From Comamonadaceae bacterium OS-1 (lineage in GTDB: Bacteria; Pseudomonadota; Gammaproteobacteria; Burkholderiales; Burkholderiaceae_C), in the NCBI GenBank assembly GCA_027923965.1, contig AP026969.1, positions 3,782,001 to 3,846,000 of the forward strand: a DNA stretch of 64,000 bases. The letters are read 5' to 3'. Made by a program: the position numbers and the translations under genes. Under the pieces are notes generated by a model. The model did no database searches. It saw nothing but the letters and a program-made list of their open reading frames with translations, and was not told where the DNA came from. Below, piece by piece: positions 1 to 64,000 of the stretch. Numbering within the stretch: position 1 is the stretch's first letter; the number at the start of each line of letters is the position of its first letter.

Positions 1-720
1 CACCGAGCGCACGCCGCCTTGCAGTACCTCTACGCCCACTGCCCGCGTGCCTTCAAACACCACGCGCTGCGCATCCACACCGGTGCGCACCTCCAGGTTG
101 GGGCGGGCCCGTGCCGGGGTCAGGAAGGCCTTGGCAGCGCTCCAGCGCCGTCCTTCAAAAATGGTGCGCGGCTGGTAGCCCATGCCGCCCTGGGGGGATG
201 CGTTGACATCTTCGACACGCGGCACACCGGCCTGTTCACCGGCGGTCAGAATCGCCTCGTACAACGGGTTATCGCGCGGGTGCATGGAAATTTTGAGCGG
301 CCCGCCGGTACCGCGCCATTCGGCCTCGCCCAGTTCGTGGTCTTCCATGGCCTTGTAGCAGCGGCCAATATCCGACCAGCCCCAGCCAGTGCAGCCTGCG
401 GCCGCCCAGTCGTCGTACTCAGATGGCAGGCCGCGCATGTAGACCATGCCGTTGACCGAACTGGAGCCGCCGAGTGCGCGGCCCTTGAGCCATTCTTCCT
501 GGCCGCGCCCCGGCCCCATCGAGGCCTTGTAGCTCCAGACATGGGGGTTGGCCGGGTCCAGCAGCTTGCCAATGCCGCGCGGCATGTGGACCATGGGGCT
601 GGTGTCAGGCGGGCCGCTTTCCAGCAGCAGCACCCGGCAGGCGGGGTCGCGTGACAGCTCGCTGGCCAGCACGCAGCCGGACGAACCGGCCCCCACGATC
701 ACATAGTCAAACTCGTTCAT
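1..720 (-). CDS. GMC-family FAD oxidoreductase (choline/alcohol dehydrogenase-like), C-terminus outside window
   Basis: The reading frame starts at an ATG at 720 and runs off the left edge, so 240 N-terminal residues are visible. The first residues contain the FAD-binding Rossmann motif VIVGAGSSGCVLASEL. About residue 80 carries the second GMC signature, GRALGGSSSVNGMVYMRG. This architecture is that of flavin alcohol dehydrogenases such as AlkJ and choline dehydrogenase, which oxidise a primary alcohol to an aldehyde. The substrate cannot be told from the visible half. It lies 14 bp downstream of the DUF1329 gene on the same strand, so it probably belongs to one operon with the DUF1302 and DUF1329 genes and the TetR gene. 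A role in oxidising a hydrophobic substrate handled by those envelope proteins is inference. Confidence 0.9.
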   Translation of the reverse strand, partial: MNEFDYVIVGAGSSGCVLASELSRDPACRVLLLESGPPDTSPMVHMPRGIGKLLDPANPHVWSYKASMGPGRGQEEWLKGRALGGSSSVNGMVYMRGLPSEYDDWAAAGCTGWGWSDIGRCYKAMEDHELGEAEWRGTGGPLKISMHPRDNPLYEAILTAGEQAGVPRVEDVNASPQGGMGYQPRTIFEGRRWSAAKAFLTPARARPNLEVRTGVDAQRVVFEGTRAVGVEVLQGGVRSV

Positions 721-734
721 GGTGGGCGGTCCGG

Positions 735-2093
735 TTAGCGCACGGTTTCGCGGCCAACGATGGCCTCGGCGCTCATGTCGGTCTCGGGCAGGTTCTTGGG
801 CGAGATCTGGTAGGCCCCATCGCCGATCAGCAGCATCATGCGTTTGCTGAAGTCGTAGGTGATGGTCTTGCCGCTGTACGGGGTGGTGTGGTCGTACAGC
901 TGGATGGTGGTCTGGAACATGCCACGGTACAGCTCGCCATTCTTGTCAAACGCATCGAACATGCCCGCACCGGTGCCGTCCTCGTCGATGTAGTAGGTGC
1001 GCTTGGCATAGGCATGGCGCTGGCCCGCCTTGAGGGTGGACTCGACCACCCAGACGCGGTGCAGCTCCCAGCGCTCGCAGGTCGGGTTCAGGTGGGTGCC
1101 CACAAAATGCTCCGCCCCCTTGCACTCGCCGTAGAACTTGTAGCTGTTGTACGGGATCAGCATCTCCTTGCGGCCCACCAGCTTGAAGTCGAAGCGGTCC
1201 ATCTTGCCGGAGAACAGGAACAACTCGTCGAACAAGGTAACCCCGCCCAGCTGCGATACCGGTGTGTCATAGGCAAACTCGGGGGCCAGCTTCACGCGGC
1301 GCTGGCCGGGCGAATAGTTGAAGGCGCGGCGCGGCTTGGCATCCATGTCCAGGTAGTCGGTCAGCATGGTCATCTGTCCGGAGATGCGCGACGGCGCCTT
1401 GGCCACCGAATAGGTGCGCAAAATCATGTTCACGTCGCGGTCTTTCTGGTCCATCTGGAAGTAAGGCCGCTCGGTACGGGTGAACTGGTCGGACACCACC
1501 GTGGGCGAGCCGTTGGAATCCACCAGCCAGCTCAGGCCGTGTTCGGTGGTCACATCGGTGGCCACGCTGTAGCGCAGCGTGAGGTTCCACATCACCTCGT
1601 AGCCGTTTTTAGGGATGGGGAACGGGATACCGCCACGGCAGGCGGCATCGACCGAGAAGTAGTCCTTGCTGCCTGCGCAGGTGGTGGCGTTGCGCACCGT
1701 GGCCTTGAGCACCGAATCTGGGTAGGCGGCCGACCGGTGGGTGGGGAACACGTCGATGTAGTAGTCGGCGTAGGTTTTAAGCAGGTACTTTTGCGATTCG
1801 CTGAGCTTCTCGGCGTACTGCGCCATGTTCTTGCCATCGATGCGGTACAGCGGCTTTTCGCCCGCGAACGGGTCGGCCCAGTAGCCACTGGCGGGCTTGA
1901 AGTTGGCCGGGGCCTTGGTCTGCCCGCCGGTGTATTCGGGGATGGTGCCCTCTTTGTTACCGGCCTTGATGGCACCAAAATCGGTGAGTGTGGTGCCTAG
2001 GGCCTTGGCCTCTTCGGCCGATACGGACGCGTGGCCGGGGCTGGCCAGGGCGAGCAGGCTGGCCGCCATCAACAGTGCAATAGGTTTTTTCAT
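735..2093 (-). CDS. DUF1329 domain-containing periplasmic/outer-membrane protein
   Basis: This 452-residue protein has a clear Sec signal peptide, with a Lys-Lys start, a hydrophobic stretch and cleavage near GHA-SV at about residue 23. The mature part, beginning SAEEAKALGTTLTDFGAIK and carrying a GTIPEYTGG segment, matches my knowledge of the DUF1329 family. Those proteins are usually encoded next to DUF1302 proteins, as here, where the DUF1302 gene is 38 bp upstream. The pair is common in Pseudomonas and Burkholderiales near genes for hydrophobic compounds, but its biochemical role is not established to my knowledge. The genes are co-oriented with a GMC oxidoreductase downstream and a TetR regulator upstream, so they are likely co-transcribed. 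Confidence 0.9.
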   Translation of the reverse strand: MKKPIALLMAASLLALASPGHASVSAEEAKALGTTLTDFGAIKAGNKEGTIPEYTGGQTKAPANFKPASGYWADPFAGEKPLYRIDGKNMAQYAEKLSESQKYLLKTYADYYIDVFPTHRSAAYPDSVLKATVRNATTCAGSKDYFSVDAACRGGIPFPIPKNGYEVMWNLTLRYSVATDVTTEHGLSWLVDSNGSPTVVSDQFTRTERPYFQMDQKDRDVNMILRTYSVAKAPSRISGQMTMLTDYLDMDAKPRRAFNYSPGQRRVKLAPEFAYDTPVSQLGGVTLFDELFLFSGKMDRFDFKLVGRKEMLIPYNSYKFYGECKGAEHFVGTHLNPTCERWELHRVWVVESTLKAGQRHAYAKRTYYIDEDGTGAGMFDAFDKNGELYRGMFQTTIQLYDHTTPYSGKTITYDFSKRMMLLIGDGAYQISPKNLPETDMSAEAIVGRETVR

Positions 2094-2131
2094 GTCTCTG
2101 TGTCTTTCTTGAAAATGTGGTGCGGGGCAGA

Positions 2132-3811
2132 TCAGAAGCTGGTCTTGTAGGTAAACACCAGCCAGCTACGGTCGTTGGTGGCCGGGCCACCGCTACCACC
2201 CACCAGCGTGCTGCCCGAGGGGTCATACTTGGCACGGGCATGCGAGTCGGAATACAGCAGCTGGAACTCATGCTTTTGCGCATAGGTGGCCTTGGCACCG
2301 ATCGACCAGGTCAGCGCGCCTTCGTTGCCGCCACCGGACGAAGCTGCATTGCCGTGCAGGCCGTAGTTCAGCGACATCGGGAACTCCAGGTCCACCGACG
2401 GGGCCACCTGCAGGTACTGCGGCGTGAAAACCATGCCCATGCCCAGGTAGTCCTTGGTGGAGCAACCGTCGCTCTTGTTGCCCTGGGCACCGGCCGGGTT
2501 CACGCAGGCGGCACTGCCGGCACGCTGGTAGTACGACTCGTTGGAGGTGACTTTTTGCAGGCGGCTGTAAGCCACTTCGGCCAGCAGCGAGCCGGTGTCG
2601 AACAAGGGCGTCTTGGGCAGCAGGTACACGCCGTTGACCAGCGCATGCCAGGTGTCGCCCCGCGGGCCTTCGTTGGTCGCCGGGTTGAAGCCCGCAGCGT
2701 TCAGTGCGCCGTCTTTGCGGTACGACACCTCAGCCCCCACGCTGACTGGGCCTACTACCCGCGCAAAGCTGGTGCCCAGCATCTGCACTTTCTTGGGATA
2801 GACCAGTTGGTAGCCGGTGGGCACGGTGCCGACACCGGGGATGGCGACAAAGTTGTTGACGTTGGGCGCGAACCAGGGGTTGTAGTCGTCAAACCGGCGA
2901 TAGTACAGGCCCAGCGTCGATTCAATGGATTCGGCGTTCAGCTTGGCGCTCAGGCCGAAGTTGCCGGTGTTCTTGGGCTTGATGGACTCGTTCCGGTTGA
3001 GGGAGAAACCGGGGGCCAGCGGCAGGCGGTCTGGTCCTTCAAAAAAGAAATCGGCCGGGCCGAAGTAGGTGCCACCATAGGGCAGGCGCGAAGGCTTCCA
3101 CTCCAGAAAATACTGCGCCGCCAGCGACAGGTTGGGCGTGGGCTGGAACTTCATGTACACCTGCCCCAGTGGCAGGAATACTTCTTTCAGCTCGATGCCG
3201 GGGCTGGTCACCGCCTTCACGCCGTCCACCGGCGACTGCGAGTACGAAATGGCATGCGCGCCCAGCAAATAGGCTTCGCCCCAGTAGTTGGTGAGTCGGC
3301 CCACTTTCAGGTTAGCCGGCTTGTCGCCGATGCGGAAGTTGGTCCACACAAAGGCATCCAGAAACTCGGCCGACGGGCCACGGGTGTAGCGCTTGACGGT
3401 GCTGTTGTACTGGTCGTTGTTGTAGCTGCTGGTATAGCCAGGCACGTTGGTGCGCACCGAGGTGTCGTTGTAAGACGCGTCATACCAGCCTGCGGCGCTG
3501 ACCCGGGCACCGAAGTCGTTTTTGTAGCTCACGTCCAGCTCGCTCAGGATGTCCAGGCGCTTGGTGACGAAGTCGCCCCGGCCAAACTTGCCATCGGACT
3601 CGTCGTAGTTGGGGTTATTCAGAATGCGGCTGTCGGGCTTGCCGGTACGCACACCGGCGTTGAGGCGAATGGTGTTGTCCCAGCGGACGGTCACGTCGGG
3701 CGAGCCCGTGTCGATCTGGATGGCGAGCGCTGGCAGGGCGCAGCCTGCGGCACAGCTGAGCAGGCCCGCACGCAGCATGCGCTGCCGTGGAGAGTGGGTT
3801 TTTTTGGGCAT
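2132..3811 (-). CDS. DUF1302 family outer-membrane protein
   Basis: This 559-residue protein has a long basic leader with a Sec-type hydrophobic stretch, cleaved near residue 30 (PALA-IQ). The mature part is rich in Tyr, Asn, Gly and alternating hydrophobic residues and ends in an aromatic (TYKTSF). That pattern is typical of an outer-membrane beta-barrel with a C-terminal Phe assembly signal. The opening RWDNTIRLNAGVRTG and FGRGDFVTKRLDILSELD resemble the DUF1302 family. Partner DUF1329 lies immediately downstream. A channel or receptor for a hydrophobic growth substrate is a reasonable inference, but no substrate can be assigned. AAGAGACA precedes the ATG at 3811 as a plausible ribosome site. 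Confidence 0.88.
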   Translation of the reverse strand: MPKKTHSPRQRMLRAGLLSCAAGCALPALAIQIDTGSPDVTVRWDNTIRLNAGVRTGKPDSRILNNPNYDESDGKFGRGDFVTKRLDILSELDVSYKNDFGARVSAAGWYDASYNDTSVRTNVPGYTSSYNNDQYNSTVKRYTRGPSAEFLDAFVWTNFRIGDKPANLKVGRLTNYWGEAYLLGAHAISYSQSPVDGVKAVTSPGIELKEVFLPLGQVYMKFQPTPNLSLAAQYFLEWKPSRLPYGGTYFGPADFFFEGPDRLPLAPGFSLNRNESIKPKNTGNFGLSAKLNAESIESTLGLYYRRFDDYNPWFAPNVNNFVAIPGVGTVPTGYQLVYPKKVQMLGTSFARVVGPVSVGAEVSYRKDGALNAAGFNPATNEGPRGDTWHALVNGVYLLPKTPLFDTGSLLAEVAYSRLQKVTSNESYYQRAGSAACVNPAGAQGNKSDGCSTKDYLGMGMVFTPQYLQVAPSVDLEFPMSLNYGLHGNAASSGGGNEGALTWSIGAKATYAQKHEFQLLYSDSHARAKYDPSGSTLVGGSGGPATNDRSWLVFTYKTSF

Positions 3812-3920
3812 GGTCTTGTCTCTTTTTTCTAGGGGTGGGTCAAAAAATGGCCAAGCTGCGCCCAGCCCACCGTGGCAGGTGGGTCGGCAAAGATGGGCCA
3901 GAACGGGAAGACGGACGGCG

Positions 3921-4616
3921 CTAGCGCGGCATGGCGACCACCTCCTGCGCAGCGGCGGTCAGGGGCAGACCGGTTGCCAGGAAGCCGCGCAGCACCACCA
4001 GCAGCATTTCTGCGGTGTGGGGGCGGGGGCGGCGGTCGGGGGTCATGGGGCTGGGCAGGCTGAGCGACATGCTCATGGCCAGCAGAATTTCGGCAAGGTC
4101 TTCGAACGAGGCGGTGGGGGTCTTACCCACCCGCTCGAACATGCGCGACAAAAACAGGCAGCACACCGATTTGATGCCTTCGTGGTAGTGCCGGTACTCT
4201 TCGGCCAGCACCGGGTCGCGCAGGGCGCAAAGGTAGATCTCGATGCTGATCAGCGCCCACAGGCCGTCGGGGTCGAACTGGGCGGCGCGCAGGTCCATTG
4301 CGTGCAGGGCATCTTCCACGTCGGTGGACTCGTCGGCCAGGCGCACCCAGTGGGGCGACTCGTTCACCATCTTGCTGCGCATCAGGTCCAGCAGCAGAGA
4401 TTCCTTGTTGGTGAAATTGGCGTAGAACGCGCCCCGGGTGAAGCCTGCGGCCTCGGCAATGCGTTCGGCCGAGGTACCGGCCACGCCACGCAACGCAAAT
4501 TCGGTCAACGCCGCGGCCCGCAGCAGCTCCTTGGTCTGCTCGCGGCTTTCTTCGCGGCTCAGACGCTGGCGGGGTTTGGGTTGGGGTGCAGTGGGGTCGG
4601 ATGATTTCAGATGCAT
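3921..4616 (-). CDS. TetR/AcrR family transcriptional regulator
   Basis: This is a 231-residue protein with an N-terminal TetR helix-turn-helix at about residues 28-75. It is recognisable from TKELLRAAALTEFALRGVA, SAERIAEAAGFTRGAFYANF and the following KESLLLDLM. The C-terminal two thirds are a helical ligand-binding region that I cannot assign to a subfamily. It lies 109 bp upstream of the DUF1302 gene on the same strand, which makes it the likely local repressor of the DUF1302-DUF1329-GMC operon. The ATG at 4616 gives the conventional short basic N-terminus. The upstream region is AT-rich and probably holds its promoter. Confidence 0.9.
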   Translation of the reverse strand: MHLKSSDPTAPQPKPRQRLSREESREQTKELLRAAALTEFALRGVAGTSAERIAEAAGFTRGAFYANFTNKESLLLDLMRSKMVNESPHWVRLADESTDVEDALHAMDLRAAQFDPDGLWALISIEIYLCALRDPVLAEEYRHYHEGIKSVCCLFLSRMFERVGKTPTASFEDLAEILLAMSMSLSLPSPMTPDRRPRPHTAEMLLVVLRGFLATGLPLTAAAQEVVAMPR

Positions 4617-4720
4617 GTATGAATCTTAGTTCTTGCATGCATCTAAATAATGGGGACTTACCCGGAGTTGTACAAATTTCTGGTATGTGTACTTTTTAAA
4701 AAGACAAATTTCAAGTATAA

Positions 4721-4760
4721 AAAAAGCTGCCTGTGCTTATCAATCCAGCACAGACAGCTC
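4721..4760 (-). terminator. Rho-independent terminator of the asparaginase gene, formed by a dispersed repeat copy
   Basis: Read on the minus strand, arms GCTGTCTGTGCT and AGCACAGGCAGC (11 of 12 pair) enclose a 9-base loop, followed by seven Ts. It lies about 50 bp after the asparaginase stop. The neighbouring TTAGATAGCAAAC and the stem sequence mark it as a copy of the dispersed repeat found elsewhere in the window. Confidence 0.85.
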
Positions 4761-4808
4761 TTCATTAGATAGCAAACGGCTTGTCAGCCGCACGCACATC
4801 GCCAGGGA

Positions 4809-5897
<1,089 letters not shown>

Positions 5898-5922
5898 TCA
5901 GGTGAAATGGTTGGGAGACAAA

Positions 5923-5942
5923 GCACCTCGTTTTCGAGGTGC
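5923..5942 (-). terminator. Perfect 8-bp hairpin between the monooxygenase and asparaginase genes
   Basis: GCACCTCG and CGAGGTGC flank a four-base loop. On the minus strand the stem is followed by TTTG only, so it is a weak terminator for the upstream monooxygenase gene. It could instead be a leader or operator element for ansB, whose ATG is 35 bp further on. Confidence 0.5.
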
Positions 5943-6051
5943 CTGATGGTAGCGATGGACACCGGAAATGGGTATGCAAGTCCCATGCCTTGTGCGTATA
6001 ACCCCGTCACACTCCGGTCATAAGCTTATGTTGCACACCGCTACCGCCCCA

Positions 6052-7854
6052 CTACTTCAGGTGGTGCACCGGCCCCATGCCGTACACGGGGGTGGGTATA
6101 CCCTCCATGCGCGCCTTCAATTGCAGCGCCAGAAACTCCGAATAGTGGCGCGACTGGTGCATGTTGCCGCCGTGGAACCACATCTGCGGCTGCGCGGTGG
6201 GCTTCCACATATTGCGCAGCTCGCCCTCCCACGGGCCGGGGTCCTTGGTGGTACCGGAGCCCAGCCCCCAGCACTTGCCCACCCGGTCGGCCACCTCCTG
6301 CGACACCAGCTTGGCGACCCAGCCGTTCATCGAGCCGTAGCCGGTGGCGTAGACCACCAGGTCGGCCGGTAGCTCGGAGCCGTCGGTAAAGCTGACCGAA
6401 TGCGGGTTCAGCCGCTCGATATTCACCCCGCTCTTGAGCTTGATGCGCCCATCGGCCACCAGCTCGGAAGCGCCCACGTCGATGTAGTAGCCCGAGCCGC
6501 GCCGCAGGTACTTCATGAACAGGCCCGAGCCGTCTTCGCCAAAGTCAAGCAGAAAGCCCGCCCGCTCAAGCCGGGCGTAAAAGTCGGCATCGCGCTGTTT
6601 CATTGCGTCGTACACCGGGATGTGGAAGGTATGCATGATCTTGTAGGGCACCGAAGCAAAGGTCAGGTCGGCCTGGTTGGTGGTCACGCCTTTGGCAATC
6701 GCGTCCTCGGAATACAGCCCGCCCAGGGCCAGCTCCATCAGTGAATCCGAGCGCGCGATGTGGGTGCTGGAACGCTGCACCATGGTCACGTCGGCCCCGT
6801 TTTCCCACAGGTCGGCGCAGATGTCGTGGGCCGAATTATTGGAGCCCAGCACCACCACCTTCTTGCCCGCGTAGGCCTCGCCGCCCGGGTGCTGGCTGGA
6901 ATGGTGCTGCGCGCCCTGGAAGGTCTCCGCACCGGCCACCTTGGGCACATTGGCAAAGCCCGACACGCCCAGCGCAAACACCAGTTGCTTGGGCCGCAGC
7001 ACCACCTGGCGGCCTTCGCGCAGCACGGTCACGGTCCATTCCTGGGTGGCTTCATCGAACTGCGCGCTCTGGCATTCGGTGGAGCTCCAGTAGTTCAGCT
7101 CCATCACCTTGGTGTACATCTCCAGCCAGTCGCCCACCTTGTCCTTGGGGGTAAACACTGGCCAGTCGTCGGGAAACGGCAGGTAGGGCATGTGGTCGTA
7201 CCAGACCGGGTCGTGCAGGCACAGCGACTTGTAGCGGTTGCGCCACGAGTCCCCGGCACGCGGGTTTTTCTCGATGATCAGCGTGGGCACACCCAGCCGC
7301 TTGAGCCGCGCGCCCAGGCCGATACCACCCTGCCCGCCGCCGATGATGACCACGTAGGGCTGCTCGGTAGTACCCAATGCCGCCTCCTGCTGCGTCTTGC
7401 GTTCCAGCCAGTTCTGCCGGTTTTTCTGCGCGCCATGCTCTGCGCCCTTGATGCGGCGTGGCCCCTTTTTCTCTTCAAAGCCCTTGAGCTCGGTCATGGT
7501 GGTCAGCAGCGTCCAGCACAGGCCGGCCTTCAAACGGATCTGGCCGCGCCCGCGCGCTACCGCCGTCTCGAAGGTGAACCAGGCCTCGACCAGGTCGCCG
7601 GCGGCACTGGCCTCGCCCTCGACCTGCCAGTGGCCGGGCTGCACGCGCGCCAGCGTGCTGTCCAACAGGTCGCGGATCTGGTCGCGGCCCTCCACGGTTT
7701 TGATGTTCCAGGTGAAGGCGACCAGGTCGCGCCAGTAGCTCTCGGGCGCGAACAAGGCCAGCGCGCCGTCCACGTCGTGCGCCGTGAGCGCCGCGCCAAA
7801 GCGGTCCAGCCAGGCTTGCACCTGCTGGCGGGGGGAATGCACAGAATCGGTCAT
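6052..7854 (-). CDS. Flavin-containing monooxygenase with N-terminal SnoaL/NTF2-like domain
   Basis: I chose the ATG at 7854 because GGAGACA stands 7 bp before it; this gives 600 residues. Residues 1-125 look like a SnoaL/NTF2-like fold (DRFGAALTAHDVDGALALF, then a WRDLVAFTWN segment). The rest is a class B flavoprotein monooxygenase. It has an FAD site IIGGGQGGIGLGARL at 170-184, an NADPH site VVVLGSNNSAHD at 333-344, and between them the fingerprint FQGAQHHSSQH at 312-322. The last fingerprint position is His, where Baeyer-Villiger enzymes have Trp and FMOs Tyr or Phe, so the reaction class is open. A sigma54 promoter and a palindrome lie directly upstream, next to an AcoR-like activator gene. 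Expression is therefore probably induced by the unknown substrate. Confidence 0.88.
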   Translation of the reverse strand: MTDSVHSPRQQVQAWLDRFGAALTAHDVDGALALFAPESYWRDLVAFTWNIKTVEGRDQIRDLLDSTLARVQPGHWQVEGEASAAGDLVEAWFTFETAVARGRGQIRLKAGLCWTLLTTMTELKGFEEKKGPRRIKGAEHGAQKNRQNWLERKTQQEAALGTTEQPYVVIIGGGQGGIGLGARLKRLGVPTLIIEKNPRAGDSWRNRYKSLCLHDPVWYDHMPYLPFPDDWPVFTPKDKVGDWLEMYTKVMELNYWSSTECQSAQFDEATQEWTVTVLREGRQVVLRPKQLVFALGVSGFANVPKVAGAETFQGAQHHSSQHPGGEAYAGKKVVVLGSNNSAHDICADLWENGADVTMVQRSSTHIARSDSLMELALGGLYSEDAIAKGVTTNQADLTFASVPYKIMHTFHIPVYDAMKQRDADFYARLERAGFLLDFGEDGSGLFMKYLRRGSGYYIDVGASELVADGRIKLKSGVNIERLNPHSVSFTDGSELPADLVVYATGYGSMNGWVAKLVSQEVADRVGKCWGLGSGTTKDPGPWEGELRNMWKPTAQPQMWFHGGNMHQSRHYSEFLALQLKARMEGIPTPVYGMGPVHHLK

Positions 7855-7914
7855 ACAGCTTGTCTCCGTTATCGTTGGGAAGTTCGTCACCGGGTGGTCC
7901 CGGCTAGCTCTTAC

Positions 7915-7930
7915 CGCAAACGCCGTGCCC
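7915..7930 (-). promoter_or_regulatory. Predicted sigma54 (-24/-12) promoter of the flavin monooxygenase gene
   Basis: Minus-strand sequence reads GGGCACG, four bases, then TTGCG. Compared with TGGCACG-N4-TTGCW it keeps the invariant GG and GC with exactly ten bases between them. It lies 61-76 bp upstream of the ATG at 7854. The adjacent gene encodes a sigma54 activator. Confidence 0.8.
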
Positions 7931-8029
7931 GGCGACACCGCCGCCGAGACCAGAATGCAAGCTGTTGATTCAATTGAATTTTTACCGCGTCGGCGGGCCC
8001 AACGCCGCCAGGTGCAGCTGTCACAACGG

Positions 8030-8064
8030 GACAGGTGTCACAGGCCCCGGCTGTGACACCTGTC
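8030..8064. promoter_or_regulatory. Palindromic upstream activating sequence for the sigma54 activator
   Basis: A perfect inverted repeat has 14-base arms GACAGGTGTCACAG and CTGTGACACCTGTC around a 7-base centre. A further TGTCACA half-site lies at 8019. It is about 110-130 bp upstream of the -24/-12 promoter, the usual enhancer distance. It overlaps the stop codon of the regulator gene. No T-run follows on either strand, so it is not a typical terminator. Binding by the neighbouring regulator is inferred. Confidence 0.7.
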
Positions 8065-10006
8065 ACTCCCGGGAAGCGCTGTCGTCCGCGTGGTTGGGCG
8101 AGGTGATCCCCCAGCGCTGCATGCGCCGGTACACCGTCATGCGCGACACCTGGAGCTGGCGGGCCACGGCCGTCACATTCCAGCCCGCCGCACGCAGTTG
8201 CCGGGCCAGCGCGGCGGCATCCCCCTCGCCCGCCGGGGGTGCCAGCGCAGTGTGCGGACCGGGCATGCCGCCCAGCCGGTCGGGCAGATCGGCCAGGGTG
8301 ATGCGGCCCTGGCGGCACACGCTGCGGGCGTACTCGACCACGTTGTGCAGTTCGCGCAGATTGCCCGGCCAACGGTAGGCCAGCAGCCAGGCCCGCGCAT
8401 CCGGAGCCAGCGCGGGCACGCAATCACCGTCACCGGCCGTTTGCAGCATCTGGTCCAGCATCCAGCCCAGGTCTTGCCGCTCGCGCAGCGCGGGCAGGCG
8501 GATGTGCGCGCCGTTCAGGCGGTAGTACAGGTCGTCGCGGAACCGCCCTTCCCGCACCAGCGCTTCCAGATCGCAGTGGGTGGCGGCGATGACGCGCAGG
8601 TTCACCGGCACCGGCCGCATGGCACCGATGGGCAGCACCTCGCGCTCGGACAGCACGCGCAGCAGCCGCGCCTGCAGCGGGCGTGGCATGTCGCCGATCT
8701 CGTCCAGAAACAAGGTGCCGCCGTCGGCCTCCTGGATCAGCCCGCGCTTGGCCTTGCTGCCTGCGCCGGTAAAGCTGCCCGGCAGGTGGCCAAACAGCTC
8801 GCTCTCAATCAAGGTCTCGGGAATCGCCGCGCAATTCACGGCCACAAACGGGCGGCCGCGCCGGGCGCTACTGGCATGCAAGGCCTTGGCCAGCACTTCT
8901 TTGCCGGTGCCGGTTTCGCCGGTGAGCAGCATGCTGACGGGCGAGTTCAGCAGGCGTGCGGCCCGCTCGATCTGCCGGTCCAAAGCCGCGTCGCCGCCCG
9001 ACAAGCGGGCCAGGGGCGCAGGCAGGGGGGTATCGGCTGGGGTGAGCGGCACGCTGGGCCAGCGGGTGGGCGGCGGCGTAGCCAGCAAAAACAGCAAGCG
9101 GGCACTGCCCGCCAGCGCCACGGCACGCTGGTCGGTGGGGTGGCCCTGCACAAAGCGGCCCAGGTCGTTGAAATCCAGGTGAAAGATGCGGTCCAGGCGC
9201 TGGCCCAGCACCGGGGTGGTGTGCAGGGGCTGCAGCAGCAACTGGGCGCGCCGGTTGTGGCCGATGATGCGGCCGCCCGCGTCCAGGGCCAGCAGGTATT
9301 CGGGGTTGGCATCCAGGAACTGCGGGGCCGCACTCAGCCGCAAAATCCAGTCGTGCCGAAAACGCTGCAGAAAACTGGCGTTCTCCACATGCTGGGCGTA
9401 TACCTTCACCAGCTGCAGCGCCAGGTGCTGGCTGTCCTTGGGCAGGGGCGAGCGCAGCGCCGAAATGTCCAGCACGGCGGTCAGCTGGCCCAGCGCGTCG
9501 AACACCGGTGCGGTGGTGCAGGTCAGCGGGATATGGGTGGCATCGAAATGGTCGCCCTGGTGCACGGTGAGGGCTTCTCCGGTGCTGATGCAGGTGCCCA
9601 CACCGCAGGTACCGGCCACCGACTCGCTCCAGTCAGCGCCCAGGCACAGCCCGGCTTTGCGCATGGGCTGGTCGTACTGCAGGTCGCCAATGAAATCCAC
9701 GGTGATGCCGCGCGCGTCGGTCAGCAGCACCACATAGCCCATGCCGGCTACCTGCTGGTAGAGCGTTTCCATGCCGTGGCGGGCAATCTGCAAAAACGCC
9801 TCCATCTGGTCCTGCCGTTCCCGCAGCCGCGCGTGCGGCAGGATGATGGCTTCCTGCATGCGGGTGGGGTCGAGCTGGTGCTGTTGTACACAGCGGGTCC
9901 ACGAGTTGCGGATGATGCTGTCGTGCCCCTCGGTGCCGAGCGCCGGACTGCCGCCACCGGACAGGCGCATGACCTGCGCGATGTGTTGCTGCTGGGAAGA
10001 ATGCAT
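8063..10006 (-). CDS. Sigma54-dependent transcriptional activator (AcoR/MimR-like, GAF-AAA-Fis)
   Basis: The ATG at 10006 is preceded by AGGAGACA and gives 647 residues. The N-terminal half is a GAF-type sensor region, as in AcoR-like activators of alcohol, acetoin and alkane oxidation. The AAA+ domain has a Walker A GETGTGKE at 363-370, the sigma54-contact loop as GSFTGA at 410-415, and a Walker B GGTLFLDEIGDMP. The usual loop is GAFTGA, so Ala is replaced by Ser. The C-terminus has a Fis helix-turn-helix (NVTAVARQLQVSRMTVYRRM). It is encoded just upstream of the monooxygenase gene, in the same direction, with a matching promoter and palindrome between them. It therefore most likely activates that gene. 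Confidence 0.93.
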   Translation of the reverse strand: MHSSQQQHIAQVMRLSGGGSPALGTEGHDSIIRNSWTRCVQQHQLDPTRMQEAIILPHARLRERQDQMEAFLQIARHGMETLYQQVAGMGYVVLLTDARGITVDFIGDLQYDQPMRKAGLCLGADWSESVAGTCGVGTCISTGEALTVHQGDHFDATHIPLTCTTAPVFDALGQLTAVLDISALRSPLPKDSQHLALQLVKVYAQHVENASFLQRFRHDWILRLSAAPQFLDANPEYLLALDAGGRIIGHNRRAQLLLQPLHTTPVLGQRLDRIFHLDFNDLGRFVQGHPTDQRAVALAGSARLLFLLATPPPTRWPSVPLTPADTPLPAPLARLSGGDAALDRQIERAARLLNSPVSMLLTGETGTGKEVLAKALHASSARRGRPFVAVNCAAIPETLIESELFGHLPGSFTGAGSKAKRGLIQEADGGTLFLDEIGDMPRPLQARLLRVLSEREVLPIGAMRPVPVNLRVIAATHCDLEALVREGRFRDDLYYRLNGAHIRLPALRERQDLGWMLDQMLQTAGDGDCVPALAPDARAWLLAYRWPGNLRELHNVVEYARSVCRQGRITLADLPDRLGGMPGPHTALAPPAGEGDAAALARQLRAAGWNVTAVARQLQVSRMTVYRRMQRWGITSPNHADDSASRE

Positions 10007-10069
10007 GGGCTTGTCTCCTGTACAGCCGTCCACCGCCGGTGGAAGCCGGGCCTCTGCGGGCCAGAAGCA

Positions 10070-11614
10070 CTATAGCCTGCGCGCCCTGCTTCGGCCCATC
10101 CACGCCAGCGCCCAGGCCAGCAAACCCAGCCCCCACAGCGGCCACAGCCCCATGCGGGCCACCCACCAGGCGTAGGGGGTGATGCGCCAGCCGCTGGTGG
10201 CGTTCAGCCCCCGGCCCTGCACCTCGCCCACCAGCACATCGCGCGTCAGCCGGGGCAGCGATTGCACCACGCGGCCCCGGTGGTCGATGATGGCGGTAGC
10301 CCCGGTGTTGGTGGCGCGCAGCATGGGCCGCTCGAATTCCAGCGTGCGCATGCGCGAGATGCCCAAGTGCTGGTCAATCGCCAGCGAGTCGCCAAACCAG
10401 CCGATGTTGCTGATGTTGACAAAGATAGTCGGGGCCCGTGCCGGGTCGATAAAGCGCGCGCCCAGCTCTTCGCCAAACAAATCTTCATAGCAGATGTTCG
10501 GTGCCAGGCGCTGGCCTGCCACCACCAGGGATGGTTGGCCCACCGCACCCCGGTTGAAGTCGCCCAGCGGGATGTGCATCATCTCGGTGAACCACTTGAA
10601 CAGCGGCGGAATGAACTCGCCAAACGGCACCAGGTGGTGCTTGGCGTAGGTGTAAGCCTGGGGGCTGCCGGGTTGCAAGCCGACCACGGCGTTCAGGTAG
10701 CCGTCTTGGGCATTGCCCAGAGGCACACCGACCAGGGCGGTTTGATCGCCGCTGGCAAAGCGCTGCAGCAGGCCCGCCCAGTAGCCCGCAGGCAGCTGCT
10801 GCGGCAGCATGGGGATGGCGGTCTCGGGGGCCACCACCAGCGGGGTTTTGGCCTGGGCCAGCTGTTCGCCATACCAGTTCAACGCCACCGGCACGCCGGC
10901 ACCCAGTTCAAACTTTTCGTCCTGCGGGATATTGCCCTGCAGCAGGGTCACCGGCAGGCTGGCCGCCGGGTCGTTGGGCGGCTGCACCACCGAATCCGCC
11001 GTGGCCACCAGCAGCGCGACCAGCGCCAGCACCCGCCACTGGCGCAGCACCACGCAAGCCGCCACCAGCGAGGCCACCCAGCCCACGCCGTACACGCCCA
11101 CGTACGGGGCCAGCAGCGCCAGCCCGTCCAACTGGGCATAGCCGCCCGCACCCCAGGGGAAGCCGGTCAACCACTGCCCGCGTGCCAGCTCGGCCAGCAA
11201 CCATGAAAAAGCAAAAACAATAGCACGCCACGCCCTATTGGTGGGCGCCAAGGCCTTAAAACACCCACAAGCCAGCGCATACACCAAAGCCAGCGCCGCC
11301 GCCAGCCCGGCCACCGCCATCACGGCCAAAGGTGCGGGCAAACCACCGTAGGTGTGCATGGAAATGAACAGCCACCAAAAGGTGCCGCCCAGCCAGGCCC
11401 AGGCAAACGCGCCGCCCAGCAGGGCTGCATGCCGGGGCGAAGTTGCACGTTCCAGCAGCCAGTACAGGCCGGCCATGGACAGCAGTTGCAGCCACCACAG
11501 CGGCTGGCCGTTCCAGGGGTTGGCCATCGAGATGGCCTGCGCGCCACCGAACACGGCGGCCAGCAAGAGGTCTCCCAGCCCGGTGGGGCGGGGGCCGCGG
11601 AACAGGCCGCGCAT
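10070..11614 (-). CDS. lnt: Apolipoprotein N-acyltransferase
   Basis: Lnt transfers the third acyl chain to the N-terminal Cys of lipoproteins in the inner membrane. The 514-residue frame has several hydrophobic N-terminal helices and then a nitrilase-like domain. The expected catalytic triad is seen in VVAPETAIP (Glu), YAKHHLVPFGEF (Lys) and PNICYEDLF (Cys), with a final hydrophobic helix before the basic C-terminus. Its ATG shares one base with the stop of the CorC gene (TGATG), so the two are co-translated, as in the ybeX-lnt pair of other proteobacteria. About 19 residues near position 125 (CFKALAPTNRAWRAIVFAF) are encoded by sequence resembling the dispersed repeat of this genome. Confidence 0.95.
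   Translation of the reverse strand: MRGLFRGPRPTGLGDLLLAAVFGGAQAISMANPWNGQPLWWLQLLSMAGLYWLLERATSPRHAALLGGAFAWAWLGGTFWWLFISMHTYGGLPAPLAVMAVAGLAAALALVYALACGCFKALAPTNRAWRAIVFAFSWLLAELARGQWLTGFPWGAGGYAQLDGLALLAPYVGVYGVGWVASLVAACVVLRQWRVLALVALLVATADSVVQPPNDPAASLPVTLLQGNIPQDEKFELGAGVPVALNWYGEQLAQAKTPLVVAPETAIPMLPQQLPAGYWAGLLQRFASGDQTALVGVPLGNAQDGYLNAVVGLQPGSPQAYTYAKHHLVPFGEFIPPLFKWFTEMMHIPLGDFNRGAVGQPSLVVAGQRLAPNICYEDLFGEELGARFIDPARAPTIFVNISNIGWFGDSLAIDQHLGISRMRTLEFERPMLRATNTGATAIIDHRGRVVQSLPRLTRDVLVGEVQGRGLNATSGWRITPYAWWVARMGLWPLWGLGLLAWALAWMGRSRARRL
11206..11262. repeat. Intragenic copy of the dispersed repeat within lnt
   Basis: The plus strand has AAAAACAATAGCACGCCACG, then TATTGGTGGGCGCC and AGGCCTTAAAA. 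This aligns in order with the intergenic copy at 16359-16411 (TAGCTGCTCACGC, GGGC, GGCCTAAAA). It is in frame and encodes part of a hydrophobic segment. Confidence 0.55.
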
Positions 11615-12501
11615 CAACCGGTGAGGTCGGTATCGGCCACCGGCGACACCTTAAACCAGCGCACCGCGCCGCCCTTGGCGTGCAGCACCACAAAGTTCAG
11701 CCCGGCCATGGCATGGTGTTCGCCGCGCTTGGGTACGTGGCCCATTTCGTGGGCGATCAGGCCGCCGATGGTGTCGAAGTCGTCGTCGGGGTCGGTGCTG
11801 GCCAGCTTCACGCCAAAGGCTTCGTTGACGCGCTCGATGGAGGTATCGCCGCTGACGCGGTAGGTGCGGTCGGCCAGGCCGAAGATGTCGCCTTCGTCTT
11901 CGGCAATGTCAAACTCGTCTTCGATCTCGCCGACGATTTGCTCCAGCACGTCTTCGATGGTGATCAGCCCGGCGATACGGCCAAACTCATCGACCACGAT
12001 GGCCAAGTGGTTGCGGTTGCCGCGGAACTCGCGCAGCAGGTCGTTCAGGCCCTTGGTTTCGGGCACAAACACGGCCGGGCGCAGCAGCGCGCGGATGTTC
12101 AGCTCGGGGGCCCGCTGCAGCTTGAGCAGGTCCTTAGCCATCAGGATGCCGATGATGTTCTCTTTTTCGCCTTCGTAGACCGGAAAGCGCGAGTGGGCGG
12201 TTTCGATCACGATGTGCAGCAGCTCGTCAAACGGTGCCGCAATATTGAGCAGGTCCATGCGCGTGGCCGCCACCATCACCTCGCCCGCGGCCATGTCGGC
12301 CATGCGGATCACCCCCTCCAGCATGGCGCGCGACTCGGCACCGATGATGTGGTTGCCCTCGGCTTCGGACAGGGTTTCTAAAAGCTCGTCGCGCGAATCG
12401 GGTCCGGGGTGGATGAATTCGGCGAGTTTTTGCAGAAAGCCACGCTTGTCTTCCCGTTCAGGGAGCGATGAGGACGAGCGCGCGGGGTAAGGGTCTGACA
12501 C
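11614..12501 (-). CDS. corC: CorC/HlyC (YbeX) family CBS-domain protein
   Basis: The family is linked to magnesium/cobalt efflux and, as YbeX, to ribosome maturation in other bacteria. The protein has a short acidic leader, a tandem CBS pair (MVAATRMDLLNI, FPVYEGEKENIIGILMAKDL, LAIVVDEFGRIAGLITIEDV) and a C-terminal CorC_HlyC domain (VSGDTSIERVNEAFG). There is no DUF21 membrane part, as usual for this short form. I prefer the GTG at 12501 because it yields the family-like start MSDPYPARS. The frame remains open to another GTG at 12558, and neither start has a strong ribosome site. It overlaps lnt by one base, forming a conserved pair. Confidence 0.88.
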   Translation of the reverse strand: MSDPYPARSSSSLPEREDKRGFLQKLAEFIHPGPDSRDELLETLSEAEGNHIIGAESRAMLEGVIRMADMAAGEVMVAATRMDLLNIAAPFDELLHIVIETAHSRFPVYEGEKENIIGILMAKDLLKLQRAPELNIRALLRPAVFVPETKGLNDLLREFRGNRNHLAIVVDEFGRIAGLITIEDVLEQIVGEIEDEFDIAEDEGDIFGLADRTYRVSGDTSIERVNEAFGVKLASTDPDDDFDTIGGLIAHEMGHVPKRGEHHAMAGLNFVVLHAKGGAVRWFKVSPVADTDLTG

Positions 12502-12576
12502 AGCCTTGGATGCAGGACGTGCGGTTGTTGAGGAGGCCCTAGGATAGCTGATTGCCACGACGGCAACCGGGAAACC

Positions 12577-13266
12577 TCAGGCTGCCGACTTGTGGCGGGC
12601 CTCGCGAATGCCCCGGCGCACGTTCTGCAGGCCACTGAGCAGGTCCCAGAAGTTTTTCGCCTGGGTCTTGAACTGGTAATCGGTCTGGGCGATCTGCTCG
12701 GCCACCATTTCGGTAACACGGCTGTCCAGCGTGGCGGGCGGCAGGCGCAGAAAGGCCTCGGCTTCGGAGCCATCGCGCTCCACCGTGGCCCCGGCCTTGC
12801 GGGCGATTTTCAGCATGGCGGTGTTTTCGCTCAGGGCGTGGACGAACAGCAGTTCCACCCCTTCGTTGCTCGCGTGCATGGTGGCCCGGTCGAACAGGCG
12901 CGCACCATAGCCCCGGCCCCGGGCCGTGGGACGCACCGACACGCCGAATTCGGCACACGACTTGAACTGCGGATTCACCGAGTACGCCAGGTGCGCCATG
13001 GCAATCAGTTCCAGCTTGCGGTTGTAGATGCCAAAAATATCGTCTTTCACAAAATTCAGGCTGTCCACGTATTCCAGGATGTTGCGGTCGGCAGCGCTGT
13101 AGCCGAACCGAAGGTAGCGGTCACGGGAATCCAGCGCCAGCAGGTGGGCGGCGATGCGCTCGCGGTGGCCTTCACCCAGGGAGCGTATGGGCACCAAAAC
13201 GGGCGTGGCTGCACGGGGCACGACCAGGGCCAAGGGTGCAGGGGACGGTTTTTGAAAATCTGACAT
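12577..13266 (-). CDS. GNAT family N-acetyltransferase
   Basis: This is a 229-residue protein with a GNAT fold at about residues 25-185. The acetyl-CoA binding loop is visible as VRPTARGRGYGARLFDRA near 110-127, preceded by a strand with AHLAYSV. The following segment (NEGVELLFVHALSENTAMLKIARKAGATV) is the usual alpha-4/beta-6 part. No substrate can be assigned; a small molecule or a protein N-terminus is possible. It precedes the corC-lnt pair on the same strand, 75 bp away. The ATG at 13266 is the first in frame and gives a full-length domain. Confidence 0.85.
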   Translation of the reverse strand: MSDFQKPSPAPLALVVPRAATPVLVPIRSLGEGHRERIAAHLLALDSRDRYLRFGYSAADRNILEYVDSLNFVKDDIFGIYNRKLELIAMAHLAYSVNPQFKSCAEFGVSVRPTARGRGYGARLFDRATMHASNEGVELLFVHALSENTAMLKIARKAGATVERDGSEAEAFLRLPPATLDSRVTEMVAEQIAQTDYQFKTQAKNFWDLLSGLQNVRRGIREARHKSAA

Positions 13267-13365
13267 CCCCGGAATATACGGGTTTTCCCTTAAAAAACCA
13301 GTCCCTGACCCTGCCCGGTTTGTGGACTAGTGGTTGCCCACCAAATCCATGCCAAATAATGCCAA

Positions 13366-13382
13366 TTTTCCCCCTGGGAAAA
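13366..13382. other. Short perfect palindrome in the GNAT/HdeD divergent region
   Basis: TTTTCCC and GGGAAAA flank a 3-base centre in the 220-bp gap between two divergent genes. It could be an operator, but nothing links it to a regulator. The rest of the gap is AT-richer and shows no other structure I can support. Confidence 0.25.
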
Positions 13383-13486
13383 CAACAATTTCCCCTGCAC
13401 GCACCGCCAAGACGGCATAAACTTTGCACTCAATCCTGAACTAAAAGTTTATTAACGGTAATTTTTCACAGACAAGGGGGCGCACC

Positions 13487-14047
13487 ATGCGCATTTCCAC
13501 CGACTATTTTTTAACCCAGATGGGCCGCCAATGGGGCTGGGTCGTATTCCGCGGTCTAGTGGCCATCGTCTTTGGCGGGCTGGCCTTGCTGGTGTCGAAC
13601 CGTGAATTCGAAGCTCTGGCACCGATCTGGGGCGGCTATGTCGTAGCCGACGGCTTTCTGGCCCTGCTCACGGCCTACCAGATCCGCGAAAAAAACCGCC
13701 CCTGGTGGTCGCTGGCGGTGGTGGGGCTGGTCGGCGTGTTGGCCGGGTGGTTCATTTTTGCCTTGCCGGGCAAAACCATGGGCCTGCCCTCGCTGGTGGC
13801 ACTGTGGTCGCTGGCCATGGGCGCGTTCCAGATTGTGGCGGCGCTGCGCATGCGCCAGTCCATCAAGGGCGAGTGGAGCCTGATTTTGTCGGGTGCGCTG
13901 GCGGTCTTGTTCGGCGTGCTGCTGCTGATCATCCCCAGTGAATACACCAAGGCCATCGATTGGCTGATCATCGGGTTTTCCGTCAGCTTTGGCGTACTGG
14001 TCATTGCCTTTGGCCTGCGTCTGCGCAACGCAGCCTACGTGGCCTGA
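13487..14047 (+). CDS. HdeD family (DUF308) membrane protein
   Basis: This 186-residue integral membrane protein has about six hydrophobic segments, for example WVVFRGLVAIVFGGLALLV, LAVVGLVGVLAGWFIFALP and LILSGALAVLFGVLLLIIP. It ends in a short basic tail. Paired helices with GxxA/GxxL spacing, and the overall size, fit the HdeD/DUF308 family, named for an E. coli acid-resistance membrane protein. The family's molecular function is unclear. GGGGG stands about 8 bp before the ATG at 13487. It is divergent from the GNAT gene and ends 13 bp before the convergent Lrp gene. Confidence 0.87.
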   Translation: MRISTDYFLTQMGRQWGWVVFRGLVAIVFGGLALLVSNREFEALAPIWGGYVVADGFLALLTAYQIREKNRPWWSLAVVGLVGVLAGWFIFALPGKTMGLPSLVALWSLAMGAFQIVAALRMRQSIKGEWSLILSGALAVLFGVLLLIIPSEYTKAIDWLIIGFSVSFGVLVIAFGLRLRNAAYVA

Positions 14048-14060
14048 ATCGGTACGGTTC

Positions 14061-14534
14061 TTACACCGGCAAGGCGGTGGTGGCCTTCACGTGGTCCAGC
14101 ACGAAGCTGGTTTTGCAGTCTTCCACGCTGGGGTGCTTGAGCAGCGTGTCCATGATGAAGCGAGAGTAGGCCGCCATGTCCTGCACCACCACGCGCAGCA
14201 GGTAGTCCATCTCGCCCGTAAGCGACGCGCATTCCACCACCTCGGGCCAGGTTTGTACGCTGGCGCGGAACACATCCATGGGGTTGCGCTTGTGGGTTTC
14301 AGTGTGCTTTTCCAGCCGCACATTGAGGTAGGCCGTCAGCCCCAGGCCCACCGCTTCGGGTTTGACCAGGGCCACGTAGCGGTCGATCACCCCGGTGTCT
14401 TCCAGCCGCTTCACACGCCGCAGCACCGCGCTGGGCGACAGGCTCACCTGCTCTGAAATCTGGTCGTAGGTGGCCCGTCCGTCGGCTTGCAGGCTGCGCA
14501 GAATCAGGCGGTCAATCTTGTCGAGTGTTTCCAT
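14061..14534 (-). CDS. Lrp/AsnC family transcriptional regulator
   Basis: The ATG at 14534 gives the canonical family start METLDKIDRLILRSLQADGR and a 157-residue protein. The frame stays open to an ATG at 14576, but the additional 14 residues do not look like family sequence. Residues 5-60 form the winged helix-turn-helix (TYDQISEQVSLSPSAVLRRV). Residues 65-150 form the RAM ligand-binding domain (VECASLTGEMDYLLRVVVQD). It is divergent from phenylalanine 4-hydroxylase with a 100-bp shared promoter region. By analogy with other local Lrp-type regulators it probably controls phhA in response to an aromatic amino acid; this is inference. Confidence 0.9.
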   Translation of the reverse strand: METLDKIDRLILRSLQADGRATYDQISEQVSLSPSAVLRRVKRLEDTGVIDRYVALVKPEAVGLGLTAYLNVRLEKHTETHKRNPMDVFRASVQTWPEVVECASLTGEMDYLLRVVVQDMAAYSRFIMDTLLKHPSVEDCKTSFVLDHVKATTALPV

Positions 14535-14634
14535 GGGCTGGATTTTGCAGCTTTCCTGCGCGAAATGTCCAAACATGCAGTAAAGCTAAATCGCCCGCGG
14601 TCTACAGTGCAGGCATTGATCCAGGAGACACGCC

Positions 14635-15513
14635 ATGGCTACCGAATCCGCCGTAGAACCCGCCGTCTATGCCCCGACTTACGGCAGCAGCGACCGCCCG
14701 CCGCGCGGCGACTACTCTCGCGACGGCCAGGTGCTGGCCGACTACACCTGCCCGCAAAACTACGCGGCCTACACGCCCCAGGACCACGACACCTACCGCC
14801 GCCTGTTCGAGCGCCAGTCGGCCCTGCTGCCCGGCCTGGCCTGCGACGAATTCATCGCCGCCCTGCCCTCGCTGGGCGTGAAAGACCGGATTCCGCGCTT
14901 CGAGGAGATCAACGAAAAACTCCACCCCGCCACCGGCTGGGAGGTGGTGGCCGTGCCCGGGCTGATCCCCGAGGTACCGTTTTTTACCCTGCTGGCGAAC
15001 CGCAAGTTCCCGGTCACCGACTGGATCCGCACGCCCGCCGAGTACGACTACATCGTCGAGCCCGACGTGTTCCACGACCTGTTTGGCCACGTGCCGCTGC
15101 TGTTCAACCCGGTGTTTGCCGAGCACATGCAGGCCTACGGCGCGGGCGGCCTGAAAGCCCACGGTCTGGGTGCCTGCGAGCTGCTGTCGCGCCTGTACTG
15201 GTACACCATCGAGTTCGGCCTGGTACGCCAGGCGGGCGGCCTGCGGGCCTATGGCGCGGGCATCCTCAGCTCGTCGGGCGAACTGCAGCACAGCGTGCGC
15301 AGCCCGGAGCCGCAGCGCATCGCCCTGGACGTGACCCGCTGCATGCGCACCCGCTACAAGATCGACAGCTACCAGCAAACCTACTTCGTGATCGACAGCT
15401 TCCAGCAGCTGTTCGACATGACCGCCCCCGACTTCACGCCGCTGTACGCGCAAGTGCAAACCCTGGGCGAACTGGCGGCCAATGCCCGGCTGGCCGGCGA
15501 CCGCATGCTATGA
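14635..15513 (+). CDS. phhA: Phenylalanine 4-monooxygenase (phenylalanine hydroxylase)
   Basis: The enzyme converts phenylalanine to tyrosine using tetrahydrobiopterin and oxygen. The 292-residue protein is the single-domain bacterial form without the ACT regulatory domain. The iron site is clear: PDVFHDLFGHVPLL supplies His147 and His152, and YWYTIEFGL supplies Glu193. AGGAGACA lies 6 bp before the ATG. It is transcribed away from an Lrp/AsnC gene, its likely regulator. No 4a-carbinolamine dehydratase (phhB) gene is next to it, so pterin recycling must be encoded elsewhere. A dispersed repeat copy follows the stop. Confidence 0.96.
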   Translation: MATESAVEPAVYAPTYGSSDRPPRGDYSRDGQVLADYTCPQNYAAYTPQDHDTYRRLFERQSALLPGLACDEFIAALPSLGVKDRIPRFEEINEKLHPATGWEVVAVPGLIPEVPFFTLLANRKFPVTDWIRTPAEYDYIVEPDVFHDLFGHVPLLFNPVFAEHMQAYGAGGLKAHGLGACELLSRLYWYTIEFGLVRQAGGLRAYGAGILSSSGELQHSVRSPEPQRIALDVTRCMRTRYKIDSYQQTYFVIDSFQQLFDMTAPDFTPLYAQVQTLGELAANARLAGDRML

Positions 15514-15526
15514 ATTCATGAGCTTC

Positions 15527-15574
15527 TCACGCTGATGGAATAAGCGCCAGCGGCCTGAAAAGCTTGCAAAATAG
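15527..15574. repeat. Dispersed repeat copy between phhA and the isomerase gene
   Basis: This stretch holds AGCTTCTCACGCTGATGGAA followed by TAAGCGCCAGCGGCCT and GAAAAGC...AAAATAGC. It shares CTCACGCTGATGG and GGCCT-AAAA with the copy at 16359-16411. It is imperfectly palindromic and directly abuts the next start codon. Confidence 0.65.
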
Positions 15575-15578
15575 CGGC

Positions 15579-16370
15579 ATGCCCCACTTTGCCGCCAACC
15601 TCACCATGCTCTACCACGAGCATGCATTTTTAGACCGCTTTGCCGCCGCTGCTGCCGATGGCTTCAGCGCGGTCGAAATCCTGTTCCCCTACGCCTTTGC
15701 CGCCACCGATCTGGCCGCGCGGCTGCGCGCGCATGGCCTGCAGCAGGTGCTGATCAACGCGCCGCCCGGCGACTGGGATGCGGGCGAGCGCGGCCTGGCC
15801 TGCCTGCCGGGGCGCGAGGCCGCGTTTCGCCAGCACTTTGCCCAGGCTCTGGACTACGCCCACGCCCTGGACTGCCCGCGCATCCACGTGATGGCCGGAC
15901 GGCTGCCTGCGGGCCACAGCTTCGACAGCCTGCGCCCGGTGTTTGAAGCGAATCTGGCCTGGGCTGCCGAGCAGGCCGCCGCAGCGGGCCGGACGGTGCT
16001 GATCGAGCCCATCAACACCCGCGACATGCCCGGCTACGCCCTGAACCACCAGGCCCAGGCGCACAGCGTGGTGCAGGCCGTGGGCGCGCCGAATCTGCAA
16101 GTGCAAATGGACCTGTACCACTGCCAGATCATGGACGGCGACCTGGCCACGCAGCTGCGCCAGTACCTGCCCACGGGCCGGGTCGGCCACATCCAGATCG
16201 CCGGGGTGCCCGATCGGCACGAGCCGGACGCGGGCGAAGTGCACTACCCCTATCTGTTCGCCCTGCTGGACAGCCAGGGCTACACCGGCTGGGTAGCCTG
16301 CGAGTACCGCCCCCGGCACGGCACCTCGGCCGGGCTGGGCTGGATGCGCCAGGCACTACAAAATAAGTAG
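15579..16370 (+). CDS. Hydroxypyruvate isomerase / 2-oxo-tetronate isomerase family protein (Hyi/OtnI-like)
   Basis: This 263-residue TIM-barrel sugar isomerase has the start [13 protein letters not shown], a metal-site Glu in [14 protein letters not shown], and [18 protein letters not shown] with VACEYRP near the C-terminus. These are typical of Hyi and OtnI. Members interconvert hydroxypyruvate and tartronate semialdehyde, or 2-oxo-tetronates. OtnI-type enzymes occur with PdxA-family dehydrogenases in tetronate catabolism. One such PdxA gene lies 2 kb away beyond the LysR gene, which suggests but does not prove a shared pathway. I use the ATG at 15579; a TTG 15 bp upstream lies in repeat sequence. 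The last codons and TAG stop (AAAATAAGTAG) fall in a repeat copy. Confidence 0.85.
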
Positions 16371-16411
16371 CTGCTCACGCTGATGGGATGGGCACAGGCG
16401 GCCTAAAAGGC
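16359..16411. repeat. Dispersed repeat copy at the converging ends of the isomerase and LysR genes
   Basis: AAAATAAGTAGCTGCTCACG begins inside the last isomerase codons and supplies its TAG stop. GGCCTAAAAGGCTTA at the other side abuts and provides the TAA of the LysR gene. GCCT-AAA-AGGC is itself a small hairpin. Confidence 0.7.
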
Positions 16412-17335
16412 TTAAGAGTGCAGTAACTCCAGAAACCGGGCCGTCGCCACGCCCACCGGCCGGTCGCTGCGCACGATGCTGCCGTAGGCGGCCAGCTTGT
16501 GGGCGATGGTGTAGGGCAGGATCTTCAGCAGGCCGTGGGTCTGGTAGCGGCTGGCGCTGGACTCGGGAATCACCGCAATCATCTGGGTCTTGAAGATCAG
16601 ATTCGTGGTGGTGAGGATGGATGAGGTCTCGATCAGCCCCCGCTGCACGCTGGCGTGGTGGTCGCGGAACTCCTGCTCCAGCACCTCGCGCATGGGGCTG
16701 CCATGGGGCTGCAAAATCCATGGGAACTGCAGCAGGTCGTCAAACGACACACTGGCCTGGTCCGCCAGCGGGTGGTCTACCGCCACCACCACCGACAACG
16801 GCTCGTCGCCAATCGGGCGAAAGACGTGGTTCTGCCGCGCCGGGCCCAGCATGCGGCCAATCACCACGTCCAGCACGCCCTCGCGCATCTGCTCCACCAG
16901 CCGGTCGCTGGTGTCCACCGCAATCTCGATGGCCAGCAGCGGGTACTCCTCTTTCAGGCGGATCAGGCTGTCGGTCAGCAGCACCGGCGACGCGGCCATG
17001 ATGCTGCCGATAAACAGCTTGCCCGCCCCGCCCAGGCGCAGGTCCTGTAGCTCGCGGCCCAACGCCTCCATGGTGCCGCGCATGCCGCGAAAGGTGTTCA
17101 TCACCGCCTGCCCCGCCGGGTTGAGCTGCAGGCCGCGCCCCACCCGGTCAAACAGCGGTTGGCCCAGCGCGTCCTCCAGCTCGTGCAGCATCTTGGTGGC
17201 GGCGGGCTGGGTCATGCCCAGCTGCTGCGAGGCCGCATGCAGGGTGCGGTGCGCGTCAATCGCCAGCAGCAAGGCCACCTGGCGCATGCGCAGGCGGTTC
17301 AGCAACTGGGCGGTGGTGTCGGTGGTAGGCCTCAT
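16412..17335 (-). CDS. LysR family transcriptional regulator
   Basis: This is a 307-residue LysR protein. Its N-terminal winged helix-turn-helix spans about residues 12-70 (LLLAIDAHRTLHAASQQLGM, TQPAATKMLHELEDALGQPL). A periplasmic-binding-protein-like effector domain follows. I place the start at the ATG at 17335, which gives a normal short leader; the frame is open further upstream without family sequence. It is divergent from the Bug receptor-PdxA-dehydratase-aldolase operon, with 97 bp between the starts. That is the classic arrangement for a LysR activator of the adjacent catabolic operon, and the inducer is probably the sugar acid or a metabolite of it. Confidence 0.92.
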   Translation of the reverse strand: MRPTTDTTAQLLNRLRMRQVALLLAIDAHRTLHAASQQLGMTQPAATKMLHELEDALGQPLFDRVGRGLQLNPAGQAVMNTFRGMRGTMEALGRELQDLRLGGAGKLFIGSIMAASPVLLTDSLIRLKEEYPLLAIEIAVDTSDRLVEQMREGVLDVVIGRMLGPARQNHVFRPIGDEPLSVVVAVDHPLADQASVSFDDLLQFPWILQPHGSPMREVLEQEFRDHHASVQRGLIETSSILTTTNLIFKTQMIAVIPESSASRYQTHGLLKILPYTIAHKLAAYGSIVRSDRPVGVATARFLELLHS

Positions 17336-17432
17336 TTGATAACCCCAGGCAATCAATACATCAAATACTTTCACTATACGGGAATCAATCGGCTTTCTAA
17401 GATCCAGCCCATACAACGAACTGGAGACCCCT

Positions 17433-18395
17433 ATGCGCACCCCCTTTTGGCTAGCCACCGCCACCGTCCTGGCCTGCACCAGCTTTGCCACCCAAGCCCA
17501 GGAATGGCCGAACAAGGCAGTCAAAATCCTGGTGGGCTCGGCCCCCGGCGGCGGCACCGATGCCATGGCCCGCGCCGTGGCCGACCGCCTGGGCCCGCTG
17601 CTGAAGCAGCCGGTGGTGGTGGAGAACAAACCCGGCGCGTCCAACACCCTGGCCGCCGATGTGGCCGCCAAGTCCACCGACGGCCACACCCTGCTGATGG
17701 GTGTGTCCACCGCCCAGGCCATTGCGCCGCATTTGCTCAAGCTCAACTACGACAGCAACAAGGACCTGGTGCCGGTAGCCTTTGTGGGCTCGGTGCCGAA
17801 TGTGCTGGTAGTCAACACCGGGCTGGGGCTCACCGATGTGCAGTCGTTGGTCAAGATGGCCAAGGCCAAACCCGGCCAGTTGAACTACGCCACCAGCGGA
17901 TCGGGCAGCACTCAGCACATTGCGGCGGAGTTGTTCAAGGAATCGGCGGGCGTGTTCATCACCCACATCCCCTACCGGGGCAGCGGCCCGGCGATGATCG
18001 ATCTGATCGGTGGCCAGGTGCAGATGAGCTTTGACACCCTGCCTTCGGTGATCGGTCAGATCAAGGCGGGCAAGATCAAGGCGCTGGCCGTGGCCGCGCC
18101 CAAACGCAACAGCCAACTGCCCGACGTGCCCACCCTGGCCGAAGCGGGTGTCAAAGGCGTGGAAATGAGCGCCTGGTACGGCATCTATATGCCCGCCAGC
18201 ACGCCCAAGGCGGTGCAGGAACGGGTACTGGCCGAAGTCAACAAGGTGCTGGCCATGCCCGAAACCCTGGCCCGGCTGGACGGTATCGGCGCAGAAGTCA
18301 CCCCCATGGCGCAGGCCAGGTTCCAGGAATTCCACAACGCCGAATACCAACGCTTCGGCGATCTCATCAAACGCAAGAACATCAAACTCGACTGA
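17433..18395 (+). CDS. Bug family tripartite tricarboxylate transporter (TTT) substrate-binding protein
   Basis: This 320-residue periplasmic receptor has a signal peptide cleaved near residue 22 (TQA-QE). It has the family hallmarks EWPNKAVKILVGSAPGGGTD, PVVVENKPGASNTLAAD and HIPYRGSGPAMIDLIGGQVQ. Bug proteins bind small carboxylates and deliver them to TctA/TctB membrane partners, or act as sensors. No tctA or tctB gene is present here, which is common for the expanded Bug family in Comamonadaceae. It heads an operon with a PdxA-family dehydrogenase (9-bp gap), a dehydratase and a lyase, so it probably captures the acid they degrade. Regulation is likely by the divergent LysR protein. Confidence 0.94.
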   Translation: MRTPFWLATATVLACTSFATQAQEWPNKAVKILVGSAPGGGTDAMARAVADRLGPLLKQPVVVENKPGASNTLAADVAAKSTDGHTLLMGVSTAQAIAPHLLKLNYDSNKDLVPVAFVGSVPNVLVVNTGLGLTDVQSLVKMAKAKPGQLNYATSGSGSTQHIAAELFKESAGVFITHIPYRGSGPAMIDLIGGQVQMSFDTLPSVIGQIKAGKIKALAVAAPKRNSQLPDVPTLAEAGVKGVEMSAWYGIYMPASTPKAVQERVLAEVNKVLAMPETLARLDGIGAEVTPMAQARFQEFHNAEYQRFGDLIKRKNIKLD

Positions 18396-18404
18396 GGAAA
18401 AGCG

Positions 18405-19421
18405 ATGCAAAACACACAAGCTGTGGTGGCCCTTACCCTGGGCGACCCCGCGGGCATCGGCCCCGAGCTCATTGCCCGCCTGCTGGGCCAGACCGATGCC
18501 ACGGCGCACGCCAATATCGTGCTGGTCGGCGATGCCTGGCTCTGGGCCGATGGCCAGAAGATTGCAAGCGTAGAGGTCGCCACCCAGGCGGTGCACAGCT
18601 TCGCCGAGGTGCGCGCCCGTGCCGACACCTCCCTGCCCGCCTGGCTGCCCATGGATACCGTGGCCGCCGCACAGGTGCAGCGCAGCCAGGCCCAGGCCAT
18701 CGGCGGTGCATCGGTGCTGCAGGTGCTGAATGCCTGCATGGACGCGACCCAGCGCGGCGAGGTGGATGCCATCTGCTTCGCCCCACTGAACAAGTTCGCC
18801 ATGAAGCAAGGCGGTCTAAAGCATGAAGACGAGCTGCACCACTTCGCCCAGTACCTGGGCGTGAAAACCTACTTCTGCGAGTTCAACACCCTGGGCGATT
18901 TGTGGACCTCGCGCGTGTCGTCCCACATCCCCCTCAAGGATGCCGCCAGCTACCTGACGCAAGAGCGCATCCAGCAGGCCGCTGCCCTGATCTACCGCTC
19001 GCTGCAGGCCAGCGGCATTGCGGCACCCAAAGTGGCAGTGGCGGCCTTCAACCCGCACGGTGGCGACGGCGGCACCTGCGGGCGCGAAGAGATCGACACC
19101 ATCATCCCTGCCGTGGCCGCGCTGCAGGCCCAGGGCATCGCGGTGGAAGGACCGTTTCCGGCAGACACCATCTTCCTGAAGGCGCGCGATGGCGAATACC
19201 AAGCCATCGTCACCATGTACCACGACCAGGGCCAGATCGCCATCAAGCTGATGGGTTTCAGCAAGGGCGTCACCGTGCAGGGCGGCCTGCCCGTGCCTAT
19301 TACCACACCCGCCCATGGCACGGCCTACGACATCGCGGGGCTCGGCAAAGCCGATGTCAACGCCACCTACAACGCCTTCCGTATTGCCGCCCGCATGGGC
19401 CTGGCACCAGCAAAAAACTGA
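18405..19421 (+). CDS. 4-hydroxythreonine-4-phosphate dehydrogenase family protein (PdxA2-like)
   Basis: This 338-residue protein has the PdxA core: LTLGDPAGIGPELIARLL at 10-27, NPHGGDGGTCGREEIDTI, PFPADTIFL, and metal-binding MYHDQGQIAIKLMGF with GLPVPITTPAHGTAYDIAG. PdxA makes the pyridoxal precursor. The paralogous PdxA2 group oxidises 4-phospho-D-threonate or D-erythronate in sugar-acid catabolism. The location in an operon with a Bug receptor, an enolase-superfamily dehydratase and a DapA-family lyase argues for the catabolic role. The DUF1537 kinase that usually supplies the phosphorylated substrate is not encoded here, so the exact reaction stays open. Confidence 0.85.
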   Translation: MQNTQAVVALTLGDPAGIGPELIARLLGQTDATAHANIVLVGDAWLWADGQKIASVEVATQAVHSFAEVRARADTSLPAWLPMDTVAAAQVQRSQAQAIGGASVLQVLNACMDATQRGEVDAICFAPLNKFAMKQGGLKHEDELHHFAQYLGVKTYFCEFNTLGDLWTSRVSSHIPLKDAASYLTQERIQQAAALIYRSLQASGIAAPKVAVAAFNPHGGDGGTCGREEIDTIIPAVAALQAQGIAVEGPFPADTIFLKARDGEYQAIVTMYHDQGQIAIKLMGFSKGVTVQGGLPVPITTPAHGTAYDIAGLGKADVNATYNAFRIAARMGLAPAKN

Positions 19422-19433
19422 AAGAGAGACACC

Positions 19434-20606
19434 ATGAAAATCACCGCCGTCCGCGCCCGCGTCTTCGAATGGAAGGGCAAAACCGTGCCCCCCCAAGGCA
19501 ACTTCTGCTCCAACGCCATGGACCTGGTTTACTCCAAGACCGAGAGCATGAGCACCTTCCGCTTCCACTCGTGGACGGTGGTGGAGATCGAAACCGACAG
19601 CGGCATCATCGGCCTGGGCAACGTGGCCCTGGCCCCCAAGATCGCCAAGGCCATCATCGACGAATACCTGGCCCCGCTGGTCATCGGCCAGGACCCCTGG
19701 GACTATGAATACCTGTGGCAGCGCATGTACCGCGCCACCCACGCCTGGGGCCGCAAAGGCGTGACCATGGGCGCGATTTCGGCCATCGACCTGGCGATCT
19801 GGGACATCCTGGGCAAGTCGGTGAACAAACCGGTCTTCAAGCTGCTGGGCGGCCGTACCAAGGAGAAGATTCCCTGCTACTACAGCAAGCTGTACCGCAC
19901 GGATCTGGCGGAGATGCAAAAGGAAGCCCAAACCTTCAAGGACCAGGGTTTCACCGCCTTCAAGATGCGCTTTGGCTACGGCCCGGCACACCTGCAGCAC
20001 GGCGTGGCCGAGAACCTGAAATCGGTCGCCGCCATCCGCGAAGTGATTGGTTATGACACCGACCTCATGCTCGAGTGCTACATGGGCTGGAACCTGGAAT
20101 ACGCCAAACGCATGCTGCCCAAACTGGCCCAATTTGAGCCGCGCTGGCTGGAGGAGCCGGTGATTGCCGACGACATCGACGGCTACGCCGAACTCAACGC
20201 CATGAACATCATCCCCATCAGCGGCGGCGAGCACGAGTTCAGCCTCTACGGCTTCAAGCAGTTGCTCGACAAAAAAGCCGTGAGCGTGGTGCAGTACGAC
20301 ACGAATCGCGTGGGCGGCATCACCGCCGCGCACAAGATCAACGCGCTGTGCGAGGCCTACAGCGTGCCGGTGATTCCGCACGCGGGCCAGATGCACAACT
20401 ACCACCTGACCATGAGCACCATCGCCAGCCCGATGAGCGAATACTTCCCGATGTTCGACGTGGAAGTGGGCAACGAGCTGTTTTATTACATCTTCAAAGG
20501 TGAGCCGGTGGCGGAGAACGGCTTTGTGCAGCTCGACGACAACACGCCGGGCCTGGGCCTGACGCTGAACACCGAGTTCCTCGACCAGTTCGTGATCACC
20601 GAATGA
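19434..20606 (+). CDS. Enolase-superfamily acid-sugar dehydratase (mandelate racemase/RhmD-like)
   Basis: This 390-residue protein has the capping domain in residues 1-130 and then a modified TIM barrel. Likely magnesium ligands are Glu214 ([10 protein letters not shown]), Glu240 (RWLEEPV) and Glu266 (ISGGEHEF). His316 in [12 protein letters not shown] is a likely acid/base residue. The first ligand is Glu where many relatives have Asp. The C-terminal section resembles L-rhamnonate and related acid-sugar dehydratases, which remove water to give a 2-keto-3-deoxy acid. That product would suit the DapA-family lyase whose start overlaps this stop by 4 bp (ATGA). The precise sugar acid cannot be read from sequence. 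Confidence 0.85.
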
Positions 20607-21529
20607 CCGCCATGGTTGCACGGTACAAGGGCGTGTTCCCGGTGGCACCCACCATCTTCTACCCCGACGGCACGCTGGACCTGCCCGGCCAGAAGCGCTG
20701 CATCGACTTCATGGTGGATGCAGGCTCGCACGGCATCTGCATCCTGGCCAACTTTTCCGAGCAGTTTTTGCTCTCGGACGACGAGCGCGAGCTGCTGACC
20801 CGCACCGTGCTGGAACACGTGGATGGCCGGGTTCCGGTGATCGTGACCACCACGCATTTCAGCACCGATGTGTGCATAGCCCGCAGCCAGCGCGCCCAGG
20901 CCCAGGGGGCCGCCATGGTGATGGTGATGCCGCCCTACCACGGTGCCACCTTCCGCGTGCCCGAGGCGCAGATATTCGAGTTCTACGCCCGGCTGTCGGA
21001 CGCGATCAGCATCCCCATCATGGTCCAGGACGCGCCCGCCAGCGGCACGGTGCTGTCTGCCGCCTTCCTGGCCCGCATGGCGCGCGAGATCGCGCACTTG
21101 AGCTACTTCAAGATCGAAACCGCCGGTGCTGCAGCCAAGCTGCGCGAGCTGATCCGCCTGGGCGGCGACGCGGTAGAAGGCCCCTGGGATGGCGAAGAAG
21201 CCATCACCCTGCTGCCCGACCTGGATGCCGGAGCCACGGGTGCGATGACCGGTGGTGCCTACCCCGACGGCATCCGCCAGATCATGGATGCCTACACCGC
21301 CGGCCGCCGTGGCGAGGCCGTGGCCGCCTACACCCGCTGGCTGCCGCTGATCAACTACGAGAACCGCCAGGGCGGCATCCTGACGGCCAAGGTGCTGATG
21401 CAGGAAGGCGGCGTGATCGCCTGCGCCGCACCGCGCCACCCGTTTCCCGACATGCACCCCGAGGTGCGCAAAGGGCTGATCGAGGCCGCCCAGCGGCTTG
21501 ATCCGCTGGTACTGCGCTGGGGCCGATAA
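20603..21529 (+). CDS. DapA/dihydrodipicolinate synthase family lyase, probable 2-keto-3-deoxy acid aldolase
   Basis: This 308-residue TIM-barrel protein has the Schiff-base Lys at about 170 ([11 protein letters not shown]). Two usual DHDPS signatures are altered. The pyruvate-recognition GTTGE loop reads LANFSEQ near residue 49, and the catalytic-Tyr strand YN-P reads VQDAP near 141. It is therefore not biosynthetic DapA but a divergent aldolase or hydratase. Its start overlaps the dehydratase stop by 4 bp, suggesting translational coupling and sequential reactions: dehydration, then retro-aldol cleavage or another step. A strong terminator 25 bp after the stop ends the operon. Confidence 0.82.
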
Positions 21530-21553
21530 GCCGTCATTACTATCAAGTTAATA

Positions 21554-21597
21554 GCTGCTCACGCTTACCAAATAAGCGTGAGCAGCCTGTTTTTTAT
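21554..21597 (+). terminator. Rho-independent terminator made of a perfect dispersed-repeat copy
   Basis: Arms GCTGCTCACGCTTA and TAAGCGTGAGCAGC (14 of 14) enclose CCAAA, and TGTTTTTTAT follows. It lies 25 bp after the aldolase stop. The flanking AGTTAATA belongs to the repeat; this is the cleanest copy in the window. Confidence 0.92.
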
Positions 21598-21694
21598 AAA
21601 TCTGCGTTTGTCTCCAAAGCGACCCCGGCTAGGGACTTGTCCGGTGGCACCTTGCGGGTGCGCCCACCAGAATCGCCCCTACAAGGAGCACTGC

Positions 21695-23383
21695 ATGGAC
21701 AAGGTCTGGTTGAAGAGTTACCCCGCCGACGTGGCGCACGAAGTCGATGTCACGCCCTACAGTTCGCTGACCCAGCTGCTGGACGAGTCTTTCACCAAGC
21801 ACGCCGACAACCCCTTTTCGGTGTGCATGGAGCGCTGGATGAGCTACCGCGAACTCGACCAGCTGTCGGGCGCGCTGGGCGCGTGGCTGCAGGGCCAGGG
21901 GCTCAAGCCCGGTGCGCGGGTGGCCATCATGCTGCCGAACATTCCGCAGTTTGCCGTCACCATGGCCGCCGTGCTGCGCGCCGGGTACACCTGCGTCAAT
22001 GTGAACCCGCTGTACACCCCGCGCGAGCTGGAGCACCAGCTCAAGGACTCGGGGGCCACCGCCATCGTGATCCTGGAGAACTTTGCCCGCACGCTGCAAG
22101 AGGTAGTGGGCCGCACGCAGATCCAGCACGTGGTGATGGCCCACATGGGCGACCTGCTGGGTGCGGTGTATGGGCGCGTGGTCAATTTCATGGTCCGCCG
22201 GGTCAAGAAGCTGGTGCCCGCCTTCCAGCTGCCGCGCAACGGCACCCTGCGCGTCACACCCTTCAACCAGGCGCTGGCCGATGGCCGGGGCCGCGCGCTG
22301 CAGCCGCACCAGTGCACCATGGATTCCATCGCCTTTTTGCAGTACACCGGCGGCACTACAGGCCTGTCCAAGGGCGCGGTGCTGACCCACCGCAACATCG
22401 TGGCCGCCGCGCTGCAGACCGAGGCCTGGTTCACCCCGGCATTGGCGCGCGTGGGTGCGGCCCGCAATGTCAACATGGTGGCCGCCCTGCCGCTGTACCA
22501 CATCTACGCCCTGACCACCTGCCTGATGTGCGTGCGCCTGGGGGCCCACATCACCCTGGTGCCCAACCCGCGCGACTTTGCGGCCTTCATCGCCACACTG
22601 AAAAAACGCCCCTTCCACATCCTGCCCGCCGTCAACACCTTGTTCAACGCCTTGCTGCTGCAGCCCACGTTCAAGACCATCGACTTCTCCCATCTGTGCG
22701 TCACCCAGGCGGGTGGCATGGCGGCATCGGAAGGCACGGCCCAGCGCTGGCTGGAAGTCACCGGCAGCCCCATGGTGGAAGGCTGGGGCATGAGCGAAAC
22801 CTGCGCCGTGGGAACCAACAACCCGGTGCTGAGCAAGAGCTTCACCGGCACCATCGGCCTGCCCCTGCCCAGCATCGACCTGACCATCAAGGACGACGAG
22901 GGCAACGACCTGCCACTGGGTGCCGCAGGCGAAATCTGCATCAAGGGCCCCAACGTCACCACCGGCTACTACCACCAGCCCGAGGAAAACGCCCGTGCCT
23001 TCACCGCCGACGGCTACCTGCGCACCGGTGACATCGGCATGATGGACGAGCGCGGCTACACCCGCATCGTGGACCGCAAAAAAGACATGATTTTGGTCAG
23101 CGGCTTTAACGTGTTCCCCAACGAGCTGGAAAACGTCATTTCGCTCTGCCCCGGCGTGGTGGAATGCGCAGCCATCGGCGTGCCCGACGAGAAACAGGGC
23201 GAGGCCATCAAGGTGTTCATCGTGAAGAGCGACCCGGCCCTGACCGAAGCCGACGTGCTACTGTTCTGCAAGCAGAACCTCACCGGCTACAAGATGCCCA
23301 AGAGCATCGAGTTCCGCAAGGACCTGCCGAAGTCCAACGTGGGCAAGATCTTGCGCCGCGAGCTGCGCACCCCAACAACCTAA
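21695..23383 (+). CDS. fadD: Long-chain fatty acid--CoA ligase
   Basis: This enzyme activates fatty acids to acyl-CoA with ATP at the inner membrane. The 562-residue protein has the AMP-binding core QYTGGTTGLSKGAVLTHRN, the GWGMSET motif, and the LRTGDIG hinge followed by VDRKKDMILVSGFNVFPNEL. The C-terminal Lys motif is in LPKSNVGKILRREL. AAGGAG lies 8 bp before the ATG at 21695; the frame is open further upstream, but that part overlaps the terminator. The stop overlaps the convergent GntR gene by 4 bp. The chain-length preference is inferred from similarity to FadD rather than seen. Confidence 0.94.
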   Translation: MDKVWLKSYPADVAHEVDVTPYSSLTQLLDESFTKHADNPFSVCMERWMSYRELDQLSGALGAWLQGQGLKPGARVAIMLPNIPQFAVTMAAVLRAGYTCVNVNPLYTPRELEHQLKDSGATAIVILENFARTLQEVVGRTQIQHVVMAHMGDLLGAVYGRVVNFMVRRVKKLVPAFQLPRNGTLRVTPFNQALADGRGRALQPHQCTMDSIAFLQYTGGTTGLSKGAVLTHRNIVAAALQTEAWFTPALARVGAARNVNMVAALPLYHIYALTTCLMCVRLGAHITLVPNPRDFAAFIATLKKRPFHILPAVNTLFNALLLQPTFKTIDFSHLCVTQAGGMAASEGTAQRWLEVTGSPMVEGWGMSETCAVGTNNPVLSKSFTGTIGLPLPSIDLTIKDDEGNDLPLGAAGEICIKGPNVTTGYYHQPEENARAFTADGYLRTGDIGMMDERGYTRIVDRKKDMILVSGFNVFPNELENVISLCPGVVECAAIGVPDEKQGEAIKVFIVKSDPALTEADVLLFCKQNLTGYKMPKSIEFRKDLPKSNVGKILRRELRTPTT

Positions 23384-24123
23384 GAAGCTGCCGCCTGCCT
23401 GGCCACATGCACCTGGTGCAAGGTGATCTTGCGCACCTCGGCCTGGCTGCTCTGGATGTGGGCGCGCAGCAGCATGGCGGCCTGGTCGCCGCGGTGGCTG
23501 CGGATGGCCTTGAGGATCTTGGCGTGCTCCTCATACGTGGCGGTAATGCGCGCCTGCTTGGTGAAGTCCAGCCGCCGGATGATGCGGATGCGCTCGGTCA
23601 CGTCGCTGTGCACGCGGGCCATTTCGGTGTTGCCCGCGGCGCGCACCAGGGCGCAGTGGAATTCTTCGTCCCAGCGGGCCACGGCAATGCCGTCGGTGCT
23701 GCGCTGGGCCACCGGCACCAGCCAGATGGCCACCAGTTCCTCCAGCAGCGCGTGGTCGATCTGGATGTGCGGTGCCCCCGCGCCCGCGCCGCCTTCGCAC
23801 AGACGGTGGGCAGCGGTGGTTTCCAGCACCATGCGCAGGTCGTAGAGCTGCTCGAACTGCTCGAAATTGAACGGCAGCACGCGCCAGCCGCTGCGAAACA
23901 GCACCTCCACATAGCCCTCTTGCTGCAGCCGGATCAGCGCCTGCCGCACAGGGGTGCGCGACACGCCCAGGCGCTCGCTGATCTCGTTTTCGGTAAATCG
24001 GTCGCCGGGGACCAGGGTGAATTCGCCTACGTCGCGCTTGAGCTGGGCATAGACCTCGTCGGCGCGCGAGCGGTATACGGTGGGTTCTGCGGGGGGAGTG
24101 GGGGTGGGAGTCAGGGAGTGCAC
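23380..24123 (-). CDS. GntR family regulator (FCD/FadR-type), probable regulator of the ureide cluster
   Basis: I prefer the GTG start at 24123, which gives 247 residues; upstream codons overlap the preceding gene and are unlike the family. Residues 17-85 form the winged helix-turn-helix (LVPGDRFTENEISERLGVSR, TPVRQALIRLQQEGYVEV). The rest is an all-helical FCD ligand domain with metal-binding type residues (DLRMVLETTAAHRL, DEEFHCALVRAAGN, HAKILKAIRSHR). It is the last gene of the transporter-BiuH operon. FCD GntR proteins commonly bind TTGTATACAA-like palindromes. CTTGGATACAAG and CTTGTATCCAAG occur at the heads of both operons of the cluster, so it probably controls both. Confidence 0.88.
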   Translation of the reverse strand: MHSLTPTPTPPAEPTVYRSRADEVYAQLKRDVGEFTLVPGDRFTENEISERLGVSRTPVRQALIRLQQEGYVEVLFRSGWRVLPFNFEQFEQLYDLRMVLETTAAHRLCEGGAGAGAPHIQIDHALLEELVAIWLVPVAQRSTDGIAVARWDEEFHCALVRAAGNTEMARVHSDVTERIRIIRRLDFTKQARITATYEEHAKILKAIRSHRGDQAAMLLRAHIQSSQAEVRKITLHQVHVARQAAAS

Positions 24124-24157
24124 GGGGCAAACTTTAGCAGTTGCGGCCCAGCGGCTT

Positions 24158-24823
24158 TCACAGGGCGGCCAATGCCCGCAATACCGCCGTGCTGAGTGCC
24201 GTCCAGCCGACGATACCGCCCTGGGCGCGCACCATCTCCAGCGTGGCAGCCTTGAACTGCGGGAAGTAGCTCTCGGTGCAGTCTTCCAGCAGCAGGCCGT
24301 CATAGCCGCGGTCGTTGGCCTCGCGCATGCTGGTCTGCACGCAGACCTCGGTGGTTACGCCCATGAACAGCAGCTGCCCGATGCCGCGCTCTTGCAGCAT
24401 CTCGTGCAGGCCGGTGGCATAAAACGCACCTTTGCCGGGTTTGTCGATAACGATCTCCCCGTCCGCCGGGGCCAGCGCCGGGATGATCTGGTTGCCCGGC
24501 TCGCCCGCCACCAGGATGCGGCCCATGGCCCCCACATCGCCGATGCGCAGCGCCGGGTTGCCCCGGTTCAGCTTGGCCGGCGGGCAGTCGGACAGGTCGG
24601 GCCGGTGCGCCTCGCGGGTGTGCACCACCAGGCCGCCTGCGCTGCGCCAGGCGGCCAGCATGGCCTGGCAGGCGGGCACGATGGCCTCCAGCAGGGCCAC
24701 GTTGTTGCCCAGCGTGTCCCCGAAGCCGCCGGGCTCGATGAAGTCGCGCTGCATGTCGATGATGACCAGGGCGGCGTGGGGCAGGTCCAGCGGGTAGTCG
24801 AACGGCAGTGCGGGGATGTTCAT
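24158..24823 (-). CDS. Isochorismatase-family cysteine amidohydrolase, BiuH paralogue (candidate triuret hydrolase)
   Basis: The 221-residue protein has the family triad: Asp23 in VIIDMQRDF, Lys131 in DKPGKGAF and nucleophile Cys161 in [19 protein letters not shown]. It parallels BiuH, encoded two genes upstream, in layout ([31 protein letters not shown]) but is clearly diverged. The C-terminal region reads [10 protein letters not shown] where BiuH has DPANHQAA. In related clusters a BiuH paralogue (TrtA) hydrolyses triuret to carboxybiuret. That would supply the substrate of the AtzE/AtzG pair encoded here, so I propose this as a hypothesis. Its start overlaps the stop of the ABC ATPase by 4 bp in an ATGA junction. 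Confidence 0.8.
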
Positions 24824-26433
24824 GCAGCCTCCTGGTGGTGGTCATGGCCGCCGCCCATGTGCGCGCCGAGGATGTGGCGCTCGGCGGTGGCGGCGGGGGT
24901 TTCAAACACGATGCGGCCTTCGCTCATGACCACGATGCGGTCGGCCAGCTCCAGCAGCTCGTCCAGGTCTTCGCTGATCAGCAGCACCGCGCCGCCGCGG
25001 TCGCGCACGCCCAGGATGCGGCTGTGGATTTCGGCCACGGCGGCAAAGTCCAGGCCGAACACCGGGTTGGCCGCAATCAGCACATTGATCTCGCCCGCCA
25101 GCTCGCGGGCCAGCACGGCACGCTGCACATTGCCGCCCGACAGGCTGCGGATGGGCGCGCCCTCGCCTTGCGTCTTCACACCATATTCCTGAATCCAGTC
25201 GCGCGCCCGGTTGCGCCAGGTGCCAAAGCGCAGCAAGCCGCCCAGGTTCAGCGGCGGCTGGTCAAAGTCGCGCAGCGCCATGTTCTCGGCCACCGATAGA
25301 TCGCCCACGCAGGCATTGCGCAAGGGCTCTTCGGGCAGGCTGCGCACCTTGAGGCGGCGGTTGTCGGCGCGGCGGGCGGCGTAGTGCTCGCCCATCACCT
25401 CCACCCGGCCACTGAGGCGGGCGCGCTGGCCCACCAGCGCCTCCACCAGCTCGCGCTGGCCGTTGCCCGAGACCCCGGCCACGCCCAGGATTTCGCCCTT
25501 GCGCACCTGCAGGCTCAGGCCGTGCAGGGCCAAAGTTCCGCGATCGCCCTGGGCTTGCAAGTTGTCTACCTGCAGAGCGACGGGCGCATCATTTGCTACT
25601 GTTTTTGCAGCAAACTTTGCTAGAGCGACTGGCGGAGAGGCCGTATTTTGTTCAGAACTTTCGCCCATCATGGCCTGGGCCAGGGTGCGGGTGAGTTCCT
25701 GCGGTGCAGCACCGGCCACCCGGTCGTGGTGCACCGCTTTGCCACGGCGCAGCACGGTCACGCCATCGGCATAGGCCAGCACTTCGCGGAACTTGTGGGT
25801 GATGATGAGCACGCTGCACTGGCCGCTCTGGGCGAAGGCGCGCACGTGGCCCAGCACCTCGTCGGCCTCTTGCGGGGTGAGTACCGAGGTGGGCTCGTCC
25901 AGGATCAGCAGGCGGGGTTTGAGGTACAGCTGCTTGAGCAACTCCAGCTTCTGCTTTTCGCCCGCCGCCAGTTCGGCCGGGCGGGCATCCAGGTCCAGGC
26001 TGAAGGGCGTGGTGGCCAGAAAGGCCTTGAGCTCGGCGCGCTTGGCGGTCCAGTCGATCACCGCAGGCAGGGTGCCCCCGGCCAGCAGCAGGTTCTCGGC
26101 CACCGTCATGCCCGGTGCCAGCGTGAAGTGCTGATAGACCATGCCGATACCCAGGCTGCGCGCCACGATGGGGTTGGCAATGTCCTGCTCGCGCCCGTCG
26201 ATCAGGATGCTGCCCTCTTCCGCGCGCTGGAAGCCCGCCACGCATTTCACCAGGGTGCTTTTGCCTGCGCCGTTTTCGCCCAGCAGGGCGTGCACCGTGC
26301 CGGGTTCGACCCGCATGGTGACGCTGTCCATGGCGGTGAAGCTGCCGAAGCGCTTGGTCAGCAAATAGGTGTCCAGCGCCAGCGCGCCGGTGCCTGCCGG
26401 GAGCGCGCCGATGGGAGTGGAGTCGGGGGCCAT
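24820..26433 (-). CDS. ABC transporter ATP-binding protein with two ATPase domains (nucleoside/BMP type)
   Basis: The ATG at 26433 gives 537 residues. Domain 1 has Walker [13 protein letters not shown] near residue 57, a degenerate signature [12 protein letters not shown] and Walker [12 protein letters not shown]. Domain 2 has the degenerate Walker [13 protein letters not shown] typical of RbsA/NupA-type fused ATPases and the signature [15 protein letters not shown]. With the two permeases and the BMP receptor upstream it forms a complete importer. Residues near 260-280, between the domains, contain a segment ([20 protein letters not shown]) encoded by sequence like the dispersed repeat. Given BiuH and the Atz-type enzymes in the cluster, biuret or related ureides are the likely cargo; this is inference. 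Confidence 0.92.
25592..25653. repeat. Intragenic repeat-like insert in the ABC ATPase linker
   Basis: The plus strand begins TTTGCTACTGTTTTTGCAGC and ends AGAGGCCGTATTTTG. The inverse of the intergenic copy at 45392-45448 starts TTTGCTA and ends AGAGGCCCGATTT. It lies in frame in the linker between two ATPase domains, where an insertion is tolerable. Confidence 0.5.
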
Positions 26434-26447
26434 GGGGTTCCTTGGGG

Positions 26448-27137
26448 TTAGACAGCAGCCAACAGCGCGGCAGACGTGGCATGCGCACCGAACACACCGC
26501 CCTGCATGGTCACCATGTTCAGCGCCGCCTGGTGGTTGGCTGGGTCGGTGGCTGCCGTGCAGTCGGACAGCAGCAGGCACTCGTAGCCCCGGTCGTTGGC
26601 ATCGCGCATGGTGGTGTGCACGCACACGTCGGTGGTGATGCCGGCCAGGATGAGGTTTTGCACGCCACGCAGGCGCAGCACCATGTCCAGGTCGGTGGCA
26701 TAGAACGAGCCCTTGCCGGGCTTGTCGATCACCACCTCGCCAGGCAACGGGGCCAGCTCGGGAATGATCTCCCAGCCGGGTTCGCCGCGCACCAGGATGC
26801 GCCCGCAGGGCCCGGGGTCGCCAATGCCGACACCGCCCGCGCCGATTTGCCGCGAGCGCAAGCGCTTGTTGGCAGGCAGGTCGGCCAGGTCGGGCCGGTG
26901 CCCTTCGCGGGTATGGATGATGTGGTAGCCCAGGGGCCGCAGCCGGGCCAGCACGGCGGCAATCGGGGCGATGGGCGCGCGGGTCAGGCCGATGTCGTAG
27001 CCCATCACGTCCACATAGCCGCCCACGCCACAAAAGTCGGTCTGCATGTCGATCACGACCAGCGCCGTGTTGTCAGGCCGTAGGTCACCGTTGTACGGCC
27101 AGGCGTAGGGATTGGCATGCACGAAAAGAGATGTCAT
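26448..27137 (-). CDS. biuH: Biuret amidohydrolase (isochorismatase family)
   Basis: BiuH hydrolyses biuret to allophanate and ammonia. The 229-residue protein closely resembles Rhizobium-type BiuH as I know it: DPYPWPYNG-like start ([18 protein letters not shown]), [43 protein letters not shown] and [11 protein letters not shown]. The catalytic residues Asp30, Lys142 (DKPGKGSF) and Cys172 ([19 protein letters not shown]) are visible. I start at the ATG at 27137, which gives the family N-terminus. It is in the operon of a BMP-type ABC transporter, 14 bp before the ATPase gene. A 225-bp spacer with a structured repeat separates it from the permease gene upstream. Its product would go to the AtzF-like allophanate hydrolase. 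Confidence 0.9.
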
Positions 27138-27216
27138 GTCGTGTGCTCGCATGCGTTCAGGAGGCTGGTGTTTAAGCAACGGGCCGAGGGCACTTGGCAC
27201 CGCTCTATTGGCTCGC

Positions 27217-27307
27217 GACGATGGTGTGCTCTGCGCAGCGAAATAAAGGAGGAGCCTCGGCCATAGGCCGGGCGGGGGACATTCGCGGAGCAGAGCACAC
27301 CGTCGGC
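27217..27307. repeat. Structured inverted repeat inside the transporter operon
   Basis: Two 26-base arms pair at 22 positions, with a perfect 12-base core GGTGTGCTCTGC / GCAGAGCACACC at 27223-27234 and 27290-27301. The 39-base centre contains GGCCATAGGCC. A second, shorter pairing (GGGGGACATTCG with CGAATGCCCCCC) extends to about 27332. It separates the permease gene from biuH. It has the look of a dispersed miniature element rather than a simple terminator. Confidence 0.7.
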
Positions 27308-27362
27308 GTGGGCCCGCCCCGAATGCCCCCCACAGCGTTGCATCAAAAAATGCACGTCCATC

Positions 27363-28283
27363 TCAGCGCACCGAAGACAGTTCGCCCGGGCTGCCCACGG
27401 CCACGCTGCCGGGTTTGCAGGTCAGCACCAGAATCACCAGGGTCAGCACATAAGGCACGGTATTGAACAAGTGGTAGCCCCAGCCTATGCCCACCGACTG
27501 CATGGCCGGGCCGATAGCCCCCGCGCCGCCGAACAGCAGGGCCGCGCCCACGCAGCGCAGGGGGCTCCAGCGCGCAAAAATCACCAGCGCCACCGCGATC
27601 AGGCCCTGGCCGCTGGAGATGCCCTCGTTCCAGCTACCGGGGTAAAACAAGGTGAGCGACGCACCGCCCAAACCGGCCATGAATCCCCCCGCCGCCGTGG
27701 CCGCGATGCGAATGCCCGACACCGAATAGCCCAGCGCCCGCGTGGCATTGGCCGAGTCGCCCGCCAGCCGTACCAGCAGGCCCCAGCGGGTGCGCGCAAA
27801 CGCCCACCACAAAGCCACGGCCAAGGCGATGCCAATGGGCAGCAGCGCATTGATCTGCAAGGCCGCCTGCACCACGGTGGAGTCGCTCCAGCCACCCAGG
27901 GCGATGGCCGGAATCTGCGGTGCCTGGGGCTGGATCAAAGGCTTGCCCAGGTAGAAGGCCAGCCCCGTGCCCAGCAGCATCAGCGCAATGCCGGTAGCGA
28001 CATCGTTGACCCGTGGCAGCGAGCACAGCACGCCGTGCAAGGTAGCCAGCAGCGCGCCCGCCATCGCCCCGGCCAGCACACCCAGCCAGGGCGAACCGGT
28101 GAGGTAGGCACCGCCAAAAGCCGTCATGGCCGACAGCACCAGCACGCCCTCCAACCCCAGGTTGATGCGGCCGGATTTTTCTGTGAGGCATTCGCCCAGG
28201 CTCACGAACAGGAACGGCGTGCCGACCCGCAATGCGCCGCCGATGATCCCCGCAAACAAGGCTACCCATTGGTCTGCAGTCAT
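27363..28283 (-). CDS. ABC transporter permease (BMP/nucleoside type)
   Basis: This 306-residue membrane protein has about eight to nine hydrophobic segments and the branched-chain/ribose-type permease signature (RINLGLEGVLVLSAMTAFGG; later ALGYSVSGIRIAATAAGGFM and GISSGQGLIAVALVIFARW). It matches the second permease (NupC/BmpC type) of nucleoside-class importers. Its ATG overlaps the stop of the first permease gene by 4 bp. It is followed by a 225-bp spacer carrying an inverted repeat before biuH, which may uncouple or modulate expression of the downstream genes. Confidence 0.92.
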   Translation of the reverse strand: MTADQWVALFAGIIGGALRVGTPFLFVSLGECLTEKSGRINLGLEGVLVLSAMTAFGGAYLTGSPWLGVLAGAMAGALLATLHGVLCSLPRVNDVATGIALMLLGTGLAFYLGKPLIQPQAPQIPAIALGGWSDSTVVQAALQINALLPIGIALAVALWWAFARTRWGLLVRLAGDSANATRALGYSVSGIRIAATAAGGFMAGLGGASLTLFYPGSWNEGISSGQGLIAVALVIFARWSPLRCVGAALLFGGAGAIGPAMQSVGIGWGYHLFNTVPYVLTLVILVLTCKPGSVAVGSPGELSSVR

Positions 28284-29326
28284 GTGGCCTCCACCGGTTT
28301 ACGCATCCTGGCAAACACCGTTTTCCAGTCCACGTCGCGCAGCGCTTCGCTGGCCAGGATCAGCACAAAGGCAATGCCTTGCAGCACCATCACCGACGCG
28401 TCCGGCAGGCCCAGGCGGCGCTGCAGCAGGCTGCCTGCGGCACCAAAACCGCCGAACAAAATAGCCACCGGCACGATGGCCACCGGGTTGTGCCGGGCGA
28501 TGAAGGACACCAGGATGCCCGCGTAGCCGTAGCCTGAGATCAGCGAGGCGTTGGCATTGGTGTGCACCGCCGCCACTTCTACCGCTCCGGCCAACCCGGC
28601 ACCGGCACCGCCCAGGGCGCAGGCCGTCAAGATCAGTTGCGTGGCGGGCAGGCCCACCAGTTGCGCCGCGCGCGGGTTGCCACCCACCACGCGGATCGAG
28701 AAGCCCGATGCCGTCCAGCGCAGCCACAGCCCCAGGGCCACGCAGGCCAGCACGCCCAGCACCAGGCCCCAGTGCACGTCCGAGCCCGCAATGCCGGTGA
28801 TCAGCATGCCCTCGGGCAGGGAGTGGGTGGCGGGTTTGTTCAGGCTGGCGGGGTCGCGCAACAGGCCTTCCACCAGGTGCTTGAAGATGCCGATGGCGAT
28901 GTAGGCCAGCAGCAGGCTGCTGATGGTTTCGTTGATGCCCCGCGCCTGCCGCAGCCAGCCCGCCAGCACGATCCACAGCGCCCCGGCCAGCGCACCCACG
29001 GCGCAGGCCAGCGCGGTGCCCAGCAGGTTGGCCGGTAGCGGCAGCAGGGTGCCTGCGGCGGCACAGGCCAGGCCGCCCAGCACCAAAGCGCCTTCCCCGC
29101 CGATGATGACCAGCCCGGCCCGCGCAGGCAGCGCCACGCACAGGGCTGTGAGCATCAGCGGTGCGGAGCGCTGCAACGTGTTTTGCCACGAAAACCAGTC
29201 GCCGAACGCGCCCTTGAACAGGGTCAGCCACATGTCCGCGGGGTTGACCCCGGCGAACCAGACGAACACACCGAACAGCAGCAGCGCCAGCGCGATGGCC
29301 GAGGTCGGCAGCAGGATGTCTTTCAT
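28280..29326 (-). CDS. ABC transporter permease (BMP/nucleoside type)
   Basis: This 348-residue integral membrane protein has about ten hydrophobic helices. Family sequence includes WQNTLQRSAPLMLTALCVAL, GLVIIGGEGALVLGGLACAA, GINETISSLLLAYIAIGIF and GYGYAGILVSFIARHNP. It is the first permease of the importer. It starts 9 bp after the receptor gene and overlaps the second permease by 4 bp, so all three are translated from one message. With the receptor and the double ATPase it should form an inner-membrane importer for a small polar nitrogen compound; cargo is inferred from the neighbouring ureide hydrolases. Confidence 0.92.
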   Translation of the reverse strand: MKDILLPTSAIALALLLFGVFVWFAGVNPADMWLTLFKGAFGDWFSWQNTLQRSAPLMLTALCVALPARAGLVIIGGEGALVLGGLACAAAGTLLPLPANLLGTALACAVGALAGALWIVLAGWLRQARGINETISSLLLAYIAIGIFKHLVEGLLRDPASLNKPATHSLPEGMLITGIAGSDVHWGLVLGVLACVALGLWLRWTASGFSIRVVGGNPRAAQLVGLPATQLILTACALGGAGAGLAGAVEVAAVHTNANASLISGYGYAGILVSFIARHNPVAIVPVAILFGGFGAAGSLLQRRLGLPDASVMVLQGIAFVLILASEALRDVDWKTVFARMRKPVEAT

Positions 29327-29335
29327 GGCCGTGGC

Positions 29336-30448
29336 TTAGAAACTGCCTTGCACGCCTTCAACCAGGTAGTTCATGCTTTCCAAGACCGGATCGGTCTGCT
29401 TGAAGACCTTGCCTGCGGCGATGACCTCCTTGCCCTTGTTGTCCTTCAGCGGGCCCTTGAAGATGTCGAACTTGTCGGCCAGCATCTGCGCCTTGGTGCC
29501 GTCGGCCTGCTTCTTGGCGGCATCGGTCACCATGGCACCGTAGGGCGATGTTTTCACATAGCCGTCTTTCAGGCCGCCGCGCAAAAAGTTGGGGTGCGGC
29601 TTGCCGGACTGGGCCGCGTCGATGGCGGTCTTGTAGGCGGTGAACCAGTTCCACTCCGCACCGGTGAGGTAGGCATTGGGGGCCAGCTTGGCCTGGCTGG
29701 CGTGGTAGCCGCAGACCATCTTGCCGCGCTTGGCGGCGGTTTCCACGATGACCTTGGGGCCGTCCACGTGCATGGTGAACACATCGCAGCCCTGGTCGGC
29801 CAGGCTGTTGGTGGCCTCGGCCTCTTTCACCGCCATGGACCAGTCGCCGGTGAAGATCACGCTGCAGGTGATGCCGGGCTTGACCGAGCGCGCACCCAGG
29901 GTGAAGGCGTTGATGTTGCGCAGCACCTGCGGGATCGGCTTGGCCGCTAAGAAGGCTATCTTGCCGCTCTTGCTCATGTGCCCGGCGATCACACCGTTCA
30001 GAAACTGGCATTCGTCGATGTAGCCAAAGAAGCTGCCCACGTTCTTGGGGTGCTTGCCCTCGGTCCACATGCCGCCGCAGTGCGAGAAGCGCACGTCGGG
30101 GTACTTGGCGGCCAGCGCCAAGACATGGGGGTCGAAGTAGCCGTACGAGGTGGGAAACAGCAGCTTGGCACCGTCTTGCGCAATCATGCCGGTCATGGTT
30201 TTTTGCACCGCCGAGGTTTCGGGCACGTTCTCTTCTTCCACCACCTTGATGCCGGGCAGCTTCTTGGCCTCGGCCGCTGCCGCCGCCTGCGACTGGTTGT
30301 AGCCGTAGTCGTCACGCGGGCCGACGTAGATCACGCCGATGGTCAGCGGTGTCTGCGCCCGGGCCAAACTGCCCAGACCACCCAGCGTGCTGGCAGCGCC
30401 CAGGGCGGCGATGGTTTTCAGGGAGTCGCGGCGGTTGAAGGTGGTCAT
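29336..30448 (-). CDS. BMP family ABC transporter substrate-binding protein
   Basis: The ATG at 30448, preceded by AAAGGA, gives 370 residues. The N-terminus (FNRRDSLKTIAALGAAS) has paired Arg and a hydrophobic stretch ending LARA, a plausible twin-arginine signal. The mature part is a BmpA/PnrA fold (IGVIYVGPRDDYGYNQSQAA, LLFPTSYGYFDPHVLALAAK, FFGYIDECQFLNGVIAGHMS). Such receptors bind nucleosides or other small heterocycles. Here the operon also encodes BiuH and a paralogue, so biuret-like ureides are the probable ligand. A candidate GntR operator lies 64 bp upstream of the start, marking the promoter of this second operon. Confidence 0.92.
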   Translation of the reverse strand: MTTFNRRDSLKTIAALGAASTLGGLGSLARAQTPLTIGVIYVGPRDDYGYNQSQAAAAAEAKKLPGIKVVEEENVPETSAVQKTMTGMIAQDGAKLLFPTSYGYFDPHVLALAAKYPDVRFSHCGGMWTEGKHPKNVGSFFGYIDECQFLNGVIAGHMSKSGKIAFLAAKPIPQVLRNINAFTLGARSVKPGITCSVIFTGDWSMAVKEAEATNSLADQGCDVFTMHVDGPKVIVETAAKRGKMVCGYHASQAKLAPNAYLTGAEWNWFTAYKTAIDAAQSGKPHPNFLRGGLKDGYVKTSPYGAMVTDAAKKQADGTKAQMLADKFDIFKGPLKDNKGKEVIAAGKVFKQTDPVLESMNYLVEGVQGSF

Positions 30449-30511
30449 GGCAGTCCTTTCGGTGTTGACAGCGTGGGTTTGGATCAAAACGGTGCGTAAA
30501 ACAGAATCCTT

Positions 30512-30535
30512 CTTGGATACAAGTGAGGATGCAAA
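30512..30535. promoter_or_regulatory. Candidate GntR operator at the head of the transporter operon
   Basis: CTTGGATACAAG, four bases, then GATGCAAA on the plus strand. The same arrangement, ungapped and with the same orientation, occurs upstream of atzF at 34266-34289. The 12-base dyad resembles TTGTATACAA sites of FCD-type GntR proteins, one of which is encoded in this operon. Confidence 0.68.
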
Positions 30536-30550
30536 ATGCGTGCCTAGGCG

Positions 30551-30931
30551 CTACTCCAGCAGACTGACGTGCGCCGCCACCACTTTCCAGCCTGCAGGCA
30601 TGCGCAGCCAGGTCTGGCTTTGGCGGCCGGTGCGGGTGCCGCCATCGCGCAAAAACTCCACATTGGCGGTGGCAAAGTCGTGGCCGTAGGTGGTGATGAC
30701 GGTCTTGAGCAGGCGGCGCTGCTGGCCCTGGGCCGGACGGCCTGCGCGGAAGGCCTGGATGGCCTCGAAGCCGTACAGGTTTTCGGTGCCGCCATAGCGC
30801 AGGGTGTGCGGGCTGTCCCAGAACAGTGCGTCCAGCACGGCCACGCGGTTGTGCACCAGGGCATCCTCGTAGCGGTCAAACACGGCCTGCACTTCGGCCA
30901 ATACGTCGGGCAGGTTGATGGCGTAGTCCAT
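30551..30931 (-). CDS. atzH: AtzH/HpxZ-like protein (DUF3225)
   Basis: This 126-residue single-domain protein has an NTF2-like cone fold. Family residues are clear: [59 protein letters not shown] and [21 protein letters not shown]. In the cyanuric acid pathway of Pseudomonas ADP, AtzH converts 1,3-dicarboxyurea, made by AtzE, into allophanate. Homologues (HpxZ) occur in purine catabolism. Here it is the last gene of an atzF-G-E-H operon, 9 bp after atzE, which supports the AtzH role. It keeps the ureide route from ending in dicarboxyurea. Confidence 0.85.
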
Positions 30932-30940
30932 GGGTTTCCT

Positions 30941-32365
30941 TCAGAGATGGGCGACCGGGGCGCGGCACACGCCCGCGGCCTCCAGCACGGCGGCGGCGCG
31001 CAGCACCAGGTCTTCGCGCCAGGGCGCGGCAATCACCTGCACGCCGATGGGCAAATGCGGCAGCTGCGGGTCCATGCCCCACACCGGCACGGCGCATACC
31101 GGCAGGCCGATGCAGGAGATGGGCTGGGTCAGCACGCCGATGTTGGGGCGCAGCGGCAAGTCGCGACCATTCAGGTCCAGCCGCTCGGTGCCCAGAAGCG
31201 TGGTAGCGCAGGGCGTGGCGGGCGTGAGCAGCAGGTCGTATTTTTCAAACACCTGGGCGGCGGCCTGGGCGTAGCGGCGGCGCACCCGCTGGGCGCGAGC
31301 CACCCAGGCGGCGGGGATCAGCGCACCGGCCAGAAAGCGGTCGCGCGACAGGGGTTCAAAGTCTTGCGGGCGGCGGCGCAGGTTGTCCAGGTGCAGGGCT
31401 GCGCTTTCGGAGTTGGTGAGCAGGAAGGCGGCGGCACGGCCTGCTTCGACCCAGGGCAGCTCCACTGTGTCGTGCGCGCCCAGTGCCTGCGCCACAGCGG
31501 CCACGGCGGCGCGGGCGGGGGGCAAGGCGTTGTCATGGAAATAGCCGCCCAGCACGCCAATGCGCAGTCCGGCAATACCCAAGTCCAGCTCAGTGACTAC
31601 CGTTTCTGTAGCACGTTGTGCGCATCCAGCGTCCACAAACGGGCTGTTTTCTTCACAACCCTGCATTGCGTCATAGGCCAGGGTCAGGTCGCGCACGCTG
31701 CGGGCAAACGGGCCCAGGTGGTCCAGGCTGGTGACGAACGGAAAGCTGCCGGTGCGCGGCAAGCGCCCAAACGTGGGCTTGAGGCCGAACACGCCGCACA
31801 TCGACGAGGGCACGCGGATGGAGCCATTGGTGTCCGAGCCCAGCGCCAGCGGCACCTGCCCCGCCGCCACCGCTGCGCCCGAGCCGCCCGAGGAGCCGCC
31901 TGCGGTGCGGGCCAGGTCGTGCGGGTTGTGGCAGGCACCCTCGTGGGTGTTCTCGGTGGTGAAGCCGTAGGCGTATTCGTCCATGTTCAGCGCGCCGACC
32001 AGGATGGCCCCTGCCGCCTCCATGCGCTGCACCAGCAGGCCGTCGGCCGTGGCGGGGGCGCTGTCGCGCTCGATCTTGGAGCCCGCCAGCGTGCGCAGCC
32101 CGGCAATGTCGAACAGATTTTTCACCGCGAAGGGCACGCCCAGCAAGGGCAGCGTCGCCTGGCTGCCATCCGCCAGGCCCGCGTCGATCTGCGCGGCACG
32201 CTGCAGAGCCCGGGCTTGCACCACGTCGGTGAAGGCGTTGACGCGGCTGTCGGTAGCCGCAATGCGGTCCAGGCAGGCCTGCACCAGTTGCGTGGCCGTC
32301 ACCTCGCGGGCCGCCACGGCCCGGGCCATGCTGGCTGCGTCTTGCTGCCACCAGTCGGCGGTCAT
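30941..32365 (-). CDS. atzE: AtzE family amidase (1-carboxybiuret hydrolase, catalytic subunit)
   Basis: This 474-residue amidase-signature enzyme has a Ser-cisSer-Lys triad: Lys82 in FAVKNLFD, cis-Ser near 158 in RTAGGSSGGSGAA and nucleophile Ser182 in GSDTNGSIRVPS. AtzE deaminates 1-carboxybiuret and needs the small partner AtzG for stability. That partner is encoded directly upstream with a 4-bp ATGA overlap. Residues near 235-256 (EENSPFVDAGCAQRATETVV) are encoded by a stretch that resembles a degenerate dispersed repeat. No cyanuric acid hydrolase (atzD) is in the window, so the carboxybiuret may arise from triuret or be imported. Confidence 0.88.
   Translation of the reverse strand: MTADWWQQDAASMARAVAAREVTATQLVQACLDRIAATDSRVNAFTDVVQARALQRAAQIDAGLADGSQATLPLLGVPFAVKNLFDIAGLRTLAGSKIERDSAPATADGLLVQRMEAAGAILVGALNMDEYAYGFTTENTHEGACHNPHDLARTAGGSSGGSGAAVAAGQVPLALGSDTNGSIRVPSSMCGVFGLKPTFGRLPRTGSFPFVTSLDHLGPFARSVRDLTLAYDAMQGCEENSPFVDAGCAQRATETVVTELDLGIAGLRIGVLGGYFHDNALPPARAAVAAVAQALGAHDTVELPWVEAGRAAAFLLTNSESAALHLDNLRRRPQDFEPLSRDRFLAGALIPAAWVARAQRVRRRYAQAAAQVFEKYDLLLTPATPCATTLLGTERLDLNGRDLPLRPNIGVLTQPISCIGLPVCAVPVWGMDPQLPHLPIGVQVIAAPWREDLVLRAAAVLEAAGVCRAPVAHL
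31598..31660. repeat. Possible degenerate repeat insert within atzE
   Basis: CTGTAGCACG and GGGCTGTTTTCTTCA at the two ends, with GCGCATCCAGCG between them, resemble the outer and central blocks of the dispersed repeat. The match is weak and no second strong copy of this subtype is present here, so this is tentative. Confidence 0.3.
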
Positions 32366-32562
32366 GGACTGCTCCTGGGCGTGACGGGAATAAAGGCCAT
32401 GGGCGATTCATCGTGCACGGTCAGGGGCGTGGCATTCACGATGTCGGCAAAGCCCGAGGCCAGGGCGAAGTAGCGCAGCACGCCGGGGCGCGATATACCT
32501 AATTCCAGGCCAATGGCTGCGGCTGCCGCATCGACGTAGGTTTCCAGCTCGTGTTCGGTCAT
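32362..32562 (-). CDS. atzG: AtzG-like small subunit (DUF4089)
   Basis: This is a 66-residue protein beginning MTEHELETYVDAAAAAIGLE. In families that carry it, AtzG is a short helical subunit that binds AtzE in a GatC/GatA-like manner and is required for active enzyme. The gene is embedded between atzF and atzE with ATGA overlaps at both ends (32559-32562 and 32362-32365), so the three proteins are tightly coupled in translation. The middle part LGISRPGVLRYFALASGFAD fits the family, as I know it. The final Pro-rich tail (PVTPRSSP) is unremarkable. Confidence 0.82.
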   Translation of the reverse strand: MTEHELETYVDAAAAAIGLELGISRPGVLRYFALASGFADIVNATPLTVHDESPMAFIPVTPRSSP

Positions 32563-34250
32563 TTCTGCAACTCCCCTTGGACATACGCGCGCCATCCGCC
32601 CCAGTGGCTGATATCCCGCGCCCCCGCCAGTGCCTGCGGCTCGCAGATAAAGCCCTGCACGCTGCTGCCATCGGCCAGCACCAGCGTGCCTATGCCCAGC
32701 GGGGCCGGAATCAGCGCCACAAAAGAGCCGTAGTGCGCCACCGGCATCTCCCACACCTCCACGGCAATGCCTGTGCCCTGGCCGGGCGCGACGCGCAGCA
32801 AACCGGGCTTGGGCGGCACGGTACCGGGCAGGGCAAACAGCTGGTAGTCCGGCGCGGTCGTGGTGCTGGCAACCAGGCGGGCCTGGCGCTCGGTCAACTG
32901 GCTGTTCAAAGGCATGCCGGACAGATGGGCTCCAACCACCGCCACCTTGACAACGGCCTGCGGCTGGAGGCCGGGCAATGGCTGTGGCGCAGGCAAGGGC
33001 AGATCCAGCGCCCCCTGCAGCATGCCGCTGGCATGGTGGTAGCGCTGGCCCAGCTCGGCCAGCTGCCAGTCGCTACCGCAGGGGCCGATCAGCGTGATGC
33101 CAAACGGCAGGCCGTCGGCGCGCAGGCTGCTGGGCACGGAGATGGCGGCGTAATCCAGCAGGTTGACGAAGTTGGTGTACGCACCCAGGTTGCGGTTCAG
33201 CACCACCGGGTCGGCCTGCATCTGCGCAATGGTGTAGTGCGTGGGTGCGGTGGGCACCAACAGCACGTCGATACCGCCCCACATGGTGGCGGCCTGCTGG
33301 CCGTAGACCCGCAAACGCACTTGGGCATCGACCAGATCGGCGGCGCTGTAGCCCCGCCCGCTGGCCAGAATGCTGCGCACCGGCTCGATGACCTCGGCCT
33401 CGTGCGCATCAAAGAAGCCGCGCACGGCGGCATAGCGCTCGGCCACCAGTGCGCTGTCGTACAGCAGCGCGGCCGCGGCCGCCAGCGGGGCGTAGGCAAT
33501 GGTGACGGGCGTGCCGCCCAGGTCGCGCAGCTGGTAGATGGCCTGCTGGAAGGCCGCTTCGGCTGCGGTGTCGCCAAAAAAGGCCAGGGTGTCGGGCACG
33601 CCAAAGCGAAACTGCGCCGGAAAGGGGCTGCTGGCCAAGGCCAATGAACGCGAAAACGGGTCCAGCGGGTCGTAGCCCATGGCGGCCTGCAGCACCTGGG
33701 CGGCAGTGCCCACGCTGCGCGCGAAGATGGACACGCAGTCCACGCTTTGCGCCGCAGGCACCAGCCCCCGGGTGCTGACCAGGCCCTTGGACGGCTTGAT
33801 GCCAACGATGTTGTTCAACCCGGCGGGCACGCGGCCCGACCCGGCGGTGTCGGTGCCCAACGCAAAGTCCACCTGCCCGGTGGCCACCACATAGGCCGAA
33901 CCCGAGCTGGAGCCGCCCGACACGTAGGCGGCGTTGAACGCATTCGGCACCGCGCCATAAGGCGAGCGCGTGCCGTTCAGGCCGCAGGCAAACTGGTCCA
34001 GATTGGTTTTTCCCAGCAGCGATGCACCGGCTTGCAGCAGCTTGTGCACCACGCTGGCATGCGCAGTGGGCGCATAGGCAAAGGCGGGGCAAGCGGCAGT
34101 GGTGGGCAGGCCCAGCACGTCGATGTTGTCCTTGACCGCAAAGCGCAAACCCGCCAAGGGGCCGTGCGCCGCGCCCGCGATGGGGGACGCACTGCGCGAC
34201 AACCAGGCTGCGGCGGCGGTACCAATGTTCTGCGTTGGGGCTTGCACCAT
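32559..34250 (-). CDS. atzF: Allophanate hydrolase (AtzF-like)
   Basis: The enzyme would hydrolyse allophanate to ammonia and CO2, the last step of the biuret and cyanuric acid routes. The 563-residue protein has an amidase domain with Lys40 (FAVKDNIDV), cis-Ser near 114 (VSGGSSSGSAYVV) and Ser138 (GTDTAGSGRVPAG). A C-terminal allophanate-hydrolase domain of about 130 residues follows from roughly residue 425 (VKVAVVGAHLSGMPLN, YQLFALPGTVPPKPGLLRV, GGWRAYVQGEL). I use the ATG at 34250, with a weak GGGA upstream; an ATG at 34265 is possible. It heads the atzF-G-E-H operon. A candidate GntR operator ends 16 bp before the start. Confidence 0.9.
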   Translation of the reverse strand: MVQAPTQNIGTAAAAWLSRSASPIAGAAHGPLAGLRFAVKDNIDVLGLPTTAACPAFAYAPTAHASVVHKLLQAGASLLGKTNLDQFACGLNGTRSPYGAVPNAFNAAYVSGGSSSGSAYVVATGQVDFALGTDTAGSGRVPAGLNNIVGIKPSKGLVSTRGLVPAAQSVDCVSIFARSVGTAAQVLQAAMGYDPLDPFSRSLALASSPFPAQFRFGVPDTLAFFGDTAAEAAFQQAIYQLRDLGGTPVTIAYAPLAAAAALLYDSALVAERYAAVRGFFDAHEAEVIEPVRSILASGRGYSAADLVDAQVRLRVYGQQAATMWGGIDVLLVPTAPTHYTIAQMQADPVVLNRNLGAYTNFVNLLDYAAISVPSSLRADGLPFGITLIGPCGSDWQLAELGQRYHHASGMLQGALDLPLPAPQPLPGLQPQAVVKVAVVGAHLSGMPLNSQLTERQARLVASTTTAPDYQLFALPGTVPPKPGLLRVAPGQGTGIAVEVWEMPVAHYGSFVALIPAPLGIGTLVLADGSSVQGFICEPQALAGARDISHWGGWRAYVQGELQK

Positions 34251-34265
34251 GTTGAAACATCCCAT

Positions 34266-34289
34266 CTTGTATCCAAGACGAGATGCAAA
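34266..34289. promoter_or_regulatory. Candidate GntR operator at the head of the atzF operon
   Basis: CTTGTATCCAAG, four bases, then GATGCAAA on the plus strand, 16 bp upstream of the atzF ATG. Eighteen of the 20 specified positions are identical to the site at 30512-30535; the two differences swap symmetrically within the dyad (T/G and C/A). Position so close to the start suggests repression by blocking transcription. Confidence 0.68.
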
Positions 34290-34438
34290 CAGTGTGCCAA
34301 CTTGCATGGGTGCCGACGTTAAGAGCAGCCATGGTTTGGCAGGGTGGTTACGGCCTCCAGCCGATTTTGGGCCGCCCTGGTTAAAATCGCGGGTTGCCTA
34401 CCTGCCTGGTAGCGCCCCGTTTTGCTCTGGAAACCACC

Positions 34439-36067
34439 TTGTCTTACGCCTCCGAAACCCGCCGCCGCCGCACGTTTGCGATCATTTCCCACCCGGATGC
34501 GGGTAAAACCACGCTGACCGAAAAGCTGCTGCTGTTCTCGGGCGCGATCCAGATTGCGGGCTCGGTCAAGGCGCGCAAGGCCACCCGCCACGCCACCAGC
34601 GACTGGATGGAGATTGAAAAGCAGCGCGGCATCTCGGTGGCCTCGTCGGTCATGCAGATGCTGTACCGCGACCACGTGATCAACCTGCTCGACACCCCCG
34701 GCCACAAAGACTTCTCGGAAGACACCTACCGCGTGCTGACCGCGGTGGACTCGGCCCTGATGGTGATCGACGCGGCCAACGGGGTGGAGGCGCAAACCCG
34801 CCGCCTGATCGAGGTCTGCCGCCAGCGCGACACGCCCATCATCACCTTCGTCAACAAGATGGACCGCGAAGTGCGCGAGCCGCTGGACATCCTGGACGAG
34901 ATCGAGCGCGAACTCGGCATGCCCTGCGTGCCCATGACCTGGCCGGTGGGCCAGGGCAAGAGCTTTGGCGGCATCATGAATCTGCGCACCCAGACCATGA
35001 CGGTGTTCGACTCGGGCAAGGAACGCCTGCCGCAAGAGTTCGAGACCATCGCCCTGGACAACCGCACCGAGCTGCTCAAGCGCTTTGGGGCCGAATTTGA
35101 ATCGGCCGAGCAAAGCATGGAACTGGCTGCCGGGGCTTCCCCCGCCTGGGACCTGGAGGCCTTTTTGGCGGGCAAGCAGACCCCCGTTTTCTTCGGCTCC
35201 GGGGTGAACAACTTCGGGGTGATGGAAGTGCTGGACGCGCTGGTCGATCTGGCCCCGCCGCCCCAGCCGCGCACCAGCACCACGCTGGTGAACCGCCAGC
35301 CGGTGGTCAAAGAAATCCAGCCCGAAGACAAGGCCTTCGCCGGTGTGGTGTTCAAGGTGCAGGCCAATATGGACCCGGCGCACCGCGACCGCATCGCCTT
35401 TGTGCGCATGGCCTCGGGCAAGTACACGCCGGGCATGAAACTGCGCGTGCAGCGCACCGCCAAAGAGCTGCGCCCCACCAGCGTGGTGACCTTTCTGAGC
35501 CAGCGCCGCGAGGCGGTGGACGAGGCCTATGCGGGCGACATCATCGGCTTTACCACCCACGGCGGCGTGCAGCTGGGCGACACCATCACCGACGGCGCCA
35601 GCCTGCAGTTCACCGGCCTGCCCTTCTTTGCTCCCGAGCTGTTCATGACCGTGATCTTGAAGAACCCGCTGCGCACCAAGCAGCTGCAGCAGGGCCTGGC
35701 CCAGCTGGGCGAAGAAGGTGCCATCCAGGTGTTCCGCCCCAATGTGGGCGGGCCTATGCTGCTGGGTGCCGTGGGCCAGTTGCAGTTTGAAGTGGTGCAG
35801 CACCGCCTCAAATCAGAATACGATGCCGACGTACGGCTGGAAGGCTGCCAGTACACCGGTGCGCGCTGGATTACCGCCGACACCCCGGCCGAGCTGCGCG
35901 CCTTCACCGATGCCTACCCCATGCGCATGGCGAATGACGCGGCCGAAACCCTGGCCTACCTGTGCACCTCGCCCTACGACGTGCGGCTGGCGCAAGAGCG
36001 CTTCCCGAAGATCCATTTCCACCCGCTGCGCGAGCACGCGGGCCTGGCGCTGCAAAACGCGGGCTGA
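34439..36067 (+). CDS. prfC: Peptide chain release factor 3
   Basis: RF3 is the GTPase that recycles RF1 and RF2 from ribosomes after termination. The 542-residue protein starts SYASETRRRRTFAIISHPDA from a TTG at 34439, the position matching the family N-terminus; I see no ATG that would do so. G motifs are present: HPDAGKTTLTEK, DTPGHKDFSEDT and FVNKMDRE. Domain II and the C-terminal domain follow at the expected length. The region upstream (34290-34438) separates it from the divergent atzF operon. It is co-oriented with the GtrA gene 17 bp downstream. Confidence 0.95.
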   Translation: MSYASETRRRRTFAIISHPDAGKTTLTEKLLLFSGAIQIAGSVKARKATRHATSDWMEIEKQRGISVASSVMQMLYRDHVINLLDTPGHKDFSEDTYRVLTAVDSALMVIDAANGVEAQTRRLIEVCRQRDTPIITFVNKMDREVREPLDILDEIERELGMPCVPMTWPVGQGKSFGGIMNLRTQTMTVFDSGKERLPQEFETIALDNRTELLKRFGAEFESAEQSMELAAGASPAWDLEAFLAGKQTPVFFGSGVNNFGVMEVLDALVDLAPPPQPRTSTTLVNRQPVVKEIQPEDKAFAGVVFKVQANMDPAHRDRIAFVRMASGKYTPGMKLRVQRTAKELRPTSVVTFLSQRREAVDEAYAGDIIGFTTHGGVQLGDTITDGASLQFTGLPFFAPELFMTVILKNPLRTKQLQQGLAQLGEEGAIQVFRPNVGGPMLLGAVGQLQFEVVQHRLKSEYDADVRLEGCQYTGARWITADTPAELRAFTDAYPMRMANDAAETLAYLCTSPYDVRLAQERFPKIHFHPLREHAGLALQNAG

Positions 36068-36084
36068 AGCAGGCTTAACGCGGC

Positions 36085-36486
36085 ATGAAGCCCTCGCCCC
36101 AGTTTTTGCGCTTTTGCGTAGTCGGCATCGTCGGTCTGGGCGTGGACATGGCGGTGCTGTATGCCACGGCCTGGGCCTTGGGCTGGTACGGGGCGCGGGT
36201 GCTGTCGTTTACCGCGGCGGCCACCGCCACCTGGTGGCTGAACCGGCGCTACACCTTCCAGGCGGGTGGTGCCGACACCGCGTCGGCTTGGCAGCAGTAC
36301 CTGCGCTACATGGTGTCGATGCTGGGCGGGGCGGTGTTGAACTACGCCGCCTATGTGGCCACCCTGCACTGGATTGACCTGCCCGGCAAGGCGGCCCTAG
36401 GCGTGGCCTTCGGTAGCTGCGCGGGCCTGCTGTCCAACTACCTGACGGCCCGGCACCTGGTGTTCAGGCAAAAGCATCAGGCCTGA
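36085..36486 (+). CDS. GtrA family membrane protein
   Basis: This 133-residue protein has four predicted membrane helices. It carries the GtrA family features FLRFCVVGIVGLGVDMAVLY at the start, WWLNRRYTFQ in the first loop and LLSNYLTARHLVFR at the end. GtrA proteins are thought to help move polyprenyl-linked sugars across the inner membrane or act with glycosyltransferases. No such glycosyltransferase gene is adjacent, so its partner is unknown. It follows prfC closely, and its last codons overlap the convergent Cys-rich gene by 10 bp. Confidence 0.88.
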   Translation: MKPSPQFLRFCVVGIVGLGVDMAVLYATAWALGWYGARVLSFTAAATATWWLNRRYTFQAGGADTASAWQQYLRYMVSMLGGAVLNYAAYVATLHWIDLPGKAALGVAFGSCAGLLSNYLTARHLVFRQKHQA

Positions 36487-36818
36487 CGATCCACTTCCAG
36501 CGTCGAATCACAGCCAATGCCCGCGGCCACCCAGCGCCGCGCCCAACGCCCCAGCACCGGAGCCGCCCAACGCCAGCGCGGACCCAGCACCGTGGCGGGT
36601 TGGGCGATGGCACCGCACAGATAGCGGGCCTGTGCGTCGTCCCAACGCAAAGCCGCGCACGCGCCACGGCGCCGACCCGACAGCAGGATGCCCAGCGGGC
36701 ACGGAGCCGACAGGCAGCATACGCCGCAGCCATTGCACGGCGCGCCCACGGCGGGTTTGGCCGGGGCGGCGGGATGGATGTGGAGCACCTGCCAGTCGTG
36801 GGCGGAGGGGTGGGGCAT
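36477..36818 (-). CDS. Small cysteine-cluster protein, function unknown
   Basis: This 113-residue protein has the motif PCNGCGVCCLSAPCPLGIL at about residues 27-45. It has five Cys within 13 residues plus later Cys in GACAALRW, YLCGAI and GCDS. The pattern resembles YkgJ-type or ferredoxin-like metal/iron-sulfur sites, but I cannot assign a family with certainty. The remainder is Arg/Trp/Ala-rich and likely helical. It is convergent with GtrA and overlaps it by 10 bp. Conserved Cys spacing supports a real gene rather than a chance frame. The ATG at 36818 is the first start. Confidence 0.7.
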   Translation of the reverse strand: MPHPSAHDWQVLHIHPAAPAKPAVGAPCNGCGVCCLSAPCPLGILLSGRRRGACAALRWDDAQARYLCGAIAQPATVLGPRWRWAAPVLGRWARRWVAAGIGCDSTLEVDRQA

Positions 36819-36856
36819 GCACGATTGTGGCCCAGCCGCTAAATGCTATGCATTCA

Positions 36857-36910
36857 GTAGCTCCTCACGCTTATGGAATAAGCGTTGGAGGCATAAAAGA
36901 CCACTATTTC
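36857..36910. repeat. Dispersed repeat copy after xylB
   Basis: CTCCTCACGCTTATGGAATA and AGCGTTGGAG form an imperfect palindrome, followed by GCATAAAAGACCACTATTTC. It sits between the xylB stop and the start of the small Cys-rich gene. The T-run orientation does not suit a terminator for xylB. Confidence 0.65.
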
Positions 36911-38364
36911 TAGAAACTAAGCTTCAGGGCTTGGTACAACGCCCGGAAGCGCGCGTAACGGGCGGCCTCGGCAGCGCCCTGCGCCACCGGCTCGAAGCGC
37001 TGGGCCACAGGCGGGCTCAGACACACATTGGCTTCCACGCCGCCATCGGCCAGCCAGGCCAGACGTGCCGCGCCCAGGGCCCCGCCGGTGGCACCGCCCT
37101 CTTGCGTGACCAGCGGCACACCCAGGGTGTTGGCCAGCTCCTGCGACCACCAGGCGCTGCGGGCACCGCCGCCCACCACCGACAGCGCGCCAATCGGTTG
37201 GTCGGTGGCCAGGGTGCGCCAGCCATCGCACAGGCCGAAGTTCACGCCCTCCACCACGGCATAGGCAATGGCCGCCGTGTCGTGGCTGTGGGTCAGGCCG
37301 AACAGCACGCCCTGGGCGTTCGGGTTGTTGTGCGGCGAGCGCTCGCCCGACAAGTAGGGCAAAAACAACGGTGCATTGGCGCGGGCGCCGGGCGACACCT
37401 GGGCGGCTGCGGCCAGCAGGGCGGCTTCGTTGTCATAGCGCAGCAGCTTGGTGGCCCAGCTCACCGCGCTGGCGGCCGACAGCATCACCGACATCTGGTG
37501 CCAGCGGTTGGGCAGCGCGTGGCAAAAGGCGTGCACCGCCTGCGCCGGGTTGGGCCGGAACGTGTCGGTGGCCAGAAACACCACACCCGAGGTGCCCAGC
37601 GACACAAAGCCCTGCCCTGGCGACACCACGCCCATGCCCACAGCGCTGGCGGCGTTGTCGCCCCCACCACCGGCCACCGGCAGACCGGCCCGCAGGCCCC
37701 AGCGGATGGCGATGCTGGCAGACAGACCAGCAGATACGGCACTGCCTTCGACCACGCGGGGCATGTGCGCTTCGCTCAGGCCACAGGCCGCCAGCAGCTT
37801 GGGCGACCAGGCGCGTTCGCCCACGTCCAGCCACAGGGTGCCGGAGGCATCGGAGCAGTCGGTCACGGCCTCGCCGGTCAGCAGCAGGCGCAGATAGTCT
37901 TTGGGCAGCAGCACGCGGGCGGTTTGCTTGAAGATCTCAGGCTCGTGCTCGCGCAGCCACCACAGCTTGGGCGCGGTAAAGCCGGGCATGGCCAGGTTGC
38001 CGGTGATGGCGGCCACCTCGGGCACGGCCTCGGTCAGGGCCACGCAGGCGGCACCGCTGCGGCCATCGTTCCACAAAATCGCCGGGCGCAACACCTTGTC
38101 TTGCGCGTTCAGCAGCACCGCACCGTGCATCTGGCCCGACAGGCCGATGGCCCGCACGGCAGACAAATCTGCCCGATGGCTGGCGGCCAGCTGGTCCATC
38201 ACCGATTCGAGCGCGCGCCACCAGCTGTGCGGGTCTTGTTCGGACCACAGGGGCTGGGGCTGCTGCACGGTGAGCTGCGCATGCGCCACGGCCACCACGC
38301 GGTGGTCGTCGGCCAACAGCAGTGCTTTGAGTTCGGAGGTGCCGAGGTCGAGTCCTAAATACAT
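36910..38364 (-). CDS. xylB: Xylulokinase
   Basis: XylB phosphorylates D-xylulose to xylulose 5-phosphate with ATP. The 484-residue FGGY-kinase has the start MYLGLDLGTSELKALLL, the catalytic region AIGLSGQMHGAVLL with ILWNDGR, and the FGGY-type C-terminal signature (LSVVGGGARSAWWSQELANT, QEGGATGGALGAARLA). I use the ATG at 38364; the open frame further upstream overlaps the regulator gene. It is the last gene of the polyol operon, 10 bp after the AraC gene. Its substrate, D-xylulose, is exactly what the DalD-type dehydrogenase upstream makes from D-arabitol. Confidence 0.94.
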   Translation of the reverse strand: MYLGLDLGTSELKALLLADDHRVVAVAHAQLTVQQPQPLWSEQDPHSWWRALESVMDQLAASHRADLSAVRAIGLSGQMHGAVLLNAQDKVLRPAILWNDGRSGAACVALTEAVPEVAAITGNLAMPGFTAPKLWWLREHEPEIFKQTARVLLPKDYLRLLLTGEAVTDCSDASGTLWLDVGERAWSPKLLAACGLSEAHMPRVVEGSAVSAGLSASIAIRWGLRAGLPVAGGGGDNAASAVGMGVVSPGQGFVSLGTSGVVFLATDTFRPNPAQAVHAFCHALPNRWHQMSVMLSAASAVSWATKLLRYDNEAALLAAAAQVSPGARANAPLFLPYLSGERSPHNNPNAQGVLFGLTHSHDTAAIAYAVVEGVNFGLCDGWRTLATDQPIGALSVVGGGARSAWWSQELANTLGVPLVTQEGGATGGALGAARLAWLADGGVEANVCLSPPVAQRFEPVAQGAAEAARYARFRALYQALKLSF

Positions 38365-38374
38365 GGGGGTGTTC

Positions 38375-39301
38375 TCAATTTTTATTGCCAAATCTTGCTT
38401 CGGCCTGGCGGCGGTAGTCTTTGGGGGTCATGCCTTTGATCTGCATGAAACGGCGGTTGAAATTAGCCACGTTGTTGAAGCCCACGTCGTAGCAGACGTT
38501 GTTGATGTAGCGGTCGGTTTCCATCAGCAACTGGCAGGCACGGTTGATGCGCAGGCGGTTCACGAAGTCGGTAAATGTGTTGCCGGTGGCACGGCGGAAG
38601 TAGCGGGAAAACTGGCTCTCGGTCATGTTGACGCGGGCTGCCACCTCGGCCATGGTGAACTGGTCGGCGCTATGCTCGGTGAGGTAGCTGACCACGCCGC
38701 TGATCTGCGCCAGCGAGGCATCGTCGTCAAAACTTTGCATCTGCACCGTGGACAACAGGCGGTAGTCGGTGCAGCGGGCCAACTGGTCCAGCAGGATCAG
38801 GAATTCGCCATACCGGGCCATGCCGTAGCTGGTCTTGATGCGCCCCAGCGCGTCACGGGCGATATCGCTCATGTCGAAGAATTCAATGCCGTGGCGGGCC
38901 CGCTCCAGCAGGGGCAGCACGCTGTGCAGCTCGCCCACTTCGGCTCCGGCCTGGCGCAACGGCGCTTCAGAAAACTGCAGCACCATGTCGCGCAAATGCA
39001 CCACCTCGTCCGAGCCGTCGCTGCTGATCCAGTTGTGCGGCAGGCGCGGGCCGGTGAGCACCAGGTTGCCGGGCTCGAAGTGGCCGATGTAGTCGCCCAC
39101 GAACAGCTTGCCCCGGGTCTCGACGATGAGGTGCAGTTCGCACTCCTCGTGCTGGTGCCAGCGCACCAGCGGCGTGGGGATGCCGTGCTCCAGATAACGC
39201 AGGCTGCCGGGCATTTCCAGCGGCTCGTAGCCCAGTGTCAAGTGGCGGCCCAGGTCGTGTTCCAGCTCGGGTTCGCGGTCACGTTGTCGAACGCTGGCCA
39301 T
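38375..39301 (-). CDS. AraC family transcriptional regulator of the polyol operon
   Basis: The ATG at 39301 has AAGGAG 6 bp upstream and gives 308 residues. The N-terminal part is a cupin-like sugar-sensing domain (LVRWHQHEECELHLIVETRG, FEPGNLVLTGPRLPHNW). The C-terminal 100 residues hold two helix-turn-helix motifs (FTMAEVAARVNMTESQFSRY, and INNVCYDVGFNNVANFNRRF). The gene lies inside the operon between dalD and xylB, so it probably autoregulates and activates the transporter genes on sensing a polyol. Its DNA sites are not evident to me in the 457-bp region upstream of the receptor gene. Confidence 0.9.
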   Translation of the reverse strand: MASVRQRDREPELEHDLGRHLTLGYEPLEMPGSLRYLEHGIPTPLVRWHQHEECELHLIVETRGKLFVGDYIGHFEPGNLVLTGPRLPHNWISSDGSDEVVHLRDMVLQFSEAPLRQAGAEVGELHSVLPLLERARHGIEFFDMSDIARDALGRIKTSYGMARYGEFLILLDQLARCTDYRLLSTVQMQSFDDDASLAQISGVVSYLTEHSADQFTMAEVAARVNMTESQFSRYFRRATGNTFTDFVNRLRINRACQLLMETDRYINNVCYDVGFNNVANFNRRFMQIKGMTPKDYRRQAEARFGNKN

Positions 39302-39372
39302 GGTGATCTCCTTGTGAACCTGTGACAGTACCACCATCCCTGTTCACGCACGGATGGTGGGGGTCAGCAAGC

Positions 39373-40776
39373 TCAAGCTTTCAACATGAACTGCTGCACC
39401 TGGGCACTGGCCTTGTGCAGCGCCGCCACCAGGCGCGGATCGCCCGCCAGCTCGGCCCAGAACGACACGTTGCCCGCCAGCGCCACCACCGGGTCGGCGG
39501 CATCGCACATGGCATGCGCCACGGCCGGGTCCATCGCCTGGTCTTGGTAGACATACGACAGCTCGCCCCGGTGCCAGCGCTGCAGGAAGGCCAGGAACAG
39601 CGCGGGCAGCACGGCCACGGCATCGATGCTGCGGCCCTGGGCCAGGCACTCGCGCACCGTGGGGGCAATGAAACCGGGCATCTTGGAGAAGCCGTCGGCC
39701 GCCACGCGCTGGTTGGTGTCGAGGATGGCAGCATTGCCAAAGCGGTCCAGCACCACGTCGCGGTAGGTGGGCAGGTCCAGCGGGCAGGGGTGCTCGGGCG
39801 TATCCAGGCAGGGGATCACGTCGGTGGTGACGTAGTCATAGGCCATTTTGCGGATGCGCGCGTCGTGTGTGCCTTCGTGGATATAGGTGTAGCCCGCCAG
39901 CGTGCCAGCCCAGGCGATGCAGCTGTGGGTGGCGTTGAGCAGGCGGATCTTGGCCTCTTCGAACGCGGCCACCGAGTCCACCATCTGCACGCCCACGGCT
40001 TCCCAGGCCGGGCGGCCGTTGCAGAAGTTGTCTTCAATGACCCATTGGATGAAGGATTCGCCCATGATGGCGGCACCGTCGTCCCAACCGGTGGCGGCCA
40101 GCACGCGGCCCCGCAGCTCGGGCGCGGGGCGCGGCGTGATACGGTCCACCATGGCATTGGGGCAGGTGGTATTGGCCAGCACCCAGGCGTGCAAGGCGGT
40201 GTCGCCCACCAGTTGGATGAAGGACAGCAGGCCCTTGCGCACGCGGTCGCCGTTGTGGCGCAGGTTGTCGCAGTTCAGCAGCGTGACCTTGCCGCCGCCG
40301 CTGGCCATGCGCGCGCGCAGGATGGCGGTGAGTGCAGCGTAGATGCAGCTGCCGGGCTGGCCTTTTTTGGCGCGCTCCAGGTCGGCGGCCAGGTCGGCAG
40401 AACCCAGGTCCAGCTGGTCGTGGGCATCCAGGTAGTAACCGGCTTCGGTGACGGTGAAGGAGATGATGCGGGTGTTGGCATCGGCCCCTACCTGGATCAA
40501 CCCGGCCAGGTCGGGCGCGTAGGGCACGATCTGGCGGATGGACTCGATGCGCTCGTAGCTGCGCTCGTCGGTGGGGGTGACGGTTTCCAGCGTGTAGGCA
40601 CCGCCCTGGGCCGCCAGGGCGGCCATGGTCTCGGGCATGTCGGGGCGGGTGTTGCCACCGGCCAGCGACCATTGGGTGTCGCCACTGGCGCGCAGCTTGT
40701 GCATGTAGACCGCCTGGTGGGCGCGGTGGAACGAGCCCACGCCCAGGTGCAGCATGACGTAGTTGGTTGCAGACAT
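39373..40776 (-). CDS. dalD: Mannitol dehydrogenase family protein, probable D-arabinitol 4-dehydrogenase
   Basis: The predicted reaction is NAD-dependent oxidation of D-arabitol to D-xylulose. The 467-residue long-chain polyol dehydrogenase has an N-terminal Rossmann segment (MLHLGVGSFHRAHQAVYMH), the central TLLNCDNLRHNG, and the catalytic Lys-Asn-His region in AKIRLLNATHSCIAWAG. GAGGAG stands about 10 bp before the ATG at 40776. It lies 13 bp after the ABC ATPase gene and upstream of the AraC and xylB genes. The pairing with xylulokinase favours DalD over mannitol 2-dehydrogenase, whose fructose product would call for a fructokinase; activity on mannitol or sorbitol is still possible. Confidence 0.88.
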   Translation of the reverse strand: MSATNYVMLHLGVGSFHRAHQAVYMHKLRASGDTQWSLAGGNTRPDMPETMAALAAQGGAYTLETVTPTDERSYERIESIRQIVPYAPDLAGLIQVGADANTRIISFTVTEAGYYLDAHDQLDLGSADLAADLERAKKGQPGSCIYAALTAILRARMASGGGKVTLLNCDNLRHNGDRVRKGLLSFIQLVGDTALHAWVLANTTCPNAMVDRITPRPAPELRGRVLAATGWDDGAAIMGESFIQWVIEDNFCNGRPAWEAVGVQMVDSVAAFEEAKIRLLNATHSCIAWAGTLAGYTYIHEGTHDARIRKMAYDYVTTDVIPCLDTPEHPCPLDLPTYRDVVLDRFGNAAILDTNQRVAADGFSKMPGFIAPTVRECLAQGRSIDAVAVLPALFLAFLQRWHRGELSYVYQDQAMDPAVAHAMCDAADPVVALAGNVSFWAELAGDPRLVAALHKASAQVQQFMLKA

Positions 40777-40789
40777 TCTGGGCAACTCC

Positions 40790-41833
40790 TCAGGCCAGGG
40801 CGACCATGCGGCCCGCGCTGTCAAAGCAATGCAGGGTGTTCAGGTCGAACTCCAGCGTCACCGGGTCGCCGATCTGCAGGCTGGTGCGCTCGGCCTGGCG
40901 CGAGATCATCTGCGTGCCCATCACGTCCACGTGGATCAGGGTGTCGGCCCCCAGGGCTTCGATCAGCTCCACCTTGCCGGGCACCCCGGCGCTGCCCACG
41001 GGCAAGACCCGCACGCCTTCGGGGCGCACGCCGATCAGGCCGTCCTTGGGAACCCGGCCTGCCGCCTGGCCCGCCAGCGCGCCAAACTGCGACAGCTGGG
41101 CAGCCTTGACGATGTTCATCGACGGCATGCCGATGAACTGCGCCACAAACTGGTTGGCGGGCTTGTCGTACAGCTCCAGCGGAGCCCCCACCTGTTCAAT
41201 GGCGCCGTCGCGCAGCACCACCACGCGGTCGGCCAGGGTCATGGCTTCGACCTGGTCGTGGGTCACGTAGATGGTGGTCACGCCCAGGGCGCGGTGTAGC
41301 TTGTGGATCTCGACCCGGGTCTGGCCACGCAAAGCCGCATCCAGGTTCGACAAAGGTTCGTCGAACAGGAAGATCTTCGGTGCACGGACGATGGCGCGGC
41401 CAATGGCGACGCGCTGGCGCTGGCCGCCGGAGAGCTCCTTGGGGGTGCGCTTGAGGTAGGCGGTGAGGTTGAGCTTTTCGGCGGCGGCCTCGACCTTTTT
41501 CTTGATCTCGTCCGGGGCCACCTTGGCCAGCTTGAGGGCGAAGGACATGTTGTCGAACACCGTCATGTGCGGGTACAGGGCGTAGCTCTGGAACACCATG
41601 GCCAGCTCGCGCTGCGAGGACGGCAGGTGGGTGATGTCCCGTCCATCGACGTGCAGGGTGCCGCCGTCGGTGGACTCCAGCCCGGCGATCATGCGCAGCA
41701 GGGTGGACTTGCCGCAGCCGGAGGGGCCGACGAAGACGATGAATTCGTTTTTGTTGATATCGAGGTCGATACCTTTGATGGCGCGGTGCTCGCCAAAGAA
41801 TTTTTCAACACCACGGAGTTGCAAAAATGACAT
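40790..41833 (-). CDS. smoK: Polyol ABC transporter ATP-binding protein (SmoK/MalK-like)
   Basis: This 347-residue ATPase of the MalK/UgpC class has Walker A GPSGCGKSTLLR near residue 38, Q-loop MVFQSYALYPHM, signature LSGGQRQRVAIGRA, Walker B IFLFDEPLSNLD and the switch IYVTHDQVEAM. A C-terminal OB-type regulatory domain follows (IGVRPEGVRVLPVGSAG). It energises the importer formed by the two permeases and the receptor upstream. The order receptor-permease-permease-ATPase-dehydrogenase matches sorbitol/mannitol (smo) operons of alphaproteobacteria and pseudomonads. The name is by analogy; specificity rests on the DalD/XylB context. Confidence 0.92.
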   Translation of the reverse strand: MSFLQLRGVEKFFGEHRAIKGIDLDINKNEFIVFVGPSGCGKSTLLRMIAGLESTDGGTLHVDGRDITHLPSSQRELAMVFQSYALYPHMTVFDNMSFALKLAKVAPDEIKKKVEAAAEKLNLTAYLKRTPKELSGGQRQRVAIGRAIVRAPKIFLFDEPLSNLDAALRGQTRVEIHKLHRALGVTTIYVTHDQVEAMTLADRVVVLRDGAIEQVGAPLELYDKPANQFVAQFIGMPSMNIVKAAQLSQFGALAGQAAGRVPKDGLIGVRPEGVRVLPVGSAGVPGKVELIEALGADTLIHVDVMGTQMISRQAERTSLQIGDPVTLEFDLNTLHCFDSAGRMVALA

Positions 41834-41898
41834 GATGGTTCCTTGAATGGGGGTGCTGTCCGGAGAGCCTGTGGCACAGGCCCCGGACGTTGAAACAG

Positions 41899-42714
41899 TT
41901 ACTTGACGGCGCCGAAGGTAAGACCTTGGACGAGTTGTTTCTGGCTGAACCAGCCAAACACAATGATGGGTCCGATGGCCATCAGCGAGGCCGCCGACAG
42001 CTTGGCCCAGAACAGGCCTTCAGGGCTGGAGTACGAGGCGATCAGCGAAGCCAGCGTACCGGCGTTGGCCGAGGTCAGGTTCAAGGCCCAGAAGGCTTCG
42101 TTCCACGACAGCACCAGACACAGCAGACCGGTGGACGCAATGCCACCCATGGTGAGGGGCAGGATCACGTGCTGAAACTCTTCCCACACGGTGGCACCGT
42201 CCAGGCGCACGGCTTCCAGAATGTCCTTGGGGACTTCCTTGAAGGCGCTGAACAGCATCCACACCATGATGGGCAGGTTGGACAGGGTGAACACAATGAC
42301 CAGGGCGGTCAGCGAGTCCAGCATGCCCACGGTCTGCGCCATCACGTACACCGGCACCAGGGCACCCACGGCGGGCATCATCTTGGTCGACAGCATCCAC
42401 AGCAGGATGTCGCGGGTCTTCTTGGTGGGGAAGAAGGCCATCGAGTAGGCGGCAGGCACGGCAATCAGGATGCCCAGAATGGTAGAGCCCAGGCTGGTGA
42501 TCAGCGAGTTCTTGGCAAACAGCAGGTAGTTGCTGCGCTCTTGCACTTCGGCAAAACTGGCCAGCGTGGGCGAGAAGAACAGGTGCCCGGCGATGGCCTG
42601 GCCCTCGGTCTTGAACGCGGTGATGCCGACCCAGAACAGCGGGAAGAACAGGAACAGCGCAATGCCCCAGGAGAACACGGTGCGCCACAGCGGAAATGGT
42701 ACTTTTTTCATCAT
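41899..42714 (-). CDS. smoG: Polyol ABC transporter permease (SmoG-like)
   Basis: This 271-residue inner-membrane protein has six hydrophobic segments. The MalG-type EAA loop is recognisable in DILEAVRLDGATVWEEF, which contacts the ATPase. The family ending WFSQKQLVQGLTFGAVK is also present. It is 14 bp from the upstream permease gene, so they are co-translated. With its partner it should form the channel for D-arabitol or related hexitols. The start has two consecutive ATG codons at 42714 and 42711, and which is used cannot be decided. Confidence 0.92.
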   Translation of the reverse strand: MMKKVPFPLWRTVFSWGIALFLFFPLFWVGITAFKTEGQAIAGHLFFSPTLASFAEVQERSNYLLFAKNSLITSLGSTILGILIAVPAAYSMAFFPTKKTRDILLWMLSTKMMPAVGALVPVYVMAQTVGMLDSLTALVIVFTLSNLPIMVWMLFSAFKEVPKDILEAVRLDGATVWEEFQHVILPLTMGGIASTGLLCLVLSWNEAFWALNLTSANAGTLASLIASYSSPEGLFWAKLSAASLMAIGPIIVFGWFSQKQLVQGLTFGAVK

Positions 42715-42728
42715 GATGGTGGTCCCGT

Positions 42729-43586
42729 TCAGTCCAGGTTCTTGCCGACGAGCTTGACCAGGAACACCGAGGCGATGTTGGCCAGAATGACCGCAAACAA
42801 AGCACCAGCCGAGGCCACACCCACGTCAAAGTTCATCAGCGCCTGCTTGAAGATCAAGAAGGCCAGGTTGGTGCTGTCGTTGCCGGGGCCGCCACCGGTG
42901 GTGGTGAAGATTTCGGCAAACACGCTCAGCAAGAAGATCATTTCGATCATCACCACCACCGCGATGGAGCGGCCCATGTGGGGCAGCACGAGGTAGTAGA
43001 ACTTGTCCAGGCCGGTGGCACCGTCCATACCGGCGGCATCCATCTGCTCGCGGTCCAGCGACTGCAGCGAGGTGATGAAGATCAGGCAGGCAAACGGCAG
43101 CCATTGCCACGACAGCATGATGATCACCGACAGCAGCGGGAAGTCGGTCATCCAGTCGATGGGCGTGAGGCCAAAGAACTGCCAGACGTGCGCCATCACC
43201 CCGTAAATCGGGTTCATCATCATGTGCTTCCACAGCAGTGCGTTGACGGTGGGCATGACGAAGAAGGGCGAGATCAGCAGCACGCGCACGATGCCCTGGC
43301 CCGGGAACGGCTCGTTCACCAGTACCGCCAGGCCAATGCCCAACACCACGGTGATCACAACGACCGAGCCCAGCAACTGCAGGGTATGCATCACCGACGG
43401 CCAGAAGTCTGGGTCGGACATGAAGTAGCGGAAATTCTCGAGGCCCACGAAACCGGTTTCGTCGGGCTGCATCAGGTTGTAGTGGATGACGGAGAAATAC
43501 AGCGTCATCACCAGTGGAACAATCATCCACAGAAAGAGCGTGACGATGGAGGGGGCCATCAGTGCACGGGGAAGAAATCGACTCAT
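42729..43586 (-). CDS. smoF: Polyol ABC transporter permease (SmoF-like)
   Basis: The ATG at 43586 gives 285 residues starting MSRFLPRALMAPSIVTLFLW; upstream codons in the same frame do not resemble the family. There are about six hydrophobic segments and an EAA-like loop in REQMDAAGMDGATGLDKFYY, followed by the MalF-type region IFLLSVFAEIFTTTGGGPGN. A 221-bp spacer separates it from the receptor gene upstream. Such a gap is usual in sugar ABC operons, where it allows higher expression of the receptor. I see no clear terminator hairpin in it. Confidence 0.92.
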   Translation of the reverse strand: MSRFLPRALMAPSIVTLFLWMIVPLVMTLYFSVIHYNLMQPDETGFVGLENFRYFMSDPDFWPSVMHTLQLLGSVVVITVVLGIGLAVLVNEPFPGQGIVRVLLISPFFVMPTVNALLWKHMMMNPIYGVMAHVWQFFGLTPIDWMTDFPLLSVIIMLSWQWLPFACLIFITSLQSLDREQMDAAGMDGATGLDKFYYLVLPHMGRSIAVVVMIEMIFLLSVFAEIFTTTGGGPGNDSTNLAFLIFKQALMNFDVGVASAGALFAVILANIASVFLVKLVGKNLD

Positions 43587-43807
43587 GGTAGTAGCTTTCA
43601 AGAGCGAGCCCGCAGCCCTGGCCACCCACAGGGGAAGCCACGGTTGAAGCCCATTTTTCGGGTTACCTGCGGTCCAGCGGAACGAAGTTGTCGGTCTGAA
43701 AACCATCAGCCAACAACCCCGCCAGGCGTACACAGCGCAAGCCGGTCCATGGGGCAGTGGAGGGCAGCCGCCGGGGCCGCTACCCTTTCACGCACCCGGT
43801 CAGAGCT

Positions 43808-45118
43808 TTACTTCTTGTAGTAACCGCCCTTGGTCATTTCACGCTCGGCGGCGGTTTGCGACGTCTTCAGAGCCGCATCCACCGTGACCTTGCCCGACAA
43901 AGCCGCGCTCATTTGCTGGCCCACAGCGATACCGATGGCCTGGAACTCAGGAATCGCAGCGTACTGCACGCCCACATACGGCGACTTGGGCAAAGTGCTG
44001 TCGTTGGGGTTGGCGCTGTTGATGGCCTTGAGCTCTTCGGTGGCGAACTTGGCCACTTTCTGGAACTCGGGGTTGGCGTAGGTGGACTTGCGGGTACCGG
44101 TGGGCACCGAGTTCCAGCCTTCTTCCTTGGCCACCAGGTTCACGTAGTCTTTGGACGTAGCCCAGGTGATGAACTTCTGTGCTTCAGCAGGCTTCTTGCT
44201 GGATGCAGGCACGGCCAGGTTCCACGACCACAGCCAGTTGGAACCCTTGGCAGTCACGGCCTGGGGAGCCTGGGTGAAGGCCATCTTGTCAGCCACTTTG
44301 GACTGCTTGGGATCGCTCACGAACGAAGCTGCAATGGTGGCATCGATCCACACGCCGCACTTGCCTTCGTTCATCAAGGCCAGGTTTTCGTTGAAGCTGT
44401 TGGCCGAAGCGCCGGGGGGGCCGTACTTCTTCATCAGATCGACGTACTGGTTGATGGCATCGTGCCAGGGCTTGGTGTCGATCTGGGGCTTCCAGGCCAT
44501 GTCAAACCACTGACCACCGTAGGTGTTGACCATGGTGCTCAGGAAAGCCATGTTGTCACCCCAGCCTGGCTTGCCGCGCAGGCACAGACCGTACACGCCC
44601 TTGGCCGGGTCGTTGATCTTGGCCACGATGTTGGCCATTTCCGCCCAGGTGGGGTTGGCAGGCATGGTCAGGCCGGCGGCCTTGACCAGGTCGGCACGGT
44701 ACATGGTCATCGAGCTTTCGCCGTAGAACGGGGCTGCGTACAGCTTGCCTTCCATGGACAGGCCGTTGCGGATAGCGGGCAGCATGTCGTCGATGTCATA
44801 GGCGGCATCGGTCACGATAGGAGCCAACCAGCCTTTTTTGGACCAGATCGGGGCTTCGTACAGACCGATGGTCATCACGTCGAACTGGCCACCCTTGGTG
44901 GCGATGTCGGTGGTGACGCGCTGGCGCAGCACGGCTTCTTCCATGGTGACCCACTTGACCTTGATATCGGGATTCGCGGCTTCAAAGTGCTTGGTCAGCT
45001 TTTGCATCGTGATCATGTGGCCGTTGTTGACGGTGGCAATGACCAATTCGGTGGCGGCAAATGCGCCGGCAGAGGCGAACATCGCGGTGACAAGGGCAGC
45101 GCAGTATTTCATTTTCAT
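43808..45118 (-). CDS. smoE: Polyol ABC transporter substrate-binding protein (SmoE-like)
   Basis: This 436-residue periplasmic receptor has a signal peptide cleaved near residue 21 (AFA-AT). The mature start ATELVIATVNNGHMITMQKL and the segments FDVMTIGLYEAPIWSKKGWL, PFYGESSMTMYRADLVK and GLCLRGKPGWGDNMAF are typical of sorbitol/mannitol-binding proteins. AGGAGACA lies 5 bp before the ATG at 45118. It is the first gene of the polyol operon, so the main promoter should lie within the 457-bp region upstream. It delivers the polyol to the two permeases encoded next. Confidence 0.93.
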   Translation of the reverse strand: MKMKYCAALVTAMFASAGAFAATELVIATVNNGHMITMQKLTKHFEAANPDIKVKWVTMEEAVLRQRVTTDIATKGGQFDVMTIGLYEAPIWSKKGWLAPIVTDAAYDIDDMLPAIRNGLSMEGKLYAAPFYGESSMTMYRADLVKAAGLTMPANPTWAEMANIVAKINDPAKGVYGLCLRGKPGWGDNMAFLSTMVNTYGGQWFDMAWKPQIDTKPWHDAINQYVDLMKKYGPPGASANSFNENLALMNEGKCGVWIDATIAASFVSDPKQSKVADKMAFTQAPQAVTAKGSNWLWSWNLAVPASSKKPAEAQKFITWATSKDYVNLVAKEEGWNSVPTGTRKSTYANPEFQKVAKFATEELKAINSANPNDSTLPKSPYVGVQYAAIPEFQAIGIAVGQQMSAALSGKVTVDAALKTSQTAAEREMTKGGYYKK

Positions 45119-45513
45119 GGAGTGTCTCCTGAGGTTTTAGATGAATTCCGCAAGCACATGCAATGCACTTGATCGGTGCCGCTATCGTAGAAGTGCCCCC
45201 CTTCAAACAACAATACCAAAAAGGCTAGTTCTTGTACTTTGATGCGATAGAAGTCTAGTAAAAACCCTTATTCCATAGATAAAAGTATCTGTATTTGCGA
45301 GTTGGGCGCCTAAAGATCGCACCAGATTGGCGCAAATTCCGCCCGCCGTGTAACACCAGCGCCAGTCGATACGGGTCTGGCACTTGGCATGAAATCGGGC
45401 CTCTGTGCTTATTCCATCGGCGTGAAAAGCTATTTATTTGATAGCAAACCCATTTACATTCCAGCAGAAGCATTGCGCAGCGGCATGGCACCGCACGGCC
45501 AGGCAAGGCCCAC
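45119..45513. promoter_or_regulatory. Upstream region of the polyol operon
   Basis: No gene is visible. The part next to smoE (45180-45300) is AT-rich, with TATAGA/TAAAAG-like stretches on either strand, and should hold the operon promoter and AraC-type sites, but I could not fix them. A dispersed repeat copy lies at 45392-45448. The SHOCT gene terminator follows at 45514-45553. Confidence 0.45.
45392..45448. repeat. Dispersed repeat copy upstream of the polyol operon
   Basis: GGGCCTCTGTGCTTATTCCA, then CGGCGTGAAAAGC and TTTGATAGCAAA. It shares GTGCTTATTCCAT and ATAGCAAAC with the copy at 48176-48246. Pairing of its arms is poor, so it is not an obvious terminator. Confidence 0.65.
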
Positions 45514-45553
45514 AAAAAAGCCCCCGCCACCCTGGTACGGGTTTGCGGGGGCC
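45514..45553 (-). terminator. Rho-independent terminator of the SHOCT-domain gene
   Basis: On the minus strand GCCCCCGC and GCGGGGGC form a perfect 8-bp stem. An inner ACCC/GGGT pairing extends it, and six Ts follow. It begins 23 bp after the stop at 45576. Confidence 0.9.
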
Positions 45554-45575
45554 GGAGCCTGGGGCTGAAAGCGGA

Positions 45576-46427
45576 CTACAGACGGCTCAACAGTTCGGCC
45601 TTTTTGGTGGCGAACTCTTGCGAAGTCAGGATGCCCTTGGCCTGCAGGCTGGCCAGTTTTTCGATGCTGGCAAACACGTCGCCCGCATTGGCGGAACCGC
45701 TGTTGTTGCCGCTGTTATTGCTATAGCTGCTGTCGTTGTTGCTGTTGAAAGCCGGGGCTTGCATGGGCGCGGAGGCCGGTGCGGGCGCTGGGGCCATGCC
45801 ATTGATGCTGACCACCGGCAACTGCGACAGGTTCACATAGCCGTACTGGCTGCTGAACTGGGGCGCATAGCCACTGCTTTGTTGCGACACGCCGCCGATG
45901 CTGTGGTCCAGCGTGTCGTACACGGTGACCTGGCCACCCAGGTCGATCGCCAGGCGATGGGCCTGTGCAAAGTAGGCATAGCGCATGTCGTTTTGGCCGC
46001 CGGTGCTGTTGGGAAAACGCAGGTCCGGACCCCACCAATCGGGTGGCGCGGGGGCAAACAGGCTGTTGCCATTGCCCGAAGCACTGGAATTGTTGGAGCC
46101 GTTGTATTGGGTGCTGCCGTTTTGGCTTTGGCTCTGGAAACTGCCACTGCGCAGCAGGTCGGGCTGGTTGCTGATCAGGCGCGCCAGCTCGCCGCACAGG
46201 TTGTCCACCCGGCCCTTGAGGTAGCCGTTGAACATGTCGCCAATCATGGTCATGCCGCCCGACATCCACTGCCCGCCACCACCAAATTCCGGGTGGTTGA
46301 ACTGGGCCATGCTGCCGTTGCCGTTGATGACCGACTCCAGCATGGATTCCACTGCCTGGGTGCTGAAACCTTGGCGTTGGGCGATGTCGTTGACGGCCTG
46401 CTGGCCTGCGGGAGAGAGTTGGCGCAT
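45576..46427 (-). CDS. SHOCT domain-containing protein
   Basis: The ATG at 46427 gives 283 residues. The last 30 residues (SIEKLASLQAKGILTSQEFA, then TKKAELLSRL) are a SHOCT domain, a short helical module found at the C-terminus of many proteins, thought to mediate oligomer or partner contacts. The N-terminal 50 residues look helical (MRQLSPAGQQAVNDIAQRQG). Two low-complexity regions rich in Ser, Asn and Gln flank a middle part with WWGPDLRFPN. The middle matches no family I know. There is no signal peptide or membrane segment, so it is probably cytoplasmic. It is monocistronic, with a terminator behind it. Confidence 0.8.
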   Translation of the reverse strand: MRQLSPAGQQAVNDIAQRQGFSTQAVESMLESVINGNGSMAQFNHPEFGGGGQWMSGGMTMIGDMFNGYLKGRVDNLCGELARLISNQPDLLRSGSFQSQSQNGSTQYNGSNNSSASGNGNSLFAPAPPDWWGPDLRFPNSTGGQNDMRYAYFAQAHRLAIDLGGQVTVYDTLDHSIGGVSQQSSGYAPQFSSQYGYVNLSQLPVVSINGMAPAPAPASAPMQAPAFNSNNDSSYSNNSGNNSGSANAGDVFASIEKLASLQAKGILTSQEFATKKAELLSRL

Positions 46428-46520
46428 AAAAGTAACCTGAAAAAGAGCAAGAGTGGAAACCACTAAGCGGCCCACTCTACCAGTCCAGGCGTGAATTAAG
46501 GTGACAAAAAGCCTACAGCC

Positions 46521-47564
46521 TCATGCCCTCTGGGCATAACCCTCCAGCACATTCACGGTGTTGGTACCCAGCGCGTCCACCGCGTAGCCGCCCTCGAACA
46601 CAAACACCGTAGGCAGGCCCGCAGCCGCCAGGTCTTCGCCCACCCGGAAATAGTCTTCGCTGCGCAGCTGAAAGCCCGAGATCGGATCGCCCTCAAAGGT
46701 GTCCAGCCCCAGCGACACCACCAGGGCCTGCGCCCCGCTCTGCGCAATCCGCTGCAAGGCCAGGGCCAGCGCTTCGCGCCAGCGCGCAAAGCCGGTACCG
46801 CGCGGCAAGGGCAGGTTCAGATTCGCCCCCAGCCCCGCGCCCTGCCCCGTCTCGTCCGCGTAGCCCAGGTAGAACGGGTATTCGGTGTGCGGGTCGCCGT
46901 GCACGCTGGCAAAGAACACGTCGGCCCGGTCGTAAAAGATGGCCTGCGTGCCGTTGCCGTGGTGGTAGTCGATGTCCAGCACCGCCACCCGCTCGGCCCC
47001 CGCATCGCGCAGCGCCTGGGCGGCAATGGCCGCGTTGTTCAAAAAGCAGTAACCGCCAAAAAAGTCGGCCCCCGCATGGTGGCCCGGCGGGCGGCTCAGC
47101 GAAAACGCACTACGGGCACCGCCGCTGACCCGTTGCGCTGCAGTCACCGCACAGCAGGCCCCGGCGTAGGCCGCAGCCCAGGTGCCCGAGGTCAACGGCG
47201 TGCCCGCGTCATAAGAGAACAGCCCCATGCGCGCCGAAAAGTTGGCGGGCAGCACATCGCTGCGAAAGCTGCGCACCGGCCACACCGAGGGCAGCGCATC
47301 GCGCGTGGCATTGGCCGGGTCCAGCGCCACCCACTCGGCCCAGGCCCCGGCCAGAAAGTCCAGGTAGCGCGGGCTGTGGATGCGCTCCATGGGGCCCCGC
47401 CCGCAGTCCTGCGGGGCTTGCACCTCGCCGAGCTGGCGGCGCTGCAACTCTTGCAGCACATCATCGGCGCGGGCGGGCACCTCGAAGCAAGGGACCAGTT
47501 GGCCCCGGAACATTTCCAGCTTGCCCTGGTGCAGGGCGTGTTGGTGGTTGTAGACGGTGATCAT
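46521..47564 (-). CDS. Histone deacetylase family protein, acetylpolyamine amidohydrolase-like
   Basis: This 347-residue zinc hydrolase of the arginase/deacetylase fold has the motifs LSRPPGHHAG (active-site His pair), FGGYCFLNNAAIAAQ and VLDIDYHHGNGTQAIFYDR (zinc Asp and His). The second zinc-ligand Asp is in LGLDTFEGDP. The start ITVYNHQHALHQGKLEMFRG fits acetylpolyamine amidohydrolases such as AphA, which remove acetyl groups from acetylputrescine and acetylcadaverine. I use the ATG at 47564 for that reason. It is divergent from an Lrp/AsnC regulator, with 120 bp between the starts. That regulator probably controls it. Confidence 0.9.
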   Translation of the reverse strand: MITVYNHQHALHQGKLEMFRGQLVPCFEVPARADDVLQELQRRQLGEVQAPQDCGRGPMERIHSPRYLDFLAGAWAEWVALDPANATRDALPSVWPVRSFRSDVLPANFSARMGLFSYDAGTPLTSGTWAAAYAGACCAVTAAQRVSGGARSAFSLSRPPGHHAGADFFGGYCFLNNAAIAAQALRDAGAERVAVLDIDYHHGNGTQAIFYDRADVFFASVHGDPHTEYPFYLGYADETGQGAGLGANLNLPLPRGTGFARWREALALALQRIAQSGAQALVVSLGLDTFEGDPISGFQLRSEDYFRVGEDLAAAGLPTVFVFEGGYAVDALGTNTVNVLEGYAQRA

Positions 47565-47684
47565 GCGGCGTTTCTTTCCATGCAAAGGAGCCCAAAGTAT
47601 GCCGCCAGGCCGCTGGAATAGCTTTGCTTTATCGCCCCGCCCAAGGCTACCATGCGCAATGAAAACTGTATTTCAAGGCCATTT

Positions 47685-48170
47685 ATGGGTACGATCACCC
47701 CAACACACGCACTAGACAGCACAGACCTTACTATTTTGCGGCTCTTGCAAAAAGACGGCACCTTGTCCACCCCGCAGTTGGCGGAGCAGGTGGCGCTGAG
47801 CGTCACGCCCTGCTGGCGCAGGCTCAAGCGCCTGGAAGACGCGGGCTTCATCACCGGCTACCAGGCCAACCTGGACCGCCGCAAGCTCGGGCTGGACATC
47901 CTGGCCTTTGTGCAACTGACCTTCGGCGTGGTCACCGGCGCATCGGTGCAGCATTTCGAAGAGGCCATCCAGCAGCGCCCCGAAGTGCTGAGCTGCCACA
48001 AGGTCACTGGCCAGGCCGACTACCTGCTGCAGGTGGTTGCCCCCAGCCTGGATGCCTACAGCGACTTCGTGGAAACCGTGCTGCGTAGCATGCCGGGCGT
48101 AAGCCTGATCCACTCCAGCCTGGCGCTGCGAGAGATCAAGGCATCGCACCAGCTGCCGGTGCTGGATTAG
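47685..48170 (+). CDS. Lrp/AsnC family transcriptional regulator
   Basis: This is a 161-residue regulator with the winged helix-turn-helix at residues 8-60 (LDSTDLTILRLLQKDGTLST, PQLAEQVALSVTPCWRRLKR) and a RAM domain (VLSCHKVTGQADYLLQVVAP). The ATG at 47685 has AAGG 6 bp upstream and yields a normal leader; an in-frame ATG at 47652 would add 11 residues. It is divergent from the deacetylase gene, so it likely senses an amino acid or polyamine-related ligand and controls that gene. It is a different subtype from the Lrp protein beside phhA. Confidence 0.9.
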   Translation: MGTITPTHALDSTDLTILRLLQKDGTLSTPQLAEQVALSVTPCWRRLKRLEDAGFITGYQANLDRRKLGLDILAFVQLTFGVVTGASVQHFEEAIQQRPEVLSCHKVTGQADYLLQVVAPSLDAYSDFVETVLRSMPGVSLIHSSLALREIKASHQLPVLD

Positions 48171-48175
48171 GTTGC

Positions 48176-48246
48176 CAAAATATAGGTGAAAAGTGCCTCC
48201 CGTGCTTATTCCATAAGCACGAGAAGCTCTTTATTCCATAGCAAAC
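48176..48246. repeat. Dispersed repeat copy between converging lrp and uvrA genes
   Basis: CGTGCTTAT and ATAAGCACG (48201-48209 and 48213-48221) form a perfect 9-bp palindrome around TCC. It is flanked by GAAAAGTGCCTCC and TTATTCCATAGCAAACC. It fills the whole gap to the uvrA stop and may act as a weak bidirectional terminator. Confidence 0.7.
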
Positions 48247-51200
48247 CTAACGCGCCAGTACCGACCTCAACGCCACGCCTGTCGCCGTTCCCAAGGCCAC
48301 CACCGCCTCCGGCGCAGCCGCCGCCACGATGCGACCACCGCCATTGCCGCCGTCCGGCCCCAGGTCGATCACCCAATCGGCCTCGGCGATCACGTCCAGG
48401 TCGTGCTCGATGACCACCACGCTGTGGCCGCCGTCGACCAGACGGTGCAGCACGCGGATGAGTTTTTCCACGTCGGCCATGTGCAGGCCCACGGTGGGTT
48501 CGTCCAGCACGTACAGGGTGTGCGGGGCTTTTTGGCCGCGTTTGGTGATGTCGTCGCGCACCTTGGCCAGCTCGGTCACCAGCTTGATGCGCTGGGCCTC
48601 GCCGCCGCTGAGCGTGGGGGACGGCTGGCCGATAGTCAGGTAGCCCAGGCCCACGTCTTTGAGCAATTGCAGCGGGTAGGCGATGACGGGCATCACGGCG
48701 AAGAAATCGACGGCTTCGTCCACTTCCATTTGCAGCACGTCGCCAATGCTTTTGCCGCGCCAGGTGACGGTCAGCGTCTCGGGGTTGAAGCGGGCACCAT
48801 GGCAGGTTTCGCACTTCACCTTCACGTCGGGCATGAAGCTCATGGCGATGGTGCGCAGGCCCTGGCCTTCGCAACTGGGGCAGCGGCCTTCGCCGGTGTT
48901 GAACGAGAAGCGCGCCGGGCCGTAGCCGCGGGCCCGGGCTTCCAGCGTCTCGGCAAACAGCTTGCGGATGGTGTCCCAGAAGCCGATGTAGGTGGCGGGG
49001 CAACTGCGCGGGGTTTTGCCGATGGGGGTTTGGTCCACCTCCAGCACGCGGTCGATAGCGGCGAAACCTGCCACATCGGCACAGCCCAACCAGGGCGCGT
49101 GTTGGCCTGCGGCCCAGCTCTCACGACCCGCTTTGGTGCTGCGCTGAACGACTGCGGTTTGCACATTGGCCAGCAGCACATCGCGCGCCAGCGTGGACTT
49201 GCCGGAGCCGCTGACCCCGGTGACGGCCACCAGGCGCTTCAAGGGCACATAGGCGGTGACGTTTTGCAGGTTGTGCATGGTGGCACCGGTTACGACCAGC
49301 CACTGCAGGGGCTCGGCCACGGCGACCGCTTCGGGCTCTGCCGCCGCCTTCTTTTTGGCAGCCGCCTTGCTCTTGGCCGTGGGGGCCACATAGGGCAGAT
49401 CGGCCACCGGCAGCGCTACCGCCGCCACGTCAAATGCGTCCACGGTGCGCCGCGCCTGCAGTGGGTGCCGCATGGCATGCAGCAGGTAGCGGCCTGTGAC
49501 GGACTCGCTTGAATCCGAGATGTCCGCCACGCTGCCCTGCGCCACCAGCCGCCCGCCGCGCTTGCCTGCGCTGGGGCCGATGTCGATGATGTGGTCGGCG
49601 CGGCGGATGGTGTCTTCGTCGTGCTCCACCACCACCAGGGTGTTGCCCTTGCTGCTGAGGGTGTGCAGGGCGTTGAGCAGAATGTGGTTGTCGCGGGCGT
49701 GCAGGCCGATGGTGGGCTCGTCGAGGATGTAGCACACGCCTTGCAGGTTGCTGCCCAACTGTGCGGCCAGGCGGATGCGCTGGGCCTCGCCGCCGCTCAG
49801 GGTGGGTGCGCCCCGGTCCAGGGTCAGGTAGCCCAGGCCCACCTCTTCCAGAAACTCCAGGCGGCTCTGGATTTCGGGCACCAGGTCGCGGGCAATGTCG
49901 GTTTCGCGCTGGCTCATTTCACCGGCGACTTGCAGGGCTTGCACCCAGACGCGGATGTCGCTCACGCTGAGGCGGGCCAGGTCGGTGATGCCCACACCCG
50001 CAAAACGCACGGCGCGGGCGGTAGCGTTGAGGCGCGTGCCCAGGCAGGTGGGGCAGGCGACATCGTGCAGGTCTTCCACCTCGGGCTCGGCAAAGGTTTG
50101 CTCGCGTCCCCCGGTGTCGTCGGCGCGCACCGAGTCGTCAAACACCGCCCGCTGGTCGCGCGTGAGCTTCACGCCCGTGCCCACACAGTCGGGGCACCAG
50201 CCGTGCTTGCTGTTGTAGCTGAACAAACGCGGGTCCAGCTCGGCGTAGCTGGTGCTGCACACCGGGCAGGCGCGCTTGGTAGAGAACACCATCACCTTGC
50301 CGATGTGCGCGGTGGGCTCGCCCGCATCCATCGCGGCCTTGAGCCCGTCGATGTTGACCAGCACATGCACCACGCCCTTGCCGTGCTCCAGTGCCGTCAT
50401 CAGGCCTTCGCGCAGGCGGGCTTCGCTTCCGGGATTCACGTCCAGGCTCAGCACCGGCAGCTCGACGGTGTGCTCCTTGAAGCGGTCGATGCGCGGGAAA
50501 TTGGTGGTGGGCAAAAAGTCGCCGTCCACCCGCAGGTGGGTGTAGTTGCGGGGCCGCGCCCAGTCGGCCAGCTCGGTGTACACGCCCTTGCGGTTCAGCA
50601 CCAGCGGAGCCATCAAGCCGATGTGCTGGCCGCGGAAGGTCTTGAGCAGTTGCGCGGCGATGCTGTCCGGCGTTTGCGGCTGCACCGCCGTACCGTCATG
50701 GATGCAGTGCTGCGTGCCCAGCTTCACATACAGCAGGCGCAGAAAGTGCCACACCTCGGTGGTGGTGCCCACAGTGGACTTGCGCCCGCCCCGGCTCAGG
50801 CGCTGCTCGATAGCCACGGTGGGCGGGATGCCGTAGACCGCGTCCACCTCGGGCCGGCCAGCGGGCTGTACGATGCTGCGGGCATAAGCGTTGAGCGACT
50901 CCAGGTAGCGGCGCTGGCCCTCGTTGAACAGAATGTCGAAGGCCAGCGTGGACTTGCCGGAGCCGCTCACGCCGGTCACCACATTGAACTGGCCGCGCGG
51001 GATGTCCACGCTCAGCGACTTGAGGTTGTGCTCCTTGGCGTTGACGATCTGGATGGCATTGGGGGGCACCAGCTTGGTCAACTTGCTGGCCCAGGCGGGT
51101 GACATTTCGCGCGCCACTTGCACGCCCAGGCCGAGGGTGGATTCGTACTCGCGCAGGGCCGCACCGGTGTGCGATGTAGGGTGGTGGCGCACGTCCTCGG

Positions 51201-54156
51201 GCTTGCCCTCGGCCACGACCAAGCCGCCACCATAGCCGCCCTCGGGACCCATGTCGATCAGCCAGTCGCTGGCGCGGATCACGTCGAGGTTGTGCTCGAT
51301 CACCACCAGGGAGTGGCCCGCGTCCAGCAACTTGCGCAACGCCCGCATCAGCTTGGCGATGTCGTCAAAGTGCAGGCCGGTGGTGGGCTCGTCGAACAAA
51401 AACAGCGTGCCTTTTTTGGCCAGCGGCTGGCGACCACTGCTTTTGGCGGCCTCCGCCAAAAAGCCCGCCAGCTTGAGGCGCTGGGCTTCACCGCCCGACA
51501 GCGTAGGCACGGGCTGGCCCAGCTTCACGTACTCCAAACCTACATCCACAATCGGCTGTAGCGCTCGCAGGACATCACGGTCACCTTCAAAAATAATAGC
51601 AGCCTCGCTGACCGTCAGGTCCAGCACATCGGCCACGTTCAAGGCCACCAGCCGGGCATCCTGCACGGCGCGGCGCTCGATGGTGATCTCCAGCACTTCG
51701 GGGCGATAGCGCTTGCCGTCGCAGTCCGGGCAGCGCAGGTACACGTCGCTCAGAAACTGCATTTCCACATGCTCAAAGCCCGAGCCGCCGCAGGTGGGGC
51801 AACGGCCATCGCCGCTGTTGAAGCTGAACTTGCTGGCGGTGTAGCCGCGCTGCCGCGAGGCGGGTGCGTTGGCAAACAGCTCGCGGATGGCATCCCAGGC
51901 CCCCACGTAGCTGGCGGGGTTGGAACGGGCGGTTTTGCCGATGGGCGACTGGTCCACAAACACCACGTCGCTCAAGAAGTCGGCGCCCAGCAGGCGGTCA
52001 TGCAGGCCGGGGGTATCCGTGGCTTTGCCAAAGTGGCGCAGCAGGGCCGGGGCCAGCACGTCCTGGATCAGCGTGGACTTGCCGGAGCCGCTGACCCCGG
52101 TGATACACACCAGGCGCTGCAGAGGGAATTCGACCGACACGTTTTGCAGGTTGTGCTCGCGTGCGCCTTCCAGCACCAGGCGGGGCGTGCTGTCGGTGAC
52201 CAGTTTCTTGAAACCCATGCCGATGGTTTTGCGGCCACCGAGGTAGGCACCAGTAAGGGTATCGGCACTGCGCAAATCATGGGTGCTGCCGTCAAACACA
52301 ATCTGCCCACCGCGCTCGCCGGGGCCAGGGCCCATATCGATCATGCGGTCGGCCGCCAGCATCACCGCCGGGTCGTGCTCCACCACCACCAGGGTGTTGC
52401 CCGCGTCACGCAGGCGCTGCATGGCCTCGATGATGCGGTGCATGTCGCGCGGGTGCAGGCCGATGCTGGGCTCGTCCAGCACAAACAAGGTGTTGACGAG
52501 CGAGGTGCCCAGCGCCGTGGTGAGGTTGATGCGCTGCACCTCGCCGCCGCTGAGGGTGCGGCTTTGCCGGTCCAGCGTCAGGTAGCCAATACCCACGTCG
52601 CACAGGTATTTGAGGCGGGTGGTGATCTCGTCCAGCAGGAGCTTGAGCGCCTGCTCGTCGCCACCGCCTTTGCCACCCCGCTCGGCACGGCCACCCAGAA
52701 TGCGGTCGGCCTGCAGGTCGAAGAAGCGGCGCAGCCGGTCGATGGGCAAGAGCATCAGGTCGTGCAGGCACAGGCCGGGCAACGCTTCCAGCTGGGTGCG
52801 GCTCCACGACACGCCCTGGGGCAGGTGACGCTTGGCCGGGTCCAGCACCGTGTTCGCATATTCCACGCTGCCCAATCGCCACAGCAGACTCTCGGTCTTA
52901 AGCCGGGCGCCCTCGCAGGCCGGGCAGGTGGTGTAGCTGCGGTACTTGGACAGCAGCACCCGGATATGCATCTTGTAGGACTTGGTTTCCAGGTACTCAA
53001 AGAAGCGCTTCACGCCAAACCAGTGCTGGTTCCACTTGCCGTTCCAGTTGGGCGAGCCGTTGACAACCCAGTGCTGGTGCTCGGACGTGAGTTTGTAGTA
53101 CGGCGTATCGCGCGGAATGCCAGCGGCCTCGGCATGGCGCATCAGGTCGTCCTGGCACTCCTGCCAGGCGGGCGTCTGCATGGGCTTGATGGCCCCAGCG
53201 CGCAGCGTCAGCTTGTCGTTGGGGATGACCAGGCCATAGTCCACGCCGATCACGCGGCCAAAGCCCTTGCAGGTTTCGCAGGCCCCCACCGGCGAGTTGA
53301 AGGAAAACATCGACGGGATCGGGTCGGTGTAGCGGATATCGCTTTCGGCGCAGTGCAAGCCGGTAGAGAACTTCCAGAGCAGCGGCTCCACCGCTTCGTC
53401 TGCGGACAGCACGTAGACGTTGACACGCCCGCCCCCGCGCTTCAAGGCCACTTCAATTGCCTCCAGCGCACGGGCCTTTTCGGTCCCTGCAATGCGAAAC
53501 CGGTCGGCCACCACATCCAGCACCTTGCGGGTGGTGGGAGCCACCGTGGCCTTTTTGCTCGTCTTGGCGGGCGTGGCGGGGGCCTCCACCGCCACCTCGC
53601 GCTCGGCCTGCACCCGGGTGAAACCGCTGGCCGACAGCCATTGCGCCACTTCTTCGGCACTGGTGTTACCGGGCAACTCAACAGGAAAAGTGAGGACGAG
53701 ACGCGGATCTTGCGCCGCTGCCGCGCGCTCGCACAGCTCGGCGTAGATGCTCTCCGGCGTGTCGTGTCGCACGGGCAAGGCGGTTTTGCTGTCAAACAGC
53801 GACCCGGCGCGCGCGTACAGCAGCTTCAAGTGGTCATTCAGCTCGGTCATGGTGCCAACCGTGGAGCGGCTGGAACGCACCGGATTGGTCTGGTCGATGG
53901 CAATCGCCGGAGGCACTCCCTCCACCTTGTCCACGGCGGGTTTGTCCATGCGGTCCAGGAACTGTCGCGCGTAGGCCGAGAAGGTCTCGACGTAGCGGCG
54001 CTGGCCTTCGGCAAACAGGGTGTCAAACACCAGGCTGGACTTGCCGGACCCGCTGGGGCCGGTCACCACCGTGAGCTCGCCGGTGCGGATATCCAGGTCC
54101 AAATTCTTGAGGTTGTGCTGGCGCGCTCCGCGGATGCGGATGGTTCCCTGGGTCAT
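48247..54156 (-). CDS. uvrA: Double-length excinuclease ABC subunit A (tandem UvrA fusion)
   Basis: UvrA recognises damaged DNA in nucleotide excision repair. Canonical UvrA has about 940 residues and two ABC modules; this protein has 1969 residues and four. Walker A motifs occur near residue 39 (GPSGSGKSS), 689 (GVSGSGKST), 1065 (GVSGSGKST) and 1650 (GVSGSGKST). Each module ends in an LSGGE-QR signature and a DEP Walker B (VLDEPSIGLH, LFDEPTTGLH, ILDEPTIGLH, VLDEPTVGLH). CxxC zinc motifs appear in both halves, for example CPTCGGSGF/CPDCDGKRY and CPSCEGQGL/CETCHGARF. An Ala/Lys-rich linker lies near 1595. I start at the ATG at 54156 (MTQGTIRIRGARQHNLKNLD). Such fusions are known in Burkholderiales, alongside a normal UvrA elsewhere. 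I see no clear LexA box upstream. Confidence 0.95.
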   Translation of the reverse strand: MTQGTIRIRGARQHNLKNLDLDIRTGELTVVTGPSGSGKSSLVFDTLFAEGQRRYVETFSAYARQFLDRMDKPAVDKVEGVPPAIAIDQTNPVRSSRSTVGTMTELNDHLKLLYARAGSLFDSKTALPVRHDTPESIYAELCERAAAAQDPRLVLTFPVELPGNTSAEEVAQWLSASGFTRVQAEREVAVEAPATPAKTSKKATVAPTTRKVLDVVADRFRIAGTEKARALEAIEVALKRGGGRVNVYVLSADEAVEPLLWKFSTGLHCAESDIRYTDPIPSMFSFNSPVGACETCKGFGRVIGVDYGLVIPNDKLTLRAGAIKPMQTPAWQECQDDLMRHAEAAGIPRDTPYYKLTSEHQHWVVNGSPNWNGKWNQHWFGVKRFFEYLETKSYKMHIRVLLSKYRSYTTCPACEGARLKTESLLWRLGSVEYANTVLDPAKRHLPQGVSWSRTQLEALPGLCLHDLMLLPIDRLRRFFDLQADRILGGRAERGGKGGGDEQALKLLLDEITTRLKYLCDVGIGYLTLDRQSRTLSGGEVQRINLTTALGTSLVNTLFVLDEPSIGLHPRDMHRIIEAMQRLRDAGNTLVVVEHDPAVMLAADRMIDMGPGPGERGGQIVFDGSTHDLRSADTLTGAYLGGRKTIGMGFKKLVTDSTPRLVLEGAREHNLQNVSVEFPLQRLVCITGVSGSGKSTLIQDVLAPALLRHFGKATDTPGLHDRLLGADFLSDVVFVDQSPIGKTARSNPASYVGAWDAIRELFANAPASRQRGYTASKFSFNSGDGRCPTCGGSGFEHVEMQFLSDVYLRCPDCDGKRYRPEVLEITIERRAVQDARLVALNVADVLDLTVSEAAIIFEGDRDVLRALQPIVDVGLEYVKLGQPVPTLSGGEAQRLKLAGFLAEAAKSSGRQPLAKKGTLFLFDEPTTGLHFDDIAKLMRALRKLLDAGHSLVVIEHNLDVIRASDWLIDMGPEGGYGGGLVVAEGKPEDVRHHPTSHTGAALREYESTLGLGVQVAREMSPAWASKLTKLVPPNAIQIVNAKEHNLKSLSVDIPRGQFNVVTGVSGSGKSTLAFDILFNEGQRRYLESLNAYARSIVQPAGRPEVDAVYGIPPTVAIEQRLSRGGRKSTVGTTTEVWHFLRLLYVKLGTQHCIHDGTAVQPQTPDSIAAQLLKTFRGQHIGLMAPLVLNRKGVYTELADWARPRNYTHLRVDGDFLPTTNFPRIDRFKEHTVELPVLSLDVNPGSEARLREGLMTALEHGKGVVHVLVNIDGLKAAMDAGEPTAHIGKVMVFSTKRACPVCSTSYAELDPRLFSYNSKHGWCPDCVGTGVKLTRDQRAVFDDSVRADDTGGREQTFAEPEVEDLHDVACPTCLGTRLNATARAVRFAGVGITDLARLSVSDIRVWVQALQVAGEMSQRETDIARDLVPEIQSRLEFLEEVGLGYLTLDRGAPTLSGGEAQRIRLAAQLGSNLQGVCYILDEPTIGLHARDNHILLNALHTLSSKGNTLVVVEHDEDTIRRADHIIDIGPSAGKRGGRLVAQGSVADISDSSESVTGRYLLHAMRHPLQARRTVDAFDVAAVALPVADLPYVAPTAKSKAAAKKKAAAEPEAVAVAEPLQWLVVTGATMHNLQNVTAYVPLKRLVAVTGVSGSGKSTLARDVLLANVQTAVVQRSTKAGRESWAAGQHAPWLGCADVAGFAAIDRVLEVDQTPIGKTPRSCPATYIGFWDTIRKLFAETLEARARGYGPARFSFNTGEGRCPSCEGQGLRTIAMSFMPDVKVKCETCHGARFNPETLTVTWRGKSIGDVLQMEVDEAVDFFAVMPVIAYPLQLLKDVGLGYLTIGQPSPTLSGGEAQRIKLVTELAKVRDDITKRGQKAPHTLYVLDEPTVGLHMADVEKLIRVLHRLVDGGHSVVVIEHDLDVIAEADWVIDLGPDGGNGGGRIVAAAAPEAVVALGTATGVALRSVLAR

Positions 54157-54362
54157 AAGTGCAGTGCTCTGGGGGGTAAGGCGAACCATTGTAGGGAGGG
54201 CATGCCAGCGCCCGAAACCTGGGGTTATTGGGCACTTCATCACGAACCCAGCACGGACTGCCTACAAAACAACATCCGCCGTGAAGTACGGCACATTGCA
54301 TTTTTTAAAAGAATACATAATTCATTGCATACAAAATTTATCCATACACAAGGCCGAATACC

Positions 54363-55313
54363 ATGAACACACTTACTCTTAAAAAGCTCAGCCTGACCGC
54401 AGTCTGCGTGGGTGCGGGCCTGGTTTTCTCCAGTGCCGCCCACGCCCTTCCCACCCTGGACCCCCTGCACATCGGCACCGCACCCACCGGCACCGGCACC
54501 GGCGCAGGTCTGGCAGGCAGCTGGTACAAGGTGGACAACAGCGCCCATTTCAGCGACTACGTCTACACCGAGACCGATCCCGGCTCCAGCCGCTATGGCC
54601 AAACCGATGCCATCAAGAACTTCAGCTGGGGCTCCGGCATCTGGGCCGCCACCGACATCGCTGCCATCGCGGCAGGCACCAACCCCTTTGTGACGGCCAC
54701 CGGCAGCACCCTGGGCGCCGTCAGCTATTCGAACAACATCTACAACAACACCGTCAACAGCGGCGGCTACGGCAACCCCTGGGCACCCGACTATGACCGC
54801 ACGTTGACCCCCATCGTCGGCGGAGCCAATGGCTGCAACCTCGCCAGCGCCAACACCGCCGCCTGCGCCGGTGAGCAAAACTATGCGGCCATCTTCACCG
54901 GCTACATCTACGTGGCCACGGCGGGGGTGTACGACTTTGGCGTATTTGCCGACGATGGCTTTCTCTTCAACTTGCTGGGTGCCAACAACACCAGCCTGGG
55001 GATGGCCCACAACTCGGTCGTGGGTAGCCCGGGCCGCGACATGTATTCGCTGGCCAACGAAAACGGCAGTACTGGCATCAATCTGGCCGTGGGCTACTAC
55101 GGCATTGATCTGAGCTACTTCAACCGCGAAGAATCCGGTGTGATCGATCTGGGCTGGCGCGGCCCGGGTGCCACCGCATGGTCGGTCATCGACAACAACG
55201 TGCTCTACAACAACGTGCCCGAGCCCAGCAGCCTCGCCTTGATCGGCATGGGCCTGTTGGGCCTGTGGGGCTCACGCAGAAGCCGCCGCGCTGCCCACTG
55301 CACTGCCGTTTAA
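54363..55313 (+). CDS. PEP-CTERM sorting domain-containing exported protein
   Basis: This 316-residue protein has a Sec signal peptide cleaved near AHA-LP at residue 29. Its C-terminal sorting tag has VPEPSSLALIGMGLLGLWG followed by a basic cluster, the PEP-CTERM signal recognised by an exosortase. The mature body is rich in Gly, Asn, Ser and Thr. It holds a segment AAIFTGYIYVATAGVYDFGV followed by FADDGFLF, resembling a PA14-like carbohydrate-binding fold. It likely ends up surface-bound or in exopolysaccharide. The gene precedes the pga operon, but a terminator lies between them. The upstream region is AT-rich. The exosortase gene is not in the window. Confidence 0.9.
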   Translation: MNTLTLKKLSLTAVCVGAGLVFSSAAHALPTLDPLHIGTAPTGTGTGAGLAGSWYKVDNSAHFSDYVYTETDPGSSRYGQTDAIKNFSWGSGIWAATDIAAIAAGTNPFVTATGSTLGAVSYSNNIYNNTVNSGGYGNPWAPDYDRTLTPIVGGANGCNLASANTAACAGEQNYAAIFTGYIYVATAGVYDFGVFADDGFLFNLLGANNTSLGMAHNSVVGSPGRDMYSLANENGSTGINLAVGYYGIDLSYFNREESGVIDLGWRGPGATAWSVIDNNVLYNNVPEPSSLALIGMGLLGLWGSRRSRRAAHCTAV

Positions 55314-55324
55314 CCCCACTACAG

Positions 55325-55361
55325 TGCGCCCGATCGCTCTATGCGACGGGCGCATTTTTTT
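55325..55361 (+). terminator. Rho-independent terminator after the PEP-CTERM gene
   Basis: TGCGCCCG and CGGGCGCA form a perfect 8-bp stem with a 14-base loop, followed by seven Ts. It lies 12 bp after the stop and separates this gene from pgaA. Confidence 0.92.
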
Positions 55362-55475
55362 CATGCATTCAATATATTTTGTAACGCCAGAAGCAAAAAA
55401 ACACGGTGTCGGAACAAAAACCAGCACACTTCTAAAGCTATCGTGGCCCGCATCGGCAGTCTGAACTGAAATCCT

Positions 55476-57755
55476 ATGGGAATACAAACTCCAAAATCGA
55501 CGCTATTTTTGGCTTTAGCGATTGCGTCGCTCACCGGCGGTGCACAGACGGTCCCTACGCCGACCAACGCCTACCAACAAGCCATTTCCAATGCCCGTGC
55601 GGGCCGCTTCGATGCCGCCTTGCCCATGCTGGAGCGGCTGGTACAACAGAACCCCCAAAGCGCCGCCTACCGATACGACTGGATCGCCGTGTTGAGCTGG
55701 TCCGACCGGCACGCCGAGGCGCTGGCCGCCAGCCAGGCTCTGGGTCTCACCGCCCAGGTACCGGATTACGTGGTGTCGGCCATCGGCAAATCGGCCCTTA
55801 ACGGTGGCCAGCCCCAGCGGGCGGAAGCGGCCTACCGCAGCCTGCTGGCCCGCCACCCTCGCGATGCCGATGCGGCTCAAGGGCTGGTCATGTCCCTACA
55901 AGCCCAGCAATTCCCGGTGGCCCCCGTGGCCGTGGCAGCGTCTGCTCCACCGCCCCCCCCCGCCGTACCCAGCCGCGACTGGTCTGCCGAGCAAGCCCAG
56001 AACGGCGCGCACATCCGGGCCGCTATCGCCGTACTGGACACCGACTTCACCGTGGCCCGCTACGCCCCGATGGACGCGGCATTGGCAGAAAACAGCAGCT
56101 TGACCCGTGAGGCCGTCGCGGCCCAACAAATGGCGATTGCACGCCGACTGCGCCTGGACCACATCGTCGGCCTGCAAGCCCGTGGTGCATCCTCCCAGGC
56201 GCTGAACGAGTTCCGGGCCCTGGAGGCCGAGGGCGATCCTCTGCCTGCGTATGCACTCAACGCCGCCGCCGATGCCCTGATGGCCCTGCGCCAGCCCGAA
56301 CAGGCCCGCACTCTGTACCAACGCGCGCTGGCCGCCGACCCCGGCAATGGCGGCACCCAAGCCGGCCTGATGTATGCCGAGCTGGAAGCCGAGAACTTTC
56401 CCGGCATGGAGCAGATCGTGCAGCAGCGCCTTGAAGCCACCCAGCGCAGCCCCGCCGCGCGCAGTACCGAGGTGTCGGCCCTGCGCTTTTCCGACCGCAT
56501 CCAGCCCGCAGCAGAAGCGCTCGCGCAGCTCAGCACCGAATTCCCTGCTGACGTGGGTCTGTGGCTGGACCAGGCCGATCTGCTCTCGCAGCGCGGCCTG
56601 CCCCGCGCCGCCGCTGAACGCTACCGCGCCGTATTGGCAGCCGAACCCGCCAGCACCAAGGCCAAGGTCGGTTTGGCCGATGCTGTATGGGCCCAGGGCG
56701 ACATCCCCGAAGCCGCAAAGATGGTGGCCGCTTTGCAAGCCGAAGCCCCGGAGCACCCGGCGGTGCAGCGTCTGGTGCGCGCATGGCAGCGCAAGCAACG
56801 GCCGTTTTTGACCAGCAGCGCCACCTGGGGCTTTGGCAGCGGCCATGTCACCGGCAATGACGATATGACCTGGTCCACCACCTTGTACAGCGGCCAAAGC
56901 GACCAGGGCCTACGCCTGTTTGCCACCCACCATCTGGCCCGCGCCCAATGGTGGTGGGACAGTGCCCACCTGTACCAGGGTACGGCCAGCCATGAACGCG
57001 GCGGCGTAGGCATGGAATGGACCCGACGCGACCTGCAGGCCACCGTAGAGCTGGGTACCGATCTGCGCAACGGCCGCGATGCCGTAGGGGCCGTGGGCGC
57101 AAACTGGCAAATCAACGACCAGCTGTCCCTGCGCGGCCGCTACGAGACCCAGACCAACGACTTCCCGCTCAAGGGCCGGGTACCGGATGTGGAGTCCAAC
57201 CTCGGAGCCCCCACCTACCTGCATGCCGACAAAAAGACCGTGGGCGTGGCTTACCGCTGGAACGAGTCGCGCCGCGTGGCCGCCGATATCTCCAGCTACC
57301 GCTTCAACGATGGCAACCACCGCACCGCCCTGGCCGCCAGCTGGTCCGAGCGCCTGTACAGCGGCTATGGCCGCACGCTGGACCTGCAAACCGCGGCCTA
57401 CACCAGCGCCAACAGCCTGCGCGATGCGGTGTACTTCAACCCCCAACGCGACTTTGCAGTTTCCGAAACCCTGGCGGCTGACTGGCTCACCTGGCGGCAC
57501 TACGAGCGCAGCTTCAACCAGCGCGTGGCAGTCAGCGTGGGCCTGTACCGCCAGCAAAGCGGTGACGGCAGCAGCAGCGCCAGCTACAGCCAAACCTACG
57601 GCTGGAACCCGTTCTACGGCGTGCACTACGAGCATGAATGGCAGTTCGGCCCCGACCGGTCGCTGCGCTACGGCATAGGCACACGGCGCTTTCCCTACGA
57701 CGGCAAATTTGAAACCAGCCGCTACATCGACGCCACGCTGAACTGGAGATTCTGA
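55476..57755 (+). CDS. pgaA: PgaA-like poly-beta-1,6-N-acetylglucosamine export porin
   Basis: This 759-residue protein has an N-terminal signal-like segment (LFLALAIASLTGGAQT). A TPR-rich periplasmic superhelix covers about residues 30-440 (AYQQAISNARAGRFDAALPM, GQPQRAEAAYRSLLARHPRD, QARTLYQRALAADPGNGG). A C-terminal beta-barrel of about 300 residues follows, rich in aromatics and ending TLNWRF. This is the PgaA layout: the TPR part guides the polysaccharide and the barrel exports it. It is followed at 42 bp by pgaC and then pgaD, so these form one operon. No pgaB deacetylase gene is present in it, which is unusual for a Gram-negative pga locus. Confidence 0.9.
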   Translation: MGIQTPKSTLFLALAIASLTGGAQTVPTPTNAYQQAISNARAGRFDAALPMLERLVQQNPQSAAYRYDWIAVLSWSDRHAEALAASQALGLTAQVPDYVVSAIGKSALNGGQPQRAEAAYRSLLARHPRDADAAQGLVMSLQAQQFPVAPVAVAASAPPPPPAVPSRDWSAEQAQNGAHIRAAIAVLDTDFTVARYAPMDAALAENSSLTREAVAAQQMAIARRLRLDHIVGLQARGASSQALNEFRALEAEGDPLPAYALNAAADALMALRQPEQARTLYQRALAADPGNGGTQAGLMYAELEAENFPGMEQIVQQRLEATQRSPAARSTEVSALRFSDRIQPAAEALAQLSTEFPADVGLWLDQADLLSQRGLPRAAAERYRAVLAAEPASTKAKVGLADAVWAQGDIPEAAKMVAALQAEAPEHPAVQRLVRAWQRKQRPFLTSSATWGFGSGHVTGNDDMTWSTTLYSGQSDQGLRLFATHHLARAQWWWDSAHLYQGTASHERGGVGMEWTRRDLQATVELGTDLRNGRDAVGAVGANWQINDQLSLRGRYETQTNDFPLKGRVPDVESNLGAPTYLHADKKTVGVAYRWNESRRVAADISSYRFNDGNHRTALAASWSERLYSGYGRTLDLQTAAYTSANSLRDAVYFNPQRDFAVSETLAADWLTWRHYERSFNQRVAVSVGLYRQQSGDGSSSASYSQTYGWNPFYGVHYEHEWQFGPDRSLRYGIGTRRFPYDGKFETSRYIDATLNWRF

Positions 57756-57797
57756 CCATGACCCCACACCGATCTGCACGCCCTCAGGAGACCTAAG

Positions 57798-59060
57798 TTG
57801 GAACATCTCTTCTCCGGCTCTGCCATCCAGATGCTGTTCGACTTCACGTTCTACTACCCCCTGTTCATGTCCTACCTGTGGATGTGCGGCGGGCTGTACT
57901 ACTACTTCCACTACGAGCGCAACGACCCGCCCTACGACCAGCCGCCTGCGCTCACCGAATACCCCGCGGTCAGCATTCTGGTGCCCTGCCACAACGAGGC
58001 CAGCAACATCGAAGACACGGTGGAGGCTCTGCTGGCCATCAACTACCCCACCTTCGAAATCCTGCTGATCGACGATGGCAGCACCGATGCGTCGCCCCAG
58101 ATGCTGGATGCCATCGCCCGCCAGGACAGCCGCGTGCGCGTCATCCACCTGGCCAAAAACCAGGGCAAGGCGGTGGGCCTAAACACCGCCGCCATGATGG
58201 CCAAATACGACTTCTTTTTGTGCATCGACGGCGACTCGTTGGTAGACCCGCACTGCCTGCACTGGATGATGCGGCACCTGGTCAACAGCCCGCGCGTCGG
58301 CGCGGTATCGGGCAACCCGCGCATCCGCACCCGGTCGACGCTGATCGGCCGCATCCAGGTGGGCGAATTCTCTTCTATCATTGGTCTGATCAAGCGGGCC
58401 CAGCGCACCTACGGAAAGATGTTCACGGTGTCAGGCGTGATGGTGTGCTTTCGCCGTGCGGCATTACACGACGCCGGCTACTGGAACCCGGACGCATTGA
58501 CCGAAGACATCGACATCAGCTGGCGGCTGCAAATGCGCCACTGGGATGTGCGCTTTGAACCGAATGCCTTGTGCTGGATTCTGATGCCCGAAACCCTGCG
58601 CGGTTTATGGCGGCAGCGCCTGCGCTGGTCCATGGGCGGCACACAGGTGCTGTTCAGCCAGAACGGTTTGTTCGGCCGCTGGCGGCACCGCCGCATGCTG
58701 CCGGTGTACCTGGAGTACTTCACCAGCGTGCTCTGGGCCTACACCATGGCGGCGGTATTCGCGCTGTGGACGCTCAAGCACTTTGTCCCACTGCCGCCTG
58801 CCTTGGTCATCGACACCCTGCTGCCGGAATGGAATGGCCTGGTGATCGGCACCACCTGCCTGCTGCAATTTGCCGTCAGCATGGCGCTGGACGCGCGCTA
58901 CGAAAAAGGCATGGGCCGCTACTACTACTGGATGATCTGGTATCCGCTGGCATTTTGGATTTTGAACGTCTTCACCACCCTGGTGGCCGTACCCAAGGTA
59001 CTGCTGCGCGGCAAACAGCGTGCCACCTGGAAAAGCCCGGACCGGGGGCTGCAACCATGA
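57798..59060 (+). CDS. pgaC: Poly-beta-1,6-N-acetylglucosamine synthase (GT2 family)
   Basis: PgaC polymerises UDP-GlcNAc at the inner membrane. The 420-residue protein has an N-terminal membrane helix pair and a GT2 catalytic domain with VSILVPCHNEASNIEDTVEA, LLIDDGSTD, the metal DxD in FLCIDGDSLVD, the catalytic TEDIDISWRL and the QRLRWSMGG motif. Two to three C-terminal membrane helices follow. It starts from TTG at 57798, supported by AGGAGA 6 bp upstream, and there is no in-frame ATG near. Its stop overlaps the pgaD start by 4 bp, indicating tight coupling of synthase and accessory subunit. Confidence 0.95.
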   Translation: MEHLFSGSAIQMLFDFTFYYPLFMSYLWMCGGLYYYFHYERNDPPYDQPPALTEYPAVSILVPCHNEASNIEDTVEALLAINYPTFEILLIDDGSTDASPQMLDAIARQDSRVRVIHLAKNQGKAVGLNTAAMMAKYDFFLCIDGDSLVDPHCLHWMMRHLVNSPRVGAVSGNPRIRTRSTLIGRIQVGEFSSIIGLIKRAQRTYGKMFTVSGVMVCFRRAALHDAGYWNPDALTEDIDISWRLQMRHWDVRFEPNALCWILMPETLRGLWRQRLRWSMGGTQVLFSQNGLFGRWRHRRMLPVYLEYFTSVLWAYTMAAVFALWTLKHFVPLPPALVIDTLLPEWNGLVIGTTCLLQFAVSMALDARYEKGMGRYYYWMIWYPLAFWILNVFTTLVAVPKVLLRGKQRATWKSPDRGLQP

Positions 59061-59515
59061 AATCACCGTTGATCATCGACCGCCCCGACCTGCAGGTCTG
59101 GCAACAGAAAGCCATGTTTGGCGCACTCACCGCCTTGTTCTGGGTGTTGTGGATATTCTTGTGGATGCCGCTCATCACGCTGGTGGCCTGGCTGTTTTTC
59201 GGCCAGCGCTTCCAACTTTATATGTTCGAGCTGGACGGCTACAAAACCTTCATGGGCTTGCTGGCCGTGTACTGCCTGGTGATCGGCATCATGGGCGGTG
59301 CCCTGCTGCTGTGGGCCGTCTACAACCACCTGCGATTTCGGGGCATTGACCGCCGCCGGGAGATGGATGCGCCTTCGGCCACCGCCATGGGCGACCACAT
59401 CAACCACCCCAGCACTGCGATTGACAGCTGGCGCAACCACGCCATCGTGACCGTGCACCACGACGACCAAGGCAACATCGCCCGGGTTGAGCCTACGGCG
59501 GTATCGCAGGCCTAA
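59057..59515 (+). CDS. pgaD: PgaD-like accessory membrane protein of the PNAG synthase
   Basis: This 152-residue protein has two membrane helices (FGALTALFWVLWIFLWMPLI, LLAVYCLVIGIMGGALLLWA) separated by a short loop. A motif NHLRFRGIDRRRE and a soluble tail follow. Size, topology and position directly after pgaC with an ATGA overlap fit PgaD, which stabilises PgaC and responds to cyclic di-GMP in E. coli. Sequence similarity among PgaD proteins is low, so the call rests mainly on context. Confidence 0.87.
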   Translation: MKSPLIIDRPDLQVWQQKAMFGALTALFWVLWIFLWMPLITLVAWLFFGQRFQLYMFELDGYKTFMGLLAVYCLVIGIMGGALLLWAVYNHLRFRGIDRRREMDAPSATAMGDHINHPSTAIDSWRNHAIVTVHHDDQGNIARVEPTAVSQA

Positions 59516-59538
59516 AGCCCCCCCGCCAAACCCGACCC

Positions 59539-59561
59539 GGGGGCGGGAAAACCCCCGCCCC
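59539..59561 (+). terminator. GC-rich hairpin after pgaD
   Basis: GGGGCGGG and CCCGCCCC form an 8-bp stem with a 6-base A-rich loop, 24 bp after the pgaD stop. No T-run follows, so it may stabilise the message end or need Rho. A second small hairpin, CGTTTC/GAAACG, lies just beyond. Confidence 0.45.
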
Positions 59562-59685
59562 AAAAGCCGTTTCAGGCCCCGAAACGTCAGCTTTCGGTCA
59601 GCCCCCCTGCGCACACTCATTCCACTGCCAGAACGATATCTCGTCCTGTCGGCGGTTCGATTGACACACACAAAAGGGGACAACC

Positions 59686-59994
59686 ATGACGGATCCGATC
59701 GTGGCCAAAATAGAGGCCAATCCCAAATACCATGAGCTCAAACGCAAGCGCACCCGGTTTGGCTGGTTGCTCTCTGCGCTGATGATGCTGGTGTACTACG
59801 GCTACATCGCGCTCATCGCGTTCGACAAACCCTTTTTGGCCACGCCCCTGGGCGCAGGCGTAACCACCCTGGGCATTCCCATGGGCATGGGCGTGATCGT
59901 ATTTACCGTACTGATCACCGCCATCTACGTGCGCCGCGCCAACGGCGAATACGACCGCCTGACCGCTGAAATCCTGAAGGATGTCTCCAAATGA
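59686..59994 (+). CDS. DUF485 domain-containing membrane protein (YjcH-like)
   Basis: This 102-residue protein has two hydrophobic helices ([20 protein letters not shown], and [20 protein letters not shown]) and the DUF485 start [23 protein letters not shown]485 proteins are routinely encoded in front of acetate/solute symporters (yjcH-actP) and may assist them. Here the stop overlaps the actP start by 4 bp (ATGA). The 170-bp region upstream contains two hairpins and should hold the promoter. GGGGACA is found 7 bp before the ATG. Confidence 0.93.
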
Positions 59995-61718
59995 AAGCCA
60001 TCCTGAAATCTGTGGGCGCCGTGGCGCTGATGCTGGCAGCCGGGGCGGCTATGGCCGCCGGCGGCGACCTGGGCCAGGTAGACAAGCAGCCCACCAACTG
60101 GGTAGCCATCAGCATGTTTGCGATCTTTGTGGTCGCCACGCTGTTTATCACCAAATGGGCGGCGGCCAAAACCAAATCGGCTTCTGACTTCTACACCGCA
60201 GGCGGTGGTATTACCGGCTTCCAGAACGGCCTGGCGATTGCGGGCGACTACATGTCGGCAGCGTCCTTCCTGGGCATTACCGCCACCGTCATGGCCTTCG
60301 GCTACGATGGCCTGATCTACTCCATCGGCTTTCTGGTCGGCTGGCCCGTCATCACCTTTCTGATGGCCGAGCGCTTGCGCAACCTGGGCAAGTTCACCTT
60401 TGCCGACGTGGCCGCGTACCGCTTCCAGCAAACCCCGATCCGCATGTTTGCGGCCTCGGGCACGCTGGTGGTGGTGGCGTTTTACCTGATTGCCCAGATG
60501 GTGGGCGCGGGTGCGCTGATCAAGTTGCTGTTCGGCCTGGACTACTGGCTGGCGGTGGTGATTGTGGGCGGCCTGATGATGGTGTACGTGCTGTTTGGCG
60601 GTATGACGGCCACCACCTGGGTGCAGATCATCAAGGCCTGCATGCTGCTAGCGGGCGTGAGCTTCATGGCTTTCATGGTGCTGGCACAGTTCAGCTTCAG
60701 CCCCGAGGCGCTGTTTGCCAAGGCGGTGGAAGTCAAGACCCAGTTCGCCCTGAACGACGGCAAGATGCCGGACGCGGCGGCCAAAATCGGCCTGGCCATC
60801 ATGGGGCCCGGTGGTTTTGTGAAAGACCCGATTTCTGCCATCTCCTTCGGCATGGCGCTGATGTTTGGTACCGCTGGTTTGCCGCACATCCTGATGCGCT
60901 TCTTCACCGTGCCCAACGCCAAGGAAGCCCGTAAATCCGTGCTGTGGGCGACCACCTGGATTGGTTACTTTTACGTGCTGATCTTCATCATCGGTTTTGG
61001 TGCCATCACCCTGGTGCTGACCAACCCCGAGTTTGCAGACACCGCCAAGGGCATCATCAAGGGCGGCGGCGGATCGAGCAACATGGCCGCCGTGCTGGTC
61101 GCCAAGGCCGTGGGCGGCAACGTCTTCTTCGGCTTCATCTCCGCCGTTGCGTTTGCCACTATCCTGGCCGTGGTGGCGGGCTTGACCTTGTCGGGTGCCT
61201 CCGCTGTGTCGCATGACCTGTACGCCACCGTGTTCAAAAAGGGCAAGGCTGACAGCGCATCCGAACTGAAGGTATCGCGCATCACCACCGTGGCGCTGGG
61301 TATTGTGGCTGTGGCACTGGGCATTGCGTTCGAGAAGCAAAACGTCGCCTTCATGGTGTCGCTGGCCTTCGCGATTGCGGCATCGGCCAACTTCCCGGTG
61401 CTGTTCATGTCGGTGCTGTGGAAAGACTGCACCACGCGTGGTGCGGTGATTGGTGGCTTCATGGGCCTGATCTCGTCGGTGGGCCTGACCGTGGTGTCGC
61501 CTGCGGTGTGGGAAGTGACACTGGGCTACGCCAAGGGCTCGGCCCTGTTCCCCTACACCTCGCCGGCGCTGTTTTCCATGACCATCGGTTTTGTCGGCAT
61601 CTGGCTGTTCTCGGTCCTGGACCGCAGCCCACAAGCCGCCAAAGAGCGCGATGCCTTCAAGGCACAGCAGGTACGTTCGGAAACCGGGTTTGGCGCATCG
61701 GGCGCATCCGGACACTAA
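59991..61718 (+). CDS. actP: Cation/acetate symporter
   Basis: This 575-residue sodium:solute symporter has a signal-like leader ([20 protein letters not shown]) followed by about 13 membrane helices. The family signatures [20 protein letters not shown] and [20 protein letters not shown] near residues 65-105 are clear. ActP imports acetate and other short monocarboxylates such as glycolate. It is coupled to the DUF485 gene, as in most proteobacteria. A strong bidirectional terminator follows. No acs gene is adjacent, unlike in E. coli. Confidence 0.94.
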
Positions 61719-61756
61719 GACCGTCGCCTGTGCATGGCCCTCTGAGCGGGCCATCC

Positions 61757-61818
61757 AAAACCGTTCGTGCGGGTTGGGTCGAAATCCTTCGGCCAGACCC
61801 GTCCGAACGGTTTTTTTT
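61757..61818. terminator. Bidirectional terminator between actP and the DUF1289 gene
   Basis: AAAACCGTTCG and CGAACGGTTTT (11 bp) bound a long stem extended by inner GCGGGT/ACCCGT-type pairing, with eight Ts on the right and an A-run on the left. It serves actP on the plus strand and the converging DUF1289-YbaK-GhrA operon on the minus strand. Confidence 0.92.
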
Positions 61819-61821
61819 GTT

Positions 61822-62058
61822 TTAGACCGTATCGGCTTGGGCGCGCCGGACAATCAGCCCCCACACCGCCAGCCTGCCCGCACCGTCCAGGCGACGCCAG
61901 GCGCTGATCTCGTCCAGCGTGCGCAGGCAGCCAATGCAGAACTGGCCAGCCACATCCATCTGGCAGACCCCCACACAGGGCGATGCCACTTCAGCATCTT
62001 TGAGGCTCCCTGTGCTGATGGCAAGGGCGTGAGCAGCTATTAAATCCATAGTAGTCAT
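61822..62058 (-). CDS. DUF1289 domain-containing small Cys protein
   Basis: This 78-residue protein has the DUF1289 core SPCVGVCQMDVAGQFCIGCL followed by RTLDEISAWRRLD, with four conserved Cys that probably bind a metal; function is unknown. The first 23 residues (MTTMDLIAAHALAISTGSLK and so on) are not family-like. They are encoded by a copy of the dispersed repeat: TTAATAGCTGCTCACGC on the minus strand is identical to the terminator copy at 21554. Its ATG overlaps the upstream YbaK stop by 4 bp, so the start is likely real and the repeat has become coding. Confidence 0.85.
   Translation of the reverse strand: MTTMDLIAAHALAISTGSLKDAEVASPCVGVCQMDVAGQFCIGCLRTLDEISAWRRLDGAGRLAVWGLIVRRAQADTV
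62003..62046. repeat. Dispersed repeat copy forming the N-terminal codons of the DUF1289 gene
   Basis: The plus strand shares AGGCT at one end and GTGAGCAGCTATTAA (15 identical bases) at the other with the reverse of the copy at 21541-21597, with GCT-AT-G-AAG-G matching between them. It is read in frame as LIAAHALAISTGSL. Confidence 0.8.
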
Positions 62059-62546
62059 ACCACCACATCCACTACCGGCGCGCCCGTCAGCCGCGCCAGA
62101 TCGTCGGGCGACAGCGCAAACACCGCGTGCGGATGCCCCGCAGCCGCCCAAATCTGTTCAAACCGGAACAGCTCGCGGTCGATCAAGGTGGCCGGCGGAT
62201 GCGCGTGCGCCACGGGGGCCACGCCACCGATGCTGAAACCTGTACGGGCCTTCACAAACGCCGCATCGGCCCGCCCCACCGGCCCCACCAGCGCGGTAAC
62301 TTTATGCTCGTCCACCCGACGGTCACCCGAGGTCACCACCAGCACCGCGGCACCGTCGGCTACACGGCGAAAAATAATGCTCTTGGCAATCTGCCCCACC
62401 GCAATGCCCAGCGCATCGGCGGCCTGCTGGGCGGTACGGGCCGCGTCGTCCAACATGCGCGGCATCTCGGGGTGGCCCCGGGTTTGCAACAAGACCGCGA
62501 CCCGTTGCACGCCTTCGGGCAGGGATGTCAGTTCAGCGCCGCACAT
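62055..62546 (-). CDS. YbaK/EbsC family aminoacyl-tRNA deacylase
   Basis: This 163-residue single-domain protein is of the YbaK/ProX type, which clears mischarged tRNAs such as Cys-tRNA(Pro). Family features include GIAVGQIAKSIIFR with the conserved Lys, VLVVTSGDRRVDEHKV, and GFSIGGVAPVAHAHP with the substrate-loop Gly-Gly. Specificity within the family cannot be told. Its ATG shares one base with the stop of the dehydrogenase gene upstream (TGATG), and its stop overlaps the DUF1289 start. It is thus the middle gene of a tight three-gene operon. Confidence 0.92.
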   Translation of the reverse strand: MCGAELTSLPEGVQRVAVLLQTRGHPEMPRMLDDAARTAQQAADALGIAVGQIAKSIIFRRVADGAAVLVVTSGDRRVDEHKVTALVGPVGRADAAFVKARTGFSIGGVAPVAHAHPPATLIDRELFRFEQIWAAAGHPHAVFALSPDDLARLTGAPVVDVVV

Positions 62547-63466
62547 CAATAACCCCGCTCACGTTGCACCACGCCCGCCACCGGCTGGCCTTGTAGCAGC
62601 GCCTGCAGCTTGGCGATGATCTGCGCCAGGCTTTCCCCTTCCAGGGTGCGCGCCGAAATATGCGGGGTGATGTGGATTTTCGGGTGGTCCCAAAAAGGGT
62701 GCCCGGGCGGCAGAGGCTCGGTGCGGAACACGTCCAGCGCGGCCCCGGCCAGATGGCCACTGTCCAGCAGGGCCAGCAGGTCCGCGTCCACCAGGTGCGC
62801 ACCGCGCGCCACGTTGATGACGTAGCCGCCGGACTGCAGGTGGGAGAGGCTGTGCCGGTTCAGGATGTTCTGCGTATCCAGCGTCAGCGGCAGCAGGCAG
62901 ACCAGCACTTTGCTGGCCGCCAGAAAAGCCTCCAGTTGCTCTGCACCGGCAAAACACCGCACACCGTCCACCACCTTGGGCTGGCGGCTCCAGGCGTTGA
63001 CCGGGAATTCAAAGCCGCACAAAGCCTGCGCCACCCTGGTGCCCAGCACGCCCAGGCCCATCACCCCCACCGGGAAATCGCTGTGCACGGCCGGGAGCTG
63101 TTTGCGCCAGCGCCCGGCGCGGGCATCGGCCTCGTACGCGTCCAGCCCGCGAAAGTGCCGCAACACCGCGTGGCACACGTATTCGGCCATCTGCACGGCC
63201 ATGCCCGCGTCCTCCAGCCGCACCACCTGGGTCTGCGGCGGGATGCGCAGGCGCATCAGCGCATCCACGCCCGCACCCAGGTTAAACACCGCCCGCAGGC
63301 CCGGCTGCTCGTCAAAAAACGCCTGCGGCGGGGCCCAGGCGATGGCGAAATCCGCCGGGGCGTTACCAGGGCTCCAAAGGGCCACATCGGCCTCGGGCCA
63401 GACGGCGTGCAAGCCGTCGATCCAGAATTGCGCCGCGCCATCGGGGTTGTATAAAGCGATCCGCAT
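62546..63466 (-). CDS. ghrA: Glyoxylate/hydroxypyruvate reductase A-like 2-hydroxyacid dehydrogenase
   Basis: This 306-residue D-2-hydroxyacid dehydrogenase reduces glyoxylate or hydroxypyruvate with NADPH. The NAD(P) loop is VGVMGLGVLGTRVAQAL. The catalytic Arg is in VINVARGAHLVD, the Glu in DVFRTEPLPPGHPFWDHP and the His in IHITPHISA. The start RIALYNPDGAAQFWIDGLHA is GhrA-like; the ATG at 63466 has AAGGAAA 6 bp upstream. It heads the GhrA-YbaK-DUF1289 operon. The physiological substrate is inferred from the family. Confidence 0.9.
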   Translation of the reverse strand: MRIALYNPDGAAQFWIDGLHAVWPEADVALWSPGNAPADFAIAWAPPQAFFDEQPGLRAVFNLGAGVDALMRLRIPPQTQVVRLEDAGMAVQMAEYVCHAVLRHFRGLDAYEADARAGRWRKQLPAVHSDFPVGVMGLGVLGTRVAQALCGFEFPVNAWSRQPKVVDGVRCFAGAEQLEAFLAASKVLVCLLPLTLDTQNILNRHSLSHLQSGGYVINVARGAHLVDADLLALLDSGHLAGAALDVFRTEPLPPGHPFWDHPKIHITPHISARTLEGESLAQIIAKLQALLQGQPVAGVVQRERGY

Positions 63467-63563
63467 CCAAGTTTCCTTTTGTTTCAGATTTGCCGCATAT
63501 TGTGTCCGTTGGCGTGTAGGCAAACTCCTAGAATTTGCCCTCCTATCTACAAAGGAGACATCC

Positions 63564-64000
63564 ATGACAAGCACCCCTTGCGAATTTGTTTGGTACGAAC
63601 TGATGACCAGCGATGGCCCCGCCGCCGAATCCTTCTACCAGGAAGTGGTGGGCTGGACGGTTAAGGATGCGGGTATGCCTGGCATGCGCTACGCCCTGGC
63701 ATCGGCGGGCGACACCCAGGTCGGTGGCATCATGACCCTGCCCGCCGAAGCCAAGGCGGCGGGTGCCCAACCCGGCTGGTGCGGCTACATCGCCGTACCC
63801 GATGTAGAGGCCTACGCCGCACGCATGGCGCAAGTGGGTGGAGCGGTGCATGTACCGGCCACCGACATTCCCAACGTGGGCCGGTTTGCCATGGTCTCCG
63901 ACCCACAGGGCGCCGTAGTCGCGTTGTTCAAGGGCCTGCCTGCCGAGCGCCCTGCCCCGCCGCCCGCAGGCACGCCCGGTACCTTCGGCTGGAGCGAGCT
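63564..64000 (+). CDS. VOC family (glyoxalase/bleomycin resistance-like) protein, truncated by the window end
   Basis: From the ATG at 63564, with AAAGGAGA 6 bp upstream, 145 residues are visible before the window ends. The first VOC module is clear: FVWYELMTSDGPAAESFYQE opens it, and GWCGYIAVPDVEAYAARMAQ and FAMVSDPQGAVVALFKG close it. After that, PAPPPAGTPGTFGWSEL begins what is probably a second module, as in two-module VOC proteins. The divergent position to ghrA leaves 97 bp for both promoters. The reaction or ligand is not predictable. Confidence 0.9.
   Translation, partial: MTSTPCEFVWYELMTSDGPAAESFYQEVVGWTVKDAGMPGMRYALASAGDTQVGGIMTLPAEAKAAGAQPGWCGYIAVPDVEAYAARMAQVGGAVHVPATDIPNVGRFAMVSDPQGAVVALFKGLPAERPAPPPAGTPGTFGWSE

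Follow-up and report, generated by a model that had tools for sequence, protein, structure and literature searches.

The gene cluster

The window, by which we mean the whole 64,000-nt stretch of Comamonadaceae bacterium OS-1 that was analyzed (GCA_027923965.1, contig AP026969.1, positions 3,782,001-3,846,000 of the forward strand), contains a cluster of eleven genes at 23380-34250, all on the minus strand and all cited here by their ORF coordinates in the window. Their products are AtzF, AtzG, AtzE, AtzH, a BMP-type ABC importer, two isochorismatase-like hydrolases, and a GntR/FCD regulator. The initial annotation had read them as two leftward operons, with a BiuH-like hydrolase and a diverged BiuH paralogue that keeps its Asp-Lys-Cys triad; every gene that it named, the importer and GntR genes included, was found in place and on the minus strand. 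Its description of atzF-atzG-atzE-atzH as joined by ATGA overlaps was right for atzF/atzG and atzG/atzE and wrong for atzE/atzH, which are separated by a 9-nt gap. By coordinates, the same 4-nt overlap also links the two permease genes, and the ABC ATPase gene to that of the second hydrolase. Triuret and biuret are by-products in urea fertilizer, and the cluster is apparently, to judge from its sequence, a co-regulated and full gene set for their import and breakdown to ammonia.

The allophanate hydrolase AtzF (32559-34250) has an amidase and an AH_C domain and scores above the curated cut-off (TIGR02713, 755 bits against 511), with PDB entry 4GYR matched at E 1.7e-159 and 52.6% identity to pADP-1 AtzF over 534 aa. 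Its start was taken as the ATG at 34250; were the frame extended to 34307, the start would fall upstream of the promoter-like site described below. AtzG (32362-32562), the small GatC-like partner of AtzE, is weakly identified by sequence and clearly by position: its sole PDB match is the AtzG chain of 6C62 (E 0.0016) and it shares 34% over 53 aa with pADP-1 AtzG, but it lies between atzF and atzE and overlaps both. AtzE (30941-32365) reaches 685 bits on NF006631, 224 above the cut-off of 461, and matches the AtzE of 6C62 at E 4e-156 and that of pADP-1 with 56.7% identity over 457 aa. This family score, together with the adjacent AtzG, predicts a 1-carboxybiuret amidohydrolase. It is the one AtzE-grade match in its own genome, where four other amidases match at 31-40%. 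AtzH (30551-30931) is a predicted NTF2-fold 1,3-dicarboxyurea decarboxylase, scoring 200 bits on PF11533 and 205 on the curated AtzH/HpxZ model (cut-off 135) and matching AtzH of 6BJT at E 2e-47. All nine published pocket residues are present, including Tyr22, Arg46 and the arginine-rich pocket, and the protein is of the Arg66 type discussed below.

The two hydrolases

The hydrolase at 26448-27137 is BiuH by curated model (NF050097, 414 bits against a cut-off of 370) and by diagnostic residues: it shares 73% with 6AZO over 223 aa, and its signature of Tyr35, Tyr41, Ser134, Asp160, Thr187 and Val205 is identical to that of 6AZO. The paralogue at 24158-24823 scores 248 bits on the same model, below the cut-off, as expected of a paralogue. 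It matches TrtA 6XIX at E 1e-88 and BiuH 6XJM at E 7e-63, with identities of 67.8% to 6XIX over 208 aa and 47.7% to BiuH 6AZO over 214 aa. A grouping with unrelated amidohydrolases, named beforehand as the counter-case, was not what the tree returned; rather, the protein falls in a clade of 47 rows with 6XIX (SH-aLRT 100). It is identical to 6XIX at the triad (D24, K129 and C162, TrtA numbering) and at F29, F35, N41, E72, K132, A134, T158, E160, Y187, Q202 and I205, making 14 of the 14 positions checked. On tree and residues, then, it is TrtA, a predicted triuret hydrolase, as had been proposed. Beside the TrtA clade stand three branches holding 26 IHL proteins with 56-63% identity to the TrtA of the window; the TrtA letters are kept in 25 of them, the remaining one being truncated, and these may be further TrtA lineages.

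Importer and regulatory sites

The importer consists of a BMP/PnrA-type periplasmic binding protein (29336-30448; PF02608, 138 bits), two permeases (28280-29326 and 27363-28283; PF02653, 104 and 115 bits, respectively), and an ATPase with two ABC stretches (24820-26433; PF00005). The closest PDB sequence to the binding protein is AtzT, 6PI5, and its pocket letters are Y S Y Q W H D. A purine importer was considered and rejected: three polar contacts of the guanine-binding AtzT (E165, N218 and N220) are Q, H and D in the window, as they are in every one of the 99 relatives retrieved with 55% identity or more. We consider biuret and triuret the probable ligands.

On a sigma-54-like scale of our own with a maximum of 15, a promoter-like site scoring 14 precedes each operon, at 34285-34299 for the first and 30531-30545 for the second, both on the minus strand. 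Across both strands of the window there are four sites scoring at least 14, and 20 shuffles gave 0.35 per strand. A palindromic, operator-like word, CTTGTATCCAAG, lies on the same strand at 30512-30523, 23 nt into the sigma-54-like site, and recurs in the other orientation (CTTGGATACAAG) at 34266-34277, again 23 nt into the site. These are its only two matches in the window, a number reached in none of 100 shuffles. The spacing is the same in relatives, among which, under a loosened rule, the pair was found in only 25 of 99 regions upstream of bmp and 7 of 20 upstream of atzF. The GntR/FCD regulator is encoded at 23380-24132 (start approximate) and matches PF00392 and PF07729. The occurrence of the same site and palindrome before each operon suggests that both form one nitrogen-controlled regulon.

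A proposed pathway for linear ureides

We read the locus as a whole as a regulon of two operons that scavenges nitrogen from linear ureides, and place the probability of this explanation at about 0.82. Family membership, residues, linkage, and sites were observed; from them we infer in vivo substrates, the split between branches, and regulation. In essence, the BMP-type importer would bring biuret and triuret into the cell, where TrtA would convert triuret to 1-carboxybiuret with removal of one ammonia. AtzE with AtzG would then deaminate carboxybiuret to 1,3-dicarboxyurea, AtzH would decarboxylate this to allophanate, and AtzF would complete the breakdown to ammonia and CO2. BiuH would take both imported biuret and that arising from carboxybiuret that decarboxylates by itself, for which the reported half-life is about 20 min (PMC7948467). 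Either branch should, according to the published reactions, free all four nitrogens. Both operons would be transcribed from their sigma-54 promoters under nitrogen limitation, with the linked GntR protein acting at the shared palindrome as a putative repressor until a ureide is present.

Linkage of AtzE and TrtA and alternative explanations

The proposal that triuret feeds AtzE/AtzG is supported by the distribution of these genes. Among 200 genomes of the family, 41 carry both AtzE and TrtA, 11 AtzE only, 12 TrtA only, and 136 neither, so that TrtA is present in 41 of the 52 that bear AtzE. The two lie on one contig in 36 of the 41, always within 20 kb, and on different contigs in the other 5. 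At several loci (L010, where no AtzH was called, L018, L029, L042, L075 and L076), trtA comes immediately after atzE(-atzH), and no BiuH intervenes. In line with the proposal, too, the order atzF-G-E-H stands behind atzD on a Pseudomonas putida plasmid, the product of AtzD being the same as that of TrtA (PMC7948467). Against it, among TrtA loci, counted without those of the 26 side-branch IHL proteins, L250, and L225 (script-labelled BiuH-like), 5 of the 57 with AtzE have no AtzH called, and 29 of 122 have BiuH and AtzH and neither AtzE nor AtzD in the stretch; the AtzEGH branch is thus not strictly needed when BiuH is present.

The locus might be read in other ways. The substrate of AtzE, AtzG and AtzH might be some other ureide, perhaps of the oxalurate type of the HpxYZ relatives, with regulation as all that these genes share with those for triuret. 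AtzGEH clusters are known beside other neighbors (PMC6219798), and at the thresholds used neither TrtA nor AtzD was found in 10 of the 52 AtzE genomes of the family. Five of these ten are at least 99% complete, and AtzE can therefore serve some other source. Moreover, loci L237, L239, L240 and L242 hold atzF, atzE, atzH and a GntR gene together and no TrtA, the importer of L237 looking by eye like a different ABC type. Against this stand the close linkage of AtzE to TrtA and the margin by which AtzE here exceeds its curated cut-off, and we regard the idea as unlikely for the present locus. That the second hydrolase acts naturally on biuret, or promiscuously on ureides, rather than having triuret as its natural substrate, appears more improbable still: it has the fold family and triad of BiuH and is 50.5% identical to the operon's own BiuH, in which the triad is likewise intact, but it is TrtA-type at F35, N41, A134, E160, Y187 and I205, the positions singled out in the TrtA paper.

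A further possibility is that this is a cyanuric acid cluster that lost AtzD, leaving AtzEGH as a relic beside biuret and triuret genes. AtzD accompanies these genes on pADP-1 and on the P. putida plasmid. The absence of a cyanuric acid hydrolase, noted at the outset, holds for the organism's own genome, in which a search that finds AtzD elsewhere (10 of 299 genomes of the phylum and 8 of 200 of the family) gave no match. It does not hold for the nearest relatives: in Rhodoferax sp. OV413 (L004) and the congener G703 (L248), this ring opener sits between atzH and bmp of an otherwise same operon. The module is thus better seen as a general carboxybiuret route, suited to cyanuric acid too, than as one for triuret only. 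The related operons L008, L030 and L046, however, have atzH near bmp with no AtzD between, which favors an insertion of AtzD in the OV413 lineage. Furthermore, TrtA far outnumbers AtzD in the family genomes (53 against 8 of 200), open frames are kept in atzE, atzG and atzH, and no AtzD-like stretch was seen in the 102-nt atzH-bmp junction. Remnants of AtzD or formamidase were also sought in the junctions generally; matches were at E 1.0 or weaker, with none to AtzD in that between atzH and bmp. We consider the relic explanation decidedly unlikely, and a regulon for linear ureides remains the preferred reading.

Two suggested types of AtzH

Where the locus has AtzE, Arg66 is present in all 69 AtzH proteins; where it has none, in 1 of 31. 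This distribution, new here, suggests that there are two AtzH types, judged from sequence. In the tree, Arg66 and AtzE each change five times, with one independent pair on starred branches, a number too small for significance. The Arg66-less type, of which Variovorax L063 has an example, carries Leu, Thr, Ser, Cys or Val at position 66 and mostly Gln or His at 53. Variants at Arg66 are absent from the impaired ones listed in Esquirol 2018. We tentatively propose a joint reading, to which we give slightly less than an even chance, in which the handling of carboxybiuret is exchangeable in TrtA operons, being performed by a small cupin, by AtzEG with AtzH, by AtzH alone, or occasionally by none of these. 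The Arg66/Leu53 AtzH would be coupled to AtzEG and decarboxylate 1,3-dicarboxyurea, and the Arg66-less AtzH, having arisen several times where AtzEG is missing, would be a carboxybiuret decarboxylase that feeds BiuH. Arg66 would then offer a residue-level test for which of the two decarboxylations a given AtzH performs.

Comparison with known systems

A triuret pathway of TrtA, TrtB, BiuH and AtzF has been described in Herbaspirillum sp. BH-1 (Tassoulas 2020, PMC7948467), and one has also been proposed for ammonia-oxidizing bacteria, with bmpA-nupABC and trtB (PMC12625717). The window resembles these systems in bringing together TrtA, BiuH, AtzF and a BMP-type importer. It differs in having AtzG, AtzE and AtzH, predicted to be able to take carboxybiuret, and in that relatives of the TrtA-linked cupins were not found (best E 0.16 in the window; no match in the genome, in a search without a positive control). 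Other triuret operons have such a cupin, which is perhaps TrtB, or AtzH alone where the window has AtzEG and AtzH. If genome G079 belonged to an ammonia oxidizer, this would hint at an AtzH-like identity for TrtB in some cases; a search for AMO in it, again without a positive control, gave no match.

With the cyanuric acid operon atzDGEHF of pADP-1 (Pseudomonas sp. ADP), for which sigma-54 promoters and nitrogen control are reported (PMC6834077), the window shares AtzG, AtzE, AtzH and AtzF. It differs in having TrtA rather than AtzD as the source of carboxybiuret, in the presence of BiuH, in a GntR rather than a LysR-type regulator, and in its F-G-E-H order. A further precedent is the same type of cluster in Rhodoferax and Variovorax, compared here by its text description, in which an allophanate hydrolase and atzG-atzE-atzH have ABC transporters and amidases encoded downstream of them (Esquirol 2018, PMC6219798). 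In that text, the amidases are not identified as BiuH or TrtA, no substrate is named, and the role of the many atzG-atzE-atzH clusters without AtzD is left open. The parts were already in the literature, and since 2018 the layout as well; what the cluster does is to combine two routes from separately described pathways. Within this bacterial family, the linkage points mainly to triuret as the answer for the clusters that have no AtzD. If this is true, enzymes known from herbicide breakdown are shared with, or derived from, a pathway whose ureide occurs naturally and is also carried in fertilizer.

Gene content and surroundings

The source genome is a single contig of 5.12 Mb, of which the window covers bases 3782001–3846000. 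Eleven genes run leftward on the minus strand from 34250 to 23380, in the order atzF, atzG, atzE, atzH, the gene of a BMP-type binding protein (bmp), two permease genes, the biuret hydrolase gene biuH, an ABC ATPase gene, the gene of a second isochorismatase-like hydrolase (IHL) and a GntR/FCD regulator gene. The initial annotation had listed atzF-G-E-H, an importer, two hydrolases and a GntR gene, and all are present in this series. To the right of the cluster, a plus-strand gene that resembles prfC starts about 95 nt past the promoter-like site of the first operon. A scan of named genomes gave at least 593 pattern matches and 554 relatives; among the best 80 of these 554, the closest is that of Rhodoferax sp. 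OV413 (L004), whose second hydrolase is 91% identical.

In many triuret operons an AmiF-like formamidase gene separates biuH from the second permease gene, as seen at 43 loci (L248, L005–L007, L085, L087, L088 and L090–L092 among them), and formamide or a formyl-ureide may have some role in the pathway; the window has a 225-nt gap at this place. The locus L092, on a Citrobacter freundii plasmid from wastewater, carries a trtA-biuH-atzF operon with an importer and a GntR gene. At E 1e-50 or better, a threshold loose enough to let in BiuH as well, the window TrtA has matches in 265 plasmid records, Enterobacterales of clinical origin among them.

Identity of the two hydrolases

The product of 26448–27137 scores 414 bits on the NCBIfam BiuH model (cut-off 370) and has 73% identity to R. 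leguminosarum BiuH (6AZO), with the same residue signature, which bears out its description as a BiuH-like hydrolase. That of 24158–24823 scores 248 bits, below the cut-off, and the PDB entry that it matches best is 6XIX, the TrtA of Herbaspirillum (PMC7948467). It equals TrtA at 14 positions named in the available text of that paper, including F35, N41, A134, E160, Y187 and I205, singled out there as differences from BiuH. The motif DFFNEKK[A/M]TECYQI occurs in 110/110 TrtA-labelled rows collected and DFYYEKKSTDCTQV in 84 of the 101 labelled BiuH, the other 17 being gapped, single variants or unrelated hydrolases passed by a loose filter; labels are those of the best BLAST match, and half of the rows were placed in a tree. 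In this tree, built by a quick method from 121 of 242 rows (those of L004–L083 thinned to one in five, and several rows long), the window protein and 6XIX fall in one 47-row clade with SH-aLRT 100, and the proposal that the paralogue is TrtA thus came through the tree check.

On three branches beside this clade lie IHL proteins 56–63% identical to the window TrtA; of their 26 rows, 25 keep the TrtA letters complete. Their loci (L113 and some of L119–L127 and L163–L179) are mostly outside a BiuH/importer operon, and from their residues they may be further triuret hydrolases.

Source of the carboxybiuret

Among 200 genomes of the family, AtzE (E 1e-110 or better) was found in 52 and TrtA (E 1e-75 or better) in 53, with both in 41 and neither in 136 (Fisher p 8e-22, relatedness ignored). 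Both genes lie on one contig in 36 of the 41, always within 20 kb, and on different contigs in five. At these thresholds, TrtA and AtzD are both missing from ten of the 52 genomes with AtzE, and these ten count against a simple pairing of AtzE with TrtA. Five of them are at least 99% complete according to the tables (G686, G744, G760, G804 and G828): four of their loci (L237, L239, L240 and L242) hold atzF, atzE, atzH and GntR genes together, and the fifth (L241) atzF, atzE and GntR genes. The genes between atzF and atzE at L237 resemble, by eye, another kind of ABC importer. In L239, L240 and L242 the palindromic word of the window operons (see below) recurs close to a sigma-54-like site ahead of atzF. 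In a wider draw from the class, AtzE (E 1e-110) occurs in only four of 274 genomes, two of them in the family.

AtzD gave no match in the whole source genome, by a search that succeeds in other genomes. The absence first noted in the window, and used there as an argument against a cyanuric acid origin of carboxybiuret, therefore extends to the genome, but not to OV413 and the congener G703 (L248), which have AtzD between atzH and bmp of the same operon. At this junction the window is shorter than L004 by about 1.16 kb. AtzD is present in eight of the 200 family genomes, seven of them, by hand comparison, with AtzE, and two Rhizobium plasmids have it inside triuret operons. We would describe the module as a carboxybiuret route into which TrtA, AtzD or both can feed. 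In a phylum sample of 299 genomes, a TrtA-type match (E 1e-75 or better) is found in nine of ten AtzD genomes versus 29 of 299 overall; several of these matches fall on the branches that flank the TrtA clade.

Carboxybiuret handling and AtzH

A TrtA-labelled gene is present at 122 loci, several of them truncated, with related species heavily represented and gene calls resting on simple ORF and BLAST rules. An AtzH-family gene accompanies it at 83, AtzE at 57 (five without a called AtzH) and a small cupin, perhaps TrtB, at 13; cupin and AtzH occur together at none of the 122. L092, L113 and L116, whose stretches reach well past the operon, have none of cupin, AtzE and AtzH.

The AtzH pocket residues are given in PMC6219798. 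Among 100 AtzH proteins, Arg66 is found in 69/69 from stretches with AtzE versus 1/31 from stretches without, absence being judged on the whole genome (E 1e-110) for eleven family genomes and G319 and on the stretch for other loci. The sole exception, L080, may have lost its AtzE to truncation, since its contig begins about 560 nt ahead of atzH. With L080 set aside, no column tells more about the AtzE label than position 66, which carries its full information; 71, 72, 49 and 53 come next. In place of Arg66 stand Leu, Thr, Ser, Cys or Val. In the best AtzH tree each label changes five times. The branches are the same for both, since the labels differ in L080 alone, and only one independent pair lies on starred branches in this quick tree of few columns. 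The Pectobacterium homologue 2RCD has Arg at 66, and this genus is among those listed with an atzG-atzE-atzH cluster (PMC6219798). The available text of that paper names Y22A, Y22F, R46A, R46K and R63K as impaired; the Arg66 variants that were also made do not appear in this list, which speaks against a part of this residue in catalysis. The AtzH of the window carries Arg66, in line with what a partner of AtzEG should have. In PDB 2OWP (Bxe_B1374), a solved homologue to which no function has been assigned, position 66 is Cys, and by the Arg66 rule its gene should sit in an operon without AtzE.

Regulation and import

Sites were scored against the sigma-54 consensus on our own scale with a maximum of 15. 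Four sites in the window reach 14 or 15, against 0.35 per strand in 20 shuffles; two precede atzF and bmp, and the others lie at 59025 and 7930. The window holds two copies of the word CTTGKATMCAAG, one 23 nt into the atzF site and one 23 nt into the bmp site (two matches in 0/100 shuffles). A site of at least 13 lies near the bmp start in 49/99 relatives versus 193/5000 control stretches. Under a looser rule, which asks for a site of at least 12 and TTGNATNCAA no more than 60 nt away, both elements are found upstream of bmp in 25/99 and of atzF in 7/20 relatives, against 10/5000 control stretches; in 29 of the 32 cases from relatives the spacing is exactly 23 nt. We read these words as suggesting that sigma-54 activates both operons and that GntR represses them over the start site.

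The closest solved structure to the window binding protein is AtzT, whose ligand is sandwiched by Tyr45 and Trp194 (PMC6834077). Both residues are kept, and Glu165, Asn218 and Asn220 are replaced by Gln, His and Asp, as in all 99 retrieved relatives with 55% identity or more. A planar ligand that is no purine, for example biuret or triuret, would fit these letters.

Relation to known systems

The cluster represents a known pathway in a well-supported variant form. The triuret pathway is on record (PMC7948467), and its association with an importer of this type has been reported too (PMC12625717); AtzEG is mentioned as an enzyme already available for the product of TrtA (PMC7948467). The layout seen in Rhodoferax and Variovorax was described in 2018, in a text that does not identify the amidases downstream (PMC6219798). 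Within the open-access literature, we found no paper joining TrtA to AtzEGH in one operon in the text available. As far as could be seen, this joining, the AtzH types, the shared promoter/operator words and the binding-protein letters are new. The ADP operons are sigma-54-dependent and nitrogen-controlled (PMC6834077), and the same two features are likewise proposed for the operons of the window.
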